From contig NZ_RDBN01000021.1 of the NCBI RefSeq assembly GCF_008042075.1, positions 540,490 through 604,489 on the forward strand: a stretch of DNA of 64,000 nt, written 5' to 3'. The notes beneath the pieces are model-generated. The model did no database searches and had not been told where the DNA came from. It was given only the letters and a program-made list of their open reading frames with translations. Below, in pieces: positions 1 through 64,000 of this stretch (position 1 is the stretch's first letter; the number at the start of each line of letters is the position of its first letter). Both the position numbers and the translations under genes were made by a program. The DNA comes from Streptomyces sp. UW30 (GTDB lineage Bacteria > Actinomycetota > Actinomycetes > Streptomycetales > Streptomycetaceae).

Positions 1-1
1 G

Positions 2-814
2 CAGATCGCCAAGATGCGTGAGGCGGGGCTGGTCGTCGCCGCCATTCATGCGGCCACGCGCGAGGTCGCGGTGCCCGGGGCCAGCACCAAGGATCTGGAC
101 GAGGTCGCCCGCAAGGTGCTCGCCGAGCACGGCGCCAAGTCGAACTTCCTCGGCTACGGCGGCTTCCCCGCGACGATCTGCACGTCCGTGAACGACGTCG
201 TCGTCCACGGCATCCCGTCCGAGGACGTCGTCCTCAAGGACGGCGACATCATCTCCATCGACTGCGGTGCCATCATCGACGGCTGGCACGGCGACGCCGC
301 CTACACCGCCTTCGTGGGCTCCGGTCACGCTCCGGAGCTGGTCGAGCTCTCCCGGGTGACCGAGGAGTCGATGTGGGCGGGCATCGCGGCGATGAAGCAG
401 GGGAACCGTCTCGTCGACGTCTCCCGTGCCATCGAGACGTACATCCGCCGGCAGCCGAAGCCCGGTGGTGGCCGCTACGGAATCATCGAGGACTACGGCG
501 GCCACGGCATCGGCACCGAGATGCACATGGACCCGCACCTGCTGAACTACGTGGAGCGCCGGCGGGGGAAGGGGCCGAAGCTGGTCCCCGGGTTCTGCCT
601 GGCGATCGAGCCGATGGTGTCCCTGGGCACCCCGAAGACCGAGGTCCTCTCGGACGACTGGACGGTCATCACCACCGACGGCACCTGGTCCTCCCACTGG
701 GAGCACTCCGTCGCGCTCACGGAGGAGGGTCCGCTGGTGCTGACCGCTCCCGACGCGGGCAAGGCCAAGCTGGCCGAGTTCGGGATCGTCGCCGCGCCGG
801 ATCCGCTGGCCTGA
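2..814 (+). CDS. map: Methionine aminopeptidase type I, 5' end cut by window
   Basis: Cotranslational removal of N-terminal methionine by a cytosolic dinuclear-metal enzyme. The reading frame is already open at base 2 (QIAK before the first in-window Met at 14), and type I enzymes normally begin 8-10 residues before this point, so the true start lies upstream of the window. Metal ligands of the family are visible in order: Asp in SIDCGAIIDGWHGD, His in GHGIGTEMH, Glu in AIEPMV and Glu in WEHSVAL. The gene sits just ahead of infA, the usual actinobacterial arrangement at the end of the secY-adk-map cluster. Identification is secure; only the extreme N-terminus is missing. Confidence 0.96.
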   Translation, partial: QIAKMREAGLVVAAIHAATREVAVPGASTKDLDEVARKVLAEHGAKSNFLGYGGFPATICTSVNDVVVHGIPSEDVVLKDGDIISIDCGAIIDGWHGDAAYTAFVGSGHAPELVELSRVTEESMWAGIAAMKQGNRLVDVSRAIETYIRRQPKPGGGRYGIIEDYGGHGIGTEMHMDPHLLNYVERRRGKGPKLVPGFCLAIEPMVSLGTPKTEVLSDDWTVITTDGTWSSHWEHSVALTEEGPLVLTAPDAGKAKLAEFGIVAAPDPLA

Positions 815-870
815 GCGCCTTCCGCAGGCCTGGCGCTTAATGATCTGTCTGTCAGGGCAGACTTCCCCGA

Positions 871-900
871 TTCGTCTTTCCGGGGGCGCTGACGTAGACT
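871..900 (+). promoter_or_regulatory. Possible infA promoter
   Basis: TAGACT at 895-900 resembles a housekeeping -10 box. The hexamer 18 bp upstream (TTCGTC, 871-876) is a poor -35. The site lies about 95 bp before infA in the map-infA gap. This is sequence resemblance only. Confidence 0.3.
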
Positions 901-994
901 GACTCGTCGGCTCTCGTGCACTCGCATGTCCGCATGCACCCCGCAAGGGAAAGTGCAGGGGTCGATCAAGGTAGTCGATTCCGAAGGGCGAAGC

Positions 995-1216
995 GTGGCC
1001 AAGAAGCAAGGTGCCATCGAGATCGAGGGCACTGTCGTCGAGTCTCTGCCGAACGCCATGTTCAAGGTCGAGCTCCAGAACGGCCACCAGGTCCTGGCAC
1101 ACATCAGCGGCAAGATGCGTATGCACTACATCCGCATCCTCCCTGACGACCGGGTCGTGGTGGAGTTGTCTCCGTACGACCTGACGCGTGGCCGGATCGT
1201 CTACCGCTACAAGTAG
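995..1216 (+). CDS. infA: Translation initiation factor IF-1
   Basis: 73-residue OB-fold protein ([16 protein letters not shown] to GRIVYRYK) that binds the ribosomal A site of the 30S subunit during initiation. The length and the C-terminal RGRIVYRYK-type ending are exactly those of actinobacterial IF-1. The start is GTG at 995, because the family always begins M-A-K-K; the open frame extends upstream but that part is not IF-1-like. The GAAGGGCGAAGC stretch just ahead supplies a plausible ribosome binding site. First gene of the short infA-rpmJ-rpsM-rpsK-rpoA-rplQ series. Confidence 0.97.
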
Positions 1217-1275
1217 ATCTTGCCCGCACTCCGCTTCGGCGGGGTGGTGGCACTGACCCGGAGAACCTCAATCCC

Positions 1276-1389
1276 ATGAAGGTCAAGCCGAGCGTCAAGA
1301 AGATCTGCGACAAGTGCAGGGTGATCCGCCGTCACGGTCGGGTCATGGTCATCTGCGAGAACCCGCGCCACAAGCAGCGCCAGGGCTGA
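1276..1389 (+). CDS. rpmJ: 50S ribosomal protein L36, zinc-binding form
   Basis: 37-residue protein starting [14 protein letters not shown]. Cys11, Cys14, Cys27 and His32 form the zinc ribbon of the C+ type of L36. Many Streptomyces carry a second, zinc-free L36 elsewhere that replaces this one under zinc limitation; that paralogue is not in this window. It lies 59 bp after infA and before rpsM, as in other actinobacteria. Confidence 0.96.
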
Positions 1390-1512
1390 CGCACGACCGA
1401 TCCCTCTGCATCCATCGCAGAGATTCGCGCGACGCAAGTAAATATGTTCATACGCAGAACCCGGGTGAGCCATCGCCCGACACCCCCGGCTCGGAGGCCG
1501 GGGACCCAGTTC

Positions 1513-1526
1513 GTACCTGATACGGC
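1513..1526 (+). repeat. Leader motif copy 1, ahead of rpsM
   Basis: The 14-mer GTACCTGATACGGC occurs here, 52 bp before the rpsM start, and again at 3684-3697 ahead of rplQ. Both copies lie in the untranslated stretch before a ribosomal protein gene of the same operon. Role unknown. Confidence 0.5.
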
Positions 1527-1578
1527 GGCTGGGATCCGGTTCTGCGGAAGACCTCCGAACGACAACTGGAGCCATTGA

Positions 1579-1959
1579 ATGGCACGCGTTTCCGGTGTTG
1601 ACATCCCGCGCGAAAAGCGCGTGGAGGTTGCCCTCACCTACGTGTTCGGCATCGGCCGGACTCTTTCGCAGCTGACGCTGGCGGAGACGGGTATCGACCC
1701 GAACACCCGTGTTCGTGACCTGAGCGAAGAGCAGCTCGTCGCGATCCGCGAGTACGTCGACAACAACATCAAGACCGAGGGTGACCTCCGTCGTGAGATC
1801 CAGGCCGACATCCGCCGCAAGGTGGAGATCGGCTGCTACCAGGGTCTTCGTCACCGTCGCGGCCTGCCCGTCCGCGGTCAGCGCACCAGCACGAACGCTC
1901 GTACCCGCAAGGGCCCGCGTCGCGCCATCGCCGGCAAGAAGAAGCCGGGCAAGAAGTAG
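1579..1959 (+). CDS. rpsM: 30S ribosomal protein S13
   Basis: 126-residue head protein of the small subunit that contacts P-site tRNA and the 50S bridge. It begins [26 protein letters not shown] and ends in the Lys/Arg-rich tail [18 protein letters not shown], which reaches the tRNA. The length is typical. An untranslated stretch of about 190 bp separates it from rpmJ, long enough for a promoter or leader. rpsK follows at 66 bp. Confidence 0.97.
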
Positions 1960-2025
1960 TCCACAGCGGACTTCGCCGTCCAGCGGTCTTCGCTGTAGGA
2001 CCGACCACCTCCCGTAGGAGTACAG

Positions 2026-2430
2026 ATGCCCCCCAAGGGTCGTCAGGGCGCTGCCAAGAAGGTGCGCCGCAAGGAAAAGAAGAACGTCGCTCACGGCCAC
2101 GCGCACATCAAGAGCACGTTCAACAACACGATCGTCTCCATCACGGACCCGTCCGGCAACGTGATCTCCTGGGCCTCCGCCGGCCACGTCGGCTTCAAGG
2201 GTTCCCGGAAGTCCACGCCGTTCGCCGCGCAGATGGCTGCCGAGTCGGCTGCCCGCCGCGCCCAGGAGCACGGCATGCGCAAGGTCGACGTGTTCGTGAA
2301 GGGTCCGGGTTCCGGTCGTGAGACCGCGATCCGTTCGCTTCAGGCGACCGGTCTCGAGGTCGGCTCCATCCAGGACGTCACCCCGACCCCGCACAACGGC
2401 TGCCGTCCGCCGAAGCGTCGTCGCGTCTGA
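2026..2430 (+). CDS. rpsK: 30S ribosomal protein S11
   Basis: 134-residue platform protein. It carries the conserved core [15 protein letters not shown] and the C-terminal [18 protein letters not shown] that is near-invariant in bacteria. A strong ribosome binding site (GTAGGAG) lies about 8 bp before the ATG. In Streptomyces rpsD is not in this operon, and rpoA follows directly here. Confidence 0.97.
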
Positions 2431-2582
2431 CGCACGGCTGCTTCACGCAGGCTTGGTTCCGGGCGGTACGGCTCCTTCGGGTCGTGCCGCCCGTACCCTT
2501 GCAGTACCCGTCCCTTTTGCCGGGGACGGTTCCGTCGGACGTCAAATAGCGGGCGTCCACGAAAGAAGGATCTGATCCACAC

Positions 2583-3605
2583 ATGCTGATCGCTCAGCGT
2601 CCCTCGTTGACCGAAGAGGTCGTCGACGAGTTCCGCTCCCGGTTCGTGATCGAGCCGCTGGAGCCGGGCTTCGGTTACACCCTCGGCAACTCCCTGCGCC
2701 GGACCCTCCTCTCCTCGATTCCGGGTGCGGCGGTCACGTCCATCCGTATCGACGGCGTGCTGCACGAGTTCACCACCGTGCCGGGCGTCAAGGAGGACGT
2801 CACCGACCTGATCCTCAACATCAAGCAGCTGGTCGTCTCCTCGGAGCACGACGAGCCGGTCGTGATGTACCTGCGCAAGCAGGGCCCGGGTCTGGTCACC
2901 GCCGCCGACATCGCGCCGCCGGCCGGTGTCGAGGTGCACAACCCCGACCTGGTCCTCGCCACGCTCAACGGCAAGGGCAAGCTGGAGATGGAGCTGACCG
3001 TCGAGCGCGGTCGCGGCTACGTCTCCGCCGTTCAGAACAAGCAGGTCGGTCAGGAGATCGGGCGCATCCCGGTCGACTCGATCTACTCGCCGGTGCTGAA
3101 GGTCACGTACAAGGTCGAGGCCACGCGTGTCGAGCAGCGCACCGACTTCGACAAGCTGATCGTCGACGTCGAGACCAAGCAGGCGATGCGTCCGCGTGAC
3201 GCCATGGCCTCCGCCGGTAAGACGCTGGTCGAGCTGTTCGGGCTCGCCCGCGAGCTCAACATCGACGCCGAGGGCATCGACATGGGCCCGTCCCCCACGG
3301 ACGCCGCCCTTGCCGCTGATCTGGCGCTGCCGATCGAGGAGCTGGAGCTCACCGTTCGGTCGTACAACTGCCTCAAGCGTGAGGGCATCCACTCCGTGGG
3401 TGAGCTCGTCGCCCGCTCCGAGGCCGACCTCCTCGACATTCGTAACTTCGGTGCGAAGTCCATCGACGAGGTCAAGGCGAAGCTGGCCGGCATGGGCCTG
3501 GCCCTGAAGGACAGCCCGCCCGGATTCGACCCCACGGCCGCTGCCGACGCCTTCGGCGCCGACGACGACGCGGACGCGGGTTTCGTGGAGACCGAGCAGT
3601 ACTGA
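2583..3605 (+). CDS. rpoA: RNA polymerase alpha subunit
   Basis: 340 residues. The N-terminal domain (about 1-230) dimerises and nucleates beta/beta' assembly; it carries [25 protein letters not shown] flexible linker leads to the alpha-CTD (about 245-310, [26 protein letters not shown]), which contacts UP elements and activators. The acidic tail [14 protein letters not shown] is typical of Streptomyces. GAAAGAAGGATCTG before the ATG is a usable ribosome binding site. Confidence 0.98.
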
Positions 3606-3683
3606 TCGGTCTCCACCTCCGGGGTTCGCGCGAGCGGACCCCGGATCTCCGACAGACAACCGTCTGCTCGGATACTGACCTCG

Positions 3684-3697
3684 GTACCTGATACGGC
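3684..3697 (+). repeat. Leader motif copy 2, ahead of rplQ
   Basis: Second exact copy of GTACCTGATACGGC, 26 bp before the rplQ start in the rpoA-rplQ gap. Confidence 0.5.
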
Positions 3698-3723
3698 CGG
3701 GGCAGACACACAGGAGAAACGAA

Positions 3724-4224
3724 ATGCCGAAGCCCACCAAGGGTGCCCGTCTGGGCGGCGGTGCCGCGCACGAGAAGCTCCTCCTCGCGAACCTGGCGAA
3801 GAGCCTCTTCGAGCACGGCCGTATCACCACCACCGAGGCGAAGGCCCGCCGTCTGCGGCCCTACGCCGAGCGTCTGGTCACCAAGGCGAAGAAGGGCGAC
3901 CTTCACAACCGCCGCCAGGTGCTGCAGGTCATCACGGACAAGAGCATCGTGCACACGCTCTTCACCGAGATCGGCCCGCGCTACGAGAACCGTCCGGGTG
4001 GCTACACCCGTATCACCAAGATCGGTAACCGCCGTGGCGACAACGCGCCCATGGCTGTCATCGAGCTGGTCGAGGCGCTGACGGTCGCTCAGGAGGCCAC
4101 GGGCGAGGCCGAGGCTGCCACCAAGCGTGCCGCCAAGGACGCCGAGGTTGCCGAGGTTGCCGAGGCCAAGGTCGACACGACCAAGGCCGACGAGGCTGCC
4201 GCCGAGGAGTCCAAGGACGCCTAG
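3724..4224 (+). CDS. rplQ: 50S ribosomal protein L17
   Basis: 166 residues. The conserved L17 core ([28 protein letters not shown] to about residue 120) is followed by an Ala/Glu/Lys-rich C-terminal extension of about 45 residues, characteristic of actinobacterial L17 and probably disordered. A GGAGAAACGAA ribosome binding site precedes the ATG. Last ribosomal gene of the operon; an inverted repeat follows before truA. Confidence 0.97.
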
Positions 4225-4263
4225 GCGTCTGCCGGGGGCTGTTCGGTTTGCGGCTGCGGCGCC

Positions 4264-4305
4264 GTCGCGGCTGGTCGCGCAGTTCCCCGCGCCCCTTCAG
4301 GGCGA
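4264..4305 (+). repeat. Dispersed Streptomyces-type intergenic repeat, copy 1
   Basis: The stretch GTCGCGGCTGGTCGCGCAG followed by CCCCGCGCCCCTTCAGGGCG resembles 52325-52380 behind bldM. Both copies lie just after a stop codon and end in a GC hairpin built on CGCGCCCC. It looks like a member of a dispersed repeat family found at gene ends. Confidence 0.45.
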
Positions 4306-4307
4306 TT

Positions 4308-4339
4308 GCGGGCCCGTTCCTTTCGAGGAGCGGGCCCGC
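4308..4339 (+). terminator. Terminator-like hairpin after rplQ
   Basis: GCGGGCCCG at 4308-4316 pairs with CGGGCCCGC at 4331-4339 across a 14-nt loop, followed by TCTTGTG. It lies between rplQ and truA and could separate the ribosomal transcript from truA. Confidence 0.5.
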
Positions 4340-4365
4340 TCTTGTGTTGCTGAGAGGATCTGTGC

Positions 4366-5226
4366 GTGAGTGATGAAGTAGCACCCGGGTACGTCCGTGT
4401 TCGCCTTGATCTGTCGTACGACGGTTCCGAGTTCTCCGGGTGGGCCAAGCAGGCCGGTGGGCGGCGGACCGTGCAGGGGGAGATCGAGGATGCCCTGCGG
4501 ACCGTCACGCGGTCGGGCGGGACGACGTACGAGCTGACCGTCGCCGGGCGCACCGACGCCGGGGTGCATGCGCGGGGGCAGGTCGCGCATGTCGATCTGC
4601 CCGAGCAGGTGTGGCGTGAGCATCACGAGAAGCTGCTGAAGCGGCTTGCCGGGCGGCTGCCCAAGGACGTGAGGGTGTGGGCGCTGCGGGAGGCGCCCAG
4701 CGGGTTCAACGCGCGGTTCTCGGCGATCTGGCGGCGGTACGCCTATCGCGTCACCGACAACCCCGGCGGTGTCGATCCGCTGCTGCGGGGTCATGTGCTC
4801 TGGCACGACTGGCCGCTTGACGTCGACGCCATGAACGAGGCGGCGCGACGGCTGCTCGGGGAGCACGACTTCGCCGCCTACTGCAAGAAGCGGGAGGGTG
4901 CCACCACCATCCGTACGCTTCAGGAGCTGAGCCTGGTGCGGGGGGACGACGGGATCGTCACCGCCACTGTGCGGGCCGACGCCTTCTGCCACAACATGGT
5001 GCGCTCGCTCATCGGGGCGCTGCTGTTCGTGGGGGACGGGCACCGGCCCGCCGACTGGCCGGGCAAGGTGCTGGCCGCCGGTGTCCGGGACTCCGCCGTG
5101 CATGTCGTACGGCCGCACGGGCTGACGCTGGAAGAGGTCGGCTACCCCGCCGACGAGTTGCTGGCGGCGCGGAACAAAGAGGCGCGGAACAAGCGGTCGT
5201 TGCCGGGGGCGGCGGGCTGCTGCTGA
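4366..5226 (+). CDS. truA: tRNA pseudouridine(38-40) synthase
   Basis: 286 residues, cytosolic, modifies U38-U40 in the anticodon arm of tRNAs. The catalytic Asp is Asp64 in [13 protein letters not shown]; the family motif [12 protein letters not shown] and the C-terminal [11 protein letters not shown] are present. The start is GTG at 4366 ([20 protein letters not shown]), with GAGAGGATC as ribosome binding site. The C-terminus is longer than in E. coli, with a Lys/Arg-rich end. In other actinobacteria truA closes this ribosomal cluster. Confidence 0.95.
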
Positions 5227-5243
5227 GGGGGGAGGCCTGGTCC

Positions 5244-6230
5244 TCAGTCGTTCGACCAGGTCTGCAGGAGGTCGCCGAGGGCCTCCTCGGTCTCGTCGGC
5301 GTCGTGGCCGTCGTCGCGGGCGTCGGGGGCCAGTTCCACGTGCAGGAACGGGGCGTGCCGGTGCTCGGCCGACCTGCCCTGGACGTTCGTGGTGCCCTCC
5401 AGCGGGCAGCGCGCGGACCAGCCCCGGCAGACCCGCAGACCGTCCCCCTCCAGGCGGTCGGCCAGTGCCGAGGCCTCGCGGGACGTGCTCTGGGCGGAGC
5501 CGCCGGAGACGACGGCCTCGTAGGGGCGCTCGGACGACTCGGCGAAGCCGTGCAGTTGGAGACCGGGCACCCCGCGCTTCTGGAGTTCCACGACGATGGT
5601 GTGGAAGACGCTGTCCTCGCGGTGGGCGACGTCCGCGGCGTCCGATCGGCCGGCGTCGCGATGCGCCCCGGCGACGACCAGGGAGCCCGACGCGGTGCTC
5701 TCCAGCAGCCGGATGCCCAGTGCCTCGGTGTCGCGGTCGGACACGGGGTGCGGCACCTGGACGTTCCAGCGCAGGTCGGAGTCCGCGGTCAGGTAGAGGC
5801 GGCCCCAGCGTGCGGCCTCGCCGTTCGGCCGTAGGGCGGCGATCTCGTCGTAGCGCCGGCCCGAGTCGGTGTCGGTGAGGCGGGTGACGCCGAGGCCGAG
5901 GGGGGCCAGCTGTCGCTCCGCCTCGGCCGCGTCGCCGTCCAGGAGGTGCCCCACGCCGTCTGCCAGCTGGTCGAGTTGGGACTCGCCGGGCGCGGTGTAC
6001 GGGTCTTCGGGTGCGAAGTCGGCCGTGTACGTGAGGATCCGGCTGCGCAGGTCCACGAGTTCGCGCGCCTGCGGAACGGAATGTTCCGACGCTTCGGGCG
6101 AACTCGTATGACAACCGGCCAAGGCCAGGATCAAAACCGTTTGAGCAAGAATGCGAGCAAAACGTGACTGTCTTGTGACGTGAGAGACCGGTTGGGTTGT
6201 GGGGCGCGTGTGAATATGTCGCGGTGACAT
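5244..6230 (-). CDS. Lipoprotein, possible metal-dependent polymer hydrolase
   Basis: 328 residues. A long N-terminal segment leads to the lipobox ILALAGC (Cys40), so the mature protein should be a cell-surface lipoprotein. The C-terminal half has AGAHRDAGRSD, LQLHGFAE and PFLHVELAP. These spaced His/Glu motifs resemble zinc-carboxypeptidase-like folds and the phage/Bacillus poly-gamma-glutamate hydrolases, but I cannot confirm membership by eye. The start is ATG at 6230; an earlier Met at 6260 exists. Its 5' end overlaps the GTG start of the divergent capA-like gene by 7 bp. The position next to a CapA-CapB-CapC set supports a role in processing the same polymer; this is inference. Confidence 0.6.
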   Translation of the reverse strand: MSPRHIHTRPTTQPVSHVTRQSRFARILAQTVLILALAGCHTSSPEASEHSVPQARELVDLRSRILTYTADFAPEDPYTAPGESQLDQLADGVGHLLDGDAAEAERQLAPLGLGVTRLTDTDSGRRYDEIAALRPNGEAARWGRLYLTADSDLRWNVQVPHPVSDRDTEALGIRLLESTASGSLVVAGAHRDAGRSDAADVAHREDSVFHTIVVELQKRGVPGLQLHGFAESSERPYEAVVSGGSAQSTSREASALADRLEGDGLRVCRGWSARCPLEGTTNVQGRSAEHRHAPFLHVELAPDARDDGHDADETEEALGDLLQTWSND

Positions 6231-7426
6231 TTCGTAAGTCTCTCCGTATAGGTCGCTCACTGGCGATTCTGGGGGCTCTGGCCGGCCTCGTCGCCGCCTG
6301 TACCTCCGAGTCGGCCGGATCGCAGGTGAAGCCGGGTGGGCGCTCGTTCACCGTCGCCGCCGCGGGTGATGTGCTCATCCACCCCGAGCTGGTCGAACAG
6401 GCGGCCAAGGATGCCAAGAAGACCGGTGAGGGGCAGGCCGGGCTGGACTTCGGACCACTCATGGCCGGGGTGAAGCCGGTCATCAGCAAGGCCGATCTGG
6501 CCATCTGTCACATGGAGACGCCCGTCGGCTCACCCAAGGGCCCCTTCGAGGGGTACCCGGAGTTCCTGGTTCCACCGCAGATCCTCACGACGCTCAAGGA
6601 CGTGGGGTACGACACCTGCTCGACGGCCTCCAATCACACCTACGACCACGGTCTCAAGGCCGTGAAGCGCACCCTGGACGCGATGGACAAGGCGGGCCTC
6701 GGCCACACCGGTTCCGCGCGTACGCCCGAGGAAGCAGAGCAGATCAACATCCGGGACGTCAACGGCGTCAAGGTCGCCCATCTCGCCTACTCCTGGGAGT
6801 CCTTCCTCAACCCCACGCCCGAGAAGGAGCGTTGGGCCTTCAACCGGATCGGCTTCGACGCCATCAAGAAGGCCGAGGCGACGGCCCGCAAGAAGGGCGC
6901 CGAGGTGGTGATCCTCTCGCTGCACTGGGGCCTGGAGCACTACAACGAGCCGAGCGTCCCGCAGCTGCAGCTGGCGGAGCGGATCACCAAGGACACCGGG
7001 ATCAACCTGGTGATCGGGCACCACGCCCACGTGGTGCAGCCCATCCAGAAGCTCAACGGCACCTGGGTCGCCTACAGCCTCGGCAACCAGGTGGCCCGTC
7101 ACTCCTCGCCGAGCGGCCTCACCGAGGAGGGCGCGATCGGCTGGTTCGAGTTCAAGGAGACGACCGACGGCTGGGACGTCAGTGCCCGCTACCGCACCAC
7201 GCTGGTCGACATCCCGCCGGAGCTGGAGGAAGGCGAGAAGGCGCCCGAGGGCGCGGTCGCGGATCACCGGATGGTGGACGTGCAGGAAGTGCTCGACCAC
7301 CCGGGCGAACTGTCCGAGGACCGGCTCGCCCGCTACCAGCTGGCGGCCGACCGCACCCGCGGCTTCCTCTACAACCGGGGCGCCCCGGGCGGAGACGGCC
7401 TTGAGCAGCTCTCTCTCGGAACGTGA
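6224..7426 (+). CDS. capA: CapA/PgsA family lipoprotein (polyglutamate export)
   Basis: About 400 residues. The signal peptide ends in the lipobox GLVAAC (Cys26 if GTG at 6224 is used; a TTG at 6197 would add nine residues). The rest is a PGA_cap domain with a calcineurin-like metallophosphoesterase fold. Its motifs are AAAGDVLIHPE, ASNHTYDHG, ILSLHWGLEHYNEP and IGHHAHVVQP. In Bacillus, PgsA/CapA is the extracytoplasmic partner of the PgsBC synthase and is needed for polymer export. It heads a same-strand series with the HAMP protein, PgsB, PgsC and an NlpC/P60 protein. CapA-like proteins also occur alone in bacteria, but the neighbours here make polyamide synthesis the best guess. Confidence 0.85.
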   Translation: MTFRKSLRIGRSLAILGALAGLVAACTSESAGSQVKPGGRSFTVAAAGDVLIHPELVEQAAKDAKKTGEGQAGLDFGPLMAGVKPVISKADLAICHMETPVGSPKGPFEGYPEFLVPPQILTTLKDVGYDTCSTASNHTYDHGLKAVKRTLDAMDKAGLGHTGSARTPEEAEQINIRDVNGVKVAHLAYSWESFLNPTPEKERWAFNRIGFDAIKKAEATARKKGAEVVILSLHWGLEHYNEPSVPQLQLAERITKDTGINLVIGHHAHVVQPIQKLNGTWVAYSLGNQVARHSSPSGLTEEGAIGWFEFKETTDGWDVSARYRTTLVDIPPELEEGEKAPEGAVADHRMVDVQEVLDHPGELSEDRLARYQLAADRTRGFLYNRGAPGGDGLEQLSLGT

Positions 7427-7567
7427 CGAGCGACACACGCAGCTGTTGCGTCCCGGGACCCAACCCCGGCGCGAGTTAACAGTCTTTTAAAGGGACGGCG
7501 TCTCATGCCCGCGTCAGCGGTGGCTCCTGCGAGCGCCTGAGTAGTGAAGAGGCGAAGGAAACCACCG

Positions 7568-9904
7568 GTGACTTCAACCCGAGGTGCACGGCGTCCCGCA
7601 CGGGGCGGGCGGCGCCGCATGCGCAGACGCGCGGACATGCCGCTCCTGGGCGGTATACGACCGCCCATCGCGCTGCTGTGCCTGCTGATCCTCGCCCTGG
7701 CCGGGCTGACCGCCAAGGTGCTGGGCCCGGCCGGCGACCCGGTCGTACCGAAGGCGGTGCTGGGCTCGCAGCAGCACTTCGCCGAGGACGGCGCGATCGC
7801 CCTACGCGCGTCGATCGACGAGCGGGTCACCGACCTGGACCGCACCGCGGCCGCGCTGAACGCGGGCAAGCCGGCGGACCCGGAGCGGGTGCTGTCGGAC
7901 CTGAGCAACACGTACCAGAAGTGGACCGGCACCACGGTGCTGGACCTGGAGAGCGGCAAGGTGCTCGCCGCGCGGGGTGAAACGATTCCCCTTGCCTGGC
8001 TGGACAAGGACGTCCTGACCGGCGAGAACGCCCTGACGCCCCGCATGGTGCGCCTGAAGACCGGCGACGTCCGGCTGATGACGATGGCCCTCCTCGACTG
8101 GAAGGACCGTCCGCAGCAGCTGCTGATCGCTTCCAACAGCCTCTCCGTGCCCGCCATCAACCTGGGCCCCTTCCGCGCGATGGCGGTCGTGGCCCGCGGC
8201 GGCGAGGTCCTCGCCACGGCCGGCTTCGAGCAGGCCGAGGCGCTCAACTCGGACGCGGAGCGCAGCGAGCTCAACTTCCTGCAGAAGCAGATGAGCCGGC
8301 TGTCCGATCGGTCGGCCAAGGAGACCGAGGAGGACCCCGTCAGCGCACGGGAGCCCGGCTCCCGCGGCTACCCGGGCGTCAGCGGAACCCTGCTCGGCGA
8401 CTCCTACAACGGCCGTATCGCCACCGCCGGATACGCCTCCCTCGCCTCCGCCGACCCCGCGCAGCGGGGGAGCGTCGGCGCGGGCCTCGGACTGACGGTC
8501 GTGGCCATGCTGCCCGTGGTGCAGGAGCACGCCGTCGGGCAGGAACGCGAGCTGTACGGGCTGGTCGCGGCCGGCATCCTGGTGCTGTTCGGGCTGGTGG
8601 CGGCGGCCCTGCTGTGGGTGGCCGTGCAGCGGCCCCTGCTGGGGCTCTTCCTGGAGTCCCGCCGGCTGGCCCGCGGCGATCTGACCCGCCCCGTCGAGGT
8701 GCCCCGCTGGGGCGAGACCGCACGCGTCGGTGCCGCCCTGGAGCGGCTGCGGGTGCAGCTGTCCGGCGGGGCGGCCGAGCCCGGCTCCGGCGACGGCGTC
8801 GGCGTCGGCCGCAGGGGACGGCTCGGACTGCGGGTGCCGCTGGCGCTGACCGCCGTCCTGCTGTTGCTGTGGTGCGTGCCGGTCGGGCTGCTGCTGAACC
8901 GCACGGACGCCTCCGTGAGCGTGCCGAGCAGCATGGTCAGCGACCAGCGCGACCGCACCGACCTTGTCGCCGACCGGGTCCGCAGGGCCCTCAACGAGGC
9001 CCAGGCCGACCTCGTCTCCATCACCCGGCTGATCGACGTGGACGACCCCGACGCCACCACGGGTGTGCTCGACGACGCCCTGCGCAAGCACACGCGCTAC
9101 GGCTCCCTGTACGTCGTCGACAAGGGCGGCGACGTCGTCGCCCGCGCCGGGGAGGAGCCGAGCGCCGAGTGGGCTGAGGACGAGGGAGCCAAGGACGCCT
9201 CGCTCATCCGGGTGGCGGGCGAGGGCGGCAAGAAGCCGGTGATCCAGGCCGCGGCCGCCGTACCGGACGAGAAGGGCCTGACCCTGGTCGGCGAGATCCG
9301 GGTCGAGTTCCTGAACTCGCTGCTGGCCCGGCCCGGTCTCGGCGAGGTCCGCGTGGTCGACGCCAAGACCAGGACCATCGCCGCCAGCGACGGCTTCCTC
9401 GCCTTCGAGGACCTGCCGCGCCAGTCGCTCACCGACCTCGTGCGGGCCGGCGGCGTCAAGGTCGGCGCGGGCCCCGTGGAGAACGGGCTGCTGATCCGCG
9501 AGGGTCGCTCCGTCACCGTCGCCGCCGCCGCGCCCTTCTCCGGCGGTGGTGTCGCGGCCGACGTCGGCTGGACCGTGGTCAGCTGGCAGAACGCCAAGCA
9601 CTTCGAGATCGCCCCGTACGAGCGCGAGGACCGCAGCGTGCTCGCCGGGATGCTCGGGCTCGCCCTGATCGTGGTCTGCCTGGGCTGGATCCACCTGGTC
9701 GTGGTCCGGCCGCTTCGCGCCCTCGCGAGCGGCGCCGAGAAGCTGGCCGACGGCGACCTCAAGACCGTGCTGTACCCCCGCTATCACGACGAGGTGGGGG
9801 CCGTTGTCCGCAGCCTCGAACTGGTCCGTCAGCAGTTGCAGGCCCGCAGGCAGAACCAGGCGCGCCGCAGTGCCGAGCCCCGGCTCGGCGCCGGAGGAAG
9901 GTGA
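7568..9904 (+). CDS. Four-TM double extracytoplasmic-sensor/HAMP protein without output domain
   Basis: About 778 residues. The start is GTG at 7568 behind GAAGGAAACC; an in-frame GTG at 7544 is the alternative. The architecture is duplicated: a basic N-terminus, TM1 (PPIALLCLLILALAGL), an extracytoplasmic domain of about 280 residues, TM2 (GILVLFGLVAAALLWVAV), HAMP-like segment 1 (SRRLARGDLTRPVEVPRWGE), TM3 (LALTAVLLLLWCVPVGLLL), a second extracytoplasmic domain resembling Cache/PAS folds, TM4 and HAMP-like segment 2 (GAEKLADGDLKTVLYPRYHDE). It ends about 40 residues later with no kinase, methyl-accepting, cyclase or phosphatase domain. It overlaps nothing, and pgsB begins 7 bp after its stop, so translation is probably coupled. 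Function unknown; a regulatory or structural partner of the polymer synthase is inferred from the operon. Confidence 0.8.
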   Translation: MTSTRGARRPARGGRRRMRRRADMPLLGGIRPPIALLCLLILALAGLTAKVLGPAGDPVVPKAVLGSQQHFAEDGAIALRASIDERVTDLDRTAAALNAGKPADPERVLSDLSNTYQKWTGTTVLDLESGKVLAARGETIPLAWLDKDVLTGENALTPRMVRLKTGDVRLMTMALLDWKDRPQQLLIASNSLSVPAINLGPFRAMAVVARGGEVLATAGFEQAEALNSDAERSELNFLQKQMSRLSDRSAKETEEDPVSAREPGSRGYPGVSGTLLGDSYNGRIATAGYASLASADPAQRGSVGAGLGLTVVAMLPVVQEHAVGQERELYGLVAAGILVLFGLVAAALLWVAVQRPLLGLFLESRRLARGDLTRPVEVPRWGETARVGAALERLRVQLSGGAAEPGSGDGVGVGRRGRLGLRVPLALTAVLLLLWCVPVGLLLNRTDASVSVPSSMVSDQRDRTDLVADRVRRALNEAQADLVSITRLIDVDDPDATTGVLDDALRKHTRYGSLYVVDKGGDVVARAGEEPSAEWAEDEGAKDASLIRVAGEGGKKPVIQAAAAVPDEKGLTLVGEIRVEFLNSLLARPGLGEVRVVDAKTRTIAASDGFLAFEDLPRQSLTDLVRAGGVKVGAGPVENGLLIREGRSVTVAAAAPFSGGGVAADVGWTVVSWQNAKHFEIAPYEREDRSVLAGMLGLALIVVCLGWIHLVVVRPLRALASGAEKLADGDLKTVLYPRYHDEVGAVVRSLELVRQQLQARRQNQARRSAEPRLGAGGR

Positions 9905-9910
9905 CCGGCC

Positions 9911-11581
9911 GTGCTCTACCTCTACTTCGTGCTGCTGATCGGCGGCGTGTTCCTGCTGATCGCGGGCATCATCGAGCAGCGCAGGCATTACGCCGCCCTG
10001 CACACCATCCCGTCCCGGGTGCTCGTCAACGGCATCCGCGGCAAGTCCTCCATCACCCGGCTGTGCGCGGGTGCCCTGCGCGGCGGTGACCTGGTCACCG
10101 TGGCCAAGACGACGGGCACCGCCGCGCGCTTCATCCACCCGGACGCCACCGAGGAGCCGGTCTACCGCAAGTTCGGCATCGCCAACGTGGTGGAGCAGAT
10201 CGGCATCGTCCGCCGGGCCGCCACCTACCGTCCGGACGCCCTCGTCATCGAGTGCATGGCGGTCATGCCGGCCCTGCAGGAGGTCAACCAGAGCAAGCTG
10301 ATCCGCTCGACGATCGGCGTGCTGTGCAACGTCCGTGAGGACCACCTCGCCGAGATGGGCCCGACCTTGGACGACGTGGCGCGCTCGCTGTGCCGCTCCA
10401 TGCCGGAGGACGGCATCTGCGTCACCGCCGAGAAGGAGCGGTTCCACATCCTCCAGGAGGAGGCGGACGCCCGTAACTGCAAGTTGATCTACGCCGATCC
10501 GGAGACGGTCACCGACGAGGAGCTGCGCGGCTTCAGCTGGTTCACCTTCAAGGAGAACGTCGCCATCGCGCTGGTCGTGGCGGACCTGCTCGGCATCGAG
10601 CGCAGCGTCGCGCTGCAGGGCATGTACGACGCTCCGCCGGACCCGGGTGTGCTGTCGGTGGAGAAGTACGTCGCTCCCGACGGCAAGCGGCTCGCCTTCG
10701 CCAACGTGTTCGCGGCGAACGACCCCGAGTCGACGCTGATGAACATCAACCAGCTGCTCGACCTCGGCGCGATCCGCCGCCCCCTGAACGTCGTGATCAA
10801 CTGCCGCCCGGACCGGGTGGAGCGCAACGGGCAGATGGGCGAGATCATCCCCGACCTGGAGCCGGACAACGTCTTCGTCATCGGGCACCCCTCCAAGAGC
10901 GCCATCGACGCCATCCCCGCCGAGTGGCGCGACCGCGCGGTCGACCTGGGCGGCGAGCGTCGCGCGGCGGACGAGTTCATGCCGACGCTGCTCGGCCGGA
11001 TGTCCGACGGCTCCTCCCTGGTCGCCATCGGCAACATCCACGGGCAGGGCGAGGAACTCCTGGAGTACCTGGCCGAGCTCCCGGCGGACGAGAGCGACGC
11101 GGACGAGCCCGGGCAGCCGGCCGCCGCCGCACCGCACCAGCCGCAGCGCCTGGACCCGTACGCCTCGTACCCCACGGCCTACGAGGAGCGGTACCAGGCC
11201 TCGCAGACCCAGGAGATCCCGGTGATCACCATCCCGCAGCCGTCGGGACGGTATGCCGAGGCGCCGGGCGCGTATGCCGCGGCCGCGCCGGGCGGGGAGC
11301 ACAGGGCGCAGCCGTACGGCCAGGGCCAGTACCACGGGGAGAGCGGGCAGTACGGCCAGGGCCGGCCGCACGACTCAGGGCCGTCGTACGCGTCCGGTGG
11401 GCCGCAGGGCTCGGGGCAGGAGCCGTACGAGGGCGGGAACGCGGAGCTCTCGGCGTGGTTCCGCACCGCGCGTCAGCCGTCGCACGGGCCCGGTCAGGAG
11501 CAGCCCTACGGCGACGATTCCTTCGGCCGGCCACCCCGGCGGCCGACGGACGACGGAGGTGGCGACCCGTCGCGCGCATGA
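9911..11581 (+). CDS. pgsB: Poly-gamma-glutamate synthase ligase subunit PgsB/CapB
   Basis: 556 residues. An N-terminal TM (1-22) is followed by the Mur-ligase-like ATP site NGIRGKSSITR at 40-50. Family landmarks follow: KTTGTAARFI (66-75), IECMAVMP (113-120), NVREDHLAEMGPTLD (140-154), APPDPGVLSV (241-250), FAANDPESTL (267-276), NCRPDRVER (297-305) and GNIHGQGEELLE (374-385). These match Bacillus PgsB closely over about 390 residues. The enzyme activates the gamma-carboxyl of glutamate by phosphorylation and extends the polymer at the membrane. Unlike the roughly 390-400-residue Bacillus protein, this one carries about 165 extra C-terminal residues rich in Gly, Tyr, Gln and Pro, probably disordered. 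The GTG at 9911 follows GGAGGAAGG. Confidence 0.93.
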   Translation: MLYLYFVLLIGGVFLLIAGIIEQRRHYAALHTIPSRVLVNGIRGKSSITRLCAGALRGGDLVTVAKTTGTAARFIHPDATEEPVYRKFGIANVVEQIGIVRRAATYRPDALVIECMAVMPALQEVNQSKLIRSTIGVLCNVREDHLAEMGPTLDDVARSLCRSMPEDGICVTAEKERFHILQEEADARNCKLIYADPETVTDEELRGFSWFTFKENVAIALVVADLLGIERSVALQGMYDAPPDPGVLSVEKYVAPDGKRLAFANVFAANDPESTLMNINQLLDLGAIRRPLNVVINCRPDRVERNGQMGEIIPDLEPDNVFVIGHPSKSAIDAIPAEWRDRAVDLGGERRAADEFMPTLLGRMSDGSSLVAIGNIHGQGEELLEYLAELPADESDADEPGQPAAAAPHQPQRLDPYASYPTAYEERYQASQTQEIPVITIPQPSGRYAEAPGAYAAAAPGGEHRAQPYGQGQYHGESGQYGQGRPHDSGPSYASGGPQGSGQEPYEGGNAELSAWFRTARQPSHGPGQEQPYGDDSFGRPPRRPTDDGGGDPSRA

Positions 11582-11699
11582 CACCCGTCCCGCGCCCGGC
11601 GCCCGTTGCGTGCCCGGCATCCGCGGGGTGGGCGGCCCTTGTCCGCAGGCCGCCGCCCGCTCCGCCCCTGAACCCGCACCCCTTCGTCCGGAGACCCCG

Positions 11700-12182
11700 T
11701 TGACCACCGCCGCCCTGACCCCAGAGATGGCTGCCCTCGGCATCGCCATAGGCCTGTTCTTCTCGCTGCTCTGCTATCTCACGACCAACCTGTCGCCCGG
11801 CGGCATGATCACACCCGGCTGGATCGCGCTCACCCTCATCGAGGACCTGCAGCGCGCGGCCATGGTGGTGGGCGTCACCGCCCTGACCTACGGCGGCACC
11901 AAGATCATGCAGCGGCTGGTGATCCTTTACGGCAAGCGGCTGTTCGCCGCCGTGGTGCTGCTGGGCGTGCTGTTGCAGGCCACGGTGATGATCGTGCTCT
12001 CGCTCGAGTTCCCGCTGCTGTACGGCAACCAGACGCTCGGCTTCATCGTGCCGGGCCTGATCGCCTACCAGATGGTGCGCCAGCCCAAGGGGGCCACGCT
12101 GCTGGCCACCGGCACCGTCTCCCTCATGGCCTACATCGTCGTCGCCGCCGGCCTGCTGCTCGGCGTCATGCCGACCGTCTGA
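11700..12182 (+). CDS. pgsC: Poly-gamma-glutamate synthase membrane subunit PgsC/CapC
   Basis: 160 residues, four to five hydrophobic helices. Landmarks shared with Bacillus PgsC are GGMITPGWIAL (PGY/PGW motif), RLVILYGKRLFAAVVLLG and TLGFIVPGLIAYQMVRQ. PgsC partners PgsB to form the membrane synthase. I choose TTG at 11700 because GGAG at 11690-11693 lies 6 bp ahead; an ATG at 11727 is possible but has no ribosome binding site. The 118-bp gap after pgsB holds no gene. The frame is open far upstream, but that part is pgsB read out of frame. Confidence 0.9.
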   Translation: MTTAALTPEMAALGIAIGLFFSLLCYLTTNLSPGGMITPGWIALTLIEDLQRAAMVVGVTALTYGGTKIMQRLVILYGKRLFAAVVLLGVLLQATVMIVLSLEFPLLYGNQTLGFIVPGLIAYQMVRQPKGATLLATGTVSLMAYIVVAAGLLLGVMPTV

Positions 12183-12199
12183 GAATCCAGGAGCTAACG

Positions 12200-13276
12200 A
12201 TGGCAGGGAAGAAGAAATCGCGGCCCGTCGTCACGGGCCTGGTGCTGCTGGCGCTCGTCGGCACCTCCGGCTACCTCACGGTGGAGCTGCGCAAGCAGGA
12301 CGAACAGGGCGTCACCGAGGTGCGCAACGTCGGCGTGCTGGAGGGCGGCCGCAGCACCGGCGCCACCTCCGACACCGGCAAGGAGACCTGGTCGCGGCTG
12401 GAGAACCCGGCGCGGTCCGTGCTGCGCGGGGGCGACGGCCAGATCAAGGCCGTCTTCACGGACGGCGCGCGCACCGCGACGCTGACGGGGCCGGCCCGCA
12501 CCTTCCAGGAGCCGACCTCGACCGCGTCCAAGGTCAGCACCACGGACTGGGTGCGGCTGATGCCGGAGCCCTGGGCCAAGGGCGCGGAGCAGAAGAAGTG
12601 GTTCAAGGACTGGTACGCCGAGTTCAAGGACAGCAAGAAGGACGACATCTTCGCCTTCGCCTTCCAGTACGTGGCGGGCGCACCGGTGAAGAAGGACGCG
12701 GAGGGCACCGCCTACGCCGGTGACGCGAACTTCGGCCCGCTGAACACGACCGGGGCCGAGGGCGGCGACCTGCGTCTGGAGCAGTCCGACTTCTACGACT
12801 ACCTCGGTGTGCCGTACCCGTTCCGGGACGGCGTCGTCGGGCAGCCGGAGAGCGTGCGGGCCCGCTCCATCGACTGCTCGGGCTTCATGCGCATGGTGCT
12901 CGGCTACCGGGCCCGCTTCCCCCTGATGTCCTCGGACACCTCCGGCGACGGCCTGCCCCGCACCGCCAACGGCATGGCCCGCTCCAAGGTGGGCGTCGAC
13001 ATCCTGCCGCTCGCCGGTCTCTCGGCGGGGGACCGGCCTTCCGCCATCGACCAGCTCCAGCCGGGCGACCTCGTCTTCTTCAAGCTCGACACTCGCACCG
13101 CCCAGCGACTCGACCACGTCGGCATGGTCCTCGGCCATGACACCGAAGGGCACCTGATCTTCGTGTCGAGCCGCGAGGAGGTCAACGGGCCCACCATCGG
13201 CGACGTCGGCGGTGTGTCCCGGCTCGACGGCAACGGCTACTACGCGAAGACGCTGCGCAGCGCGAAGCGCCTGTAG
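12200..13276 (+). CDS. Membrane-anchored NlpC/P60 family hydrolase
   Basis: 358 residues. One N-terminal TM helix (about 9-26, VVTGLVLLALVGTSGYLTV) leads to a domain of about 170 residues with no fold I recognise. The C-terminal papain-like NlpC/P60 domain has catalytic Cys226 in RSIDCSGFMRM and His306 in LDHVGMVLGH. The family cleaves gamma-D-glutamyl bonds in peptidoglycan stems; the Bacillus gamma-PGA hydrolase PgdS also belongs to it. Because it follows pgsC by 17 bp, release or trimming of the polymer is at least as likely as wall cleavage; this is inference. GGAGCTAACG precedes the ATG. Confidence 0.85.
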   Translation: MAGKKKSRPVVTGLVLLALVGTSGYLTVELRKQDEQGVTEVRNVGVLEGGRSTGATSDTGKETWSRLENPARSVLRGGDGQIKAVFTDGARTATLTGPARTFQEPTSTASKVSTTDWVRLMPEPWAKGAEQKKWFKDWYAEFKDSKKDDIFAFAFQYVAGAPVKKDAEGTAYAGDANFGPLNTTGAEGGDLRLEQSDFYDYLGVPYPFRDGVVGQPESVRARSIDCSGFMRMVLGYRARFPLMSSDTSGDGLPRTANGMARSKVGVDILPLAGLSAGDRPSAIDQLQPGDLVFFKLDTRTAQRLDHVGMVLGHDTEGHLIFVSSREEVNGPTIGDVGGVSRLDGNGYYAKTLRSAKRL

Positions 13277-13300
13277 GCGGGCCCGTGGGGCGGCGGCCGC

Positions 13301-14185
13301 CTACTCGTTGGCCGCCGCCGACGCCTGTGCCTGACCCCGCCTGAGGATCTGGCGGAAGGTGAACTCCTCCAGCTCGTCGCTCACCTGGAAGGCCGCGGTG
13401 TCCTTGTCCGTCATGTCCTTGCCGCTGGTGAAGCCCGTGATGGTGAAGTAGGCGTAGCGGCCGTAGGAGTTGGACGTCGACAGGCAGACGGACGAGGTGC
13501 AGAAGTCCTTGATGCCCTTGCCGGACAGCGACCTGATGATGTCCTTCTTGGTGTTCACCTGGCCCTTGACCTTGGTGGCCTGCGCCGCGGTGTCGAAGAC
13601 GGCCACGCCGACCGTCACCGCGATGCCGTCCTTCACGTACGACACGCGCATGAAGCGGGTGCAGTCGCTGTTGGTGACGATCTTCGGGAGCCCGCCCTTG
13701 GTGACCGCGGAGCAGCTCTTGGTGTCGTCCGTCGCGCCCTTCTTGTACACCGCGCCGCCCACCGTCAGCTGGGTGCCCGGGAAGAGGATCTGAACGCCGA
13801 GCGGAGCGGTGTCCTTGCTCTTGCTGGAGATGAAGTCCTTCGGGTCCAGCGGCGGCGGAGCGCTCGTCGACGCGAACGACGGGGCGGCGCCCGACTCGCT
13901 CGGCAGGTCCGCGGTCCGGGGCAGCTGCGAAGACGGTTTGTTCGAGGCGGAGTTGCCGTCGTTCGCGGACACCACGGCCACGGCGACGGCGGCACCGATG
14001 GCGACGGTGGCCAGCGCGCCGCCGCCGACGAACAGCAGCCGGCGACGCTTGTTGCGGGTCTCGGAGGCCTCGGCGAGCGCGGCCCAGTCCGGGGTCTGAT
14101 CGGCGCCGCTGTTCCACGGCTGCTGGGATTGCGGTGTCCAGGGGTCCCACTGGGACTGGGGTCCCCCCTGCTGCCCATAGCTCAT
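13301..14185 (-). CDS. Membrane-anchored hypothetical protein
   Basis: 294 residues from ATG 14185 (MSYGQQGGPQSQWDPW); an ATG three codons earlier at 14194 is also possible. A Gln/Pro/Trp-rich cytoplasmic N-terminus of about 45 residues is followed by the basic stop ETRNKRRRL, one TM helix (LLFVGGGALATVAIGAAVAVAVV) and an extracytoplasmic region of about 220 residues. That region contains a Ser/Ala-rich linker and a compact C-terminal domain (DFISSKSKDTAPLGVQILFPG onward). No catalytic motif is recognised. Similar N-terminally disordered, single-TM proteins of unknown function are common in Streptomyces. It converges with the NlpC/P60 gene (24 bp between stops). Confidence 0.75.
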   Translation of the reverse strand: MSYGQQGGPQSQWDPWTPQSQQPWNSGADQTPDWAALAEASETRNKRRRLLFVGGGALATVAIGAAVAVAVVSANDGNSASNKPSSQLPRTADLPSESGAAPSFASTSAPPPLDPKDFISSKSKDTAPLGVQILFPGTQLTVGGAVYKKGATDDTKSCSAVTKGGLPKIVTNSDCTRFMRVSYVKDGIAVTVGVAVFDTAAQATKVKGQVNTKKDIIRSLSGKGIKDFCTSSVCLSTSNSYGRYAYFTITGFTSGKDMTDKDTAAFQVSDELEEFTFRQILRRGQAQASAAANE

Positions 14186-14840
14186 GGGGCGCATCTTAGA
14201 CGGAGCTGGGGTGTGCCGGTCCGCCCCAAGAGGCGCACAGGCCCCTATCGTTCAGTCGACGAGCGACCACAAAAGCGACATCTCCGGGTGGTTGGTACGA
14301 CGCGCCTCGTGGCATCTGTGGGTGGCGCTCGGGGCCGCGCTGGGGGCTCTCGTGGCGCGCACGGTGCGGGTGACCTCGGACGAAGGGATGGATCACGCGA
14401 TCGTCGTGCGGCGGCGCGGGTGTGGCCGGCCGGTGGTTCTCCGTATGACGACCCCCACTTCCTCCGCGGGGTGTGCTGAGCGTGCTGCGCGGTGCAGCGC
14501 AGGCCTTTTCTGGATGCGGTGACGTTGTGTGGTGCGGCGGTGACGGTGGCCGTTCATTGCTGGACGGGTGTTTCGGGGGGCCGGGCGGTTACGCTGGGGG
14601 TAGACAGGCAGGGGTGTCCGTGGGCAACCCGTTTTGACCCGGCCGCGGCGCCGCAGGTATCCTGCATGTTCGTTGTGTATTGGCTTGCTCATTCTCACGG
14701 GACGGGCCCTTACACCGGTCCACCGGGCCGATGACCAGCAATCCCACGTACGCGGTATGCGTCGCCGCAGTGGCTCAGGCTGTCGTGATCGTTTCGGTGA
14801 CCTGTTCAGGTCCATTCAATCGAAGCGAAGGCTACGAACC
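14186..14840. other. Gene-free stretch before rplM
   Basis: About 655 bp with no convincing gene; the open frames here have atypical composition. It holds the upstream region of the minus-strand membrane protein at its left end and the rplM promoter at 14634-14663, which leaves an untranslated rplM leader of about 170 nt. Confidence 0.6.
14634..14663 (+). promoter_or_regulatory. Housekeeping-type promoter of rplM-rpsI
   Basis: TTGACC (14634-14639) and TATCCT (14658-14663) are separated by 18 bp, a good match to the Streptomyces HrdB consensus. Transcription would start near 14670 and give a long leader that could carry regulation by a ribosomal protein. Confidence 0.6.
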
Positions 14841-15284
14841 GTGCGTACGTACAGCCCCAAGCCCGGCGATGTGACGCGCCAGTGGCACGTCATCGACGCC
14901 CAGGACGTTGTCCTGGGTCGTCTCGCCACCACCGCCGCGTCCCTTCTGCGGGGCAAGCACAAGCCGATCTACGCCCCTCACGTCGACACCGGTGACTTCG
15001 TCGTCATCATCAACGCCGACAAGGTGCACCTCTCCGGCAACAAGCGCACCCAGAAGATGGCGTACCGCCACTCCGGCTACCCGGGTGGTCTGCGCTCCGT
15101 CCGTTACGACGAGCTGCTCGACAAGAACCCCGAGAAGGCCATCGAGAAGGCCGTCAAGGGCATGCTCCCCAAGAACACGCTGGGCCGTCAGATGCTCTCG
15201 AAGCTGAAGGTCTACAAGGGTGACCAGCACCCGCACGGCGCGCAGCAGCCGCAGCCGTACGAGATCACCCAGGTCGCGCAGTAA
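14841..15284 (+). CDS. rplM: 50S ribosomal protein L13
   Basis: 147 residues from GTG 14841 ([30 protein letters not shown]). The family core [18 protein letters not shown] and the [20 protein letters not shown] segment are present, and the length is typical. The open frame continues upstream, but that part is not L13. rpsI follows at 42 bp, forming the universal rplM-rpsI pair. L13 is an early-assembly large-subunit protein. Confidence 0.97.
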
Positions 15285-15326
15285 GTCCGGCCACCCCCTA
15301 AGACTGAACAGAATCTGAGGAGAATC

Positions 15327-15851
15327 GTGGCCGAGACCACTGCCGAGCAGCCGCTCGACGAGAACGTCGAGAACATCGACATCGACAGCTACACCACCGA
15401 GTCCGAGGTTCCGGTGGAGGGTGAGTACACCTCCGAGTCCCTCGCCTCGCGCTTCGGTGAGCCCCAGCCCGCCGCGGGCCTGGGCCGTCGTAAGAACGCC
15501 ATTGCTCGTGTCCGGATCGTTCCGGGCACCGGCAAGTGGAAGATCAACGGTCGCACCCTTGAGGACTACTTCCCCAACAAGGTGCACCAGCAGGAAGTCA
15601 ACGAGCCCTTCAAGGTGCTCGAGCTCGAGGGTCGCTACGACGTCATCGCCCGCATCGCGGGTGGCGGTGTCTCCGGTCAGGCCGGCGCCCTGCGCCTCGG
15701 CGTGGCCCGTGCCCTGAACGAGGCCGACGTGGACAACAACCGCGGCGCGCTCAAGAAGGCCGGCTTCCTCCGCCGCGACGACCGTGCGGTCGAGCGCAAG
15801 AAGGCCGGTCTGAAGAAGGCCCGCAAGGCCCCGCAGTACAGCAAGCGCTAA
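15327..15851 (+). CDS. rpsI: 30S ribosomal protein S9
   Basis: 174 residues. An acidic N-terminal extension of about 45 residues, typical of actinobacteria, precedes the conserved S9 core ([24 protein letters not shown]). The C-terminus [11 protein letters not shown] carries the invariant basic tail that touches P-site tRNA. GAGGAGA lies just before the GTG start. The gene ends in a strong terminator at 15888-15925. Confidence 0.97.
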
Positions 15852-15887
15852 GCGCAAGCTGCCTCTGCTCGTACTCCGGTACTCCGA

Positions 15888-15925
15888 ACGCCCCGGCGGC
15901 ACGCCACAGTGCCGCCGGGGCGTTC
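15888..15925 (+). terminator. Terminator of rplM-rpsI
   Basis: Perfect 16-bp stem (AACGCCCCGGCGGCAC at 15888-15903 with its complement at 15910-15925) and a 6-nt loop, followed by CGTCTTATC. It is placed 37 bp after the rpsI stop. Confidence 0.85.
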
Positions 15926-16086
15926 GTCTTATCCCCGGGCTCGGGCGTATAACGGCACAAGGCGTTCAAAGGCTTGTGTGATCCGATGCCCAGGCATGGA
16001 ATGCCTGGAAGCGGCAGCCCTCGGCGATGTGCGCTACAGCGTGCGCCGGCTCCGCATCCGGAACTGATGTTTCCTCAGGAGGACAA

Positions 16087-17445
16087 GTGGGACGACTCTT
16101 CGGCACGGACGGCGTGCGTGGTGTCGCCAACGCGGATCTGACGGCCGAGATGGCGCTCGGTCTGTCCGTGGCGGCGGCGCACGTACTGGCCGAGGCGGGC
16201 ACCTTCGAGGGCCACCGGCCGACTGCGGTGGTCGGAAGAGACCCGCGCGCGTCCGGGGAGTTCCTGGAGGCCGCCGTGGTCGCGGGCCTCGCGAGTGCCG
16301 GCGTGGACGTCCTGCTCGTCGGTGTGCTGCCCACGCCGGCGGTGGCGCATCTCACCGGCTCGCTCGGCGCCGACCTCGGCGTCATGCTCTCCGCCAGCCA
16401 CAACGCCATGCCCGACAACGGCATCAAGTTCTTCGCCCGCGGCGGCCACAAGCTCGCCGACGAGCTGGAGGACCGCATCGAGACCGTCTACGACGAGCAT
16501 CGGCACGGTGAGCCGTGGGAGCGGCCCACGGGTGCGGCCGTCGGGCGTGTGCGGTCCTATGACCAGGGGTTCGAAGAGTACGTCGCCCACCTCCTGGGCG
16601 TGCTGCCCAACCCGCTGGACGGGCTGAAGGTCGTCCTCGACGAGGCGCACGGCGCGGCCGCGGGGGTCTCTCCCGAGGCGTTCACGCGGGCCGGGGCCGA
16701 GATCGTCACCATCGGGGCCGAGCCGGACGGGCTCAACATCAACGACGGCTGCGGTTCCACGCATCTGGACAAGCTGAAGGCCGCGGTGGCGGAGCACGGT
16801 GCCGACCTCGGCATCGCGCACGACGGTGACGCCGACCGTTGCCTCGCCGTCGACCACACCGGTGAGGAAGTGGACGGCGACCAGATCCTCGCCGTGCTCG
16901 CGCTCGCGATGCGGGAGCGGTCCGAACTGCGGGCCGGGACCGTCGTGGCGACCGTGATGTCCAACCTCGGGTTCAAGCTCGCCATGGAGCGTGAGGGCAT
17001 CGCCCTGGTGCAGACCGCGGTCGGCGACCGGTATGTGCTGGAGGAGATGAAGGAGCACGGGTTCGCCCTGGGCGGCGAGCAGTCCGGGCACGTCATCATC
17101 CTCGATCACGCCACCACCGGCGACGGCACGCTGACCGGGCTTCTGCTGGCGGCGCGGGTCGCGCAGACCGGCCGTACGCTCAAGGACCTCGCGGCCGTCA
17201 TGGAGCGGCTGCCGCAGGTGCTGATCAATGTGCCCGACGTGGACAAGTCGCGGGTGAAGACGTCGGCGGAGCTCGCGTCGGCGGTCACGGAGGCCGAGCG
17301 GGAACTCGGGTCCACCGGGCGGGTGTTGCTCCGGTCGTCGGGCACCGAGCCGTTGGTGCGCGTGATGGTCGAGGCCGCGGACATCGATCAGGCCCGGTCG
17401 GTGGCGGGGCGGCTGGCCGATGCCGTGAAGTCGGCTCTGGGCTAG
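16087..17445 (+). CDS. glmM: Phosphoglucosamine mutase
   Basis: 452 residues. Converts glucosamine-6-phosphate to glucosamine-1-phosphate for UDP-GlcNAc synthesis. The start is GTG 16087 after a very strong AGGAGGA, giving [15 protein letters not shown]. The phospho-serine loop is [16 protein letters not shown], the metal loop is [10 protein letters not shown], the sugar loop is GGEQSGHVI and the phosphate loop is [16 protein letters not shown]. Together with glmS at 22132 it gives the two early steps of amino-sugar synthesis within 6 kb. Confidence 0.96.
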
Positions 17446-17455
17446 TTCCAGGGAC

Positions 17456-17492
17456 GCCGTCCGGGGCGGATCGGCTCTGCTGCCCCGGCGGC
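17456..17492 (+). terminator. Likely terminator after glmM
   Basis: CCGGGGC (17461-17467) pairs with GCCCCGG (17482-17488), and flanking GCCG/CGGC extends the stem around a one-base bulge. It is followed by a short A-rich stretch, 10 bp after the glmM stop. Confidence 0.5.
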
Positions 17493-17572
17493 GCAACAAA
17501 GAGTGCGCAACCGGTGACTGATTGTTTCACTTTCGTTGAGGGGGCTGCCCGGACGAAAGAGGAACACACAGC

Positions 17573-18097
17573 ATGAAGATCGTGAGCAGCACCCTGAAGC
17601 GAGGGGTCGGTCCGGCCCTGGCCGCCGGTCTCGTCGTGACCGCGCTCGCCACCCCGGCGGCGGCCCAGACCCCCGGCTCCACCGCGTTCCGGGTATTCGG
17701 CACTGCCTTCCTCAATGCGCGGGCCGGAGTGGCCAACCACATGACGGCCAGTGTCGTCAGCGGTCGTCTGGTCCTCATGGACACCACGGGCGTCGCGCTG
17801 GGACCGGGGTGCACCCGGCTGTCGGCCACGAGCGCCGACTGCGGCAGCGCCGCCACCGTCGGGCGGCTCGCGATCGGACTGGGCGACGGGAACGACAGCT
17901 TCCAGGGGATGGTCACGATCCGGACCACCGTCGATGCGGGCCCGGGCGTCGACACCGTGGCGACCGGCAGCGGCGGCGACACGATCGGCGTGAACGACGG
18001 CATGCCCGGTGACACGGTGAGCTGCAACGGCGGCTCCGACGTGGTGTTCCGCGACGCCGGTGACAGCATCGCCGCGGACTGCGAGCGTCTCTTCTAG
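17573..18097 (+). CDS. Secreted protein with degenerate RTX-like Gly/Asp repeats
   Basis: 174 residues. Residues 1-31 form a Sec signal peptide (MKIVSSTLKRGVGPALAAGL to TPAAAQ). The C-terminal half contains GLGDGNDSFQG, AGPGVDTVATG and GSGGDTIGVNDG, resembling the calcium-binding GGxGxDxUx nonapeptides of RTX proteins but with only a few irregular copies. Six cysteines in the mature part could form disulfides. GAAAGAGGAAC precedes the ATG. Its stop overlaps the stop of the convergent DUF389 gene by 4 bp. A surface or extracellular role is inferred; the precise function is unknown. Confidence 0.8.
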   Translation: MKIVSSTLKRGVGPALAAGLVVTALATPAAAQTPGSTAFRVFGTAFLNARAGVANHMTASVVSGRLVLMDTTGVALGPGCTRLSATSADCGSAATVGRLAIGLGDGNDSFQGMVTIRTTVDAGPGVDTVATGSGGDTIGVNDGMPGDTVSCNGGSDVVFRDAGDSIAADCERLF

Positions 18098-19041
18098 ACG
18101 CCGCCCGCCTTCGCCGTACGCTCGCGCTGCCTGGTCCACAGCCATTTCTGGGCCAGCAGTGTGAGCGTGCCGGCCAGGACGATGCCGAGCAGGTTCAGCA
18201 GGAGCTGCTCCGTGGAGCCCCAGGTCTGCTTCGTGTCGCCGTAGCTGAGGGCCACGGCCGCGTTGGCGGCGGCCGGGACCGTCGTGACCGAGATGGCCAC
18301 GCCGACCAGGGCGCCGGACTTGGCCGAGGTGAGGGAGAGCGTGCCCGCGATGCCCGCCAGGACCGCCACGATGAACGAGAAGGCGTCGGGGGCGTAGACG
18401 AAGGCGGTGTTGGGGCGCTCGCCGGCCAGCTGTTCCTTCGAGAACAGGTCCAGCGCGTCCATGAACCAGCTGAAGCCGACCGTCACCGCCATGGCGACGG
18501 CGAAACCGGCGACGAGCGCGATCAGCGAGCGCAGGGCGAGGCGCGGATGGCGCTGGACGATGGCCGTGCTGAGGCCGGCCAGGGGGCCGAACTCCGGGCC
18601 GACCGCCATAGCGCCCACGATCAGGACCGCGTTGTCGAGCACGACACCGCAGGCCGCGATCATCGTGGCGAGCGTGATGAAGGCGACGTAGGTGATCGAC
18701 AGCGTCGACTCCTCGTGCGTCGCGTCCGCGAGGTGCTCCCACAGGACCGCGTCCGCGCCCTCGCCGGGGGCCTCCGCCTCGGCCTTGTCGGCCCGCTTGG
18801 ACAGCGACAGGTCGATGTTCTCGACGGCGATGGACCCGTCTGTGTCGACGCCCAACTGCTGGAGGCTGGTGAGGAGTTCGTCGCCCGCCTCGCGCGCCAC
18901 GTCACACAGGACCATGTCCCCCGCGGGGTTGCGGGCGGTGCCCGGCAGGACGGCGAGGTGGGTCGTCCCCACCGTCCCCTCGATCAGGCGGACCACCGCG
19001 TCGGTCTTGTCGGCCGGTGTGATCAGGCGCAGGTGCAGCAT
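18094..19041 (-). CDS. DUF389 family integral membrane protein
   Basis: 315 residues. A soluble N-terminal part (about 1-130, MLHLRLITPADKTDAVVRLI) is followed by about six TM helices. The hallmark of the family is ATMIAACGVVLDNAVLIVGAMAVGPEFGPLAGLSTAI. DUF389 proteins are widespread in actinobacteria and their substrate is unknown. The gene is convergent with the RTX-like gene and lies 16 bp from the coaA stop on the same strand, so coaA and this gene may be cotranscribed. Confidence 0.85.
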   Translation of the reverse strand: MLHLRLITPADKTDAVVRLIEGTVGTTHLAVLPGTARNPAGDMVLCDVAREAGDELLTSLQQLGVDTDGSIAVENIDLSLSKRADKAEAEAPGEGADAVLWEHLADATHEESTLSITYVAFITLATMIAACGVVLDNAVLIVGAMAVGPEFGPLAGLSTAIVQRHPRLALRSLIALVAGFAVAMAVTVGFSWFMDALDLFSKEQLAGERPNTAFVYAPDAFSFIVAVLAGIAGTLSLTSAKSGALVGVAISVTTVPAAANAAVALSYGDTKQTWGSTEQLLLNLLGIVLAGTLTLLAQKWLWTRQRERTAKAGGV

Positions 19042-19057
19042 GGGGGCAGGTTAGCCG

Positions 19058-20047
19058 TCACAGCTTGCGCAGGCTCAGCCGCTGCACCTTGTGGTCGGGG
19101 CCCTTGCGGACGACCAGGGTGGCTCGGCCGCGGGTGGGGGCGATGTTCTCGACCAGGTTGGGTTTGTTGATCGTGCGCCACATCGTGCGGGCGTAGTCGA
19201 GGGCCTCCTCCTCGGACACCTGGGTGTACTTGCGGAAGTACGAGGAGGGCTTCTGGAAGGCGGTCTCGCGCAGTCGTTTGAAGCGGTTGAGGTACCAGTG
19301 CTCGATGTCCTCGGTGCGGGCGTCGACGTACACGCTGAAGTCGAAGTAGTCGGCGAGGCCGACCCGGGTGCGGCCGTCCTTGCCGGGGAGGGCGGGCTGC
19401 AGGACGTTCAGGCCCTCGACGATCAGGATGTCGGGGCGGCGGACGGTGAGGCGCTGGTCCGGGACGATGTCGTAGATCAGGTGGGAGTAGACGGGGGCCG
19501 TGACCTCGTCCTTGCCCGCCTTGATGTCGGCGACGAAGCGGGTGAGGGCGCGGCGGTCGAAGGACTCCGGGAAACCCTTCCGCGACATCAGGCCGCGAGC
19601 CTGGAGCTCCTTCGTGGGCAGCAGGAAGCCGTCGGTGGTGACCAGCTCCACGCGCGGGTGCTCGGGCCATCGGGAGAGCAGGGCCTGTAGGAGGCGGGCG
19701 ACCGTGGACTTGCCCACGGCGACCGAGCCGGCGACCCCGATGACGAACGGGGTGCCGGACTGGGAGCCCTGTTCGCCGAGGAAGGTGTTCAGCGCGCCTC
19801 TGAGGCCGTCGGTGGCGCCGACATAGAGGTTGAGCAGGCGGGAGAGCGGGAGGTAGATGTCCCGCACCTCGTCGAGGTCGATGACATCGCCGAGGCCGCG
19901 CAGCTTCTCGACCTCCTCCGCGGTGAGCGGCAGCGGGGTCTTGTCCCGCAGCGCGCTCCACTCCGAGCGGGTGAGGTCGACGTAGGGAGTCGCCTCCGGC
20001 CGCTGCCGGTGGGCGCTCCGGGGTATCGAGGAGACCGGAGAGATCAC
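19058..20047 (-). CDS. coaA: Type I pantothenate kinase
   Basis: 329 residues. First step of coenzyme A synthesis, ATP-dependent phosphorylation of pantothenate. The P-loop is [12 protein letters not shown], followed by the family segments [35 protein letters not shown] and [10 protein letters not shown]. The C-terminal region ends in the conserved Arg/Lys-rich QRLSLRKL. The start GTG at 20047 has only a weak ribosome binding site; the frame also opens further upstream. CoaA enzymes of this type are feedback-inhibited by CoA in other bacteria. Confidence 0.95.
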
Positions 20048-20215
20048 AGTCCATTGTTACGGGAGTACGAACGGACGGCGGGGTGGGATCCGTCACGCAG
20101 TGGCTTTTGGGGGAAATCCGGACAAGGCGCGGAATGTCAGTGGCGTGCGTCACAGTTGTGGGAGAGGTGGGCCCGGGCCGGGGTCCACGGGTCCACGAAC
20201 CCCGAGGGGTGACCC

Positions 20216-21232
20216 ATGGCGACGTATGCGATAGAGGCGGAAGGCCTGGTCAAGCGGTTCAAGGAGACCGAAGCGCTGGCCGGGGTCGACCTGGCGGCCC
20301 GCAGGGGCTCGGTGCTCGGGCTGCTGGGGCCCAACGGCGCGGGGAAGACGACCGCGGTGCGGATCTTCGCGACGCTCCTTCGGCCCGACGGGGGCAGGGC
20401 ACACGTGGCCGGTCACGACGTGGTCCGGGAGGCCGGCGTCGTCCGGGCCATGGTGGGGCTGACCGGGCAGTACGCGGCGGTGGACGAGAACCTGACCGGC
20501 ACGGAGAACCTGCTGCTCATCGGGCGTCTGCTGGGGATGGCGCGCCGGGAGGCGCGGGCTCGGGCGGCCGAGCTGCTGGAGCGTTTCCAGCTGTCGGACG
20601 CGGCTGGGCGGGCCGCGAAGACGTACTCGGGCGGGATGCGCAGGCGCCTGGACCTCGCGGCCAGCCTGGTGGGCCGGCCCAGCATCCTCTTCCTCGACGA
20701 GCCGACGACCGGCCTGGACCCGCACAGTCGCGGTGAGCTGTGGGACCTGCTGCGTGGACTGGTCGCGGACGGTGCGACGGCCCTGCTGACCACGCAGTAT
20801 CTGAACGAGGCCGATGTGCTCGCCGACGACATCGTGGTGATCGACAAGGGGCGGGTGATCGCCAAGGGCACGCCCGACGAGCTGAAGTCGCAGGTCGGCG
20901 GGCAGGTGCTGGAGCTGAGGCCGGTGCTGGGGCAGGACCTCGCGCGGGCGCATGTGCTGGTGGCCGGGGCGGCCGGTCCGCAGGCCCGGATCGAGGGCGA
21001 GATGATCACCGCGCCGGTGAAGGACCCCGAGCTGATGCCGGCCGTCGTGCGCACGCTGGACCGGGAGGGCATCGCGGTGGGGGAGCTGGCGCTGCGGCGC
21101 TCGTCGCTGGACGAGGTGTTCCTGGCGCTGACCGGGCACCGGGCCGAGCCGGGCGAGGCGGAGGGACACGGCGGGGCGGCCGTTCGGGACGACGAGGAGA
21201 GTGAGCTGGAGAAGGCGGTGAGCCGGTCATGA
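20216..21232 (+). CDS. ABC transporter ATPase, daunorubicin-resistance (DrrA) type
   Basis: 338 residues. Walker A GPNGAGKTT, Q-loop GLTGQYAAVDENLTG, signature YSGGMRRRLDLAASL, Walker B ILFLDEPTTGLDP and the switch TTQYLNEAD are all present. The C-terminal domain (residues about 230-320) is of DrrA/CcmA type. The stop overlaps the permease start in ATGA, so the two are translationally coupled. The pair probably exports a hydrophobic compound; the substrate cannot be told, and it lies among housekeeping genes rather than a biosynthetic cluster. Confidence 0.92.
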   Translation: MATYAIEAEGLVKRFKETEALAGVDLAARRGSVLGLLGPNGAGKTTAVRIFATLLRPDGGRAHVAGHDVVREAGVVRAMVGLTGQYAAVDENLTGTENLLLIGRLLGMARREARARAAELLERFQLSDAAGRAAKTYSGGMRRRLDLAASLVGRPSILFLDEPTTGLDPHSRGELWDLLRGLVADGATALLTTQYLNEADVLADDIVVIDKGRVIAKGTPDELKSQVGGQVLELRPVLGQDLARAHVLVAGAAGPQARIEGEMITAPVKDPELMPAVVRTLDREGIAVGELALRRSSLDEVFLALTGHRAEPGEAEGHGGAAVRDDEESELEKAVSRS

Positions 21233-22038
21233 CCGCCACGACCGTCACGGCGCCCCTGACCAAGTCGGGGCGCGTGCGGCCGACGGACGGGCTGCGGCAG
21301 ACCTTCACGATGGCCTGGCGGAGTCTGGTCGCGGTCAAGCACAACCCGCTGGAGCTGGTCGACTACAGCATCACGCCCATCATGTTCGTGTTCCTCTTCA
21401 CCTACGTGCTGGGCGGGCAGATGGCCGGGTCGCCCGAGGCGTATCTGAAGTACGCGCTGCCGGGGATCATCGTCCAGAACACGTTGTTCATGACGATGTA
21501 CACGGCGATGGCCTTGAACACCGACCTCACCAAGGGCGTCTTCGACCGTCTGCGCAGCCTCCCGATCGCCCGCTCCGCCCCGCTCATCGGCCGTATCACC
21601 GCGGACCTCGCCAAGCACCTCTGGGCCCTGCTGCTGATGATCGGCCTCGGCCTGCTGCTCGGTTTCCGGATCACCGGGGGACTGGACGGGTTCCTGCTCG
21701 GGACCCTGCTGGTGATCGTGTTCGCCGCGGCGGTGTCCTGGGGCGCGGTGCTGATCGGGATGCTCGCCGGGGACGCGGAGAAGGTGCAGGCCTTCGCCTT
21801 CACGATCATCTTCCCGATCACGTTCACGAGCAGCGCGTTCGTGATGGTGGACACCATGCCGGGATGGTTGCAGGCGTGGAGCGACGTGAATCCGGTGACG
21901 CATCTTTCGGACGCGTTCCGGGGGTTGTTGCTGGGCGGGCCTGTGGCTGAGCCGGTTTTGTGGTCGTTGGTCTGGGCGGCCGGGATCGCGGTGGTGTTCT
22001 ATCCGTTGGCCATGCGGGCCTATCGGGCCAAGACGTAA
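21229..22038 (+). CDS. ABC-2 type permease (DrrB-like)
   Basis: 269 residues with six predicted TM helices; the characteristic ABC-2 core FTSSAFVMVDTMPGWLQAWSDVNPVTHLSDAFRGLLLG is present near the C-terminus. It starts at ATG 21229, overlapping the ATPase stop by 4 bp, and forms an exporter with it. A disordered leader of about 20 residues precedes TM1. Confidence 0.9.
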   Translation: MTATTVTAPLTKSGRVRPTDGLRQTFTMAWRSLVAVKHNPLELVDYSITPIMFVFLFTYVLGGQMAGSPEAYLKYALPGIIVQNTLFMTMYTAMALNTDLTKGVFDRLRSLPIARSAPLIGRITADLAKHLWALLLMIGLGLLLGFRITGGLDGFLLGTLLVIVFAAAVSWGAVLIGMLAGDAEKVQAFAFTIIFPITFTSSAFVMVDTMPGWLQAWSDVNPVTHLSDAFRGLLLGGPVAEPVLWSLVWAAGIAVVFYPLAMRAYRAKT

Positions 22039-22131
22039 GGGCTGTCGGGGCGTTCGTACTGCGGTGTGGATTTCCGATTTCGGGCACGCTGTTGCCCTTT
22101 CGGGCGCTGATTTGGTCGTAGGCTGCCGCGC

Positions 22132-23979
22132 ATGTGCGGAATCGTGGGATACGTGGGGTCGCAGTCGGCGCTTGAGGTTGTGACGGCCGGGCTGAGGCGG
22201 CTGGAGTACCGGGGGTACGACTCGGCGGGGGTTGCCGTGCTCGCGGACGGGGGGCTGGCTGCCGCGAAGAAGGCGGGCAAGCTGGTCAATCTGGAGAAGG
22301 AGTTGACGCAGCGGCCGTTGGCGACCGGGACCACGGGGATCGGGCATACACGGTGGGCCACGCACGGGGGGCCGACCGACGCGAATGCGCATCCGCATCT
22401 CGACAATGCCGGACGGGTGGCCGTCGTGCACAACGGGATCATCGAGAACTTCGCCTCTCTGCGCGCCGAGTTGGAGGAGCGGGGGCACGAGCTGGCCTCC
22501 GAGACCGACACCGAGGTCGTCGCGCATCTGCTGGCCGAGGAGTTCTCCGTCTGTGCCGATCTCGCCGAGGCCATGCGGCTGGTGTGCCGGCGGCTGGACG
22601 GTGCGTTCACGCTCGTCGCGGTGCACGCCGATGACCCGGATGTGGTCGTCGGGGCGCGACGGAACTCGCCGCTCGTGGTGGGCGTTGGGGAGGGTGAGGC
22701 CTTTCTCGCCTCGGACGTCGCCGCGTTCATCGACCACACGCGGTCGGCGATCGAGCTGGGGCAGGACCAGGTCGTGGAGCTGCGGCGGGACGGGGTGACC
22801 GTCACCGGGTTCGACGGGCGTCCGGCGCAGGTGCGGTCGTATCGCATCGACTGGGACGCCGCCGCCGCGGAAAAGGGGGGCTATGACTACTTCATGCTCA
22901 AGGAGATCGCCGAGCAGCCCAAGGCGGTCGCCGATACGTTGCTGGGGCGCATCGACGCGTCCGGTTCGCTGACGCTGGACGAGGTGCGGATCAGCGCCTC
23001 CGAGCTGCGGGAAGTCGACAAGGTCGTCATCGTCGCCTGCGGTACGGCCTTTCACGCCGGGTTGATCGCCAAGTACGCCATCGAGCACTGGACCCGGGTT
23101 CCGTGCGAGGTGGAGCTGGCCAGTGAGTTCCGGTACCGGGATCCGATCCTCGATCAGCAGACCCTCGTCATCGCCATCTCCCAGTCCGGCGAAACCATGG
23201 ACACCCTCATGGCGCTACGGCACGCCCGCGAGCAGGGCGCCAGGGTGCTGGCGATCTGCAACACCAACGGGTCGACGATTCCGCGTGAGTCGGATGCGGT
23301 GCTGTACACGCATGCCGGGCCCGAGGTCGCCGTTGCCTCGACGAAGGCCTTTCTGACGCAGTTGGTGGCCTGTTATCTCGTCGCGCTGTATCTGGGGCAG
23401 GTGCGGGGCACCAAGTGGGGTGACGAGATCGGGGCCGTCATCCGGGATCTGTCGCACATCTCCGGTGAGGTGGAGCGGGTGCTGGAGACCATGGAGCCGG
23501 TGCGGGAGCTGGCGCGGTCGCTGGCCGCGAAGAAGACGGTGCTGTTCCTCGGGCGGCATGTGGGATATCCGGTGGCGCTGGAGGGGGCGCTGAAGCTGAA
23601 GGAGCTCGCCTATATGCATGCCGAGGGGTTTGCGGCGGGGGAGTTGAAGCATGGGCCGATCGCTCTGATCGAGGACGATCTGCCGGTGGTTGTCGTGGTG
23701 CCTTCGCCTCGGGGACGGTCGGTTCTGCACGACAAGATCGTGTCCAACATCCAGGAGATTCGGGCCCGGGGTGCGCGGACGATCGTCATCGCGGAGGAGC
23801 GGGACGAGGCGGTGGTGCCGTACGCGGATCACCTGATCCGGATTCCGGCCACACCGACGTTGCTTCAGCCGATGGTGGCGACGGTGCCGTTGCAGGTCTT
23901 CGCATGCGAGCTGGCCACCGCCCGGGGCAACGAGGTGGATCAGCCTCGGAACCTCGCGAAGTCCGTGACGGTGGAGTGA
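22132..23979 (+). CDS. glmS: Glutamine-fructose-6-phosphate aminotransferase
   Basis: 615 residues. Makes glucosamine-6-phosphate, the entry step to amino sugars and wall precursors. An N-terminal glutaminase domain has the nucleophile Cys2 (MCGIVGYVG) and the motifs TRWATHGGPTDANAHPH and NGIIENF. Two C-terminal SIS domains follow (CGTAFHAGLIAKY, SQSGETMDTLMAL, ASTKAFLTQ), ending in the conserved LAKSVTVE. No stable ribosome binding site is obvious, which is common for this gene in Streptomyces. It stops only 6 bp from the stop of the convergent monooxygenase. Confidence 0.97.
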   Translation: MCGIVGYVGSQSALEVVTAGLRRLEYRGYDSAGVAVLADGGLAAAKKAGKLVNLEKELTQRPLATGTTGIGHTRWATHGGPTDANAHPHLDNAGRVAVVHNGIIENFASLRAELEERGHELASETDTEVVAHLLAEEFSVCADLAEAMRLVCRRLDGAFTLVAVHADDPDVVVGARRNSPLVVGVGEGEAFLASDVAAFIDHTRSAIELGQDQVVELRRDGVTVTGFDGRPAQVRSYRIDWDAAAAEKGGYDYFMLKEIAEQPKAVADTLLGRIDASGSLTLDEVRISASELREVDKVVIVACGTAFHAGLIAKYAIEHWTRVPCEVELASEFRYRDPILDQQTLVIAISQSGETMDTLMALRHAREQGARVLAICNTNGSTIPRESDAVLYTHAGPEVAVASTKAFLTQLVACYLVALYLGQVRGTKWGDEIGAVIRDLSHISGEVERVLETMEPVRELARSLAAKKTVLFLGRHVGYPVALEGALKLKELAYMHAEGFAAGELKHGPIALIEDDLPVVVVVPSPRGRSVLHDKIVSNIQEIRARGARTIVIAEERDEAVVPYADHLIRIPATPTLLQPMVATVPLQVFACELATARGNEVDQPRNLAKSVTVE

Positions 23980-23985
23980 GCGGAC

Positions 23986-25167
23986 TCAGCGCCTCGGCCC
24001 GTCGTCCGGTCCGTCCCTCCTCCACGCCGCCGCCTGCGGCATGAACCTGTTCTCCGCCGCGTGCGCCACCATGCGCGCGTTTCTCGCCTCGGCCTCCGGG
24101 CCGTCCGGCAGGTGGAAGTCCCTGCCCGCCTGGGTCGAGCCGGCCTGCGTGCTCGTGGCGGTCGGGAGCCGGCGGCCGACGTAGCGGTCGAGGGCGCAGG
24201 GGACTTCGGCCGACGTCGTGCCCGTGACGGCGTCTCCCAGGGCCGCCGCGTCCAGGATCGCCTGGGCCGCGCCCTGGGCCTGGAACGGGGTCATCGCATG
24301 GGCGCTGTCGCCGAGGAGGGTCACCCGGCCCACGTTCCAACGGGCCAGCGGGGCCCGGGTGTAGATGCCGTAGCGGAGCACCTGGCCTGCGCGTTCGAGG
24401 ACGCTCAGGACCCGGGAGTCCCAGCCCGCGAACTCGCGCAGCTGCTCTCCGGGTTCCGCCCGAGCGGTCCAGGACTCCTGTGCCGCCGCCTTCGTGGCGA
24501 ACACGCCCACGATGTTGAGCAGTTCGCCGCGGCGTACCCAGTAGTGGACGAAGTGGCGGTCCGGGCCGAGCCAGACGCCGAGCGGGGGGAGACCCAGGTC
24601 GGCCACCTCGGCGGACGGGAGCAGGGCCCGGTACGCGGCGGTTCCCGAGAAGACCGCCTCGTCCTTGCCGAAGAGCCACTGGCGGGCGGCGGAGCGGATG
24701 CCGTCCGCGGCCACCACCAGGTCCGCGCGCAGGCGTTCATCGGTCGCCGTCGTGACGTGCGCGCAGTCGTCGTCCTGGGTGATGTCGACGACCGTCGTGT
24801 CCAGGCGCACGGACTCGGGCGGTACCGCGGCGGCCAGGGCCTGGTGCAGATCGGCGCGGTGGAGCAGCAGGTACGGTCCCCCGAACTCCTCCTCGGCCTC
24901 GCGGCCCGTCGTGTAGCGGCAGATCTCCGACCCGTCGGACCAGGTGCGGAAGCTGACGTGGGAGGGGTGGGAGGCCTGCGCGGCGACCGCGTCGAGCACG
25001 TCCAGCCGGCGCAGCACCCGCGTGGCGTTCGGCGCGAGCTGGATGCCGGCGCCGACCTCGGCGAAGCGGGGTGTCTGCTCGACGAGCACGACCTCCCAAC
25101 CCGCCCGGCGCAGACTCAGCGTCGCGGCCAGTCCACCGATACCCGCCCCCACGACGACCGCCCTCAT
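23986..25167 (-). CDS. FAD-dependent monooxygenase (salicylate-hydroxylase-like)
   Basis: 393 residues from ATG 25167 (MRAVVVGAGIGGLAATLSL). A GTG nine codons earlier (25194) keeps the frame, but the FAD-binding GxGxxG normally starts within 15 residues of the N-terminus. The second FAD motifs VVAADGIRSAARQWL and VTLLGDSAHAMTPFQAQGAAQAILDAA are intact, so the protein should be a class A aromatic-ring or polyene hydroxylase. The substrate is unknown. The upstream region is entirely made of a 69-bp tandem repeat array, and no normal promoter or ribosome binding site is visible. Confidence 0.85.
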   Translation of the reverse strand: MRAVVVGAGIGGLAATLSLRRAGWEVVLVEQTPRFAEVGAGIQLAPNATRVLRRLDVLDAVAAQASHPSHVSFRTWSDGSEICRYTTGREAEEEFGGPYLLLHRADLHQALAAAVPPESVRLDTTVVDITQDDDCAHVTTATDERLRADLVVAADGIRSAARQWLFGKDEAVFSGTAAYRALLPSAEVADLGLPPLGVWLGPDRHFVHYWVRRGELLNIVGVFATKAAAQESWTARAEPGEQLREFAGWDSRVLSVLERAGQVLRYGIYTRAPLARWNVGRVTLLGDSAHAMTPFQAQGAAQAILDAAALGDAVTGTTSAEVPCALDRYVGRRLPTATSTQAGSTQAGRDFHLPDGPEAEARNARMVAHAAENRFMPQAAAWRRDGPDDGPRR

Positions 25168-25832
25168 ACGACGGCCCGGCCGGGTGCCCGGCACACAATC
25201 ACCGGCCGCCGGCGCCCCGACGCACCGGCCTCAGCCCTGTAGGTCTCGCCGGGCATCCGGTCCGGATTCGCCGGTCCCCGGCGTCCTAACGCGCTCGCCT
25301 CGATCTCGTACGTCCCGCCGGCATCCGGCAGAGAACCGCCGGTCCCTGGCGTCCTGACGCGCTGGTCTCAGCCCTGTAGGTCTCGCCGGGCAATCGGTGC
25401 AGATTCGCCGGTCCCCGGCGTCCCGATGCGCCGGCCTCAATCCCGTACGTCCGGCCGGGCATCCGGCAGAGATTCGCCGGTCCCTGGCGTCCCGATGCGC
25501 CGGCCTCAATCCCGTACGTCCGGCCGGGCATCCGGCAGAGATTCGCCGGTCCCTGGCGTCCTGACGCGCTGGTCTCAGCCCTGTAGGTCCCACCGGGCAT
25601 CCGGTGCAGATTCGCCGGTCCCTGGCGTCCCGATGCGCTGGCGTCGATCCCGTACGTCTCACCGGGCATCCGGCAGAGAAGCGCCGGTCCCCGGCGTCCC
25701 GACGCGCCGGCCTCAATCCCGTACGTCAGTTTCGCCGGTCCCCGGCGTTCCGACGCGCTCGGCTCAACCCCGTACGTCCCGCCAGGAACCCGGCGTGGAA
25801 ACGTCCCTCCCCGGTGTGCTGACGCGTTCCCC
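25168..25832 (-). repeat. 69-bp tandem repeat array, about nine units
   Basis: Unit boundaries marked by GCCGGTCC on the + strand fall at 25270, 25338, 25407, 25476, 25545, 25614, 25683 and 25734, with a diverged unit near 25802. Spacing is 68-69 bp except one 51-bp unit. Units at 25431-25568 are nearly identical; outer units diverge. Each unit carries the small palindromes CGCCGG-GGA-CCGGCG (sometimes one mismatch) and CCGG-ATGC-CCGG. On the minus strand each unit contains a sequence close to the last 30 bases of nnr, including its stop (CCGGATGCC to GTTGAG against CCGGATGCC to ATTGAG, 26 of 31 bases alike). The array fills all of the space between nnr and the monooxygenase. As 69 is divisible by 3, several frames stay open, but none has codon bias of a gene. 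Confidence 0.85.
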
Positions 25833-27269
25833 TCAACCTCGTACATCCCGCCAGGCATCCGGAATCCCCTCAGCCACGTCGTGCGCCCCCAACGGCGCCC
25901 CGTCCGACGTGAATCTCGCCGACAGGCCGTGGAGGTACGCCGCCACGCTCGCAGCATCGAATGCCGGGAGCCCCGTCGCCAGCAGTGATCCCGCCAATCC
26001 CGACAGCACATCGCCGCTGCCGGCCGTCGCCAGCCATGACGTTCCCGTCGGGTTCACCCGGACGGCTCCGGTGCCGCCCGCGTCCGCCACCAGCGTCGTC
26101 GAACCCTTCAACAGCACGGTCGCCGCATACCGCGCCGCCAACTCCCGTACCGAAGCCAGCCGGGCCCCCTCGACCTCCTCCCGGGAGACACCGAGCAGCG
26201 CCGCCGCCTCCCCGGCGTGCGGGGTCATCAGGGTCGGTGCCGAACGGCCCCGTACCGCCTCCGCGTCCGCCAGCCGCAGCCCGTCCGCGTCGAGCAGCAC
26301 CGGTACGTCCGTCGCCAGCACCTCCGCCACGGTCGCCGCGTCGTCCCCGGCGCCCGGGCCGACGACCCAGGCCTGCACACGCCCCGCCTTCTTCGGTCCC
26401 CGGTCCGACACCAGCGTCTCGGGGAACCGGGAGATCACCGCGTCCCCGGCCGGGCCGACGTACCGTACGGCCCCCGCCCCGCCCCGCAGCGCGCCCGCCA
26501 CGGCCAGTACGGCCGCGCCCGGGTAGCGCGGCGAGCCGGCCGCGATGCCGACGACGCCTCGCCGGTACTTGTCCGACTCCGCCGCGGGGAGCGGCAACAG
26601 CCTTGCCACGTCCGCGTGTTGGAGTGCCTCCAGCTCCACCGCGTCCGCCGGCAGCGCCAGTCCGATGTCCACCAACCGCACCACACCGGCGTACTCCCGC
26701 GCCGGATCGATCAGCAGGCCCGGCTTGTGCGTGCCGAAGGTGACGGTGAGGTCGGCCCGCATCGCCGCGCCGCGTACCTCGCCCGTGTCGACGTCCACGC
26801 CGCTCGGCAGATCCACGGCGACGACCGCGGCCCTCGACCGCGCTGCCGCGTCCGCCAGTGGTACCGCCTCCGGTCGCAGGCCGCCCTTGCCGCCGATGCC
26901 GACGATGCCGTCCAGGATCAGGTCCGCGCGGTCGAGCAGTTCCTCGGCCGCGTCGATGCCGACCGGGCGGCCGCCTGCCCGCCGCAGCGCCGCCAGGCCC
27001 TCGGCATGCGCCCGGTCCGGCGACAGCAGCACCGCCGACACTCCCGCTCCGCGCCTCGCCAGCCGGGCGCCGGCGTACAGGGCGTCGCCGCCGTTGTCGC
27101 CGCTGCCGATCAGCAGCACGACCCGGCTGCCGTACACCCGGCCCAGCAGATCCGCGCAGGCCGCGGCGAGTCCGGCCGCCGCCCGCTGCATCAGCGTCCC
27201 GTCCGGGAGCCGTGCCATCAGCTCCCGTTCGGCCGCCCTTACCGTCTCCACGCCGTACGCAGTCCGCAT
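25833..27269 (-). CDS. nnr: Bifunctional NAD(P)H-hydrate epimerase and ADP-dependent dehydratase
   Basis: 478 residues from ATG 27269 (MRTAYGVETVRAAERELMARLP). The frame extends 14 codons upstream, but the family starts here. The N-terminal epimerase (YjeF_N, about 1-215) carries GSGDNGGDALYAGARLARRG and VDLPSGVDVDTGEVRG. The C-terminal ADP-dependent dehydratase (about 220-478) has GAGDDAATV, LMTPHAGEAAALLG and the ribokinase-like catalytic loop GSGDVLSGLAGSLLATG. It repairs hydrated NADH/NADPH. The 3' end (IPDAWRDVRG) appears to be the origin of the repeat array that follows. acpS lies 66 bp upstream on the same strand, a common actinobacterial pairing. Confidence 0.95.
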   Translation of the reverse strand: MRTAYGVETVRAAERELMARLPDGTLMQRAAAGLAAACADLLGRVYGSRVVLLIGSGDNGGDALYAGARLARRGAGVSAVLLSPDRAHAEGLAALRRAGGRPVGIDAAEELLDRADLILDGIVGIGGKGGLRPEAVPLADAAARSRAAVVAVDLPSGVDVDTGEVRGAAMRADLTVTFGTHKPGLLIDPAREYAGVVRLVDIGLALPADAVELEALQHADVARLLPLPAAESDKYRRGVVGIAAGSPRYPGAAVLAVAGALRGGAGAVRYVGPAGDAVISRFPETLVSDRGPKKAGRVQAWVVGPGAGDDAATVAEVLATDVPVLLDADGLRLADAEAVRGRSAPTLMTPHAGEAAALLGVSREEVEGARLASVRELAARYAATVLLKGSTTLVADAGGTGAVRVNPTGTSWLATAGSGDVLSGLAGSLLATGLPAFDAASVAAYLHGLSARFTSDGAPLGAHDVAEGIPDAWRDVRG

Positions 27270-27335
27270 GCGATCGAGTCTCGCGCACGGGGCGAGGCAC
27301 GTCGCATCCATTGATGCTTTGCCGTGGCTTTCGGC

Positions 27336-27707
27336 TCAGGCCTCCGCCACGACCACCGCCGACGCCACCCCGGCGTCATGGCTCAGCGACACATGCCAGG
27401 ACCGCACGCCGAGTTCGGCCGCGCGGGCCGCCACCGTCCCCGTCACCCGCAGGCGGGGCCGGCCGCTGTCCTCGACGTAGACCTCGGCGTCCGTCCAGAG
27501 CAGGCCCGCCGGTGCGCCCAGCGCCTTGGCGAGGGCCTCCTTGGCGGCGAAGCGGGCCGCGAGCGAGGCGACGCCCCGGCGGTCCCCGCTGGGCAGCAGC
27601 AACTCGCTCTCCAGGAACAGCCGTTCGGCCAGCCCGGGTGTGCGCTCCAGTGCCGCTTCGAACCTGTCGATCTCGGCCACGTCGATACCGACCCCGATGA
27701 TGCTCAT
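27336..27707 (-). CDS. acpS: Holo-[acyl-carrier-protein] synthase
   Basis: 123 residues starting [22 protein letters not shown]. Transfers 4'-phosphopantetheine from CoA to ACP. The Mg-binding Asp of [11 protein letters not shown] and the catalytic [14 protein letters not shown] helix are present, and the C-terminal [20 protein letters not shown] is typical. The length equals the family norm (about 120-125). Divergent from the L,D-transpeptidase gene; operon with nnr. Confidence 0.96.
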
Positions 27708-27806
27708 GCCGAGCACCTTATGGGTCCTCGAAAATGGGCCCTCGAAAGAGTGACCCCGCAGCGCGGCGCCTCCCGAAGGGGCGGGCCCCCACGCTTCCCT
27801 GTGCCC

Positions 27807-28709
27807 ATGATCAGCGGACGTATCGCAGGCCGGAGCATCGCCGTGCTGCTCGCAGGGGCCGCCCTGTTGCCCATCGGCAGTGCCTCGGCCGACCCCGAGG
27901 ACCCCGTGCCCCCGGCCTCCGGGTCGCAGACGGAACTCGTGCCCGGCATCCCTTTGAACGCGCTCTCGCTCTGGCAGCAGCCGATCGACACACCCGACCA
28001 GGCCATGCCCCCGAAGGTGTACACACCCAGTCCCGAGGAAGAGGCCGTCGAGCCGCGGGAAGCGGCCGTCGGGATGTACGACCTCGTGGAGGAGGTCCAT
28101 CCCATGGACGCCCTCGGCGACGTGGAGTGCAGTGAGTGGGAGGGGCCCCGCCAGCGGCAGGTCGAGGGATGGCTGAAGGTGAAGGTGGACGGGGAGCAGT
28201 CGGAGGCGGACTGCCGGGCCATCCGCGCCTTCCAGAAGAAGCACCGGATCAAGCCCGCCATCGGGTACGCCGGTCCTGTGACATGGGCCACCATGCAGCT
28301 CACCTCCGCCAAGAAGAACCCCAACGCCGCCAAGAAGTGCCCGGAGCGGTCGTACCTCGTGGCCTGCGTCGATCTCGACCGGCAGCTGGCCTGGGTACAG
28401 AACGGCAAGAAGGTCGTGTACGGGCCCGTGCACGTGCGCAGCGGGCGGGAGGGATACGGCACGCGGGGCGGCATGCACCGGATCTACTGGCGGCACAAGA
28501 ACCACGTGTCGACGCTGTACAACAGCCCCATGCCCTACTCCCAGTTCTTCAGCGGGGGCCAGGCCCTGCACGGCGTCTACGGCAACATCTTCAGCGCCGT
28601 CGGCTCCATGGGCTGCGTCAACCTCCGCATCGACGAGGCCCGCAAGCTGTGGGGCCTGCTGAAGAAGGGCGACCGGGTGTACGTGTGGGGGCACCGGCCC
28701 GAGGGCTAG
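27807..28709 (+). CDS. Secreted L,D-transpeptidase with peptidoglycan-binding domain
   Basis: 300 residues from ATG 27807 (a GTG two codons earlier is equally possible). Signal peptide 1-31 ([19 protein letters not shown]). A peptidoglycan-binding-like domain lies at about 100-170 ([26 protein letters not shown]). The C-terminal YkuD domain carries the catalytic motif [20 protein letters not shown], with the nucleophile Cys in SMGC. The enzyme would form 3-3 cross-links between meso-DAP residues; in Streptomyces LL-DAP is used. Monocistronic, directly before alr. Confidence 0.92.
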
Positions 28710-28779
28710 GGCCTGTCGGCGGCCGACGGGGTCCCGGCTCGGCGGCGATGTCGGACCCCTCTGAGACACTGGGGGCGCG

Positions 28780-29946
28780 ATGACAGAGACAACAGCCCTG
28801 CGGACCGCGCCCCTGCGAGCCCGCGCCGAGATCGATCTGGCCGCGCTGCGGGCCAACGTGCGGACTTTGCGCGCCCTCGCGCCGGGCGCGGCCCTGATGG
28901 CCGTCGTGAAGTCGGACGCGTACGGCCACGGGGCGCAGCAGTGTGCCCGCGCGGCCGTCGAGGCGGGCGCCACCTGGCTGGGTACGGCGACACCCGAGGA
29001 GGCCCTCGTGCTGCGGGCCGCCGGGCTGCGCGGCATGCGGATGATGTGCTGGCTGTGGACGCCGGGCGGGCCCTGGCAGGAAGCCATCGAGGCCGACGTC
29101 GACGTCTCGGTCAGCGGGATGTGGGCCCTGAAGGAGGTCACCGAGGCCGCCCGGCAGGTCGGCGCCCCCGCGCGGGTGCAGCTCAAGGCCGACACCGGGC
29201 TCGGGCGGGGCGGCTGCCAACCGGGTGACGACTGGGCCGAGCTGGTCCGCGAGGCCCTGAAGGCCGAGGCCGACGGGCTGCTGCGCATCACCGGGCTGTG
29301 GTCGCACTTCGCCTGCGCCGACGAGCCCGGGCATCCCTCCATCGCCGCCCAGCTCTCCCGCTTCCGGGAGATGGTGGCGTACGCCGAGGAGCGGGGCGCC
29401 CGGCCCGAGGTGCGGCACATCGCGAACTCGCCGGCCACGCTCACCCTCCCCGAGAGCCACTTCGACCTGGTGCGCACGGGCATCGCGACCTACGGCATCT
29501 CGCCCAGCCCCGAGCTGGGCAGCCCCGCCGACTTCGGGCTGCGGCCCGTGATGACGCTGTCGGCGTCCCTCGCGCTGGTCAAGCACGTGCCGGGCGGCCA
29601 TGGCGTCAGCTACGGCCATCGCTACGTCACCCCGGGCGAGACCACCCTCGGCCTCGTCCCCCTGGGCTACGCCGACGGCATCCCGCGGCACGCCTCCGGC
29701 GCCGGGCCGGTGCTGGTCGCCGGTAAGTGGCGCACGGTCGCGGGGCGGATCGCGATGGACCAGTTCGTCGTCGACCTGGGCGGGGACGAGCCCGATCCGG
29801 GTGCGCAGGCCGTGCTGTTCGGGCCCGGCGACCGCGGTGAGCCCACCGCCGAGGACTGGGCCCAGGCGGCGGGCACCATCGCATACGAAATCGTCACCCG
29901 GATCGGAACGCGCGTTCCACGCGTCTATAGGAATGCGTCCACGTGA
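28780..29946 (+). CDS. alr: Alanine racemase
   Basis: 388 residues. PLP enzyme making D-alanine for peptidoglycan. The PLP lysine is in [15 protein letters not shown]; the catalytic tyrosine of the C-terminal domain is in [11 protein letters not shown], followed by [11 protein letters not shown] and [13 protein letters not shown]. The length is normal. No clear Shine-Dalgarno before the ATG. It lies 70 bp behind the L,D-transpeptidase. Confidence 0.96.
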
Positions 29947-30110
29947 TGCGGCGCTGTGATGCGGGCTATGTGATGCGTCCATCTGCATGCGGCTAAGTGA
30001 ATGTGGAACGAGACGGGTAACCCCGTAGCGGGACGCACGACCGAAACATCGGCACCATCCACCACCCACGTCACAACGGCACCACCAGACCCAGCGAAGA
30101 GGAGCGGTAC

Positions 30111-31352
30111 GTGAGCGAGAGCAGTGCGGAGGCCGTCGCGGCCGTCGCCTCCGCCACGGGGGCGGCCGCGAACTGGCGCAGGGCGACCGGCATCGCCGGT
30201 GCGGCGATAGGCGTGATCGCGGCCGGCGCGGCCGCCGGCGTCGCCATAGAGCGGATGACCGTGGGCCGCGGCATGCGACAGAAGGCCAGACTCGCCCTCG
30301 ACTCGGCGGGACCCTACGGCTCGCTGCGCGGCACACCCGGCAAGGCACAGGCCGACGACGGCACCGAGCTGTACTACGAGGTCGACGACATCGACCCCGA
30401 GGCAGCCCCCGCCCTCACCCCGCGCCGCCGACGGCTCTTCGGGCGCAAGGCACCCGCCCCCGTCACCGTCGTCTTCAGCCACGGCTACTGCCTGAGCCAG
30501 GACTCCTGGCACTTCCAGCGCGCCGCGCTCAGGGGCGTGGTGCGCACCGTGCACTGGGACCAGCGCAGCCACGGCCGCTCGGGGCGCGGCGTCGCCCAGA
30601 CGCAGGAGGGCAAGCACGTCGACATCGAGCAGCTCGGGCGCGACCTGAAGGCCGTCATCGACGCGGCCGCGCCGCAGGGGCCGCTCGTGCTGGTCGGGCA
30701 CTCCATGGGCGGGATGACGATCATGGCGCTGGCCGACCGGTATCCGGAGCTGATCCAGGACCGCGTCGTCGCCACCGCATTCGTCGGTACGTCGTCCGGG
30801 AAGCTCGGCGAGGTCAACTTCGGGCTGCCCGTCGCGGGAGTGAACGCGGTGCGTCGGGTGCTGCCGGGCGTGCTCAAGGCGCTGGGCCAGCGGGCCGAGC
30901 TGGTGGAGCGGGGACGGCGGGCCACCGCCGACCTGTTCGCCGGGATCATCAAGCGGTACTCGTTCTCGTCCCGGGACGTCGACCCGGCCGTCGCCCGGTT
31001 CGCCGAGCGGATGATCGAGGGCACGCCGATCGACGTGGTCGCGGAGTTCTACCCGGCCTTCGCCGACCACGACAAGACCGAGTCGCTCGCCCTCTTCACG
31101 GACATGCCGGTGCTCGTCCTGGCCGGCGTGGGCGATCTCGTCACGCCCAGTGAGCACAGCGAGGCCATCGCCGACCATCTGCCGGAGGCCGAGCTGGTGC
31201 TCGTGCCGGACGCCGGGCACCTGGTGATGCTGGAGCACCCGGAAGTGGTCACCGACCGTCTGGCCGACCTGCTCACCCGGGCGGGTGCCGTGCCGGCAGG
31301 GGCTACGGTTAGTGGCTATGGAAGCACCAGCAGCACCGCACAACGCGGGTGA
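30111..31352 (+). CDS. Membrane-anchored alpha/beta hydrolase
   Basis: 413 residues. An Ala-rich N-terminus with one hydrophobic segment (AGAAIGVIAAGAAAGVAI, about 25-45) is followed by an alpha/beta-hydrolase domain: FSHGYCLSQDSW, nucleophile Ser in VGHSMGGMTIMA, Asp in LAGVGDLVTPSEH and His in VPDAGHLVML. Position between alr and tsaE is conserved in Streptomyces. The 3' end overlaps the start of tsaE by 35 bp, suggesting coupled translation. GAAGAGGAGCGGTAC is a strong ribosome binding site. Substrate unknown. Confidence 0.9.
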   Translation: MSESSAEAVAAVASATGAAANWRRATGIAGAAIGVIAAGAAAGVAIERMTVGRGMRQKARLALDSAGPYGSLRGTPGKAQADDGTELYYEVDDIDPEAAPALTPRRRRLFGRKAPAPVTVVFSHGYCLSQDSWHFQRAALRGVVRTVHWDQRSHGRSGRGVAQTQEGKHVDIEQLGRDLKAVIDAAAPQGPLVLVGHSMGGMTIMALADRYPELIQDRVVATAFVGTSSGKLGEVNFGLPVAGVNAVRRVLPGVLKALGQRAELVERGRRATADLFAGIIKRYSFSSRDVDPAVARFAERMIEGTPIDVVAEFYPAFADHDKTESLALFTDMPVLVLAGVGDLVTPSEHSEAIADHLPEAELVLVPDAGHLVMLEHPEVVTDRLADLLTRAGAVPAGATVSGYGSTSSTAQRG

Positions 31353-31830
31353 CCTAGAGCTGACCGTGACCGCTCCCGACCAGATGCGGGAGCTGGGCCG
31401 CCGCCTCGCCAAGCTGCTGCGCGCCGGCGACCTCGTGATGCTCAGCGGGGAGCTCGGCGCGGGCAAGACGACGCTGACACGCGGGCTCGGCGAGGGGCTC
31501 GGGGTCAGGGGAGCCGTCACGTCCCCGACCTTCGTGATCGCCCGCGTCCACCCGTCCCTCGGCGACGGGCCGCCGCTCGTCCACGTCGACGCCTACCGGC
31601 TGTCCGGCGGCCTGGACGAGATGGAGGACCTCGACCTCGACGTCTCGCTGCCCGAGTCGGTGATCGTCGTGGAGTGGGGCGAGGGCAAGGTCGAGGAGCT
31701 GACCGAGGAGCGGCTCCAGGTCGTCATCCACCGTGCCGTCGGTGACACGACGGACGAGGTGCGGCATGTGACGGTGACCGGGCTCGGGGAGCGCTGGGCG
31801 TCGACGGATCTGAGCGTGCTGTCCGCCTGA
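31318..31830 (+). CDS. tsaE: tRNA t6A synthesis ATPase TsaE
   Basis: 170 residues. P-loop SGELGAGKTTLTRGLGEGLG, switch-like TSPTFVIARVHPS and VHVDAYRLSGGLDEMEDLDL, then VIVVEWGEGKVEEL. Works with TsaB and TsaD to attach threonylcarbamoyl to A37 of ANN-decoding tRNAs. The start is ATG 31318 inside the hydrolase gene; a GTG two codons earlier is possible. tsaB, rimI and tsaD lie about 1 kb downstream, separated by a small ORF and a minus-strand gene. Confidence 0.94.
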   Translation: MEAPAAPHNAGDLELTVTAPDQMRELGRRLAKLLRAGDLVMLSGELGAGKTTLTRGLGEGLGVRGAVTSPTFVIARVHPSLGDGPPLVHVDAYRLSGGLDEMEDLDLDVSLPESVIVVEWGEGKVEELTEERLQVVIHRAVGDTTDEVRHVTVTGLGERWASTDLSVLSA

Positions 31831-31945
31831 CCGCCTGAGCGGTCGCGGGTCGGCGGTGGGTCCGCTGAGGCTCATGAACATTCCGACAAGACGTCGGCAA
31901 GATATTGCGTTCGCGGTCTTGTGCGTGGTCACATGGTATCCAGTC

Positions 31946-31969
31946 CGTAGTTAGGTGTACCTAACTACG
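31946..31969. promoter_or_regulatory. Perfect 24-bp palindrome, candidate operator
   Basis: Arms of 11 bp (CGTAGTTAGGT and its exact complement) are separated by GT. The site ends 26 bp before the ATG of a small ORF with a strong ribosome binding site, so it would sit at or near the transcription start. The TTAGGT...ACCTAA half-sites recall iron boxes of the IdeR/DmdR type, but the spacing is shorter. The DNA is unusually AT-rich for this genome. Confidence 0.55.
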
Positions 31970-31995
31970 TCCGCCCCCGGCCTCAGGAGGCGTCC

Positions 31996-32172
31996 ATGCC
32001 GGCTTCGGAGAACAAGGTCCAGCCGCGGCCCCAGGTGATGGCAGGCGTCTCCATGCGTGATCTTCTGGCGGCCGGCGCCGCCGCGAACGTGATCTCCACC
32101 CCGCCGCGGGTCCCCGACCCGGAGACGACCCGGGCAGCCGCGGCCGGTCACGGGCATCGCGAAGCCGCGTAA
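31996..32172 (+). CDS. Small hypothetical protein, 58 residues
   Basis: Starts MPASENKVQPRPQVMAGVSM and ends GHREAA. It has no signal peptide or TM segment; the N-terminal half is polar, with a hydrophobic stretch LLAAGAAANVIST in the centre and an Ala-rich end. Evidence for coding is an optimal AGGAGG 5 bp before the ATG and normal third-position GC. It lies 165 bp behind tsaE, behind the 24-bp palindrome and converging on a YkuD-like gene. No function can be assigned; it may be a conserved Streptomyces small protein. Confidence 0.6.
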   Translation: MPASENKVQPRPQVMAGVSMRDLLAAGAAANVISTPPRVPDPETTRAAAAGHGHREAA

Positions 32173-32202
32173 GAAGCTGTCCAGCAGCCGTCCAGCAGCC
32201 GC

Positions 32203-32757
32203 CTAAGGGATCACGACGACCGGTCGGCCGATCGTCGCGAAGTCCCACATCGCGTCGCCTTCCGCCCTCGACTCGCGGATACCGCCCGTCTTCAGGGCCG
32301 GGTCGGGTGGTGCCGAAGCGGCCCGGACGACCGTGCTGAAGCCGATGGTGACGCTGTCCACGGTGGCGAAGCGGACCACGTGCTCGATGGCTGAGCCGTC
32401 GGTGCCGGTGGTCGCGTTGGAGCGGGAGGTGACCGTGTACACGCCCGGGAGAGGGTCGACCGATCCGGGGGTGACGCGGAACGTGCGCTTGACCTTGCTG
32501 CTCTCGCCGACCAGCCACACCCGGTCGTCGTCCACCGAGTACACGACCCGCTGCCCGGTGCCGGATCCGTCGGGCAGCGCGTCGGGTTCCTTGCGGTCGC
32601 GCGGCGCCTTGGACGTGCTCACCCCGGGCGCGTCACCCGTCCGAGGCTTGGCCAGGCCGGCCGGGACGGTCGCCGAGGCCTGGAAGGCGAGGAAGCCCAC
32701 GGTCGCCAGGGCAGCCGCGGTGAGCCCCGCAACAAATCCGGAGCTGCTGCCTGCCAC
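32203..32757 (-). CDS. YkuD-like extracytoplasmic protein without catalytic Cys
   Basis: 184 residues from GTG 32757 behind GAGGTGGGC. One N-terminal TM/signal segment (FVAGLTAAALATVGFLAF), a Pro/Ser/Arg-rich linker of about 40 residues, then a beta-rich domain (RVVYSVDDDRVWLVGESSKVKR, FRVTPGSVDPLPGVYTVTSR) with a C-terminal end WDFATIGRPVVVIP. Order and spacing match the L,D-transpeptidase (YkuD) fold, but the place of the SxGC catalytic motif reads GGIRES. A non-catalytic wall-binding or regulatory version is inferred. It is convergent with the small ORF (30 bp) and divergent from tsaB. Confidence 0.7.
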   Translation of the reverse strand: MAGSSSGFVAGLTAAALATVGFLAFQASATVPAGLAKPRTGDAPGVSTSKAPRDRKEPDALPDGSGTGQRVVYSVDDDRVWLVGESSKVKRTFRVTPGSVDPLPGVYTVTSRSNATTGTDGSAIEHVVRFATVDSVTIGFSTVVRAASAPPDPALKTGGIRESRAEGDAMWDFATIGRPVVVIP

Positions 32758-32871
32758 CGTCGCCCACCTCAGCGTTCGCGTCGTACCTCGTGATCCAGGC
32801 CGACCGTAGCAGCCGTCAAGCGCCCGACCGGGGCGGCGCTTCCCGGGGCGCGGGCGCCGTAGGCTGTTTGC

Positions 32872-33528
32872 GTGCTCTTGCTCGCTCTGGATACCGCCAC
32901 CCCCGCCGTCACCGTCGCGCTGCACGACGGCACGGACGTCATCGCCTCGTCGAGCCAGGTGGACGCGCGCCGGCACGGCGAGCTGCTGCTGCCGGCCGTC
33001 GACCGGGTCCTCGCCGAGGCCGGCGAAAGACTCGACGCCGTCACCGGCATCGTCGTAGGCATCGGACCCGGCCCGTACACCGGGCTGCGCGTCGGCCTGA
33101 TGACCGCCGACACCTTCGGGCTCGCCCTCGGCGTCCCCGTGCACGGCCTGTGCACGTTGGACGGCCTCGCCTACGCCGCCGACATCGACAAGGGCCCGTT
33201 CGTCGTCGCGACCGACGCCCGGCGCAAGGAGGTCTACTGGGCGCGGTACGCCGACTCGCGTACGCGCCTGACCGACCCGGCCGTCGACCGGCCCGCCGAC
33301 ATCGCCGACCAGGTCGCCGGGCTGCCGGCCGTAGGCGCGGGCGCGCTGCTGTACCCCGACACCTTCCCCAGCGCCCACGAGCCCGAGCACGTGTCGGCGG
33401 CGGCGCTCGCGGCGCTGGCCGCCGAGAAGCTGGCCGCGGGCGAGGAACTCCCCGCGCCGCGGCCGCTGTATCTGCGCCGGCCCGACGCCCAGGTCCCCAA
33501 GAACTACAAGGTGGTCACCCCCAAGTGA
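32872..33528 (+). CDS. tsaB: tRNA t6A synthesis protein TsaB
   Basis: 218 residues. ASKHA-fold partner of TsaD. The start MLLLALDTATPAVTVALHDG, the core HGELLLPAVDRVLAEAG and GIGPGPYTGLRVGLMTADTFGLAL are diagnostic. The GTG start overlaps no upstream gene. The stop overlaps the rimI start in GTGA, so expression is coupled. Confidence 0.95.
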   Translation: MLLLALDTATPAVTVALHDGTDVIASSSQVDARRHGELLLPAVDRVLAEAGERLDAVTGIVVGIGPGPYTGLRVGLMTADTFGLALGVPVHGLCTLDGLAYAADIDKGPFVVATDARRKEVYWARYADSRTRLTDPAVDRPADIADQVAGLPAVGAGALLYPDTFPSAHEPEHVSAAALAALAAEKLAAGEELPAPRPLYLRRPDAQVPKNYKVVTPK

Positions 33529-34052
33529 CCGAACCCGTGACTCCTTCCGCCGCTCCCGGCGGTCCCCCGCTGCGCGAGATGCGCTGGTGGGACATCGACT
33601 CCGTGCTGGAGCTGGAGAAGGCCCTCTTCCCCGAGGACGCCTGGTCCCGGGGCATGTTCTGGTCCGAGCTGGCCCATGCGCGCGGACCCGAGGCCACGCG
33701 GCGCTATGTCGTCGCCGAGGGACCCGACCGGGTCGTGGGCTACGCCGGCCTCGCCTCCGCCGGGGACCTCGCCGACATCCAGACCATCGCCGTCGCCCGG
33801 GACCACTGGGGCACCGGGCTCGGCGGGCGTCTGCTCACCGAACTGCTGCGCGCCGCGTCCGACTTCGAGTGCGCCGAAGTGATGCTGGAGTGCCGTGTCG
33901 ACAACGTCCGCGCGCAGAAGCTGTACGAGCGCTTCGGCTTCGAGGCCATCGGCTTTCGGCGCGGCTACTACCAGCCGGGGAACGTGGACGCCCTGGTGAT
34001 GCGACTGACCGCCCCTGAAAACTCCGTACAAGGAACCGAGATCAATGGCTGA
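33525..34052 (+). CDS. rimI: Ribosomal-protein-alanine N-acetyltransferase (GNAT)
   Basis: 175 residues. GNAT fold with the acetyl-CoA loop [21 protein letters not shown] and the C-terminal [21 protein letters not shown], both hallmarks of RimI, which acetylates the N-terminus of S18. It begins at GTG 33525 inside the tsaB stop and ends 8 bp inside tsaD, as in the tsaB-rimI-tsaD clusters of other bacteria. Confidence 0.93.
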
Positions 34053-35151
34053 CTCGCGTGACGTTCCCCTCGTCCTCGGTATCGAGACCTCCTGTGACGA
34101 GACCGGCGTCGGCATCGTCCGCGGCACCACTCTGCTCGCCGACGCCGTCGCCTCCAGTGTCGACGAGCACGCCCGCTTCGGCGGCGTGGTGCCGGAGGTC
34201 GCCTCCCGGGCGCACCTGGAGGCGATGGTCCCGACCATCGACCGTGCGCTGAAGGAGGCGGGCGTGAGCGCCCGTGACCTGGACGGCATCGCGGTGACGG
34301 CCGGTCCGGGACTGGCGGGCGCGCTGCTGGTCGGTGTGTCGGCGGCGAAGGCGTACGCCTACGCGCTGGGCAAGCCGCTCTACGGCGTCAACCACCTCGC
34401 CTCCCACATCTGCGTGGACCAGCTGGAGCACGGCGCGCTGCCGGAGCCGACGATGGCGCTGCTGGTGTCCGGCGGCCACTCGTCGCTCCTGCTGTCGACC
34501 GACATCACCTCGGACGTACGGCCGCTCGGCGCGACCATCGACGACGCGGCCGGCGAGGCCTTCGACAAGATCGCCCGGGTGCTCAACCTCGGCTTCCCCG
34601 GCGGGCCGGTCATCGACCGCTACGCCCGCGAGGGCGACCCGAACGCCATCGCCTTCCCGCGCGGCCTGACCGGCCCGCGCGATGCGGCGTACGACTTCTC
34701 CTTCTCCGGCCTCAAGACGTCGGTCGCCCGCTGGATCGAGGCCAAGCGGGCGGCGGGGGAGGAGGTGCCGGTGCGTGACGTGTCGGCCTCCTTCCAGGAG
34801 GCGGTCGTCGACGTGCTGACCCGCAAGGCCGTACGGGCCTGCAAGGACGAGGGCGTCGACCACCTGATGATCGGCGGCGGCGTGGCCGCCAACTCCCGGC
34901 TGCGGGCACTGGCGCAGCAGCGGTGCGAGGCGGCCGGCATTCAACTCCGGGTGCCACGGCCGAAGTTGTGCACGGACAACGGCGCGATGGTGGCGGCGCT
35001 GGGCGCGGAGATGGTGGCACGCAACCGGCCCACGTCCAGCTGGGACCTGTCGGCGGACTCCTCACTCCCGGTGACGGAACCTCATGTACCGGGCACCGCC
35101 CACTCGCACGACCATGTGCACGAGGTCAGCAAGGAGAACCTGTACTCGTGA
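34045..35151 (+). CDS. tsaD: tRNA threonylcarbamoyladenosine transferase TsaD
   Basis: 368 residues. Starts [25 protein letters not shown]; metal-binding motif [13 protein letters not shown], nucleotide-binding [20 protein letters not shown] and DNGAMVAAL are in place. Transfers the threonylcarbamoyl group to tRNA A37. The C-terminal 30 residues are His/Asp-rich ([13 protein letters not shown]), longer than in E. coli. A small gene overlaps its stop by 4 bp. Confidence 0.96.
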
Positions 35152-35408
35152 CGGTTGCGTTGATGTGGGAGGCGCGGGCGGCTTCGGGGCGGGGGGAGGA
35201 GCTGCTCGCGTGGGCCCGGGCCCAGGAGCCCGCCGTACGGCCGGTGCGGCGGGAGACGTTTCGGGCGGCGGGGGATCGGGTGTTGGTTGTTACCTGGTGG
35301 GACGCGCCCTACGATGCCGAGCTTCCCGAACTGCCCGAGCCGGATGCGGAGTTGGTGGCCCGGGCTGTGCATCGGTGGCGGTTCGAGTCCGTGGGGCTCG
35401 AATCCTGA
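35148..35408 (+). CDS. Small hypothetical protein coupled to tsaD
   Basis: 86 residues from GTG 35148, overlapping the tsaD stop in GTGA. The sequence [33 protein letters not shown] and VHRWRFESV suggests a small alpha/beta protein resembling dimeric alpha+beta barrel (monooxygenase-like) folds. No catalytic residue can be named. The last 100 bp overlap, in antisense, the 3' end of the GH3 glycosidase gene. The 4-bp coupling supports real translation. Confidence 0.7.
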
Positions 35409-37738
35409 TCCACTGGTGGGGCCGGCGCCGACACTCCCACCTCGCACAGCACCTTCCGGTCGGACCCCACCTCCCGTATCGCACCGTTGAGCGTCACCCG
35501 CGCCGTATGCCGCACGTCCGCACTGGACGCCCCCAGCCGTAGCTCCAGCACCCCCGGCTCGACCACTCTGCGCCCCGAGCGGTCCGTGAAGGACGACAGA
35601 TCGGTGTGGAAGCGGAAGGTCATCCGGCCGGCCTCCCCCGCCTCCAGCTCCACCCGCCGATACCCGATCAACCGCACATCCGGCCGCGTGACCGACGCCA
35701 CCGGATCGTGCAGGTACAGCTGGACGACCTCCGTGCCGGCCCGGTCCCCCGTGTTGCGGACGGTGAGCGAGAGGTCGTACGTGCCGTCCGTCGGGATCTC
35801 CGAGGCCGTGCCCTGGAAGTCCTCCCACGCGAACGACGTGTACGACCGCCCGTGCCCGAACGCGTACAACGGCGTCGGATCCAGATTGCTGACCTCTCCC
35901 GCCAGCCCCAACGGCGGCTGGAGATACGTCCACGGCTGGCCACCCGGCTCCCGGGGCACACTCACCGGCAACCGGCCCGACGGATTCACCCGTCCGGACA
36001 GCACGCCGGCCACCGCCGGGCCGCCCTCCTCCCCCGGGAAGAAGGCCTGGACGACCGCCCCCAGCCGGCCCTCCCAGCGGCCCAGCGCATACGGACGGCC
36101 CGTCAGCAGGACCAGCACCACCGGGACGCCCGTCGCCACCAGAGCGTCCAGCAGCTCGGCCTGTACCCCGGGCAGCCGCAGGTCCGTCGCATCGCAGCCC
36201 TCGCCCGACGTCCCCCGTCCGAACAGCCCCGCCCGATCGCCCAGCACCGCCAGGCACACGTCCGCCTCCGACGCCCGGGCCACCGCCTCCTCGAAGCCGG
36301 TCGGATCCGGATCGGACACGCCGCAGCCTTCGGCGAACGTCACCTTGGCGTCCGGGAGTTCGGCGCGGAGAGACTCCAGGACCGTCGGGATCTCGATGCC
36401 CATCGGTACCTCGGGGTGGTGCGTGAGGACGTGGGAGGGGAAGGAGTAGCAGCCCAGCATCGCCAGGGCGTCCGCGGCGCGCGGGCCCACCACCGCGACC
36501 CGGGCGTCCGGGGGGAGCGGCAACACCCCGTCCGGGTTGTCCAGCAGGACCACCGACTCCTCGGCCACCCGGCGGGCCAGCGCCCGGTTCGCGGGGGAGT
36601 CCAGGTCGAGGTGTGACGCGCGCGGCTCCGGGGTCCAGTCCTCGTCCAGGAGGCCCAACTCGCACTTCTGGAGCAGGACGCGGCGAGCGGCGCGGTCCAC
36701 CAGTTCCTCCGGCACCTCGCCCGCCCGCACCGCCTCCACCAGCGGCTTCCCGTAGCACTTCAGCGTGGGCAGCTCCACGTCGATCCCCGCCGCCAGCGCC
36801 ACGTGTGCCGCCTGCGCCGGGGTGCCCGCCACCCGGTGCAGGGTCTGAAGGAAGCCGATGCCGAAGTAGTCGGCGACCACTGTGCCCGTGAAGTCCCATT
36901 GCTCGCGCAGGAGTTCGGTCAGCAGCGCCCGGTCCGCCGACGCGGGCACCCCGTCCGTCTCGTTGTACGCCGCCATCACCGACCGCGCCCCACCCTCGCG
37001 CAGCGCCATCTCGAAGGGTGGGAGGGTGATGTCCGCGAACTCCCGGACGCCTGCCCGTACCGGTGCCAGGTTCCGTGCGCCCGCCGACGACGCGTACCCG
37101 GCGAAGTGCTTGAGCGTCGCGATGACGCCGGCCGACTCCAGGCCCCGGACGTACGCCGTGCCGATCGTGCCGGTCAGGTACGGGTCCTCGCCGATCGTCT
37201 CCTCGACCCGGCCCCAGCGCGGATCGCGTACGACGTCCAGGACCGGCGCCAGACCCTGGTGGACACCGGCCGAGCGCAGGTCCTCGCCGATGCGCCGGGC
37301 CATCTCCTCGATGAGCGGGGGGTCGAAGGTGGCTCCCCACGCCAGCGGTACCGGGTATGCCGTGGCCCGCCAGGCCGTGAAGCCCGCCAGGCACTCCTCG
37401 TGCGCGACCGCGGGGATGCCGAAGCGGCCGGCGGCTGCGATGCGGCGCTGGGCGCGGGCCAGGGCCTGCGCGCCCAGCGCCGGGTCGACGGGGGCCGTGC
37501 CGAAGGAGCGGGTGAGCTGGCCGAGGCCCTGGGTGATCAGTTCGGCCCAGTCGTAGTCGGCGGTCATGTCGTGCTGGTGCGGGGCAACTCCCTCGGCCCG
37601 TGCCTCGCCGTCCGTGGCGGCGCCCACCCACACGCCGTACAGCTGGGCGGTCTTCTCCTGCAGGGTCATCCGGGAGAGGAGGTCGTCGACGCGAGCGGCG
37701 GCGGGCAGGGCGGGGTCGCGCCAGGGGGCGGTGGTCAT
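35309..37738 (-). CDS. Glycoside hydrolase family 3 beta-glucosidase/xylosidase
   Basis: 809 residues, no signal peptide, so probably intracellular. GH3 N-terminal (alpha/beta)8 domain with substrate loop LKHFAGYASSAGARNLAP, nucleophile Asp in TGTVVADYFGI and VMAAYNETDGVPASAD. The C-terminal alpha/beta sandwich includes VAVVGPRAADALAMLG and LLTGRPYALG. A fibronectin III-like domain follows (VRNTGDRAGTEVVQLYLHDPVASVTRP). The start ATG 37738 is preceded by AGGAG. The divergent LacI regulator and its operators suggest induction by the cognate disaccharide. The last 35 or so residues ([14 protein letters not shown] onward) look unlike the family and run 100 bp into the convergent gene. Confidence 0.92.
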   Translation of the reverse strand: MTTAPWRDPALPAAARVDDLLSRMTLQEKTAQLYGVWVGAATDGEARAEGVAPHQHDMTADYDWAELITQGLGQLTRSFGTAPVDPALGAQALARAQRRIAAAGRFGIPAVAHEECLAGFTAWRATAYPVPLAWGATFDPPLIEEMARRIGEDLRSAGVHQGLAPVLDVVRDPRWGRVEETIGEDPYLTGTIGTAYVRGLESAGVIATLKHFAGYASSAGARNLAPVRAGVREFADITLPPFEMALREGGARSVMAAYNETDGVPASADRALLTELLREQWDFTGTVVADYFGIGFLQTLHRVAGTPAQAAHVALAAGIDVELPTLKCYGKPLVEAVRAGEVPEELVDRAARRVLLQKCELGLLDEDWTPEPRASHLDLDSPANRALARRVAEESVVLLDNPDGVLPLPPDARVAVVGPRAADALAMLGCYSFPSHVLTHHPEVPMGIEIPTVLESLRAELPDAKVTFAEGCGVSDPDPTGFEEAVARASEADVCLAVLGDRAGLFGRGTSGEGCDATDLRLPGVQAELLDALVATGVPVVLVLLTGRPYALGRWEGRLGAVVQAFFPGEEGGPAVAGVLSGRVNPSGRLPVSVPREPGGQPWTYLQPPLGLAGEVSNLDPTPLYAFGHGRSYTSFAWEDFQGTASEIPTDGTYDLSLTVRNTGDRAGTEVVQLYLHDPVASVTRPDVRLIGYRRVELEAGEAGRMTFRFHTDLSSFTDRSGRRVVEPGVLELRLGASSADVRHTARVTLNGAIREVGSDRKVLCEVGVSAPAPPVDQDSSPTDSNRHRCTARATNSASGSGSSGSSAS

Positions 37739-37801
37739 GAAACTCCTGTCCGGGCGATGGCTGGAAACCCCTGTCGGGGCGGCCGCGGGATGAGCCTCTC
37801 G

Positions 37802-37833
37802 CGAATGTTTCGTTATTCACCTCGAATGTTCCG
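37802..37833. promoter_or_regulatory. Two candidate operators for the LacI regulator
   Basis: CGAATGTTTCG (37802-37812) and CGAATGTTCCG (37823-37833) are near-palindromes (CGAA-N3-TTCG) repeated at exactly 21 bp, two helical turns. They lie between the GH3 start and the regulator start, where a divergent-promoter repressor would bind. Confidence 0.55.
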
Positions 37834-37893
37834 GGAACCTAGGCGCGGTGAGAAGGGTTCGTCAAGAGGTCGCGCAGGGATACGATCGCCGCC

Positions 37894-38979
37894 ATGACAC
37901 CCTCGGAGCCCGCCGAAAGCCGGACCACAACGCGTGAAACCCGGACGACACCACCGTCGACCGGCCGGTCCACCCAGACCGCGACGCTCGCCGAGATCGC
38001 CCGCGAGGCCGGCGTGTCCGCGCCGACTGTTTCGAAGGTCCTCAACGGACGCGCCGACGTCGCCCCGGCCACCCGCGCCCGCGTCGAGGAACTCCTGCGC
38101 GCCCACGGCTATCGCCGACGGCGGGCCGAGGCGAGCCGTTCGCCCCTGATCGACCTGGTCTTCCACGAGTTGGAGAGCGCCTGGGCGATGGAGGTCATCC
38201 GGGGCGTGGAGAACGTCGCCCGCGACGCCGGGCTGAGTGTCGTGCTGAGCGAGAGCGCGGGGCGGCTCACCCCGGGCCGCACCTGGGCCGACCAGGTCGC
38301 CGCCCGCCGCCCGCACGGCGTGATCCTCGTCCTCTCCGGCCTCGACGAGTCCCAGCGCGCCCTGCTCACCAGCCGGTCGATCCCGTTCGTGGTGATGGAC
38401 CCGGCCGGCGACCCGGGCGCCGACGTGCCGTCCATCGGGGCCACCAACTGGCAGGGCGGCCTCGCCGCCACCCGGCATCTGGTCGAGCTCGGGCACCGCA
38501 GGATCGGCGCGATCACCGGGCCGTCCCGCATGATGTGCAGCCGCGCCCGCGTCGACGGCTACCGCGCCGCCCTGGAGACGGCCGGGCTCCCCGTCGACCA
38601 GGACCTCATCCGGCCCGGCGACTTCCACCACGAGACCGGTTACCGCCAGGGCCTTGAGCTGCTGCGCCGCCCGGACCGGCCGACCGCCGTCTTCGCCGGC
38701 AACGACCTCCAGGCGCTCGGACTGTACGAGGCCGCGCGCGAGTTGGGGCTGCGCATCCCGGAGGACCTCAGCGTCGTCGGCTTCGACGATCTGCCCATCG
38801 CGCGCTGGGTGGGGCCGCCGCTGACGACCGTACGGCAGCCGCTGACGGAGATGGCGGAGGCGGCGGCGAAGCTGGTCCTCGACCTCGCGCGGGAGGAGGG
38901 GACGCCGGTGGCGACGCGGGTGGAGCTGGCCACCAGCCTGGTGGTGCGCAGCAGTACGGGGGCGCCCACGGCGGATTAG
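37894..38979 (+). CDS. LacI-family transcriptional regulator
   Basis: 361 residues. A disordered Thr-rich leader of about 30 residues precedes the HTH (ATLAEIAREAGVSAPTVSKVLNGRADVAPATRARVEELL). The sugar-binding core follows (VVMDPAGDPGADVPSIGATNWQGG, HRRIGAITGPSRMMCSRARVDGYR, TAVFAGNDLQALGLYEAARELGLRIPEDLSVVGFDDLPIARW). It is divergent from the GH3 gene and probably represses it until a sugar inducer appears. Related Streptomyces regulators govern xylan and cello-oligosaccharide use. Confidence 0.92.
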   Translation: MTPSEPAESRTTTRETRTTPPSTGRSTQTATLAEIAREAGVSAPTVSKVLNGRADVAPATRARVEELLRAHGYRRRRAEASRSPLIDLVFHELESAWAMEVIRGVENVARDAGLSVVLSESAGRLTPGRTWADQVAARRPHGVILVLSGLDESQRALLTSRSIPFVVMDPAGDPGADVPSIGATNWQGGLAATRHLVELGHRRIGAITGPSRMMCSRARVDGYRAALETAGLPVDQDLIRPGDFHHETGYRQGLELLRRPDRPTAVFAGNDLQALGLYEAARELGLRIPEDLSVVGFDDLPIARWVGPPLTTVRQPLTEMAEAAAKLVLDLAREEGTPVATRVELATSLVVRSSTGAPTAD

Positions 38980-39124
38980 CGGCGAAGGCGGGGCGCTGCG
39001 AAGCCAATCGGTCGTCCAAGCGAAACTTTCGGGCCTTCACCGTCCGCCGGGAAGTCTGAGAATTTCCGAAGAAAAGCCGGTCTGCCGTCCCTGCCCGTAA
39101 TAATTCGGACGTACGTTCCTGCCT

Positions 39125-40183
39125 GTGACGGGACTTGGCGCGAACGGGCGGGAAACGAACGGGGACGACGGTAGAGGACGGGGCCGGCGGTCGACCGTGC
39201 TCAAGGCCGCCGGCCTTCTCCTGGCGGGCACCCTGGCCCTGGCCGCCGCGGCCGCGGGCTGGGTCTACTGGCACCTCAACGACAACATCAAGAGCGTCGA
39301 CATCGACAGCGCGCTCGGCGACAACCGGCCGATGAGCGGCATGACGACTCCGGCGCCGTCGGCCTCGGCCGTGCCCACGGGATCCCTCAACATCCTTGTC
39401 CTGGGCTCGGATTCGCGCAGCGGCGAGGAGAATCAGGAGCTCGGCGGCGGCAGCAGTGCCGGCGCCCGCTCGGACACGGCGATGGTGGTCCACATCGACG
39501 CCGGACGCACCGCGGCGACGGTCGTCAGCATCCCGCGCGACACCCTGGTCACCCGGCCGTCCTGCCCGCTGCCGTCGGGCGGTTCGACCGAGGTGGCGTA
39601 CAACTCCATGTTCAACAGCGCGTACGCGGTCGGCGGCCCCGTCTGCGCCGTCAAGACCGTCGAGTCGATCACGAACATCCGCATGGACCACTACATCGAG
39701 ATCGACTTCTCGGGCTTCGCGAAGCTGGTGGACGCGCTGGGCGGCGTCACGGTCACGACGGACGAGGACATCGACGACGAGGACAGCCACCTGACCCTGG
39801 CGGCGGGCACGCATCACCTGGACGGCGAACAGGCGTTGGCTCTGGCCCGCACCCGGCACGGCATAGGCGACGGCAGCGACCTCGGCCGCATCGGCCTCCA
39901 GCAGAAGCTGGTGAAGGCCCTTGTGGACCAGATCTCCGCCACCTCCCTCCTCACCGACCCGGCCCGGCTCTACCGGGTCGCCGACGCGATGACGGCCGGC
40001 CTGACCACCGACACCGGCCTGGACTCCCTGACCGAGCTGACGAGCCTCGGCCGCAGCCTGAGCGGCCTGTCCTCGGACGCGGTGCGGACGGTGACGATGC
40101 CGGTCGTCCCGGCGCCGTCGGACCGCAACCGGGTGGTGGCCCGGGAGCCGGAGGCGGGGGAGCTGTGGGAGTCGCTGCGGTGA
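39125..40183 (+). CDS. LytR-CpsA-Psr family glycopolymer ligase
   Basis: 352 residues. Short cytoplasmic N-terminus, one TM helix (TVLKAAGLLLAGTLALAAAAAGWVYW), then the LCP domain: NILVLGSDSRSGEE, GARSDTAMVVHIDAGRTAATVVSIPRDTLV with the pyrophosphate-binding Arg/Asp, VDALGGVTVTTDEDI and ALALARTRHGIGDGSDLGRIGLQQKLV. LCP enzymes attach wall polymers such as teichoic acid to peptidoglycan. The GTG start 39125 has no good ribosome binding site. A possible small ORF overlaps the stop. Confidence 0.9.
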   Translation: MTGLGANGRETNGDDGRGRGRRSTVLKAAGLLLAGTLALAAAAAGWVYWHLNDNIKSVDIDSALGDNRPMSGMTTPAPSASAVPTGSLNILVLGSDSRSGEENQELGGGSSAGARSDTAMVVHIDAGRTAATVVSIPRDTLVTRPSCPLPSGGSTEVAYNSMFNSAYAVGGPVCAVKTVESITNIRMDHYIEIDFSGFAKLVDALGGVTVTTDEDIDDEDSHLTLAAGTHHLDGEQALALARTRHGIGDGSDLGRIGLQQKLVKALVDQISATSLLTDPARLYRVADAMTAGLTTDTGLDSLTELTSLGRSLSGLSSDAVRTVTMPVVPAPSDRNRVVAREPEAGELWESLR

Positions 40184-40287
40184 GGGGAGGCGGGGGCGGT
40201 GAGAAGGAATCCTCGAAGAAAAAAGAATCCTCGAAGAAATCCGGGGAGCGTGTCGATCGGGCGGTCCGCCGTTCGACGCAGGGGTGA
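40180..40287 (+). CDS. Possible 35-residue Lys/Ser-rich small ORF
   Basis: Begins at a GTG that overlaps the stop of the LCP gene in GTGA, with GTGGGAG 8 bp ahead. The peptide has a directly repeated KESSKK element (EKESSKKKESSKK), encoded by two exact copies of GAATCCTCGAAGAAA spaced 19 bp, and a basic end (VDRAVRRSTQG). It is soluble and highly charged. The overlap argues for translation, but low complexity and short length leave doubt; it could instead be a decayed tail of the LCP gene. Confidence 0.35.
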   Translation: MRGGGGGEKESSKKKESSKKSGERVDRAVRRSTQG

Positions 40288-40326
40288 GAGGCCGGGAAGG
40301 ACCCGGCCCCGCACCGAGGAGCCACC

Positions 40327-40683
40327 ATGCCCCGCTACCTGTCGCTCGTGAAGGTCGACGAGTCCACCGCCCCCGCCGAGGGCCCGAGCCCCGAGATGAT
40401 GCAGCGGATGGGCGAGCTGCTGGAAGAGATCACCAAGGCCGGCGTCATGCTCGACACGGCCGGACTGACGCCGTCCGCGCAGGGCAGCCGCGTGCACTGG
40501 GAGGGCGGCAGCATCTCCGTCACCGACGGGCCCTTCACCGAGTCCAAGGAGGTCATCGGCGGTTACGCGCTCATGCAGTGCAAGGACATGGCCGAGGCCC
40601 TGGAGTGGACCAAGCGGTTCGTCAAGGTGCACGGCGAGGAGTGGACGGTGACCTGCGAGGTGCGGGAGATCGCCGAGGGCTGA
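40327..40683 (+). CDS. DGPF/YCII-domain protein paired with ECF sigma factor
   Basis: 118 residues. The ferredoxin-like YCII fold with the signature VTDGPFTESKEVIGGYALMQ. Proteins of this type (DGPF) are the constant genomic partners of ECF42 sigma factors, and this gene sits 46 bp ahead of one. Their role is unclear; studies of ECF42 systems did not show anti-sigma activity for them. GAGGAGCCACC precedes the ATG. Confidence 0.9.
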   Translation: MPRYLSLVKVDESTAPAEGPSPEMMQRMGELLEEITKAGVMLDTAGLTPSAQGSRVHWEGGSISVTDGPFTESKEVIGGYALMQCKDMAEALEWTKRFVKVHGEEWTVTCEVREIAEG

Positions 40684-40729
40684 GCCGGTTCCTTGGCTCC
40701 GTAGCCGTACGGGTGTCTGATGGTGGGCT

Positions 40730-42019
40730 GTGGAATCACAGCCCCAGCCCACCGCAGCCACCGGCCGTGCCCCCGCCGACCCGGCCGCGACCGTCGAGAC
40801 CGTCTTCCGCATCGAGTCCCCGCGCGTCATCGCCGCCGTCACCCGCATAGTCCGCGACGTCGGCATCGCCGAGGAACTCGCGCAGGACGCGCTGGTCGCC
40901 GCGCTGGAGCAGTGGCCGCGCGACGGCGTGCCGGACAACCCCGGCGCCTGGCTGACGGCCGCCGCCAAGCACCGCGCCGTGGACCTGATCCGCCGCCGCG
41001 AGAACTACGCCCGCAAGCTCGCCGAGATCGGCCGCACCCTGGAGACGACGGCACCTCCCGAGGAGCCCTCCGACCCCGACGACATCGACGACGACCTGCT
41101 CCGCCTCGTCTTCACCACCTGCCACCCGGTCCTGTCGCCGGAGGCCCGCATCGCCCTCACCCTGCGCCTCCTCGGCGGCCTGACCACCCCGGAGATCGCC
41201 AGAGCCTTCCTGGTCCCGGAACCCACGGTCGCCCAGCGCATCGTCCGCGCCAAGCGCACGCTCGCCACCAAGAACGTCGGCTTCGAGGTCCCGTACGGCC
41301 CCGACCGCGAGGCCCGCCTCGGCTCGGTCCTCGACGTCATCTACCTGATCTTCAACGAGGGGTACGCCGCCACGGCCGGCGACGACTGGCTGCGCCCGGC
41401 GCTGTGCGAGGACGCGCTGCGGCTGGCCCGTGTGCTGTCGGGGCTGATGCCGAAGGAGCCGGAGGTGCACGCCCTGACGTCGCTGCTGGAGTTCCAGGCG
41501 TCGCGGGCGGCGGCCCGCACCGGCCCGTCCGGCGAGCCGATCCTCCTCAAGGACCAGAACCGCCGCCGCTGGAACCGCATGCTCGTCGCCCGCGGCATCA
41601 CGGCCCTGTCCCGCGCGGACGCCACGGCCACCGGCGCTCCCGGCCCGTACGCCCTCCAGGCGGCCATCGCGGCATGCCACGCGCACGCGTACTCGTACGA
41701 GGAGACCGACTGGCGGACCATCGCCACCCTCTACGGCCTCCTGGCCGCCCGATCCCCCTCCCCGGTGGTCGAGTTGAACCGTGCGGTCGCCGTGTCGATG
41801 GCCGACGGCCCGGAGCCTGCTCTGGAGATCGTCGACGCCATCGCCGCCGAACCGGCCCTGCGGGAGTACCACTTGCTGCCGAGCGTGCGCGGCGACCTGC
41901 TGCGGCGGCTCGGCCGTACGGCTCAGGCACGGGCGGAGTTCGAGCGCGCGGCGGCGCTCACGCGCAACGAGCGGGAGCGGGAGATGCTGCTGAAGCGGGC
42001 CGCCGGCGACGAGTCGTGA
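40730..42019 (+). CDS. ECF42-type RNA polymerase sigma factor with C-terminal extension
   Basis: 429 residues from GTG 40730. Sigma region 2 (VFRIESPRVIAAVTRIVRDVGIAEELAQDALVAALEQWPRDGVPDNPGAWL) and sigma region 4 (LTLRLLGGLTTPEIARAFLVPEPTVAQRIVRAKRTL) occupy the first 190 residues. The remaining roughly 230 residues form the ECF42-specific helical, TPR-like extension (EGYAATAGDDWLRPALCEDALRLARVL, SPVVELNRAVAVSMADGPEPAL). No anti-sigma factor is nearby; the extension is thought to replace it. The stop abuts the convergent methyltransferase stop with no gap. Confidence 0.92.
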   Translation: MESQPQPTAATGRAPADPAATVETVFRIESPRVIAAVTRIVRDVGIAEELAQDALVAALEQWPRDGVPDNPGAWLTAAAKHRAVDLIRRRENYARKLAEIGRTLETTAPPEEPSDPDDIDDDLLRLVFTTCHPVLSPEARIALTLRLLGGLTTPEIARAFLVPEPTVAQRIVRAKRTLATKNVGFEVPYGPDREARLGSVLDVIYLIFNEGYAATAGDDWLRPALCEDALRLARVLSGLMPKEPEVHALTSLLEFQASRAAARTGPSGEPILLKDQNRRRWNRMLVARGITALSRADATATGAPGPYALQAAIAACHAHAYSYEETDWRTIATLYGLLAARSPSPVVELNRAVAVSMADGPEPALEIVDAIAAEPALREYHLLPSVRGDLLRRLGRTAQARAEFERAAALTRNEREREMLLKRAAGDES

Positions 42020-43192
42020 CTACGCCGGCCGTCCGACCAGCATCGTCGGCGCCCCCGCCACCCGGGTCAGGAACACAGTCGCCGAGTTCGGCCCCTGCGG
42101 TTTGACCTTCTTGCGCAGTTCCTCCGGCTCGACCGCGGAGCCGCGCTTCTTGACGGTGAGGACGCCCACCCCTCGATCCCGCAGCAGCGCCTTCAACTTC
42201 TTTACGTTGAAGGGAAGTTGGTCGGTGATCTCGTACGCCGTCGCATACGGCGTCGGCCGCAGTTCGTCCGCCGTGATGTACGCGATGGTCGCGTCGACCA
42301 GTCCGCCGTCCAGCTCGTCGGCGACGTCGGCGACCAGATGGGCGCGGATGACGGCGCCGTCGGGCTCGTACAAGTACCGTCCGACGGGCCGGACTTCGGG
42401 GTCGGGGAGGCCGCGGGCGAGCAGCGAGCGCGGGCCCGGCAGCAGGGTGGCGCGCACCGCCCCGGGGTCGGTGCCGAACCACAGCACCGCCTCCTTCACA
42501 TCTCCGCCGTCCGAGATCCACTCGGCCTCGGCGTCGTCGGGGATCGCCTCGTGGGGGATGCCGGGCGCGATCTTCAGTGCGGCGCGCGGCGCCCTGCGTG
42601 CCGCCTCGACGGCCCAGGACAGGGGCGGCGAGTACGCCTCGGGGTCGAAGATCCTCCCGCGGCCCCCGCGCCGCGCCGGATCGACGAACACGGCGTCAAA
42701 GCCGGTGGTGTCCACCTCGGTGACGTCCGCCTCGCGCACCTCGACCAGGTCCCCGAGCCCCAGCGCCGCCATGTTCGCCCGTGCCGCCGCCGCCGTCACC
42801 GGATCCCGGTCCACCGCCAGCACCCGGATCCCGGCCCGCGCCCACGCGATGGCGTCGCCCCCGATCCCGCAGCACAGGTCGGCGACCGAGCCGATGCCCA
42901 GCTCCTTCATCCGTCCGGCCCGGTACGCCGCCACGCTCGCGCGCGTCGACTGCTCGACCCCGTTCGGCGTGAAGAACATCCGGCCCGCGTCCGCCGCCCC
43001 GAACTTCGCCACCGCCCGCTGCCGCAGCCGCGCCTGCCCGAGCGCCGCCGACACAAGCTCGGCGGGGTGCTCGCGGCGCAGCCTGGTGGCGACGGCGAGT
43101 TCGTCGGCGGGGTCGGTGTCGCGGACGGTGTCGAGGAGGGCGCGGCCCTCGGGGGTGAGGAGGGAGTCGAAGGAGGCGAGGTGGTCGTTCAC
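42020..43192 (-). CDS. THUMP-like class I SAM-dependent methyltransferase
   Basis: 390 residues from GTG 43192 (MNDHLASFDSLLTPEGRALL). SAM-binding motif I SVADLCCGIGGDAIAWARAGIRVLAVDRDP and the acceptor motif AVFVDPARRGGRGRIFDPEAYSPPLSWAV. A C-terminal domain (RPVGRYLYEPDGAVIRAHLV to PTMLVGRPA) resembles the THUMP-like domain that joins RNA-modifying methyltransferases. The substrate is likely RNA but is not proven. The ribosome binding site is weak, and the frame continues upstream without similarity to this family. Confidence 0.85.
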   Translation of the reverse strand: MNDHLASFDSLLTPEGRALLDTVRDTDPADELAVATRLRREHPAELVSAALGQARLRQRAVAKFGAADAGRMFFTPNGVEQSTRASVAAYRAGRMKELGIGSVADLCCGIGGDAIAWARAGIRVLAVDRDPVTAAAARANMAALGLGDLVEVREADVTEVDTTGFDAVFVDPARRGGRGRIFDPEAYSPPLSWAVEAARRAPRAALKIAPGIPHEAIPDDAEAEWISDGGDVKEAVLWFGTDPGAVRATLLPGPRSLLARGLPDPEVRPVGRYLYEPDGAVIRAHLVADVADELDGGLVDATIAYITADELRPTPYATAYEITDQLPFNVKKLKALLRDRGVGVLTVKKRGSAVEPEELRKKVKPQGPNSATVFLTRVAGAPTMLVGRPA

Positions 43193-43323
43193 CGGGTCAT
43201 TGTCGGCCAGGCGGCGTACCGCCCGCGCATCGCCGGTTCGCTGTGGGCCAGTCGGTGGATGGTCCGCCGCCTGCGGCGGTGTCGGCCCGGCTTCGGGGCG
43301 GGCGCCTGCCAGGATCCGGCTCC

Positions 43324-44343
43324 ATGCGACTAGTAGTACAAAATGACAAAAGGCTCCGAAAAGGGATCGCCGCAGGTCGTCGTCGTGGGGCCAGGGCGGC
43401 GAAGGCGGCCCGGCGTGCACGTGTCCGGGGAGTCGTCGCCGTGCTCGCCGTCGCCGCCATCGCGTCCGGCTGCGCGCAGGGCGGCGGCGTGGGCGGTGGA
43501 CGTGGCAGCGGGATCGAGGCCCCGGACGCCACCGCCGGCCGGGGGCAACCGCACAAGGCGCCGCCCCCGGCCGCGACATCGACCCCGCACCCCAAGAAGT
43601 TCCGGTCCGCCCGGTCCGCGCACGCCGCCCGTGTCGCCGCCGCCAGACGCTGGCGCCTGGAACGAGTCCCGCTCACGCCCCCGGCGCCCCCGGCCAAGAA
43701 GCCGGAGATCACCACCCGTGACGGCTTCGAGGTCGACGGGCACGAGGAGCTCGGCCTCCCGCCGGTCTTCACGACCGTCCCGACCACAGAGCGGGTCGTC
43801 TTCCTCACCATCGACGACGGCGCCGAGAAGGACCCGGTTTTCCTGCGGATGATGAGCGATCTGAAGGTGCCGTACACCGCCTTCCTCAGCGACTACCTGA
43901 TCGAGGACGACTACGGCTACTTCAGGAAAATGCAGCGCAGGGGCGTGGTCCTGAACAACCACACCCTCCACCACCTCTACCTGCCGTCCCTTTCCTATCG
44001 CCGTCAGCAGCACGAGATCTGCAGCATGCAGGACGTCATCGAGGAGCGCTACGGCAAGCGCCCGCTGCTCTTCCGACCGCCCTTCGGCAACTACAACCGC
44101 AACACGCTGCGCGCGGCGAAGTCCTGCGGCGTCAGGTACGTCCCCCTGTGGAACGAGGAGGTGTTCGTCGACCACTGGGAGTACCGCGAGTGGGACCGGA
44201 AGATCCGTCCGGGTGACATCGTGCTCAGTCATTTCCGGGGCCGGGAGGACTGGAAGGGCACAATGCCCGACATGATCCGCCGGTTCCTGAACAAGGTGAC
44301 GGCCGAGGGATACGCGGTGGCCCGGCTGGAGGACTACCTGTGA
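43324..44343 (+). CDS. Polysaccharide deacetylase lipoprotein 1
   Basis: 339 residues from ATG 43324. A very basic N-region (KRLRKGIAAGRRRGARAAKAARRARVRG) leads to the lipobox AIASGC. The NodB domain has the metal/catalytic motifs TIDDGAEKDP, NHTLHHLYLP, RPPFGNYNRNT and a C-terminal SHFRG. The tail ends VARLEDYL. The stop overlaps the GTG of a second, related gene by 4 bp. Members act on N-acetylated sugars of peptidoglycan or chitin-like polymers. Confidence 0.9.
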   Translation: MRLVVQNDKRLRKGIAAGRRRGARAAKAARRARVRGVVAVLAVAAIASGCAQGGGVGGGRGSGIEAPDATAGRGQPHKAPPPAATSTPHPKKFRSARSAHAARVAAARRWRLERVPLTPPAPPAKKPEITTRDGFEVDGHEELGLPPVFTTVPTTERVVFLTIDDGAEKDPVFLRMMSDLKVPYTAFLSDYLIEDDYGYFRKMQRRGVVLNNHTLHHLYLPSLSYRRQQHEICSMQDVIEERYGKRPLLFRPPFGNYNRNTLRAAKSCGVRYVPLWNEEVFVDHWEYREWDRKIRPGDIVLSHFRGREDWKGTMPDMIRRFLNKVTAEGYAVARLEDYL

Positions 44344-45164
44344 GGTCGGTCTCCGGGGCGCGGGCCCTCGCCGCCCTGGTCCTGACGTCCGCCCTGCTCG
44401 CCGGCTGCGCCGGGTCGGCCGGTCCTGCCGACCCGCGCGGAGAACCCGGCGAGCGGGCGGCACGGTCGGCGAAGAACCCGGCGCACACGGCCCAGCCGTA
44501 CCGCCGCTGGGGCCTGAGCGCCCCGCTGCCCGCGCCGCCGCCCCCGCCCGCCCGGCGGCTCCCGCACCCGGCCGGCGACGCGCTGCCCGTCGTGCACCGC
44601 GTCCGCACCCGCGACAAGGTCGTCTTCCTCACCTACGACGACGGTGCCGAGAAGGACCCCCGCTTCGTCGACATGGTCCGCGAACTGCGGCTGCCCGTCA
44701 GCATGTTCCTCACCGACAGCGTGGTCGGCCCGGGCTACGGCCACTTCGCCCGCCTGCGCTCGGTCGGCGCGTCGATCCAGAACCACACCCTCGACCACGC
44801 CGCCCTGCGCGGTCTGCCGTACGCCGGCCAGCGTGCCGAGATCTGCGGCCAGCAGAACAAGCTCCGCGCCCGCTTCGGCATCCGCCCCCGCCTCTTCCGC
44901 CCGCCCTACGGCACGTACGACACCACCACACTGCGCGCGGCGGCCGACTGCGGAGTGACGGCGGTCGTGCTGTGGCGTGCGGCGCTGGAGGGTGACGGCG
45001 AACTGACGTACGCGCACGGCCCCGAACGGCTGCGGGCCGGCGACATCGTGTCGGTCCCTTCGGGTGAGCCGGCCGGCCTGTCCCTGCGGGAGCGCACGAC
45101 GAGGCTGCTGCGGGAGGTCCGGCAGCGGGGGCTGACGGTGGGCCGCCTGGAGGACTACCTGTAG
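44340..45164 (+). CDS. Polysaccharide deacetylase lipoprotein 2
   Basis: 274 residues from GTG 44340 (MRSVSGARALAALVLTSALLAGC, lipobox LLAGC). NodB motifs TYDDGAEKDP, QNHTLDHAAL, RPPYGTYDTTT; the end VGRLEDYL is the same as in the upstream gene, so the two arose by tandem duplication. The first gene keeps a His in SHFRG near the end, while this one has SVPSGEP there, so activity or metal use may differ. Confidence 0.88.
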   Translation: MRSVSGARALAALVLTSALLAGCAGSAGPADPRGEPGERAARSAKNPAHTAQPYRRWGLSAPLPAPPPPPARRLPHPAGDALPVVHRVRTRDKVVFLTYDDGAEKDPRFVDMVRELRLPVSMFLTDSVVGPGYGHFARLRSVGASIQNHTLDHAALRGLPYAGQRAEICGQQNKLRARFGIRPRLFRPPYGTYDTTTLRAAADCGVTAVVLWRAALEGDGELTYAHGPERLRAGDIVSVPSGEPAGLSLRERTTRLLREVRQRGLTVGRLEDYL

Positions 45165-45193
45165 GCCATACAGCCCGGGTCCCGCCGACGTGA

Positions 45194-45220
45194 TTGGCAC
45201 TCCGCTTGACCGAGTGCTAA
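45194..45220 (+). promoter_or_regulatory. CIRCE operator 1
   Basis: TTGGCACTC, 9-bp spacer, GAGTGCTAA: 8 of 9 bases per arm fit the HrcA consensus. It overlaps the -35 box at 45206. Confidence 0.9.
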
Positions 45221-45235
45221 TCGCGGTCATAGTCT
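45206..45235 (+). promoter_or_regulatory. groES-groEL1 promoter
   Basis: TTGACC (45206-45211) and TAGTCT (45230-45235) with an 18-bp spacer match the housekeeping consensus. CIRCE 1 covers the -35 and CIRCE 2 lies just downstream of the start, so HrcA can block both initiation and escape. Confidence 0.75.
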
Positions 45236-45240
45236 CAGGT

Positions 45241-45267
45241 CTGGCACTCCCCACTGGAGAGTGCCAA
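45241..45267 (+). promoter_or_regulatory. CIRCE operator 2
   Basis: CTGGCACTC, 9-bp spacer, GAGTGCCAA, 47 bp downstream of the first copy. Two CIRCE copies ahead of groES are the known Streptomyces arrangement. Confidence 0.88.
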
Positions 45268-45366
45268 CAACGCGACGGGCAGGTCCGGCACCCGCGACGA
45301 CGGATCCACCTGGTCGCCACCTCAGACAGTTAACCCCGTGAGATCTCCGAAGGGGGAGGTCGGATC

Positions 45367-45675
45367 GTGACGACCACCAGCTCCAAGGTTGCCATCAAGC
45401 CGCTTGAGGACCGCATTGTGGTCCAGCCGCTCGACGCCGAGCAGACCACCGCCTCTGGCCTGGTCATCCCGGACACCGCCAAGGAGAAGCCCCAGGAGGG
45501 CGTCGTCCTGGCCGTGGGCCCGGGCCGCTTCGAGAACGGCGAGCGTCTCCCGCTCGACGTCAAGACCGGCGACATCGTGCTGTACAGCAAGTACGGCGGC
45601 ACCGAGGTGAAGTACAACGGCGAGGAGTACCTCGTCCTCTCGGCTCGCGACGTGCTCGCGATCATCGAGAAGTAG
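45367..45675 (+). CDS. groES: Co-chaperonin GroES
   Basis: 102 residues from GTG 45367 ([22 protein letters not shown]). Lid of the GroEL barrel with the mobile loop [21 protein letters not shown] and the core [42 protein letters not shown] ribosome binding site precedes the GTG. First gene of the HrcA-controlled heat-shock operon. Confidence 0.97.
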
Positions 45676-45701
45676 TTCACCCGAAGCATCTGCTTTGAGC
45701 T

Positions 45702-45747
45702 GCGCCCCTGGCCCCCGCGACCTTATGAAGCCGGGCGTCAGGGGCGC
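45702..45747 (+). promoter_or_regulatory. Hairpin between groES and groEL1
   Basis: GCGCCCCTG (45702-45710) pairs with CAGGGGCGC (45739-45747), and GCCC/GGGC inside can extend the fold. Placed in the 115-bp groES-groEL1 gap, it could be an RNA processing site or partial terminator that sets the ratio of the two messages. Confidence 0.5.
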
Positions 45748-45781
45748 GGTTCGTTTCACCCACGTTTTCCGAGAGGGCTGA

Positions 45782-47413
<1,632 letters not shown>

Positions 47414-47437
47414 GCCCAGTCGCTCGAACGCTCGTAA

Positions 47438-47477
47438 AAGGCCCCGGTCCCGCACTCACGTGCGGGACCGGGGCCTT
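47438..47477 (+). terminator. Terminator of groES-groEL1
   Basis: Perfect 18-bp stem (47438-47455 with 47460-47477) around the 4-nt loop TCAC, followed by CCCCTTCG. It starts 24 bp after the groEL1 stop. Being symmetrical, it can also serve the convergent gene that ends at 47492. Confidence 0.9.
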
Positions 47478-47491
47478 CCCCTTCGCGGGCT

Positions 47492-48184
47492 TCACCGACC
47501 GAGTACCCCCAGCTGCTCCAGCAGCCCGGCCCGGTCGTACAGCCAGTGGCTCTCGCAGATCCTGCCGTCCCGGAACCGTTGCCAGGTCACGCCCCGCATG
47601 GTCACGTCCTGCCCGGTCGGCGGGATCCCCAGGAAGTCACCCTTGTGCCGCGCCGTCCACATCCACCGAGTGCACACCTGGTCGTCCTGTGCCATCTGGT
47701 CGTCGATCCGGAAGGTGAAGTCGAACGCGGCCCGCCACCCCGCGTACTGCTCACGTATGCCGTCGACACCCTGCACGGGCTGCGGATACGACGGATCGTG
47801 ATCCACGTAGTCGTCGGTGAGGTGCTCGCCGATGTCTTCCGGCGCCATCTTCCCCATGTTCTCGAAGAAGGCCCGCGCGGCCAGGACGTTCAGCTGCTCG
47901 TCCCGGACGACGTCCAGATCGGTGAACGTCGGCGTCTCGTCGCAGAGCGCGACCATCTCCCGGAAGATCCGATCGGTCTCGGGAAGGTTGGAGTTGCGCA
48001 TCGCGTCCTCGTACGACGCGAACTCCACGATCTCGATGAAGTGCCCCGAGTCGGACCGGTCCTTGCCGATGATGTCGTGGGTCGCCGTCCGTTTCCCCTC
48101 GGTCTGCTCGACCCACCTGTCCATCAGCCGGTTCATCTCGTCGAAGCGGCTGGTCCTGCAATCGATGAGCTGCACGAAGGTCAT
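47492..48184 (-). CDS. SnoaL-like/ester-cyclase protein with N-terminal barrel domain
   Basis: 230 residues. Residues 1-95 form an alpha+beta barrel-like domain (MTFVQLIDCRTSRFDEMNRLMDRWVEQTEGKRTATHDII, HFIEIVEFASYEDAMRNSNLPETDRIF). Residues 100-225 form a SnoaL-like NTF2-fold domain (MAPEDIGEHLTDDYVDHDP, WTARHKGDFLGIPPTGQDVTMRGVTWQRFRDGRICESHWLYDRAGLLEQLGVL). The NTF2 part resembles polyketide cyclases and many uncharacterised small enzymes. The start ATG 48184 has a moderate GGAGGCGAC upstream. Function unknown. Confidence 0.8.
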   Translation of the reverse strand: MTFVQLIDCRTSRFDEMNRLMDRWVEQTEGKRTATHDIIGKDRSDSGHFIEIVEFASYEDAMRNSNLPETDRIFREMVALCDETPTFTDLDVVRDEQLNVLAARAFFENMGKMAPEDIGEHLTDDYVDHDPSYPQPVQGVDGIREQYAGWRAAFDFTFRIDDQMAQDDQVCTRWMWTARHKGDFLGIPPTGQDVTMRGVTWQRFRDGRICESHWLYDRAGLLEQLGVLGR

Positions 48185-48316
48185 GGCGCCGTCGCCTCCC
48201 GGTGGCGCTGGGTGCGGCCGAACACCACCATTGTCCTCGCCGCAGGAGCGGTGTGCCTGTCGAGTCGCGGAACACCGCCGCCATGCCGGTCCTCGTAGCG
48301 GCCCTGCGGCATCTGC

Positions 48317-49090
48317 CTACTGCGGCCCGTACTTCCGCCCCGTCCTCGAACTGACCGCCCCGAGCATCCCCCGAGGCAGCAGCTTCACCGCCCCCATCAT
48401 CGCCTTGTACCGAGGGTCCGGAATCGACAGCGACTTCCCCCGTGCCAGATCGTTGAGCGCCGCCGCCACCAGCTTGTCCGCGTCCAGCCACATCCACCCC
48501 GGGATGTTGTCCGTCCCCATTCCGGCCCGCTCATGGAACTCGGTCCGCACGAACCCCGGGCACAGCGCCATCAGCCGCACCCCGCTCCCGGCCAGATCCC
48601 GCGCCGCCCCCTGCGTGAACTGCACGACCCACGCCTTGGACGCGCCGTACGTCCCCCGCGGCACGAAGGCCGCGACCGACGCGACGTTGACGACGCCGCC
48701 GCGCCCCCGCTCCCGCATCGCCTCCGCAGCCGCCGACGTCAGCCGCAGTACGGCCTCGCAGTGCACCTTGAGCATCGTCAGCTCGTCGGCCATGGAGACG
48801 TCGAGGTAGCGGCCCTTGTTGCCGAAGCCGGCGTTGTTGATCAGCAGGTCGACCGGGTTCCTGCGGTCGCCGAGGCGGGCGGCGACCGCCTCGATGCCGG
48901 TGGCCTCGGCGAGGTCGGCGGTCAGCACCTCCGCCTCGATGCCGTGCCGGTCGTGCAGCTCGGTCGCCTGCTCCCGCAGCCGCTTGGTGTCCCGGGCCAC
49001 CAGGACGAGGTCGTGCCCGTCAGCGGCCAGCCGCCGTGCGAACGCGGCGCCGATACCCGCGGTCGATCCCGTAATCAATGCCGTTGTCAT
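48317..49090 (-). CDS. Short-chain dehydrogenase/reductase
   Basis: 257 residues. NAD(P)-binding GSTAGIGAAFARRL, NNAGFGNKG, catalytic Ser in VNVASVAAFVPRG and Tyr-x3-Lys in YGASKAW. The C-terminus FHERAGMGTDNIPGWMWLDADKLVAAALNDLARGK belongs to the DltE/SadH-like SDR subgroup. ATG start at 49090. Substrate unknown; the neighbours give no pathway. Confidence 0.92.
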   Translation of the reverse strand: MTTALITGSTAGIGAAFARRLAADGHDLVLVARDTKRLREQATELHDRHGIEAEVLTADLAEATGIEAVAARLGDRRNPVDLLINNAGFGNKGRYLDVSMADELTMLKVHCEAVLRLTSAAAEAMRERGRGGVVNVASVAAFVPRGTYGASKAWVVQFTQGAARDLAGSGVRLMALCPGFVRTEFHERAGMGTDNIPGWMWLDADKLVAAALNDLARGKSLSIPDPRYKAMMGAVKLLPRGMLGAVSSRTGRKYGPQ

Positions 49091-49247
49091 GGCCCAAGAT
49101 TAGTGACCCGGACCGGGTGCATCCGTTTACTGCACAGGCCCTCCCGATCGGTGAAGCCCGGGCGAAGACCGCGGCCGTGAGAGCCCGCCGGCACTCGCCC
49201 TGCGCGCGTTCGCCGACCGGTGTCGCGACGCCGGCCATGACAGCTCG

Positions 49248-49916
49248 TCAGGACCCTTGCCGCTCCACGTACTTACGCGCGGCCTCCAGCGACTCCGAGT
49301 GCAGCGCCTCGCCCGCGGCGAGCAGTCGCGGCAGCAGCGTCCGGTCCGTGGTCACCGCGCGGAACTGAAGCGCCACCGTCACGTCATGGTCCGGCCGGTG
49401 AATGATCTCCATCGTGTCGCCCGCCCGGATCTCGCCCGGCTCGATCACCCTCAGATACGCGCCCGGCGCACCCTTCGCCGTGAACCGCTTCACCCACTGC
49501 TTCTCACCCACATGGCTCTGGAAGGTCCGGCACGGAATCCGGCCGGACGTCACCTCCACCACCACCTCGGACCCGATCCGCCAGCGCTCGCCGATCAGCG
49601 CGCCGGACACGTCCAGGCCCGACGTCGTGAGGTTCTCGCCGAAGCCGCCGTTCGCCAGCGGGCGCCCCAGTTCGCGCTCCCAGTCGTCGAGGTCCTCACG
49701 CGCCACCGCGTACACGGCCTGTTCGTCGCCGCCGTGGTAGCGCAGGCTGCACACCTCGTCCCCGGCCACGCCGCTGCCCGCGACCCCCTTGGGCCCGGGC
49801 GCCGCCACCCGCACCGGCCCCTCCACCGGCTGCTTGTCGATCCCGGTCACACCCTCCGGGTGATCCGTGTACGACACGTACTGCCGGCGGCCCAGGTTCA
49901 CAGACAGAAGCTTCAT
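49248..49916 (-). CDS. MOSC domain protein
   Basis: 222 residues. MOSC core with the conserved Cys in SGRIPCRTFQSH and the flanking segments GGFGENLTTSGLDVSGALIGERWRIG and RYHGGDEQAVYAVAREDLDDWERELGRPL. MOSC domains carry sulfur or bind the molybdenum cofactor; YiiM-type proteins reduce N-hydroxylated bases and confer resistance to them. Divergent from the LysR gene, so it may be that regulator's target. Confidence 0.9.
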   Translation of the reverse strand: MKLLSVNLGRRQYVSYTDHPEGVTGIDKQPVEGPVRVAAPGPKGVAGSGVAGDEVCSLRYHGGDEQAVYAVAREDLDDWERELGRPLANGGFGENLTTSGLDVSGALIGERWRIGSEVVVEVTSGRIPCRTFQSHVGEKQWVKRFTAKGAPGAYLRVIEPGEIRAGDTMEIIHRPDHDVTVALQFRAVTTDRTLLPRLLAAGEALHSESLEAARKYVERQGS

Positions 49917-49997
49917 AACGGCACATTAAGCGACCGGCAGTCAAAGCGTCCACGCACTATTCGGCACGGTATCCAAGGTTCGCTTATGCTCATACCT

Positions 49998-50894
49998 GTG
50001 ATCGAGGCTCGTCATCTCCGTGTGCTGCGCGCCGTCGCCGCCACCGGTTCCTTCTCCGCGGCGGGGCGTGAACTGGGCTGCACCCAGCCCGCCGTCAGCC
50101 AGCAGATGAAGGCGCTGGAGTCGTCCGTGGGCACGCCCCTGCTGGTCCGCAGCGGACGCGAGATGCGCCTGACCCAGGCGGGGGAGGCCCTCGTCCGGCA
50201 CGCCGCGGGGATCCTCGCGGGCCTCACCGCGGCCGAGGAGGAGGTCGCGGCGATCGCCGGACTGCGCGCCGGGCGCGTACGCCTCGTCTCCTTCCCCAGC
50301 GGCAGCTCCACCCTCGTCCCCACCGCCCTCGCCGCCCTGCGCGCCGCGCACCCCGGCACCCGCGTCTCCCTGGAGGAGGCCGAGCCGCCGAAGTCCGTCG
50401 AGTTGCTGCGCGAGGGCGACTGCGACGTGGCCCTCGCGTTCCGCTACGAGGGCGCGCCCCAGGAAGGGGAGTGGGACGACCTCGTCGTACGTCCCCTGCT
50501 GACGGACCGTCTCGTCGGCCTCGTACCGGAACGGCACCGGCTGGCGCGCTCGGGCTCCGTCGGCATCGGCGAACTCGCGGCCGAGCCCTGGATCGCCGGG
50601 TGCCCGCGCTGCCGAGGGCAGTTGATCGAGGTGTGCGAGAGCGCCGGGTTCACGCCCCGCATCGACTTCGCCACCGACGACTACCCGGCGGTCGTCGGCC
50701 TGGTGGGCGCAGGCCTCGGAGTGGCCGTCCTGCCTCAGCTGGCCGTGGAGTCGGTACGGCCACGAGGTGCGCGCATGCTGACGCTGGAACCGGCCGTCCG
50801 CCGGGAGATCGTCGCGCTCACGCTGAGCGACCTCGCGCAGGTGCCGGCCGTGGCCGCGACGCTGGAGCAGCTGACCTGGGCCGCCGCCCGTTAG
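49998..50894 (+). CDS. LysR-family transcriptional regulator
   Basis: 298 residues from GTG 49998 (MIEARHLRVLRAVAATGSFSAAGRELGCTQPAVSQQMKALE). An ATG four codons upstream (49986) is possible, but TATGCT at 49985-49990 fits a -10 box, which would place transcription start at the GTG and make the message leaderless. The winged helix is followed by a periplasmic-binding-like effector domain (RPLLTDRLVGLVPERHRLARSG, GLVGAGLGVAVLPQLAVESV). Divergent from the MOSC gene; effector unknown. Confidence 0.9.
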   Translation: MIEARHLRVLRAVAATGSFSAAGRELGCTQPAVSQQMKALESSVGTPLLVRSGREMRLTQAGEALVRHAAGILAGLTAAEEEVAAIAGLRAGRVRLVSFPSGSSTLVPTALAALRAAHPGTRVSLEEAEPPKSVELLREGDCDVALAFRYEGAPQEGEWDDLVVRPLLTDRLVGLVPERHRLARSGSVGIGELAAEPWIAGCPRCRGQLIEVCESAGFTPRIDFATDDYPAVVGLVGAGLGVAVLPQLAVESVRPRGARMLTLEPAVRREIVALTLSDLAQVPAVAATLEQLTWAAAR

Positions 50895-50951
50895 CGAAGC
50901 GAACAGAAGGAAGGGCACGCCTGCGCGTGCCCCGGTTGCAGAAACGTTCCT

Positions 50952-51281
50952 TCAGGTGTTCGGACCGGTCTCACCACTGGTCGTCGATGCCGACACCAGC
51001 CGGTTGCGCGCCCGCCCCATGAGCTCTTCGCGCTCGTCCTCGGTCAAGCCGCCCCAGACGCCGTACGGCTCGCGCACCGCCAGCGCGTGCGCCGCGCACT
51101 GCGCGCGTACCGGGCACCTCATGCAGACCTCTTTGGCCGAGTTCTCTCGAGCGCTCCGAGCCGCACCGCGTTCGCCCTCCGGATGAAAGAAGAGCGAGCT
51201 GTCCACCCCGCGACATGCAGCCAGCAGCTGCCAGTCCCACAGGTCCGCGTTCGGTCCGGGAAGGCGGGAGAAATCTGCCAT
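50952..51281 (-). CDS. whiD: WhiB-like Fe-S sporulation regulator WhiD
   Basis: 109 residues. The four cluster ligands Cys23, Cys53, Cys56 and Cys62 (AACRGVD, EVCMRCPVRAQC) bind a [4Fe-4S] cluster; the GVWGGLTEDER turn and the basic ARNRL segment complete the Wbl fold. The N-terminus MADFSRLPGPNADLWDWQL is that of Streptomyces WhiD, required for late sporulation septation and spore maturation. It lies divergently next to bldM, as in S. coelicolor. AAGGGG precedes the ATG. The C-terminal tail (LVSASTTSGETGPNT) is the variable part. Confidence 0.95.
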   Translation of the reverse strand: MADFSRLPGPNADLWDWQLLAACRGVDSSLFFHPEGERGAARSARENSAKEVCMRCPVRAQCAAHALAVREPYGVWGGLTEDEREELMGRARNRLVSASTTSGETGPNT

Positions 51282-51662
51282 TGCGTGACCCCTTGTAGCC
51301 GTTCTGGGCGGATACGGTGTCTACGACCGTACATCTACGATCTAAGGAGATGAAAATATGACTCATTGCGAATCTAGCCCCAAACGCCAAGAAACGGGAA
51401 GAAAAAGGGCTGAATGGGGCATGGGTTGTGATGAAAGATTGAGGGTCCGTCGTGCATGTCTGCCCCGTGTCCGTCCCCTCACGTAGAGTGCCGAAGACGG
51501 CACATGCCCCCGTAACTCTTTCGAGTGACCGTCGTTGAGAGGGCGGAGGCGGTTGAAGGAACAAGCGCTCGGGCAAGCGTCCGAGACGGTCGACCGCACA
51601 GGTGACGATTTCGTACCAGCCTGGAGGCTCAAGGTGACGTGCATCAGCTGCGGAGGGCGGCC
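51282..51662. other. whiD-bldM intergenic control region
   Basis: About 380 bp, no gene. It holds the whiD upstream region on the minus strand (an AT-rich stretch near 51340-51360) and the sigma-BldN promoter of bldM at 51511-51538. The bldM leader is about 120 nt. Confidence 0.7.
51511..51538 (+). promoter_or_regulatory. Sigma-BldN-type promoter of bldM
   Basis: CGTAAC (51511-51516), a 16-bp spacer and CGTTGA (51533-51538) are exactly the known sigma-BldN consensus. The S. coelicolor bldMp1 promoter is the classical target of this sigma factor. Confidence 0.9.
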
Positions 51663-52274
51663 ATGACATCCGTCCTCGTCTGCGACGACTCCCCGCTTGC
51701 CCGAGAGGCGCTCCGCCGCGCGGTCGCGACCGTGCCCGGCGTCGAGCGCGTGACGACGGCGGCCAACGGCGAGGAAGTCCTCCGCCGCTGGGGCGCCGAC
51801 CGCTCGGACCTGATTCTGATGGACGTACGCATGCCCGGTCTGGGCGGCGTAGAGACCGTTCGGCGGCTGCTGTCCGCCGACCCCGGAGCGCGCATCATCA
51901 TGCTCACCGTCGCCGAGGACCTGGACGGCGTGGCCCTCGCGGTCGCCGCCGGTGCGCGCGGCTATCTGCACAAGGACGCCTCGCGCGCCGAGTTGCGCGC
52001 CACGGTGACGCAGGCGCTGGCAGACCCGACCTGGCGTCTTGCCCCGCGTCGACTGCGCTCCGCCGAGATGGGTGCGGCGCCGACTCTCACCGCACGTGAG
52101 ATCCAGGTGCTGGAAGGCATGAGTCACGGCCGCTCCAACGCCGAGATCGGTCGTGAGCTGTTTCTCTCGGAGGACACCGTCAAGACACATGCTCGGCGGC
52201 TGTTCAAGAAGCTCGGCGCCTCGGACCGCGCGCACGCGGTGGCGCTCGGCTTCCGGTGGGGCCTGGTTCGTTAG
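51663..52274 (+). CDS. bldM: Developmental response regulator BldM
   Basis: 203 residues from ATG 51663 (MTSVLVCDDSPLAREALRRAV); GGCGG/GAGGC lies just ahead. The NarL/FixJ-type receiver (1-120) has Asp54 in LILMDVRMPG, and the LuxR-type HTH is at about 140-195 (LTAREIQVLEGMSHGRSNAEIGRELFLSEDTVKTHARRLFKKLG). It is an orphan regulator: known work on BldM shows that Asp54 phosphorylation is not required, that homodimers activate one gene set, and that heterodimers with WhiI activate a later one. It is controlled by sigma-BldN through the promoter listed. Confidence 0.96.
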   Translation: MTSVLVCDDSPLAREALRRAVATVPGVERVTTAANGEEVLRRWGADRSDLILMDVRMPGLGGVETVRRLLSADPGARIIMLTVAEDLDGVALAVAAGARGYLHKDASRAELRATVTQALADPTWRLAPRRLRSAEMGAAPTLTAREIQVLEGMSHGRSNAEIGRELFLSEDTVKTHARRLFKKLGASDRAHAVALGFRWGLVR

Positions 52275-52324
52275 GCGCCCCACCGTGGGTGCCGCGTTGT
52301 GTCGTCCGGCGGCCGCGGGTTCGT

Positions 52325-52380
52325 CGTGGCTGGTCGCGCCCGCGCGGCGGTGCAGTCCCGCGCCCCTTCGGGGGCGCGGC
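52325..52380 (+). repeat. Dispersed intergenic repeat, copy 2
   Basis: GTGGCTGGTCGCGCCCGCG and the following CCCGCGCCCCTTCGGGGGCG share their framework with 4264-4305 behind rplQ. It contains the UUCG-loop hairpin at 52358-52379. Confidence 0.45.
52358..52379 (+). terminator. UUCG-tetraloop hairpin after bldM
   Basis: CCGCGCCCC pairs with GGGGCGCGG around TTCG, a very stable fold, 84 bp after the bldM stop. Confidence 0.6.
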
Positions 52381-52501
52381 TGCGGGGTCGGTCAACCGGT
52401 CCTTTCGGTGCCCGCTGCTCGTTTCGCGGCGGATGCCGCATCCTTGAGATGTGGAGTCTCTCGGGGACGAGTCGGTCGAGCGGAAGGGAAGGGCGCAGGA
52501 G

Positions 52502-53179
52502 ATGAGTGCCGGCGCACCTGCTCATAACGCTTCGGTGCACAACATCGGACGCGATGCAACGGACACTTCGGCCGCAAGGCACCATGGACCGATGCGCGAC
52601 GACGAGGCGGCCAAAGCCGCAGGGGCGATCGGTGCACTCGTCCATCGCGCCGTGGACGGGGACGAGCAGGCCACGCACGATCTGCTCGCGCATGTCCACC
52701 CCCTGGCGCTGCGCTACTGCCGCACCAGGCTGTCCCGCCTGCCGGGCGACGCCCGGCACTTCGTCGAGGACCTCGCCCAGGAGGTCTGCGTCGCCGTCCT
52801 CCTCGCGCTGCCGCGCTACAAGGACACCGGCCGCCCCTTCGAGGCGTTCGTCTTCGCCATCGCCGCGCACAAGGTCGCGGACCTCCAGCGGGCGGCGATG
52901 CGGCACCCGGGTTCCACCGCGGTGCCCTCGGACGAGATGCCCGAGCGCCCGGACGACTCCCTCGGCCCGGAGGAGCGCGCGCTGCTCAGCAGCGACGCCG
53001 AGTGGGCCAAGAAGCTGCTGGCCAACCTGCCCGAGAACCAGCGGGAGCTGTTGCTGCTGAGGATCGCGGTGGGGTTGACCGCGGAGGAGACGGGTCAGAT
53101 GTTGGGAATGTCACCCGGCGCCGTCCGAGTGGCCCAGCACAGGGCGCTGAGCAGGCTGCGCGCGCTGGCCGAGCAGTAG
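52502..53179 (+). CDS. shbA: ECF sigma factor ShbA
   Basis: 225 residues from ATG 52502, chosen for GGAAGGGAAGGG about 8 bp ahead; ATG 52592 (MRDDEAAK) is a possible shorter start and GTG 52451 a longer one. Sigma region 2 ([35 protein letters not shown]) and region 4 ([38 protein letters not shown]) follow a variable N-terminus of about 60 residues. Its position between bldM and guaB2 matches ShbA, the ECF sigma known to drive transcription of hrdB, the principal sigma gene, in Streptomyces. No anti-sigma is adjacent. Confidence 0.9.
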
Positions 53180-53302
53180 TGCTCCGTCAGTGCTCCCTTG
53201 AGTGCGCCCCCAAATGAACAGGCTTCTCTCCGGTTCCGTACGAACATACGAAGCCCGGGGTCGGCCGTAACCGTGGAATTTGCAGCCCATGCTTCCCGTT
53301 AG

Positions 53303-54853
<1,551 letters not shown>

Positions 54854-54866
54854 TCACCAGGCATCG

Positions 54867-54903
54867 ACAGGGGCGGCTCCGGAAGCACCGGGGCCGCCCT
54901 TGT
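54867..54903 (+). terminator. Terminator after guaB2
   Basis: Stem ACAGGGGCGGC-T-CCGG (54867-54882) pairs with CCGG-GGCCGCCCTTGT (54888-54903) with G-T and one-base irregularities, around AAGCA. It ends in TTGTCGT, 14 bp after the guaB2 stop. Confidence 0.7.
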
Positions 54904-54958
54904 CGTACCCGTCGGCGATACTGGAAGACGCTGAACGCATCAGGGAAAGGCCACAGAC

Positions 54959-56083
54959 GTGACTGAGATCGAGATCGGGCGCGGCAAGCGCGGGCGCAGG
55001 GCGTACGCCTTCGACGACATCGCCGTCGTCCCCAGCCGCCGTACGCGGGACCCGAAGGAGGTCTCGATCGCCTGGCAGATCGACGCCTACCGCTTCGAGC
55101 TGCCCTTCCTGGCCGCCCCCATGGACTCGGTCGTCTCCCCGGCCACCGCGATCCGCATCGGCGAGCTCGGCGGCCTCGGCGTGCTGAACCTCGAGGGCCT
55201 GTGGACGCGCTACGAGGACCCGCAGCCGCTGCTCGACGAGATCGCCGGGCTGCCCACCGAGGCCGCCACGCGCCGCCTCCAGGAGATCTACGCCGCTCCC
55301 ATCAAGGAGGAGCTGATCGGGCAGCGCATCAAGGAGGTGCGCGACTCGGGCGTGGTCACGGCCGCCGCGCTCTCCCCGCAGCGCACGGCCCAGTTCTCCA
55401 AGGCGGTCGTCGACGCGGGCGTGGACATCTTCGTCATCCGCGGCACGACGGTCTCGGCGGAGCACGTCTCGTCCTCGCACGAGCCGCTGAACCTGAAGCA
55501 GTTCATCTACGAGCTCGACGTCCCGGTGATCGTCGGCGGCTGCGCCACGTACACCGCGGCCCTGCACCTGATGCGCACCGGCGCGGCGGGCGTCCTGGTC
55601 GGCTTCGGCGGCGGCGCGGCGCACACCACGCGCAACGTGCTGGGCATCCGCGTCCCCATGGCCACGGCGGTCGCGGACGTGGCGGCGGCCCGCCGGGACT
55701 ACATGGACGAGTCCGGCGGCCGGTACGTGCACGTGATCGCGGACGGCGGCGTCGGCTGGTCCGGCGACCTGCCCAAGGCGGTCGCCTGCGGCGCGGACGC
55801 CGTGATGATGGGCTCCCCGCTCGCCCGCGCCACGGACGCGCCGGGCAAGGGCCACCACTGGGGCATGGAGGCCGTGAACGAGGAGCTGCCGCGCGGCAAG
55901 AAGGTCGACCTGGGCACCGTCGGCACGATCGAGGAGGTGCTGACGGGTCCGTCGCACACTCCCGACGGCTCGATGAACTTCTTCGGTGCGCTGCGGCGGG
56001 CGATGGCCACGACCGGGTACAGCGAGCTGAAGGAGTTCCAGCGCGTCGAGGTGACGGTCGCGGACTCGCAGCACATGCGGTAG
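54959..56083 (+). CDS. guaB3: GuaB3 family IMP dehydrogenase-related protein
   Basis: 374 residues from GTG 54959 (MTEIEIGRGKRGRRAYAFDDIAVVPSRRT). It has the IMPDH barrel without CBS domains. Where IMPDH has GPGSICTTR, this protein reads GFGGGAAHTTRNVLG, so the catalytic Cys is replaced by His, as far as the alignment by eye allows. Cyanobacterial GuaB3 has been reported as a GMP reductase; whether the actinobacterial version acts likewise is open. Adjacent guaB2 is the usual Streptomyces arrangement. Terminator at 56129. Confidence 0.92.
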   Translation: MTEIEIGRGKRGRRAYAFDDIAVVPSRRTRDPKEVSIAWQIDAYRFELPFLAAPMDSVVSPATAIRIGELGGLGVLNLEGLWTRYEDPQPLLDEIAGLPTEAATRRLQEIYAAPIKEELIGQRIKEVRDSGVVTAAALSPQRTAQFSKAVVDAGVDIFVIRGTTVSAEHVSSSHEPLNLKQFIYELDVPVIVGGCATYTAALHLMRTGAAGVLVGFGGGAAHTTRNVLGIRVPMATAVADVAAARRDYMDESGGRYVHVIADGGVGWSGDLPKAVACGADAVMMGSPLARATDAPGKGHHWGMEAVNEELPRGKKVDLGTVGTIEEVLTGPSHTPDGSMNFFGALRRAMATTGYSELKEFQRVEVTVADSQHMR

Positions 56084-56128
56084 CCGTCACGCGGTTACGC
56101 CGCTCCGTATGCGGCGTCCACGTCAGGG

Positions 56129-56164
56129 AAGGGCCGGTCACTCCGGGTGGGGTGATCGGCCCTT
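56129..56164 (+). terminator. Terminator after guaB3
   Basis: AAGGGCCGGTCAC (56129-56141) pairs with GTGATCGGCCCTT (56152-56164) apart from one mismatch, loop of 10 nt, followed by TTGCG. Confidence 0.8.
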
Positions 56165-56407
56165 TTGCGTGCCCAAGTGGGGCTTAGCGGGGGCGTGTTG
56201 TGGGGCAGGGGGCGCGTGGTTGCGTTTGGGGCGAATGTGGGCTGAACGGGCGAAGGGGGGCGGTAGTGCCGGTGATCGGCGTCCCAGTTGTCTGGGGGCG
56301 CCCCCTTCCAAGGAGATGTTCCGGACCCCGGCCCTCGGGGCCCGGCCCGAGCTCCAGACGGACCGCCTACCGGGTCAATGGGCGGCATCGTGGAAGGGGG
56401 CGCGCCC

Positions 56408-56503
56408 ATGGGCCGTCACCGCAAGCCCACCCGCTGGGATCGCACTTGGCTTCGGCTGGTGAAGTTCCGGAGGAGGTGTGTCTTGTGGCTTAACAGCTGG
56501 TGA
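56408..56503 (+). CDS. Possible Trp/Arg-rich 31-residue protein
   Basis: Starts MGRHRKPTRWDRTWLRL and ends LWLNSW; four Trp and eight Arg in 31 residues give a strongly basic, amphipathic peptide. GGAAGGGGG lies 7-8 bp before the ATG, and a terminator-like hairpin starts 4 bp after the stop, so the unit looks like a complete tiny gene. No family recognised. The high Trp content recalls leader peptides, but the next gene downstream is on the other strand, so attenuation of a following gene is unlikely. Confidence 0.45.
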   Translation: MGRHRKPTRWDRTWLRLVKFRRRCVLWLNSW

Positions 56504-56507
56504 GCGG

Positions 56508-56532
56508 CCGCCCCTCCAGACAATAGGGGCGG
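56508..56532 (+). terminator. Hairpin after the Trp-rich small ORF
   Basis: CCGCCCCT (56508-56515) pairs with AGGGGCGG (56525-56532), loop 9 nt. Confidence 0.55.
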
Positions 56533-56661
56533 ACACCCGTAAATCAGCTAGGAGCCCGCTGCAGTGACCGCTGCGGTGGGCTCCACCTGCTCCATACGGT
56601 ACCGGCGCCGATTGCCCCACGCCACCAACCCCTGAGGCTCACGCACCCCACGCGCCCCCCT

Positions 56662-57870
56662 TCACAACCGATGCGCCGCCCCCGTAGGCGCCGCCCCCCG
56701 CGTGTCCAGCAACAGCTGCGCCTTCACCGACAGCCCCTGAAGGTCGTACGTCCGATGCTGCTGAAGCAGGATCGTGAGGTCGGCCTCCGCGACCGCCTCG
56801 TACAGGGCGTCCGCGCGCGGTACCGGGCGGTCCAGGACGTTCCAGGAGGCGACGTAGGGGTCGTGGAAGCTGATGGAGGCGCCCAGTTCCAGCAGGCGGA
56901 TCGCGACCTCATGGGCGGGGGTGGACTGCTGGTCGGCGAGGTCGGGCTTGTAGGTGACGCCGAGCAGGAGGATGCGGGCGCCGCGCGCGGATTTGCCGTG
57001 CTCGTTGAGAAGGGCGGCGGCGCGCTGGACGACGTATCGGGGCATCTGGCCGTTGACCTGCTGGGCGAGCTCGACCATACGCAGGGTGCGCCCCGCGGGG
57101 CCGGTGAGGTCCTGGGGGACGGCGTGGCCGCCGACGCCGGGGCCGGGGCGGAAGGCCTGGAAGCCGAACGGCTTGGTCTCCGCGCAGCGGATGACGTCCC
57201 ACAGGTCGACGCCCAAGTCGTGGCAGAGGACGGCCATTTCGTTGACGAGGGCGATGTTGACGTGCCGGAAGTTGGTCTCGAGGACCTGCACGGTCTCCGC
57301 CTCGCGCAGTCCACGCGCGCGTACCACCTTGTCGGTGAGACGGCCGTAGAAGGCGGCCGCCGACTCGGTGCACGCGGGGGTGAGGCCGCCGATCACCTTG
57401 GGGGTGTTGGCGGGCGTGAAGTGGCGGTTGCCGGGGTCGACGCGGCTCGGGGAGTAGGCCAGGTGGAAGTCGCGGCCGGCGCGCATTCCGGAGCCCTCTT
57501 CGAGGAGGGGGCGCAGGACGTTCTCGGTGGTGCCCGGGGGGACGGGCGACTCCAGGATGACGGTGGTGTGCTGGCGCAGCTCTGCGGCCAGGGTGCGGGC
57601 GGCCGCCTCCAGCTGGCTGAGGTCGAGCCCGCCGTCCGCGCCGCGTGGGGTGGGCGGGCAGATCACGGCGGTGCGTACGCGGCCGAGCTCGGCGGGGTTG
57701 GTGGCGTGCCGGAAGCCGCCCGAGAGCATCCGACGCAGCTCGGCGGGACTGAGGGAGCCGGACTCGGGCCCGGTCCGGTAACCGAGCGTGGCGATGCCGG
57801 CGGCGACGGCGGCCTTGGCCAGGGGCAGGCCGTACGGGCCTAGTCCGATGACGGCGAGATCTGCGGGCAT
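56662..57870 (-). CDS. UDP-glucose/UDP-ManNAc dehydrogenase-like protein lacking catalytic Cys
   Basis: 402 residues. N-terminal Rossmann domain (ADLAVIGLGPYGLPLAKAAVAAG), central domain with ESPVPPGTTENVL, YSPSRVDPGNRHF and NFRHVNIALVNEMAVLCHDLGVDLWDVI, and C-terminal UDP-binding domain (ILLLGVTYKPDLADQQSTPAHEVAIRLLELGA). It is WecC-like. In the family the nucleophile is the Cys of GPGVGGHCIPxD; here the segment reads GPGVGGHAVPQD, with Ala in its place. The two-step oxidation to a uronic acid should therefore fail, or stop at an intermediate. AAGGAC precedes the ATG. Monocistronic; no glycosyltransferase nearby. Confidence 0.88.
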   Translation of the reverse strand: MPADLAVIGLGPYGLPLAKAAVAAGIATLGYRTGPESGSLSPAELRRMLSGGFRHATNPAELGRVRTAVICPPTPRGADGGLDLSQLEAAARTLAAELRQHTTVILESPVPPGTTENVLRPLLEEGSGMRAGRDFHLAYSPSRVDPGNRHFTPANTPKVIGGLTPACTESAAAFYGRLTDKVVRARGLREAETVQVLETNFRHVNIALVNEMAVLCHDLGVDLWDVIRCAETKPFGFQAFRPGPGVGGHAVPQDLTGPAGRTLRMVELAQQVNGQMPRYVVQRAAALLNEHGKSARGARILLLGVTYKPDLADQQSTPAHEVAIRLLELGASISFHDPYVASWNVLDRPVPRADALYEAVAEADLTILLQQHRTYDLQGLSVKAQLLLDTRGAAPTGAAHRL

Positions 57871-58133
57871 GGCGTGGGCCGTCCTTCCCGATAACCGAAG
57901 CAGGGCAGGTGCGCAACCCCTGTGGACAGGACGAGGGAGCGCAATGTCAGACTAGGAGTAAATATGACCGATATGCGGCATTGAATGATCGCGTTTCCGT
58001 GAGTGTTGTCCACAGGCTGGGGGCGAGTGGTGGCTGAAGTCGGGCAACCCGGTCAGAATTTTGGGCATAGGGGGTACGAAGCGGGCTTCGCCCGACGGGT
58101 GCGGCCTACGCGACCGATGAGCGGGAGGCAGCG

Positions 58134-59840
58134 GTGAGGACAGCGACACTGGGGCCGGCCGAGCGCGCCGAGTCACTGGCGGCAATGGCCGAGCGCGAGC
58201 TGGACCTACTGGTCGTGGGCGGTGGCGTCGTGGGCGCGGGCACAGCGCTCGACGCGGTGACCCGCGGACTGTCCACCGGACTGGTCGAGGCCCGCGACTG
58301 GGCGTCGGGCACCTCCAGCAGGTCCAGCAAGCTGATCCATGGCGGATTGCGCTATCTGGAAATGCTCGACTTCGTGCTCGTAAGGGAAGCTCTCAAGGAG
58401 CGCGGGCTGCTGTTGGAGCGGCTCGCACCGCATCTGGTGAAGCCGGTGCCGTTCCTGTATCCGCTCCAGCACAAGGGCTGGGAGCGCCTGTACGCCGGCT
58501 CGGGCGTCGCGCTCTACGACGCCATGTCGATGGCCCGTGGCCACGGGCGCGGCCTGCCCCTGCACCGCCACCTGAGCCGTCGTCACGCCCTTCGTGTCGC
58601 CCCCGCGCTGCGGAAGGACGCACTGGTCGGTGCCCTGCAGTACTACGACGCCCAGATGGACGACGCCCGCTATGTCGCCACCCTCGTGCGCACGGCGGCG
58701 GCCTACGGTGCCAAGGTCGCCAACCGCGCGCGGGTGACCTCGTTCCTGCGCGAGGGCGAGCGCGTCGTCGGGGCCCGGGTGCAGGACGTCGAGGGGGGCG
58801 GGGAGTACGAGGTCCGCGCCAAGCAGGTCGTCAACGCGACCGGCGTCTGGACCGACGACACCCAGTCGATGGTGGGCGAGCGCGGACAGTTCCACGTCCG
58901 TGCCTCCAAGGGCATCCACCTGGTCGTGCCCAAGGACCGCATCCACTCCTCGACGGGGCTGATCCTGCGCACCGAGAAGTCCGTGCTGTTCGTCATCCCC
59001 TGGGGCCGGCACTGGATCGTCGGCACCACCGACACCGACTGGGACCTCGACAAGGCCCACCCGGCGGCGTCCAGCGCGGACATCGACTACCTGCTGGAAC
59101 ACGTGAACTCGGTACTGGCCGTGCCGCTGACCAGGGACGACGTGGAGGGCGTGTTCGCAGGGCTGAGGCCCCTGCTCGCCGGCGAGTCCGATGCCACAAG
59201 CAAGCTCTCGCGCGAGCACACCGTGGCGCACCCCGTGCCCGGGCTCGTCGTGGTGGCCGGCGGCAAGTACACGACGTACCGGGTGATGGCCAAGGACGCG
59301 GTGGACGCGGCGGTGCACGGGCTCGAGATGCGGGTCGCCGAGTGCGTCACGGAGGACATTCCACTGCTGGGCGCGGAGGGGTACCGGGCGCTGTGGAACG
59401 CGCGGGCGCGGATCGCGGCGCGCACGGGGATTCACGTGGTCCGCGTGGAGCACCTGTTGAACCGGTACGGGTCGCTCGCGGAGGAGGTCCTCGAACTCAT
59501 CGCCGCGGACTCCACACTGGGCGAGCCCCTGCAGTCCGCCGACGACTATCTGCGCGCCGAGATCGTGTACGCCGCCTCGCACGAGGCGGCACGCCACCTG
59601 GACGACGCGCTGACGCGGCGTACCCGCATCTCCATCGAGACGTTCGACCGGGGCACGCGGTGCGCGCGTGAGGCGGCCGAGCTGATGGCGCCGGTGCTGG
59701 GCTGGGACAAGGACCACATCGACCGCGAGATCGAGCACTATCAGAAGCGGGTGGAGGCCGAACGGGAGTCGCAGCGCCAGCCGGACGACCTGACGGCGGA
59801 CGCGGCGCGGTTGGGGGCGCCGGACATCGTGCCGTTGTAG
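58134..59840 (+). CDS. glpD: Aerobic glycerol-3-phosphate dehydrogenase
   Basis: 568 residues from GTG 58134 with GGGAGG 8 bp ahead. The FAD-binding site LDLLVVGGGVVGAGTALDAVTRGLSTGLVEARDWASGTSSRSSKLIHGGLRYLE, the FAD/substrate segment VVNATGVWTDD and the C-terminal DAO_C domain (HLLNRYGSLAEEVLEL) identify GlpD. It oxidises glycerol-3-phosphate to DHAP and feeds electrons to menaquinone at the membrane. No glpF or glpK is adjacent, so this is the stand-alone copy. Confidence 0.95.
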   Translation: MRTATLGPAERAESLAAMAERELDLLVVGGGVVGAGTALDAVTRGLSTGLVEARDWASGTSSRSSKLIHGGLRYLEMLDFVLVREALKERGLLLERLAPHLVKPVPFLYPLQHKGWERLYAGSGVALYDAMSMARGHGRGLPLHRHLSRRHALRVAPALRKDALVGALQYYDAQMDDARYVATLVRTAAAYGAKVANRARVTSFLREGERVVGARVQDVEGGGEYEVRAKQVVNATGVWTDDTQSMVGERGQFHVRASKGIHLVVPKDRIHSSTGLILRTEKSVLFVIPWGRHWIVGTTDTDWDLDKAHPAASSADIDYLLEHVNSVLAVPLTRDDVEGVFAGLRPLLAGESDATSKLSREHTVAHPVPGLVVVAGGKYTTYRVMAKDAVDAAVHGLEMRVAECVTEDIPLLGAEGYRALWNARARIAARTGIHVVRVEHLLNRYGSLAEEVLELIAADSTLGEPLQSADDYLRAEIVYAASHEAARHLDDALTRRTRISIETFDRGTRCAREAAELMAPVLGWDKDHIDREIEHYQKRVEAERESQRQPDDLTADAARLGAPDIVPL

Positions 59841-59950
59841 GTCTGTCGGGCGACGGTTTGTGTGTGGAGGGGGCCGGGGCCGGCACGTCGGTCGGACGCT
59901 GCTTGCGTGCGGTCTGCGGCGGGCATGCCGGGCCGGCGGGCATGCCGGGC

Positions 59951-59990
59951 TGCGGCTGCGGCTGCGGCTGCGGCTGCGGCTGCGGCTGCG
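59951..59990. repeat. TGCGGC hexanucleotide run
   Basis: Nearly seven uninterrupted copies of TGCGGC. It directly precedes the 35-bp repeat, whose units also contain CTGCGG. Confidence 0.85.
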
Positions 59991-59995
59991 CGGAG

Positions 59996-60195
59996 TGTGC
60001 GGTGGTCTGCCGGGTGGGGGCTGCACGGAGTGTGCGGTGGTCTGCCGGGTTGGGGCCGCACGGAGTCTGCGGTGGTCTGCCGGGTCGGGGCTGCGCGGAG
60101 TCTGCGGTGGTCTGCCGGGTCGGGGCTGCACGGAGTCTGCGGTGGTCTGCCGGGTCGGGACTACACAGAGTCTGCGGTGGTCTGCGGCGGCGCCT
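59996..60195. repeat. 35-bp minisatellite, five units plus a partial
   Basis: Units begin at 59996, 60031, 60066, 60101, 60136 and 60171 (partial), each starting T(G/C)TGCGGTGGTCTGC and ending GGAG or AGAG. Copies differ at 2-5 positions, with neighbours most alike, so the array is recent. 35 is not divisible by 3, so no reading frame is maintained. Confidence 0.88.
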
Positions 60196-60346
60196 GCGCC
60201 GGGCTGCCGCTGCACGGTGCTGCTCTCGTCGCTGCTGTCGCCCGGCCGGCCGCCGTGGTCGCCGTGGTCGCAGACCGCGCCGACCCGGGAGAACGTCACT
60301 CGAATGGGCGATCGGAGTCGGGATCTCTGCTCGAATCTCGGCCGTT

Positions 60347-61447
60347 CTAACTGGTGCGAGGGCAGAACTCGGCAGCGAGCAGCCGGGATTCGAGGCGGGG
60401 TTCTGCCATCGCCGTCGTGTTCACCCGGAATGTCATGACACGACGCCCGTCGATGGTGGCCGCGGAGCGCACGTAGCTGCCGGAGATGCGCCCGCTGTGC
60501 CCCCATACGACGGTGCCGCAGCGCAGTTTCACGGGGAAGAGCCCCATGCCGTACGAGCCGTGTGCGGCACGGGTGTCGAGCATCTCGCGCAGCCAGCGCG
60601 GGGGCAGCAGACGGCCGCCGAGCAGCGCGGCGTAGAAGCGGTCGAGGTCGGCGAGCGTGGTCACCAGCTCACCGGCGGCGCCTGCGACCTGTGGGTCGAG
60701 TTCGGTGACATCGGTCCCGTCGGTGGCGTAGGCACGGCCGTGCGGGGAGGGCAGCGAGGTGCGGGATCCGGGGAAGGAGGTGCCGGTCAGAGCCAGCGGA
60801 GCGATGATGCGCCGCTCGGCCTCGGCGGCGTAGGAGCGGCCGGTGACCTGTTCGACGACCAGGCCGAGCAACACGTAGTTGGTGTTCGAGTAGGCGAAGC
60901 CGCCGCGGGCGGCAGGGGGGTGGGTGAGTGAGATGCGGACGGCCTGAAGCGGTGTCACGGGGACGGCGCCCCCGGTCGCGGCGGTGAAGTCGTACAGGCC
61001 GCTGGTGTGGGTCAGCAGGGAACGAAGGGTCAGCGCGCGCCCGTCGTTGCCCGCTCCGCGCACCAGACCCGGCAGGTGCCGCTCCACCGTGTTGGACAGG
61101 GACAGCCGTCGCTCGGCGGCCAGTTGCAGGACGACCGTCGCGATGAGGCTCTTCGTCATGCTGCCGGCGCGGAAGTGGTCGGTGCGGGAGATGCCCTGGC
61201 CGGCCAGGGTGTAACGGACGCCGGTCTCCTCGCGGGCCAGCAGGGCCGCTGCGGGGGCCTTGCCCCGGGTGACCAGCCGTGCGAGGAGGGCGTCCGTCGC
61301 CGGTGCCCGGGATGTCGACGAGACGGTGAGAGCCGGCAGGCCGGCGGGATACAGGCCGAGGAACGCCGGGGACACGAGGCCGAGGAGGGTCACAAGCACG
61401 GGGAAGGCCAGTAGTGTCCGAAGCAGTGGCATCGCCGGTCGCGCCAT
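60347..61447 (-). CDS. Serine hydrolase of the beta-lactamase/D,D-peptidase fold
   Basis: 366 residues. N-terminal signal or TM segment (LLRTLLAFPVLVTLLGLVSPAFLGL). Active-site motifs: SxxK in AGSMTKSLIA, YxN in FAYSNTNYVLLG and HxG in VVWGHSGRISG. The N-terminal DALLARLVTRGKAPAAALLA is typical of class C-like beta-lactamase/esterase proteins. A D-alanyl-D-alanine carboxypeptidase or esterase role is likely; true beta-lactamase activity cannot be judged. It ends right beside the minisatellite. Confidence 0.88.
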   Translation of the reverse strand: MARPAMPLLRTLLAFPVLVTLLGLVSPAFLGLYPAGLPALTVSSTSRAPATDALLARLVTRGKAPAAALLAREETGVRYTLAGQGISRTDHFRAGSMTKSLIATVVLQLAAERRLSLSNTVERHLPGLVRGAGNDGRALTLRSLLTHTSGLYDFTAATGGAVPVTPLQAVRISLTHPPAARGGFAYSNTNYVLLGLVVEQVTGRSYAAEAERRIIAPLALTGTSFPGSRTSLPSPHGRAYATDGTDVTELDPQVAGAAGELVTTLADLDRFYAALLGGRLLPPRWLREMLDTRAAHGSYGMGLFPVKLRCGTVVWGHSGRISGSYVRSAATIDGRRVMTFRVNTTAMAEPRLESRLLAAEFCPRTS

Positions 61448-61639
61448 ACGAGGTCCTCCTCACCGCGGCTCATCATGCCGGGCAGCAGAGCGCATGGTTC
61501 ACGGGGCCTTGGCCGAGAAGGGACCCGGACGCCCGCGCCGCGCGGCCGGATGGTGGTGCGACGGGCACCCTGGGCGTTGGGCACTTGTCGGGTGAGAGAC
61601 AATGGAGGCTCTTTCAGGGCGGGTTGTATGAGGGGACGC

Positions 61640-63781
61640 ATGTCGGAGGCGGAGCGGGCGGGGACATCTCGTCAGGACACTCGTCAGGACGACCGTGAGC
61701 GTCTCCTCGCGGGGCGATACCGGCTGGGCGGAGTCCTCGGCCGGGGCGGCATGGGCACGGTGTGGCGTGCCGTCGACGAGACGCTGGGGCGCACCGTCGC
61801 CGTCAAGGAGCTGAGGTTCCCGTCGAACATCGACGAGGAGGAGAAGCGGCGCCTGATCACGCGCACCCTGCGTGAGGCCAAGGCGATCGCGCGGATCCGC
61901 AACAACAGCGCGGTGACGGTGTTCGACGTGGTCGAAGAGGACGACCGCCCCTGGATCGTGATGGAGCTCGTCGAGGGCAAGTCGCTCGCCGAGGTCATCC
62001 GGGAGGACGGCCTGCTGGAGCCCAAGCGGGCGGCCGAGGTGGGACTCGCGGTGCTCGACGTGCTGCGGTCCGCGCACCGCGAGGGCATCCTGCACCGCGA
62101 CGTGAAGCCGTCGAACGTCCTGCTGGAGTCCGACACCGACCGGGTCGTGCTCACCGACTTCGGCATCGCCCAGGTCGAGGGCGACCCGTCCATCACCTCG
62201 ACCGGCATGCTCGTCGGCGCGCCCTCCTACATCTCCCCGGAGCGCGCCCGCGGCCACAAGCCGGGCCCCGCGGCCGACCTGTGGTCGCTGGGCGGGCTGT
62301 TGTACGCCTCGGTCGAGGGTGTGCCGCCGTACGACAAGGGCTCCGCGATCGCCACGCTCACAGCGGTGATGACCGAGCCGATGGAGGAGCCGAAGAACGC
62401 GGGGCCGCTGAAGGACGTCATCTACGGCCTGCTCACGAAGGACCCCGAGAAGCGGCTCGACGACGCCGGTGCGCGGGCGCTGCTCAACGCCGTCATCCAC
62501 GCGCCCGCGCCCAAGGACGACCCGGAGCCGGCCGACGCGACCAAGGTCGTGCCCCTGCCGCCGCAGCCCGACGCGCCGGAGGGCAAGGGGCGTTCGGGTG
62601 CCAGGACCGGGGGCAAGCGGGGCGAGGAGGCCGGGGAGCGGTTGCGCGGGGCGTTGCGTTCCGTGCGGAAGGCCGCCGTGAGCGCGGGGGCGGCCGGGGC
62701 TGCCACGCGTGGCAAGTCCGCCGGCGAGAAGGCCGATTCCGGTTCCGGTTCCGGCGCTGCGGCGGCCGGTGGGTCGGCCACGGTGGTGAGTGGAGCCGGG
62801 GCTTCGTCGGAGGCCGGGAGTTCGGGTCGGGGTTCCGCTTCGGCGGGCGGTGGCGTGGCTGCCGGGTCCGGAGCGAGTGCCGGTGCCGAGGCGGAGGCCA
62901 AGGCCGGTGCCGGTGAGCGGGAGGCAGCGGGCGGGAACGGGCAGAGCGGGGGCCGGAGTTCGGGGTGGCCGGTCATGCCGCCGCCGGATCTGCCGTCGCG
63001 GCCCGCGCCGAGGGCGCCGCTCACCGATGTGGTGCCCAAGCGGACGTTGGTGATCATCGCGGTGGTCGTGGCGCTCGCCGTGCTCGGCGTGGTGCTGGCG
63101 GTGGTGCTCCGCGGCGGCGGTGACTCGGACGACGCGGCGAGCGGTGGCGGGGCCAAGGCCTCCGCCGAGGCGAGCGCGAGCGCCGACACCAAGCGGGACG
63201 GGGACAAGGGGACTCGTACGGACGGTGAGAAGTCGTCCGGGACGGACGGGTCGGGTTCGGGTTCCGCAGGGGAGACCTGGGAGACGCCGGGTGCCGGGGC
63301 GAGCGCGACCGGTGGGAGTGACGCCGAGGCGGGGTCCGGCAGCGGCAGTGGGGCCGCCACGACTCACAAGGGGAGCCAGGGGTATTCGATCGGGCTGCCC
63401 AAGGGGTGGAAGTTCCAGTCCACGGGGTCGGCGGGGGACCGGTTCGCCGGGCCCGACGGGCAGAAGCTGCTCGTCGCCTGGACCTCGACGCCGCAGGACG
63501 ACCCGGTGGCGGACTGGGAGAACCAGGAGCAGTACATGGGCCGCTCTCAGTACGACCGGATCCGCATAGAGAAGGTCGACTACCGCGGATGGAACGCGGC
63601 CGACTGGGAGTTCACCTATACCGAGGGCGGGACGAAGTACCGGACGATCGACCGTGGGTTCGTCTTGGACGACCGTCGCGGCTATGCGCTGATGTACACC
63701 GCGAAGGCCGCCGATTGGGACGGTGATCTCCGTAAGGACACCTGGAAGACATTGACCGGTTCGTTCCAGCCGAAGTCATGA
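61640..63781 (+). CDS. Membrane serine/threonine protein kinase
   Basis: 713 residues from ATG 61640 (MSEAERAGTSRQDTRQ) behind GAGGGG; ATG 61628 is possible. Hanks-type kinase domain about 20-280: glycine loop GRGGMGTVWRAVD, Lys in VAVKEL, catalytic HRDVKPSNVLLES, DFGIAQVEG and SPERARGHKPGP. Then a region of about 190 residues rich in Gly, Ala, Ser and Glu (disordered), one TM helix (LVIIAVVVALAVLGVVLAVVL), a further low-complexity Gly/Ser/Thr stretch and an extracellular C-terminal domain of about 130 residues (GYSIGLPKGWKFQSTG to LTGSFQPKS). That domain resembles solute-binding folds, not PASTA repeats. A hairpin at 63836 follows. Confidence 0.93.
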   Translation: MSEAERAGTSRQDTRQDDRERLLAGRYRLGGVLGRGGMGTVWRAVDETLGRTVAVKELRFPSNIDEEEKRRLITRTLREAKAIARIRNNSAVTVFDVVEEDDRPWIVMELVEGKSLAEVIREDGLLEPKRAAEVGLAVLDVLRSAHREGILHRDVKPSNVLLESDTDRVVLTDFGIAQVEGDPSITSTGMLVGAPSYISPERARGHKPGPAADLWSLGGLLYASVEGVPPYDKGSAIATLTAVMTEPMEEPKNAGPLKDVIYGLLTKDPEKRLDDAGARALLNAVIHAPAPKDDPEPADATKVVPLPPQPDAPEGKGRSGARTGGKRGEEAGERLRGALRSVRKAAVSAGAAGAATRGKSAGEKADSGSGSGAAAAGGSATVVSGAGASSEAGSSGRGSASAGGGVAAGSGASAGAEAEAKAGAGEREAAGGNGQSGGRSSGWPVMPPPDLPSRPAPRAPLTDVVPKRTLVIIAVVVALAVLGVVLAVVLRGGGDSDDAASGGGAKASAEASASADTKRDGDKGTRTDGEKSSGTDGSGSGSAGETWETPGAGASATGGSDAEAGSGSGSGAATTHKGSQGYSIGLPKGWKFQSTGSAGDRFAGPDGQKLLVAWTSTPQDDPVADWENQEQYMGRSQYDRIRIEKVDYRGWNAADWEFTYTEGGTKYRTIDRGFVLDDRRGYALMYTAKAADWDGDLRKDTWKTLTGSFQPKS

Positions 63782-63835
63782 GGTGAGCGGCTCTCGGCAA
63801 GGGTTCGCGAAGACCGGGTTTGAGCCGTGAGATAC

Positions 63836-63859
63836 GGCAACCCCTCTTTGCGGGTTGCC
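63836..63859 (+). terminator. Terminator-like hairpin after the kinase
   Basis: GGCAACCC (63836-63843) pairs with GGGTTGCC (63852-63859), loop of 8 nt including TCTTT, followed by TCCGG. Confidence 0.55.
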
Positions 63860-63968
63860 TCCGGCACGTATCGTGAAAGCTTGCGGACCGTGCGCATCCA
63901 GTCGTGCGTCCGGAACGCAACGCAAGGCGAGCGGAATTGACCAACCGGGCGGCTGGGGGAGGCGCAAC

Positions 63969-64000
63969 GTGGACGACTACGCGGGTCGGGTGCTCGCCGA
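63969..64000 (+). CDS. Start of a further gene, probably a second protein kinase, cut by window end
   Basis: GTG 63969 behind GGGGGAGG starts MDDYAGRVLA and runs off the window. Ser/Thr kinases of Streptomyces often begin this way, and the neighbour is a kinase, so a kinase is a fair guess. Ten residues cannot prove it. Confidence 0.5.
   Translation, partial: MDDYAGRVLA

What the first reader, a model, noticed from the sequence alone, without database searches (positions are those of the whole stretch)
5244..13276. A poly-gamma-glutamate-like polymer synthesis and remodelling cluster placed between truA and rplM
Seen: the frames carry PgsB (NGIRGKSSITR, NVREDHLAEMGPTLD), PgsC (ILYGKR, FIVPGLIAYQ) and a CapA lipoprotein in order on one strand, with an NlpC/P60 hydrolase 17 bp after pgsC. 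A divergent lipoprotein with LHGF and HVEL motifs lies at the other side. Known: PgsB, PgsC and PgsA/CapA make gamma-polyglutamate in Bacillus; PgdS (NlpC/P60) and PghP cut it. Inferred: this is a complete polyamide system with synthase, exporter, a built-in membrane sensor and two degrading enzymes, but no CapD-type anchor and no CapE. The substrate may not be glutamate. The site interrupts a stretch of the chromosome that is otherwise core.
Basis: partly seen in the sequence, partly recalled or inferred. Interest (0 to 1): 0.8.

Follow-up and report, generated by a model that had tools for sequence, protein, structure and literature searches.

The report
Sensor-linked polyglutamate synthase cluster
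This Streptomyces genome carries a gene set that very probably makes, edits and cuts a polyglutamate-type surface polymer; its unusual feature, kept from Rubrobacter to Streptomyces, is that the polymer synthase always comes with a receptor-like membrane protein that has no signalling output domain of its own, so the receptor may switch the polymerase on and off directly.

Summary
Between truA and rplM lie a divergent lipoprotein, CapA, a 786-aa membrane sensor, PgsB (TIGR04012, 372.8 bits, cut-off 222.7), PgsC and an NlpC/P60 enzyme. About 30% of sampled Streptomyces species carry such a PgsB, mostly at other sites, so it is accessory; truA-rplM is a variable slot.

New here: (1) the 'sensor' is two dCache-TM-HAMP receptor modules with no kinase, cyclase or chemotaxis output. 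It lies next to this PgsB type in every complete locus examined: one module in Rubrobacter, two separate genes in Lentzea and Amycolatopsis, one fused gene in Streptomyces. It is in 26/26 PgsB-positive and 0/55 PgsB-negative Streptomyces genomes; 15 canonical pgsBC loci of other actinobacteria lack it. (2) The divergent lipoprotein matches no Pfam or NCBIfam family, but its model has the fold of polyglutamate hydrolases PghP/PghL, with five invariant residues in the order of their catalytic set.

Best reading: a gamma-polyglutamate synthase of a distinct, receptor-coupled type, with CapA (in most) setting D/L composition and two hydrolases trimming the product. Synthesis of the polymer and direct gating by the receptor are inferred; no polymer was measured.

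The parts
5244..6178 (-). Divergent secreted lipoprotein (ORF open to 6260; lipobox LALAGC), predicted polyglutamate hydrolase of the PghP/PghL fold; residues H171, D175, H213, H237, E309 (numbered from the ORF start at 6260) invariant in 94/94 relatives
   Evidence: No Pfam/NCBIfam family; model pLDDT 82.8; Foldseek 21dc PghP E 7.3e-6, 5onj PghL 6.4e-5; VIA-align Z 13.7/13.5; invariant residues; in 39/45 PgsB+ and 2/105 PgsB- Streptomyces genomes
6179..6223 (.). 45-bp divergent intergenic region between the hydrolase and CapA start codons
   Evidence: read from sequence; start codons chosen from signal peptides, not proven
6224..7426 (+). CapA/PgsA-type lipoprotein (metallophosphatase-like fold), likely the epimerase-type subunit that sets D-glutamate content
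   Evidence: PF09587 219.5 bits; weak similarity to the peptide epimerase MslH; B. subtilis without pgsA makes L-rich polymer (PMC6029982)
7544..9904 (+). Double dCache-TM-HAMP membrane protein (4 TM segments, two HAMP domains, no output domain); constant partner of PgsB
   Evidence: HAMP 53.5 bits, two stretches; halves homologous, hhalign 98.8% E 7.9e-17; C-module model dCache, Z 17.5 to Mlp24; co-occurrence 26/26 vs 0/55
9911..11581 (+). PgsB polyglutamate synthase: membrane helix, Mur-ligase-like ATP enzyme core (9911-11080) and a variable low-complexity tail (11081-11578); starts 6 bp after the sensor gene
   Evidence: TIGR04012 372.8 bits, cut-off 222.7; motifs shared with canonical PgsB; 6-bp gap in 22/40 loci
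11700..12182 (+). PgsC membrane subunit
   Evidence: PF14102 120.6 bits; TIGR04011 68.8 bits, under cut-off 96.45
12200..13276 (+). Membrane-anchored NlpC/P60 cysteine peptidase (domain at residues 221-329; Cys226, His306), likely polymer endopeptidase or transferase
   Evidence: PF00877 32.1 bits; Cys226 in 18/20, His306 in 20/20; homologue also beside canonical pgsBCA in L106, L107, L112
4366..5226 (+). truA, core left flank
   Evidence: PF01416 120.3 bits
13301..14194 (-). Conserved lipoprotein-like neighbour that stays in the truA-rplM slot when the cluster is absent; not part of the system
   Evidence: found in 16 of the 17 cluster-less slots whose rplM end was seen
14841..15284 (+). rplM, core right flank
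   Evidence: synteny with rpsI in related genomes

Best explanation
The locus encodes an envelope machine for a gamma-polyglutamate-type polymer, of a type distinct from the Bacillus one. PgsB (ATP-dependent ligase) and PgsC (membrane partner) polymerise and export glutamate. The dCache-HAMP protein, made just before and in step with PgsB, sits in the same membrane complex; binding of an extracellular small ligand or of the polymer itself to its Cache domains shifts its HAMP helices, which contact PgsB/PgsC directly and turn synthesis up or down, since it has no other output. CapA on the outside converts part of the L-residues to D. The NlpC/P60 enzyme and the PghP-fold lipoprotein cut or process the chain at the cell surface. 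Shown: gene content, order, co-occurrence, folds, conserved catalytic residues. Inferred: that the monomer is glutamate, that the receptor acts on PgsB/PgsC, what the two hydrolases cut.
For: PgsB/PgsC/CapA profile scores and PgsB motifs invariant across canonical and this type. dCache-HAMP upstream of PgsB in every complete locus of this type: Streptomyces, Lentzea and Amycolatopsis as two genes, Rubrobacter as one, two further actinobacterial families; absent from 15 canonical actinobacterial loci. Strict co-occurrence with PgsB inside Streptomyces. 6-bp gap to pgsB in 22/40 loci; pgsB-pgsC overlap by 4 in 29/39. dCache fold, no output domain. The lipoprotein has the PghP/PghL fold and an H-D-H-H-E set in the order and spacing of PghP H40/E45/H78/H103/E165. 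Homologues of lipoprotein and NlpC enzyme also sit beside canonical pgsBC loci. In B. subtilis PgsBC suffices for polymer and PgsA shifts D/L from 5/95 to 75/25 (PMC6029982).
Against: No polymer, ligand or interaction was measured. PgsC is under the NCBIfam equivalog cut-off. The Cache domain lacks an R-x-W-[YF] stretch, the amino-acid-binding motif as recalled, so its ligand is open. Linkage and coupling would also fit a scaffold with no sensing. The lipoprotein's fold is equally close to N-formylglutamate amidohydrolases (Z 13.9 and 13.4).
Confidence: 0.6

Rival explanations
1. The dCache-HAMP protein is a structural subunit, not a sensor: its Cache domains bind the nascent chain outside and its HAMP coils hold PgsB/PgsC oligomers together, replacing the PgsA/PgsE subunits of Bacillus.
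For: Minimal loci (Rubrobacter, Pseudonocardiaceae) have dCache-HAMP, PgsB, PgsC and hydrolase but no CapA; no amino-acid-binding motif in the Cache domain.
Against: dCache and HAMP are otherwise receptor domains; most Streptomyces loci have CapA as well as the dCache-HAMP gene, so it does not simply replace CapA.
Confidence: 0.25
2. The dCache-HAMP protein senses a signal but passes it to a separate partner such as an orphan kinase, phosphatase or anti-sigma factor, and is linked to pgsB only for co-regulation.
For: Many HAMP receptors work through partners; its HAMP matches those of kinases and of the phosphatase SiaA.
Against: No conserved kinase, phosphatase or regulator gene was found in the conserved set, whereas PgsB and PgsC are always there.
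Confidence: 0.15
3. The polymer is another polyamide (mixed glutamyl chain or polyglutamylated carrier) rather than gamma-polyglutamate.
For: PgsB is only 35-43% identical to the canonical actinobacterial enzymes and has its own fixed residues; PgsC falls under the equivalog cut-off.
Against: PgsB is 150 bits above its equivalog cut-off, catalytic motifs are invariant, and a PghP-fold enzyme is part of the set.
Confidence: 0.15
4. The NlpC/P60 enzyme attaches the polymer to peptidoglycan (a CapD-like role) rather than cutting it.
For: No CapD-type transpeptidase was recognised among the cluster genes; the enzyme has a single membrane anchor facing the wall.
Against: Two copies have lost Cys226 while keeping the synthase, so it is not always needed; NlpC/P60 enzymes mostly hydrolyse.
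Confidence: 0.3

Closest known systems
Bacillus subtilis pgsBCA gamma-polyglutamate synthase
   Same: PgsB equivalog profile passed, PgsC and CapA families present, catalytic motifs kept
   Different: CapA is first and optional; a dCache-HAMP protein precedes and is coupled to pgsB; PgsB has a long low-complexity tail; hydrolases are built into the locus
PghP / PghL (YndL) gamma-PGA hydrolases of phage origin (PF05908 / MEROPS M86)
   Same: Predicted fold of the divergent lipoprotein; order and spacing of five invariant polar residues
   Different: No match to the Pfam family by sequence; lipoprotein with an extra N-terminal part; second metal ligand would be Asp (H-x3-D) instead of Glu (H-x4-E)
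PgdS-type NlpC/P60 gamma-PGA hydrolase (C40.005)
   Same: NlpC/P60 cysteine peptidase next to a PGA synthase
   Different: One catalytic domain after a long N-terminal part and a membrane anchor; no direct comparison with PgdS was made
dCache-HAMP receptors (chemoreceptors Mlp24, PctA, CtaA; kinase KinD)
   Same: dCache ligand-binding domain between two TM helices followed by HAMP
   Different: No methyl-accepting, kinase or cyclase domain follows; two modules in tandem; no R-x-W-Y stretch; genetically tied to a polymer synthase
MslH / CapA-family peptide epimerases
   Same: CapA of the window belongs to the family that includes the lasso-peptide epimerase MslH (PMC9266682)
   Different: Lipoprotein in a polymer locus, outside the cell

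Membership tests
gamma-polyglutamate synthase PgsB (TIGR04012) | Score above the curated equivalog cut-off of 222.7 bits | tested here: met
   372.8 bits over positions 2-380 of 380
gamma-polyglutamate synthase PgsB (TIGR04012) | ATP-binding and catalytic motifs shared with canonical PgsB | tested here: met
   N40 G41 R43 G44 K45 S46, K66, E114, N140, D144 H145, N270 D271, R299 D301 R302, N375, H377 invariant in 18 sequences of both types
PgsC (PF14102) | Pfam CapC profile | tested here: met
   120.6 bits, cut-off 27
PgsC (TIGR04011 equivalog) | Curated equivalog cut-off of 96.45 bits | tested here: not met
   68.8 bits; so 'PgsC-like', not a certified equivalog
CapA / PGA_cap (PF09587) | Pfam profile | tested here: met
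   219.5 bits, cut-off 27
Bacillus-type pgsBCA operon | Gene order pgsB-pgsC-pgsA | tested here: not met
   CapA lies upstream, separated from pgsB by the dCache-HAMP gene, and is missing from many loci of this type
Bacillus-type pgsBCA operon | Small PgsE/CapE peptide | not tested
   Peptides under 80-100 aa were not examined
Bacillus-type pgsBCA operon | gamma-polyglutamate product | not testable with these tools
   needs chemistry
PghP gamma-PGA hydrolase (PF05908, M86) | Sequence profile | tested here: not met
   no hit in Pfam at E<=1
PghP gamma-PGA hydrolase (PF05908, M86) | Fold | tested here: met
   Foldseek 21dc E 7.3e-6, 5onj TMt 0.63; VIA-align 3a9l Z 13.7 (rmsd 3.2, 174 aligned), 5onj 13.5; but 2odf and 2q7s tie
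PghP gamma-PGA hydrolase (PF05908, M86) | Catalytic/zinc residues H40, E45, H78, H103, E165 | tested here: inconclusive
   H171, D175, H213, H237, E309 invariant in 94/94 and in the same order, but no residue-level superposition was available
NlpC/P60 peptidase (PF00877) | Profile, catalytic Cys and His | tested here: met
   32.1 bits, cut-off 23; Cys226 in 18/20, His306 in 20/20
dCache receptor | dCache fold | tested here: met
   model of the C-module: Z 17.5 to Mlp24 (rmsd 2.7, 206 aligned), Foldseek TMt up to 0.69; Pfam dCache_1 26 bits is under its cut-off of 45
dCache receptor of the amino-acid type | R-x-W-[YF] binding motif | tested here: not met
   absent in the five modules examined; the motif itself is recalled from memory
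HAMP signalling protein | HAMP domain followed by an output domain | tested here: not met
   HAMP 53.5 bits, but the protein ends about 20 residues after the last HAMP and no output domain is found

The most novel reading that the evidence does not exclude
A receptor whose only output is a polymer synthase: extracellular ligand binding to dCache domains is passed through HAMP helices straight to PgsB/PgsC, so capsule-type polymer synthesis is gated in the membrane without kinase, second messenger or transcription factor. The unit (dCache-HAMP + PgsB + PgsC + a new PghP-fold hydrolase family) is an old actinobacterial machine predating the addition of CapA and NlpC/P60 in Streptomycetaceae.
Probability: 0.4. 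Interest if true: 0.8.

Novelty: new variant of a known kind. Interest (0 to 1): 0.6.

Why it matters
Polyglutamate genes in Streptomyces are mentioned in print (PMC6506827), but I found no paper that describes this locus type or a receptor tied to PgsB. If the receptor gates the synthase, a two- or three-protein system would allow direct study of how HAMP movement controls a biosynthetic enzyme, and the natural series (one module, two genes, one fused gene) is a ready set of variants. The loci with and without CapA give a natural test of whether CapA sets D/L composition. The lipoprotein is a candidate new family of polyglutamate-cutting enzymes, a class with few known members.

Tried and rejected
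Phage origin: no PgsB or lipoprotein relative in 50,697 phage records. Sequence search of the lipoprotein profile and of PgsB against the PDB found no credible relative. Genome-wide search with the sensor alignment A4 failed twice on the server and was replaced by a single-protein search. A fused sensor-PgsB gene: long open frames in some genomes looked like fusions; the one checked by coordinates (L074) has the two genes in different frames, and the others look like upstream in-frame extensions. 'Core Streptomyces cluster': rejected, 45/150. 'One ancestral site': rejected; truA-rplM is the site of one subclade (13 of 17 PgsB sequences in it) that fits one gain with relocations. 'PghP family member by sequence': rejected, fold only. 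A dCache amino-acid sensor of the R-x-W-Y type: not supported. Papers on Streptomyces polyglutamate with pgsB, CapA, HAMP or gene-cluster terms: none relevant. Not done: whether sensor-type PgsB exists outside Actinomycetota (only the best 80 of 317 relatives could be kept).
Full report
Observation. The window lies in a 9.9-Mb Streptomyces genome (its nearest PgsB relatives are named Streptomyces). Between truA (4366-5226) and rplM (14841-15284) the genes are: divergent lipoprotein 5244-6178(-), CapA 6224-7426(+), membrane sensor 7544-9904(+), PgsB 9911-11581(+), PgsC 11700-12182(+), NlpC/P60 12200-13276(+), and a conserved lipoprotein-like gene 13301-14194(-). PgsB scores 372.8 bits against TIGR04012 (cut-off 222.7); PgsC passes Pfam PF14102 (120.6) but not NCBIfam TIGR04011 (68.8 vs 96.45); CapA passes PF09587 (219.5); the hydrolase passes PF00877 (32.1 vs 23).

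Distribution. PgsB above the cut-off is in 45 of 150 sampled Streptomyces genomes, some with two or three copies, and also on large Streptomyces plasmids. In all 40 loci taken out at length the order is sensor-PgsB-PgsC (one, L047, is cut by a contig end inside PgsB), with NlpC next in 37, CapA upstream in 23 and the divergent lipoprotein in 32. Eight of these 40 lie between truA and rplM as in the window; the rest lie elsewhere. In a tree of 120 PgsB sequences, the 13 truA-rplM copies all fall in one 17-member clade with full support, which fits one insertion and later relocations. In 17 genomes without the cluster at this place and with rplM in reach, the truA-rplM interval is 1.3 to 10.5 kb long; it holds little but the conserved lipoprotein-like gene in the shortest cases and glycosyltransferase, acyltransferase and other surface-polymer genes in some long ones. 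So the slot is variable and the cluster accessory.

The sensor is the constant partner. The 786-aa protein has four TM segments and two HAMP domains; its halves are homologous to each other (hhalign 98.8%, E 7.9e-17). The model of the second module (pLDDT 82.0) is a dCache domain: VIA-align Z 17.5 to Mlp24 and about 17 to CtaA and PctA, Foldseek E about 1e-9. The protein ends just after the second HAMP and has no kinase, methyl-accepting, GGDEF or cyclase domain. Among 81 Streptomyces genomes, strong matches (over 60 bits) occur in exactly the 26 that carry PgsB; the other 55 have only generic HAMP matches of at most 27.5 bits. Outside Streptomyces, Rubrobacter has a single-module protein before pgsB (L111/L120), Lentzea and Amycolatopsis have two separate single-module genes (L122, L123, L135), Streptacidiphilus has the fused form, and two further actinobacterial families have the pair (L234, L235). 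Fifteen canonical pgsB-pgsC(-capA) loci of other actinobacteria have no such protein within several kb. The gap between sensor and pgsB is 6 bp in 22 of 40 loci, and pgsB overlaps pgsC by 4 bp in 29 of 39, so translation is probably coupled. Sensor-type PgsB form their own clade, 35-43% identical (window against canonical) to those of other actinobacteria, with the catalytic motifs unchanged.

The divergent lipoprotein. No Pfam or NCBIfam family matches it. In Streptomyces it follows PgsB: 39 of 45 PgsB-positive genomes have it, 2 of 105 PgsB-negative ones have a weak copy. Homologues stand in the Rubrobacter, Lentzea and Amycolatopsis loci and beside one canonical pgsBC locus (L118). Its model (pLDDT 82.8) matches gamma-polyglutamate hydrolases: PghP of phage PM1 (Foldseek E 7.3e-6), PghL bound to polyglutamate (TMt 0.63) and PghP 3a9l (Z 13.7), and equally N-formylglutamate amidohydrolases. 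PghP needs H40, E45, H78, H103 and E165 (PMC6506827). H171, D175, H213, H237 and E309 of the window protein are invariant in 94 of 94 relatives and come in the same order with similar spacing. The residue match is by order, not by superposition.

CapA and NlpC/P60. In B. subtilis pgsBC without pgsA makes L-rich polymer (D/L 5/95 against 75/25 with pgsA; PMC6029982), and the CapA family includes the peptide epimerase MslH (PMC9266682; weak match). CapA-less loci (among the 80 named ones, 11 with and 8 without the lipoprotein) are therefore predicted to make L-rich polymer. The NlpC/P60 enzyme keeps Cys226 in 18 of 20 and His306 in all; two copies have lost Cys226 and Asn329 together. Relatives of it stand divergently beside canonical pgsBCA in three other loci (L106, L107, L112).

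Mechanism. Shown: gene set, order, co-occurrence, folds, conserved residues. Inferred from the families: PgsB/PgsC make and export a gamma-polyglutamate chain; CapA introduces D-residues; the two hydrolases trim or process it. Inferred from linkage and architecture alone: the dCache-HAMP protein joins the synthase and gates it. The strongest reason is that this protein has no other output and no other constant neighbour than PgsB/PgsC. The main rivals are a structural role, or signalling to an unlinked partner.

Verdict. The set is a new variant of a known kind (polyglutamate synthase loci), with a receptor-like constant subunit and a hydrolase family not recognised by current profile libraries. 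No paper in the held library describes it, but that library is incomplete.

Noticed in passing
window 5227-14840; L200-L217: The truA-rplM interval of Streptomyces is a variable slot (1.3-10.5 kb). Genomes without the PGA cluster there carry other surface-polymer genes: cellulose-synthase-like GT2 and PMT (L200), acyltransferase/NTP transferase/GH113/GT2 (L202), GT4 (L210).
   Followed up: partly
L069, L070 (NlpC genes): Two related NlpC/P60 copies have lost catalytic Cys226 (to Ser) and Asn329 (to Gly) together while the synthase genes are intact: probable pseudoenzymes.
   Followed up: no
window 11081-11578: PgsB has a Gly/Pro/Ala/Gln-rich tail whose length varies greatly between Streptomyces (whole protein 405-626 aa) and is absent in Rubrobacter.
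   Followed up: partly
L118: A lipoprotein-hydrolase domain stands beside a canonical pgsB-pgsC-capA locus in another actinobacterium.
   Followed up: no
L106, L107, L112: A relative of the window's NlpC/P60 enzyme (249-276 bits) lies divergently next to canonical pgsBCA in another actinobacterial class.
   Followed up: no
plasmid hits H1-H6: The same PgsB type sits on Streptomyces plasmids, e.g. near the end of a 180-kb S. finlayi plasmid and on the 1.8-Mb S. clavuligerus plasmid.
   Followed up: no
L234: In a 2.3-Mb actinobacterial MAG the sensor-PgsB-PgsC set lies about 5 kb from rplM, on the side opposite to truA; possibly coincidence.
   Followed up: no
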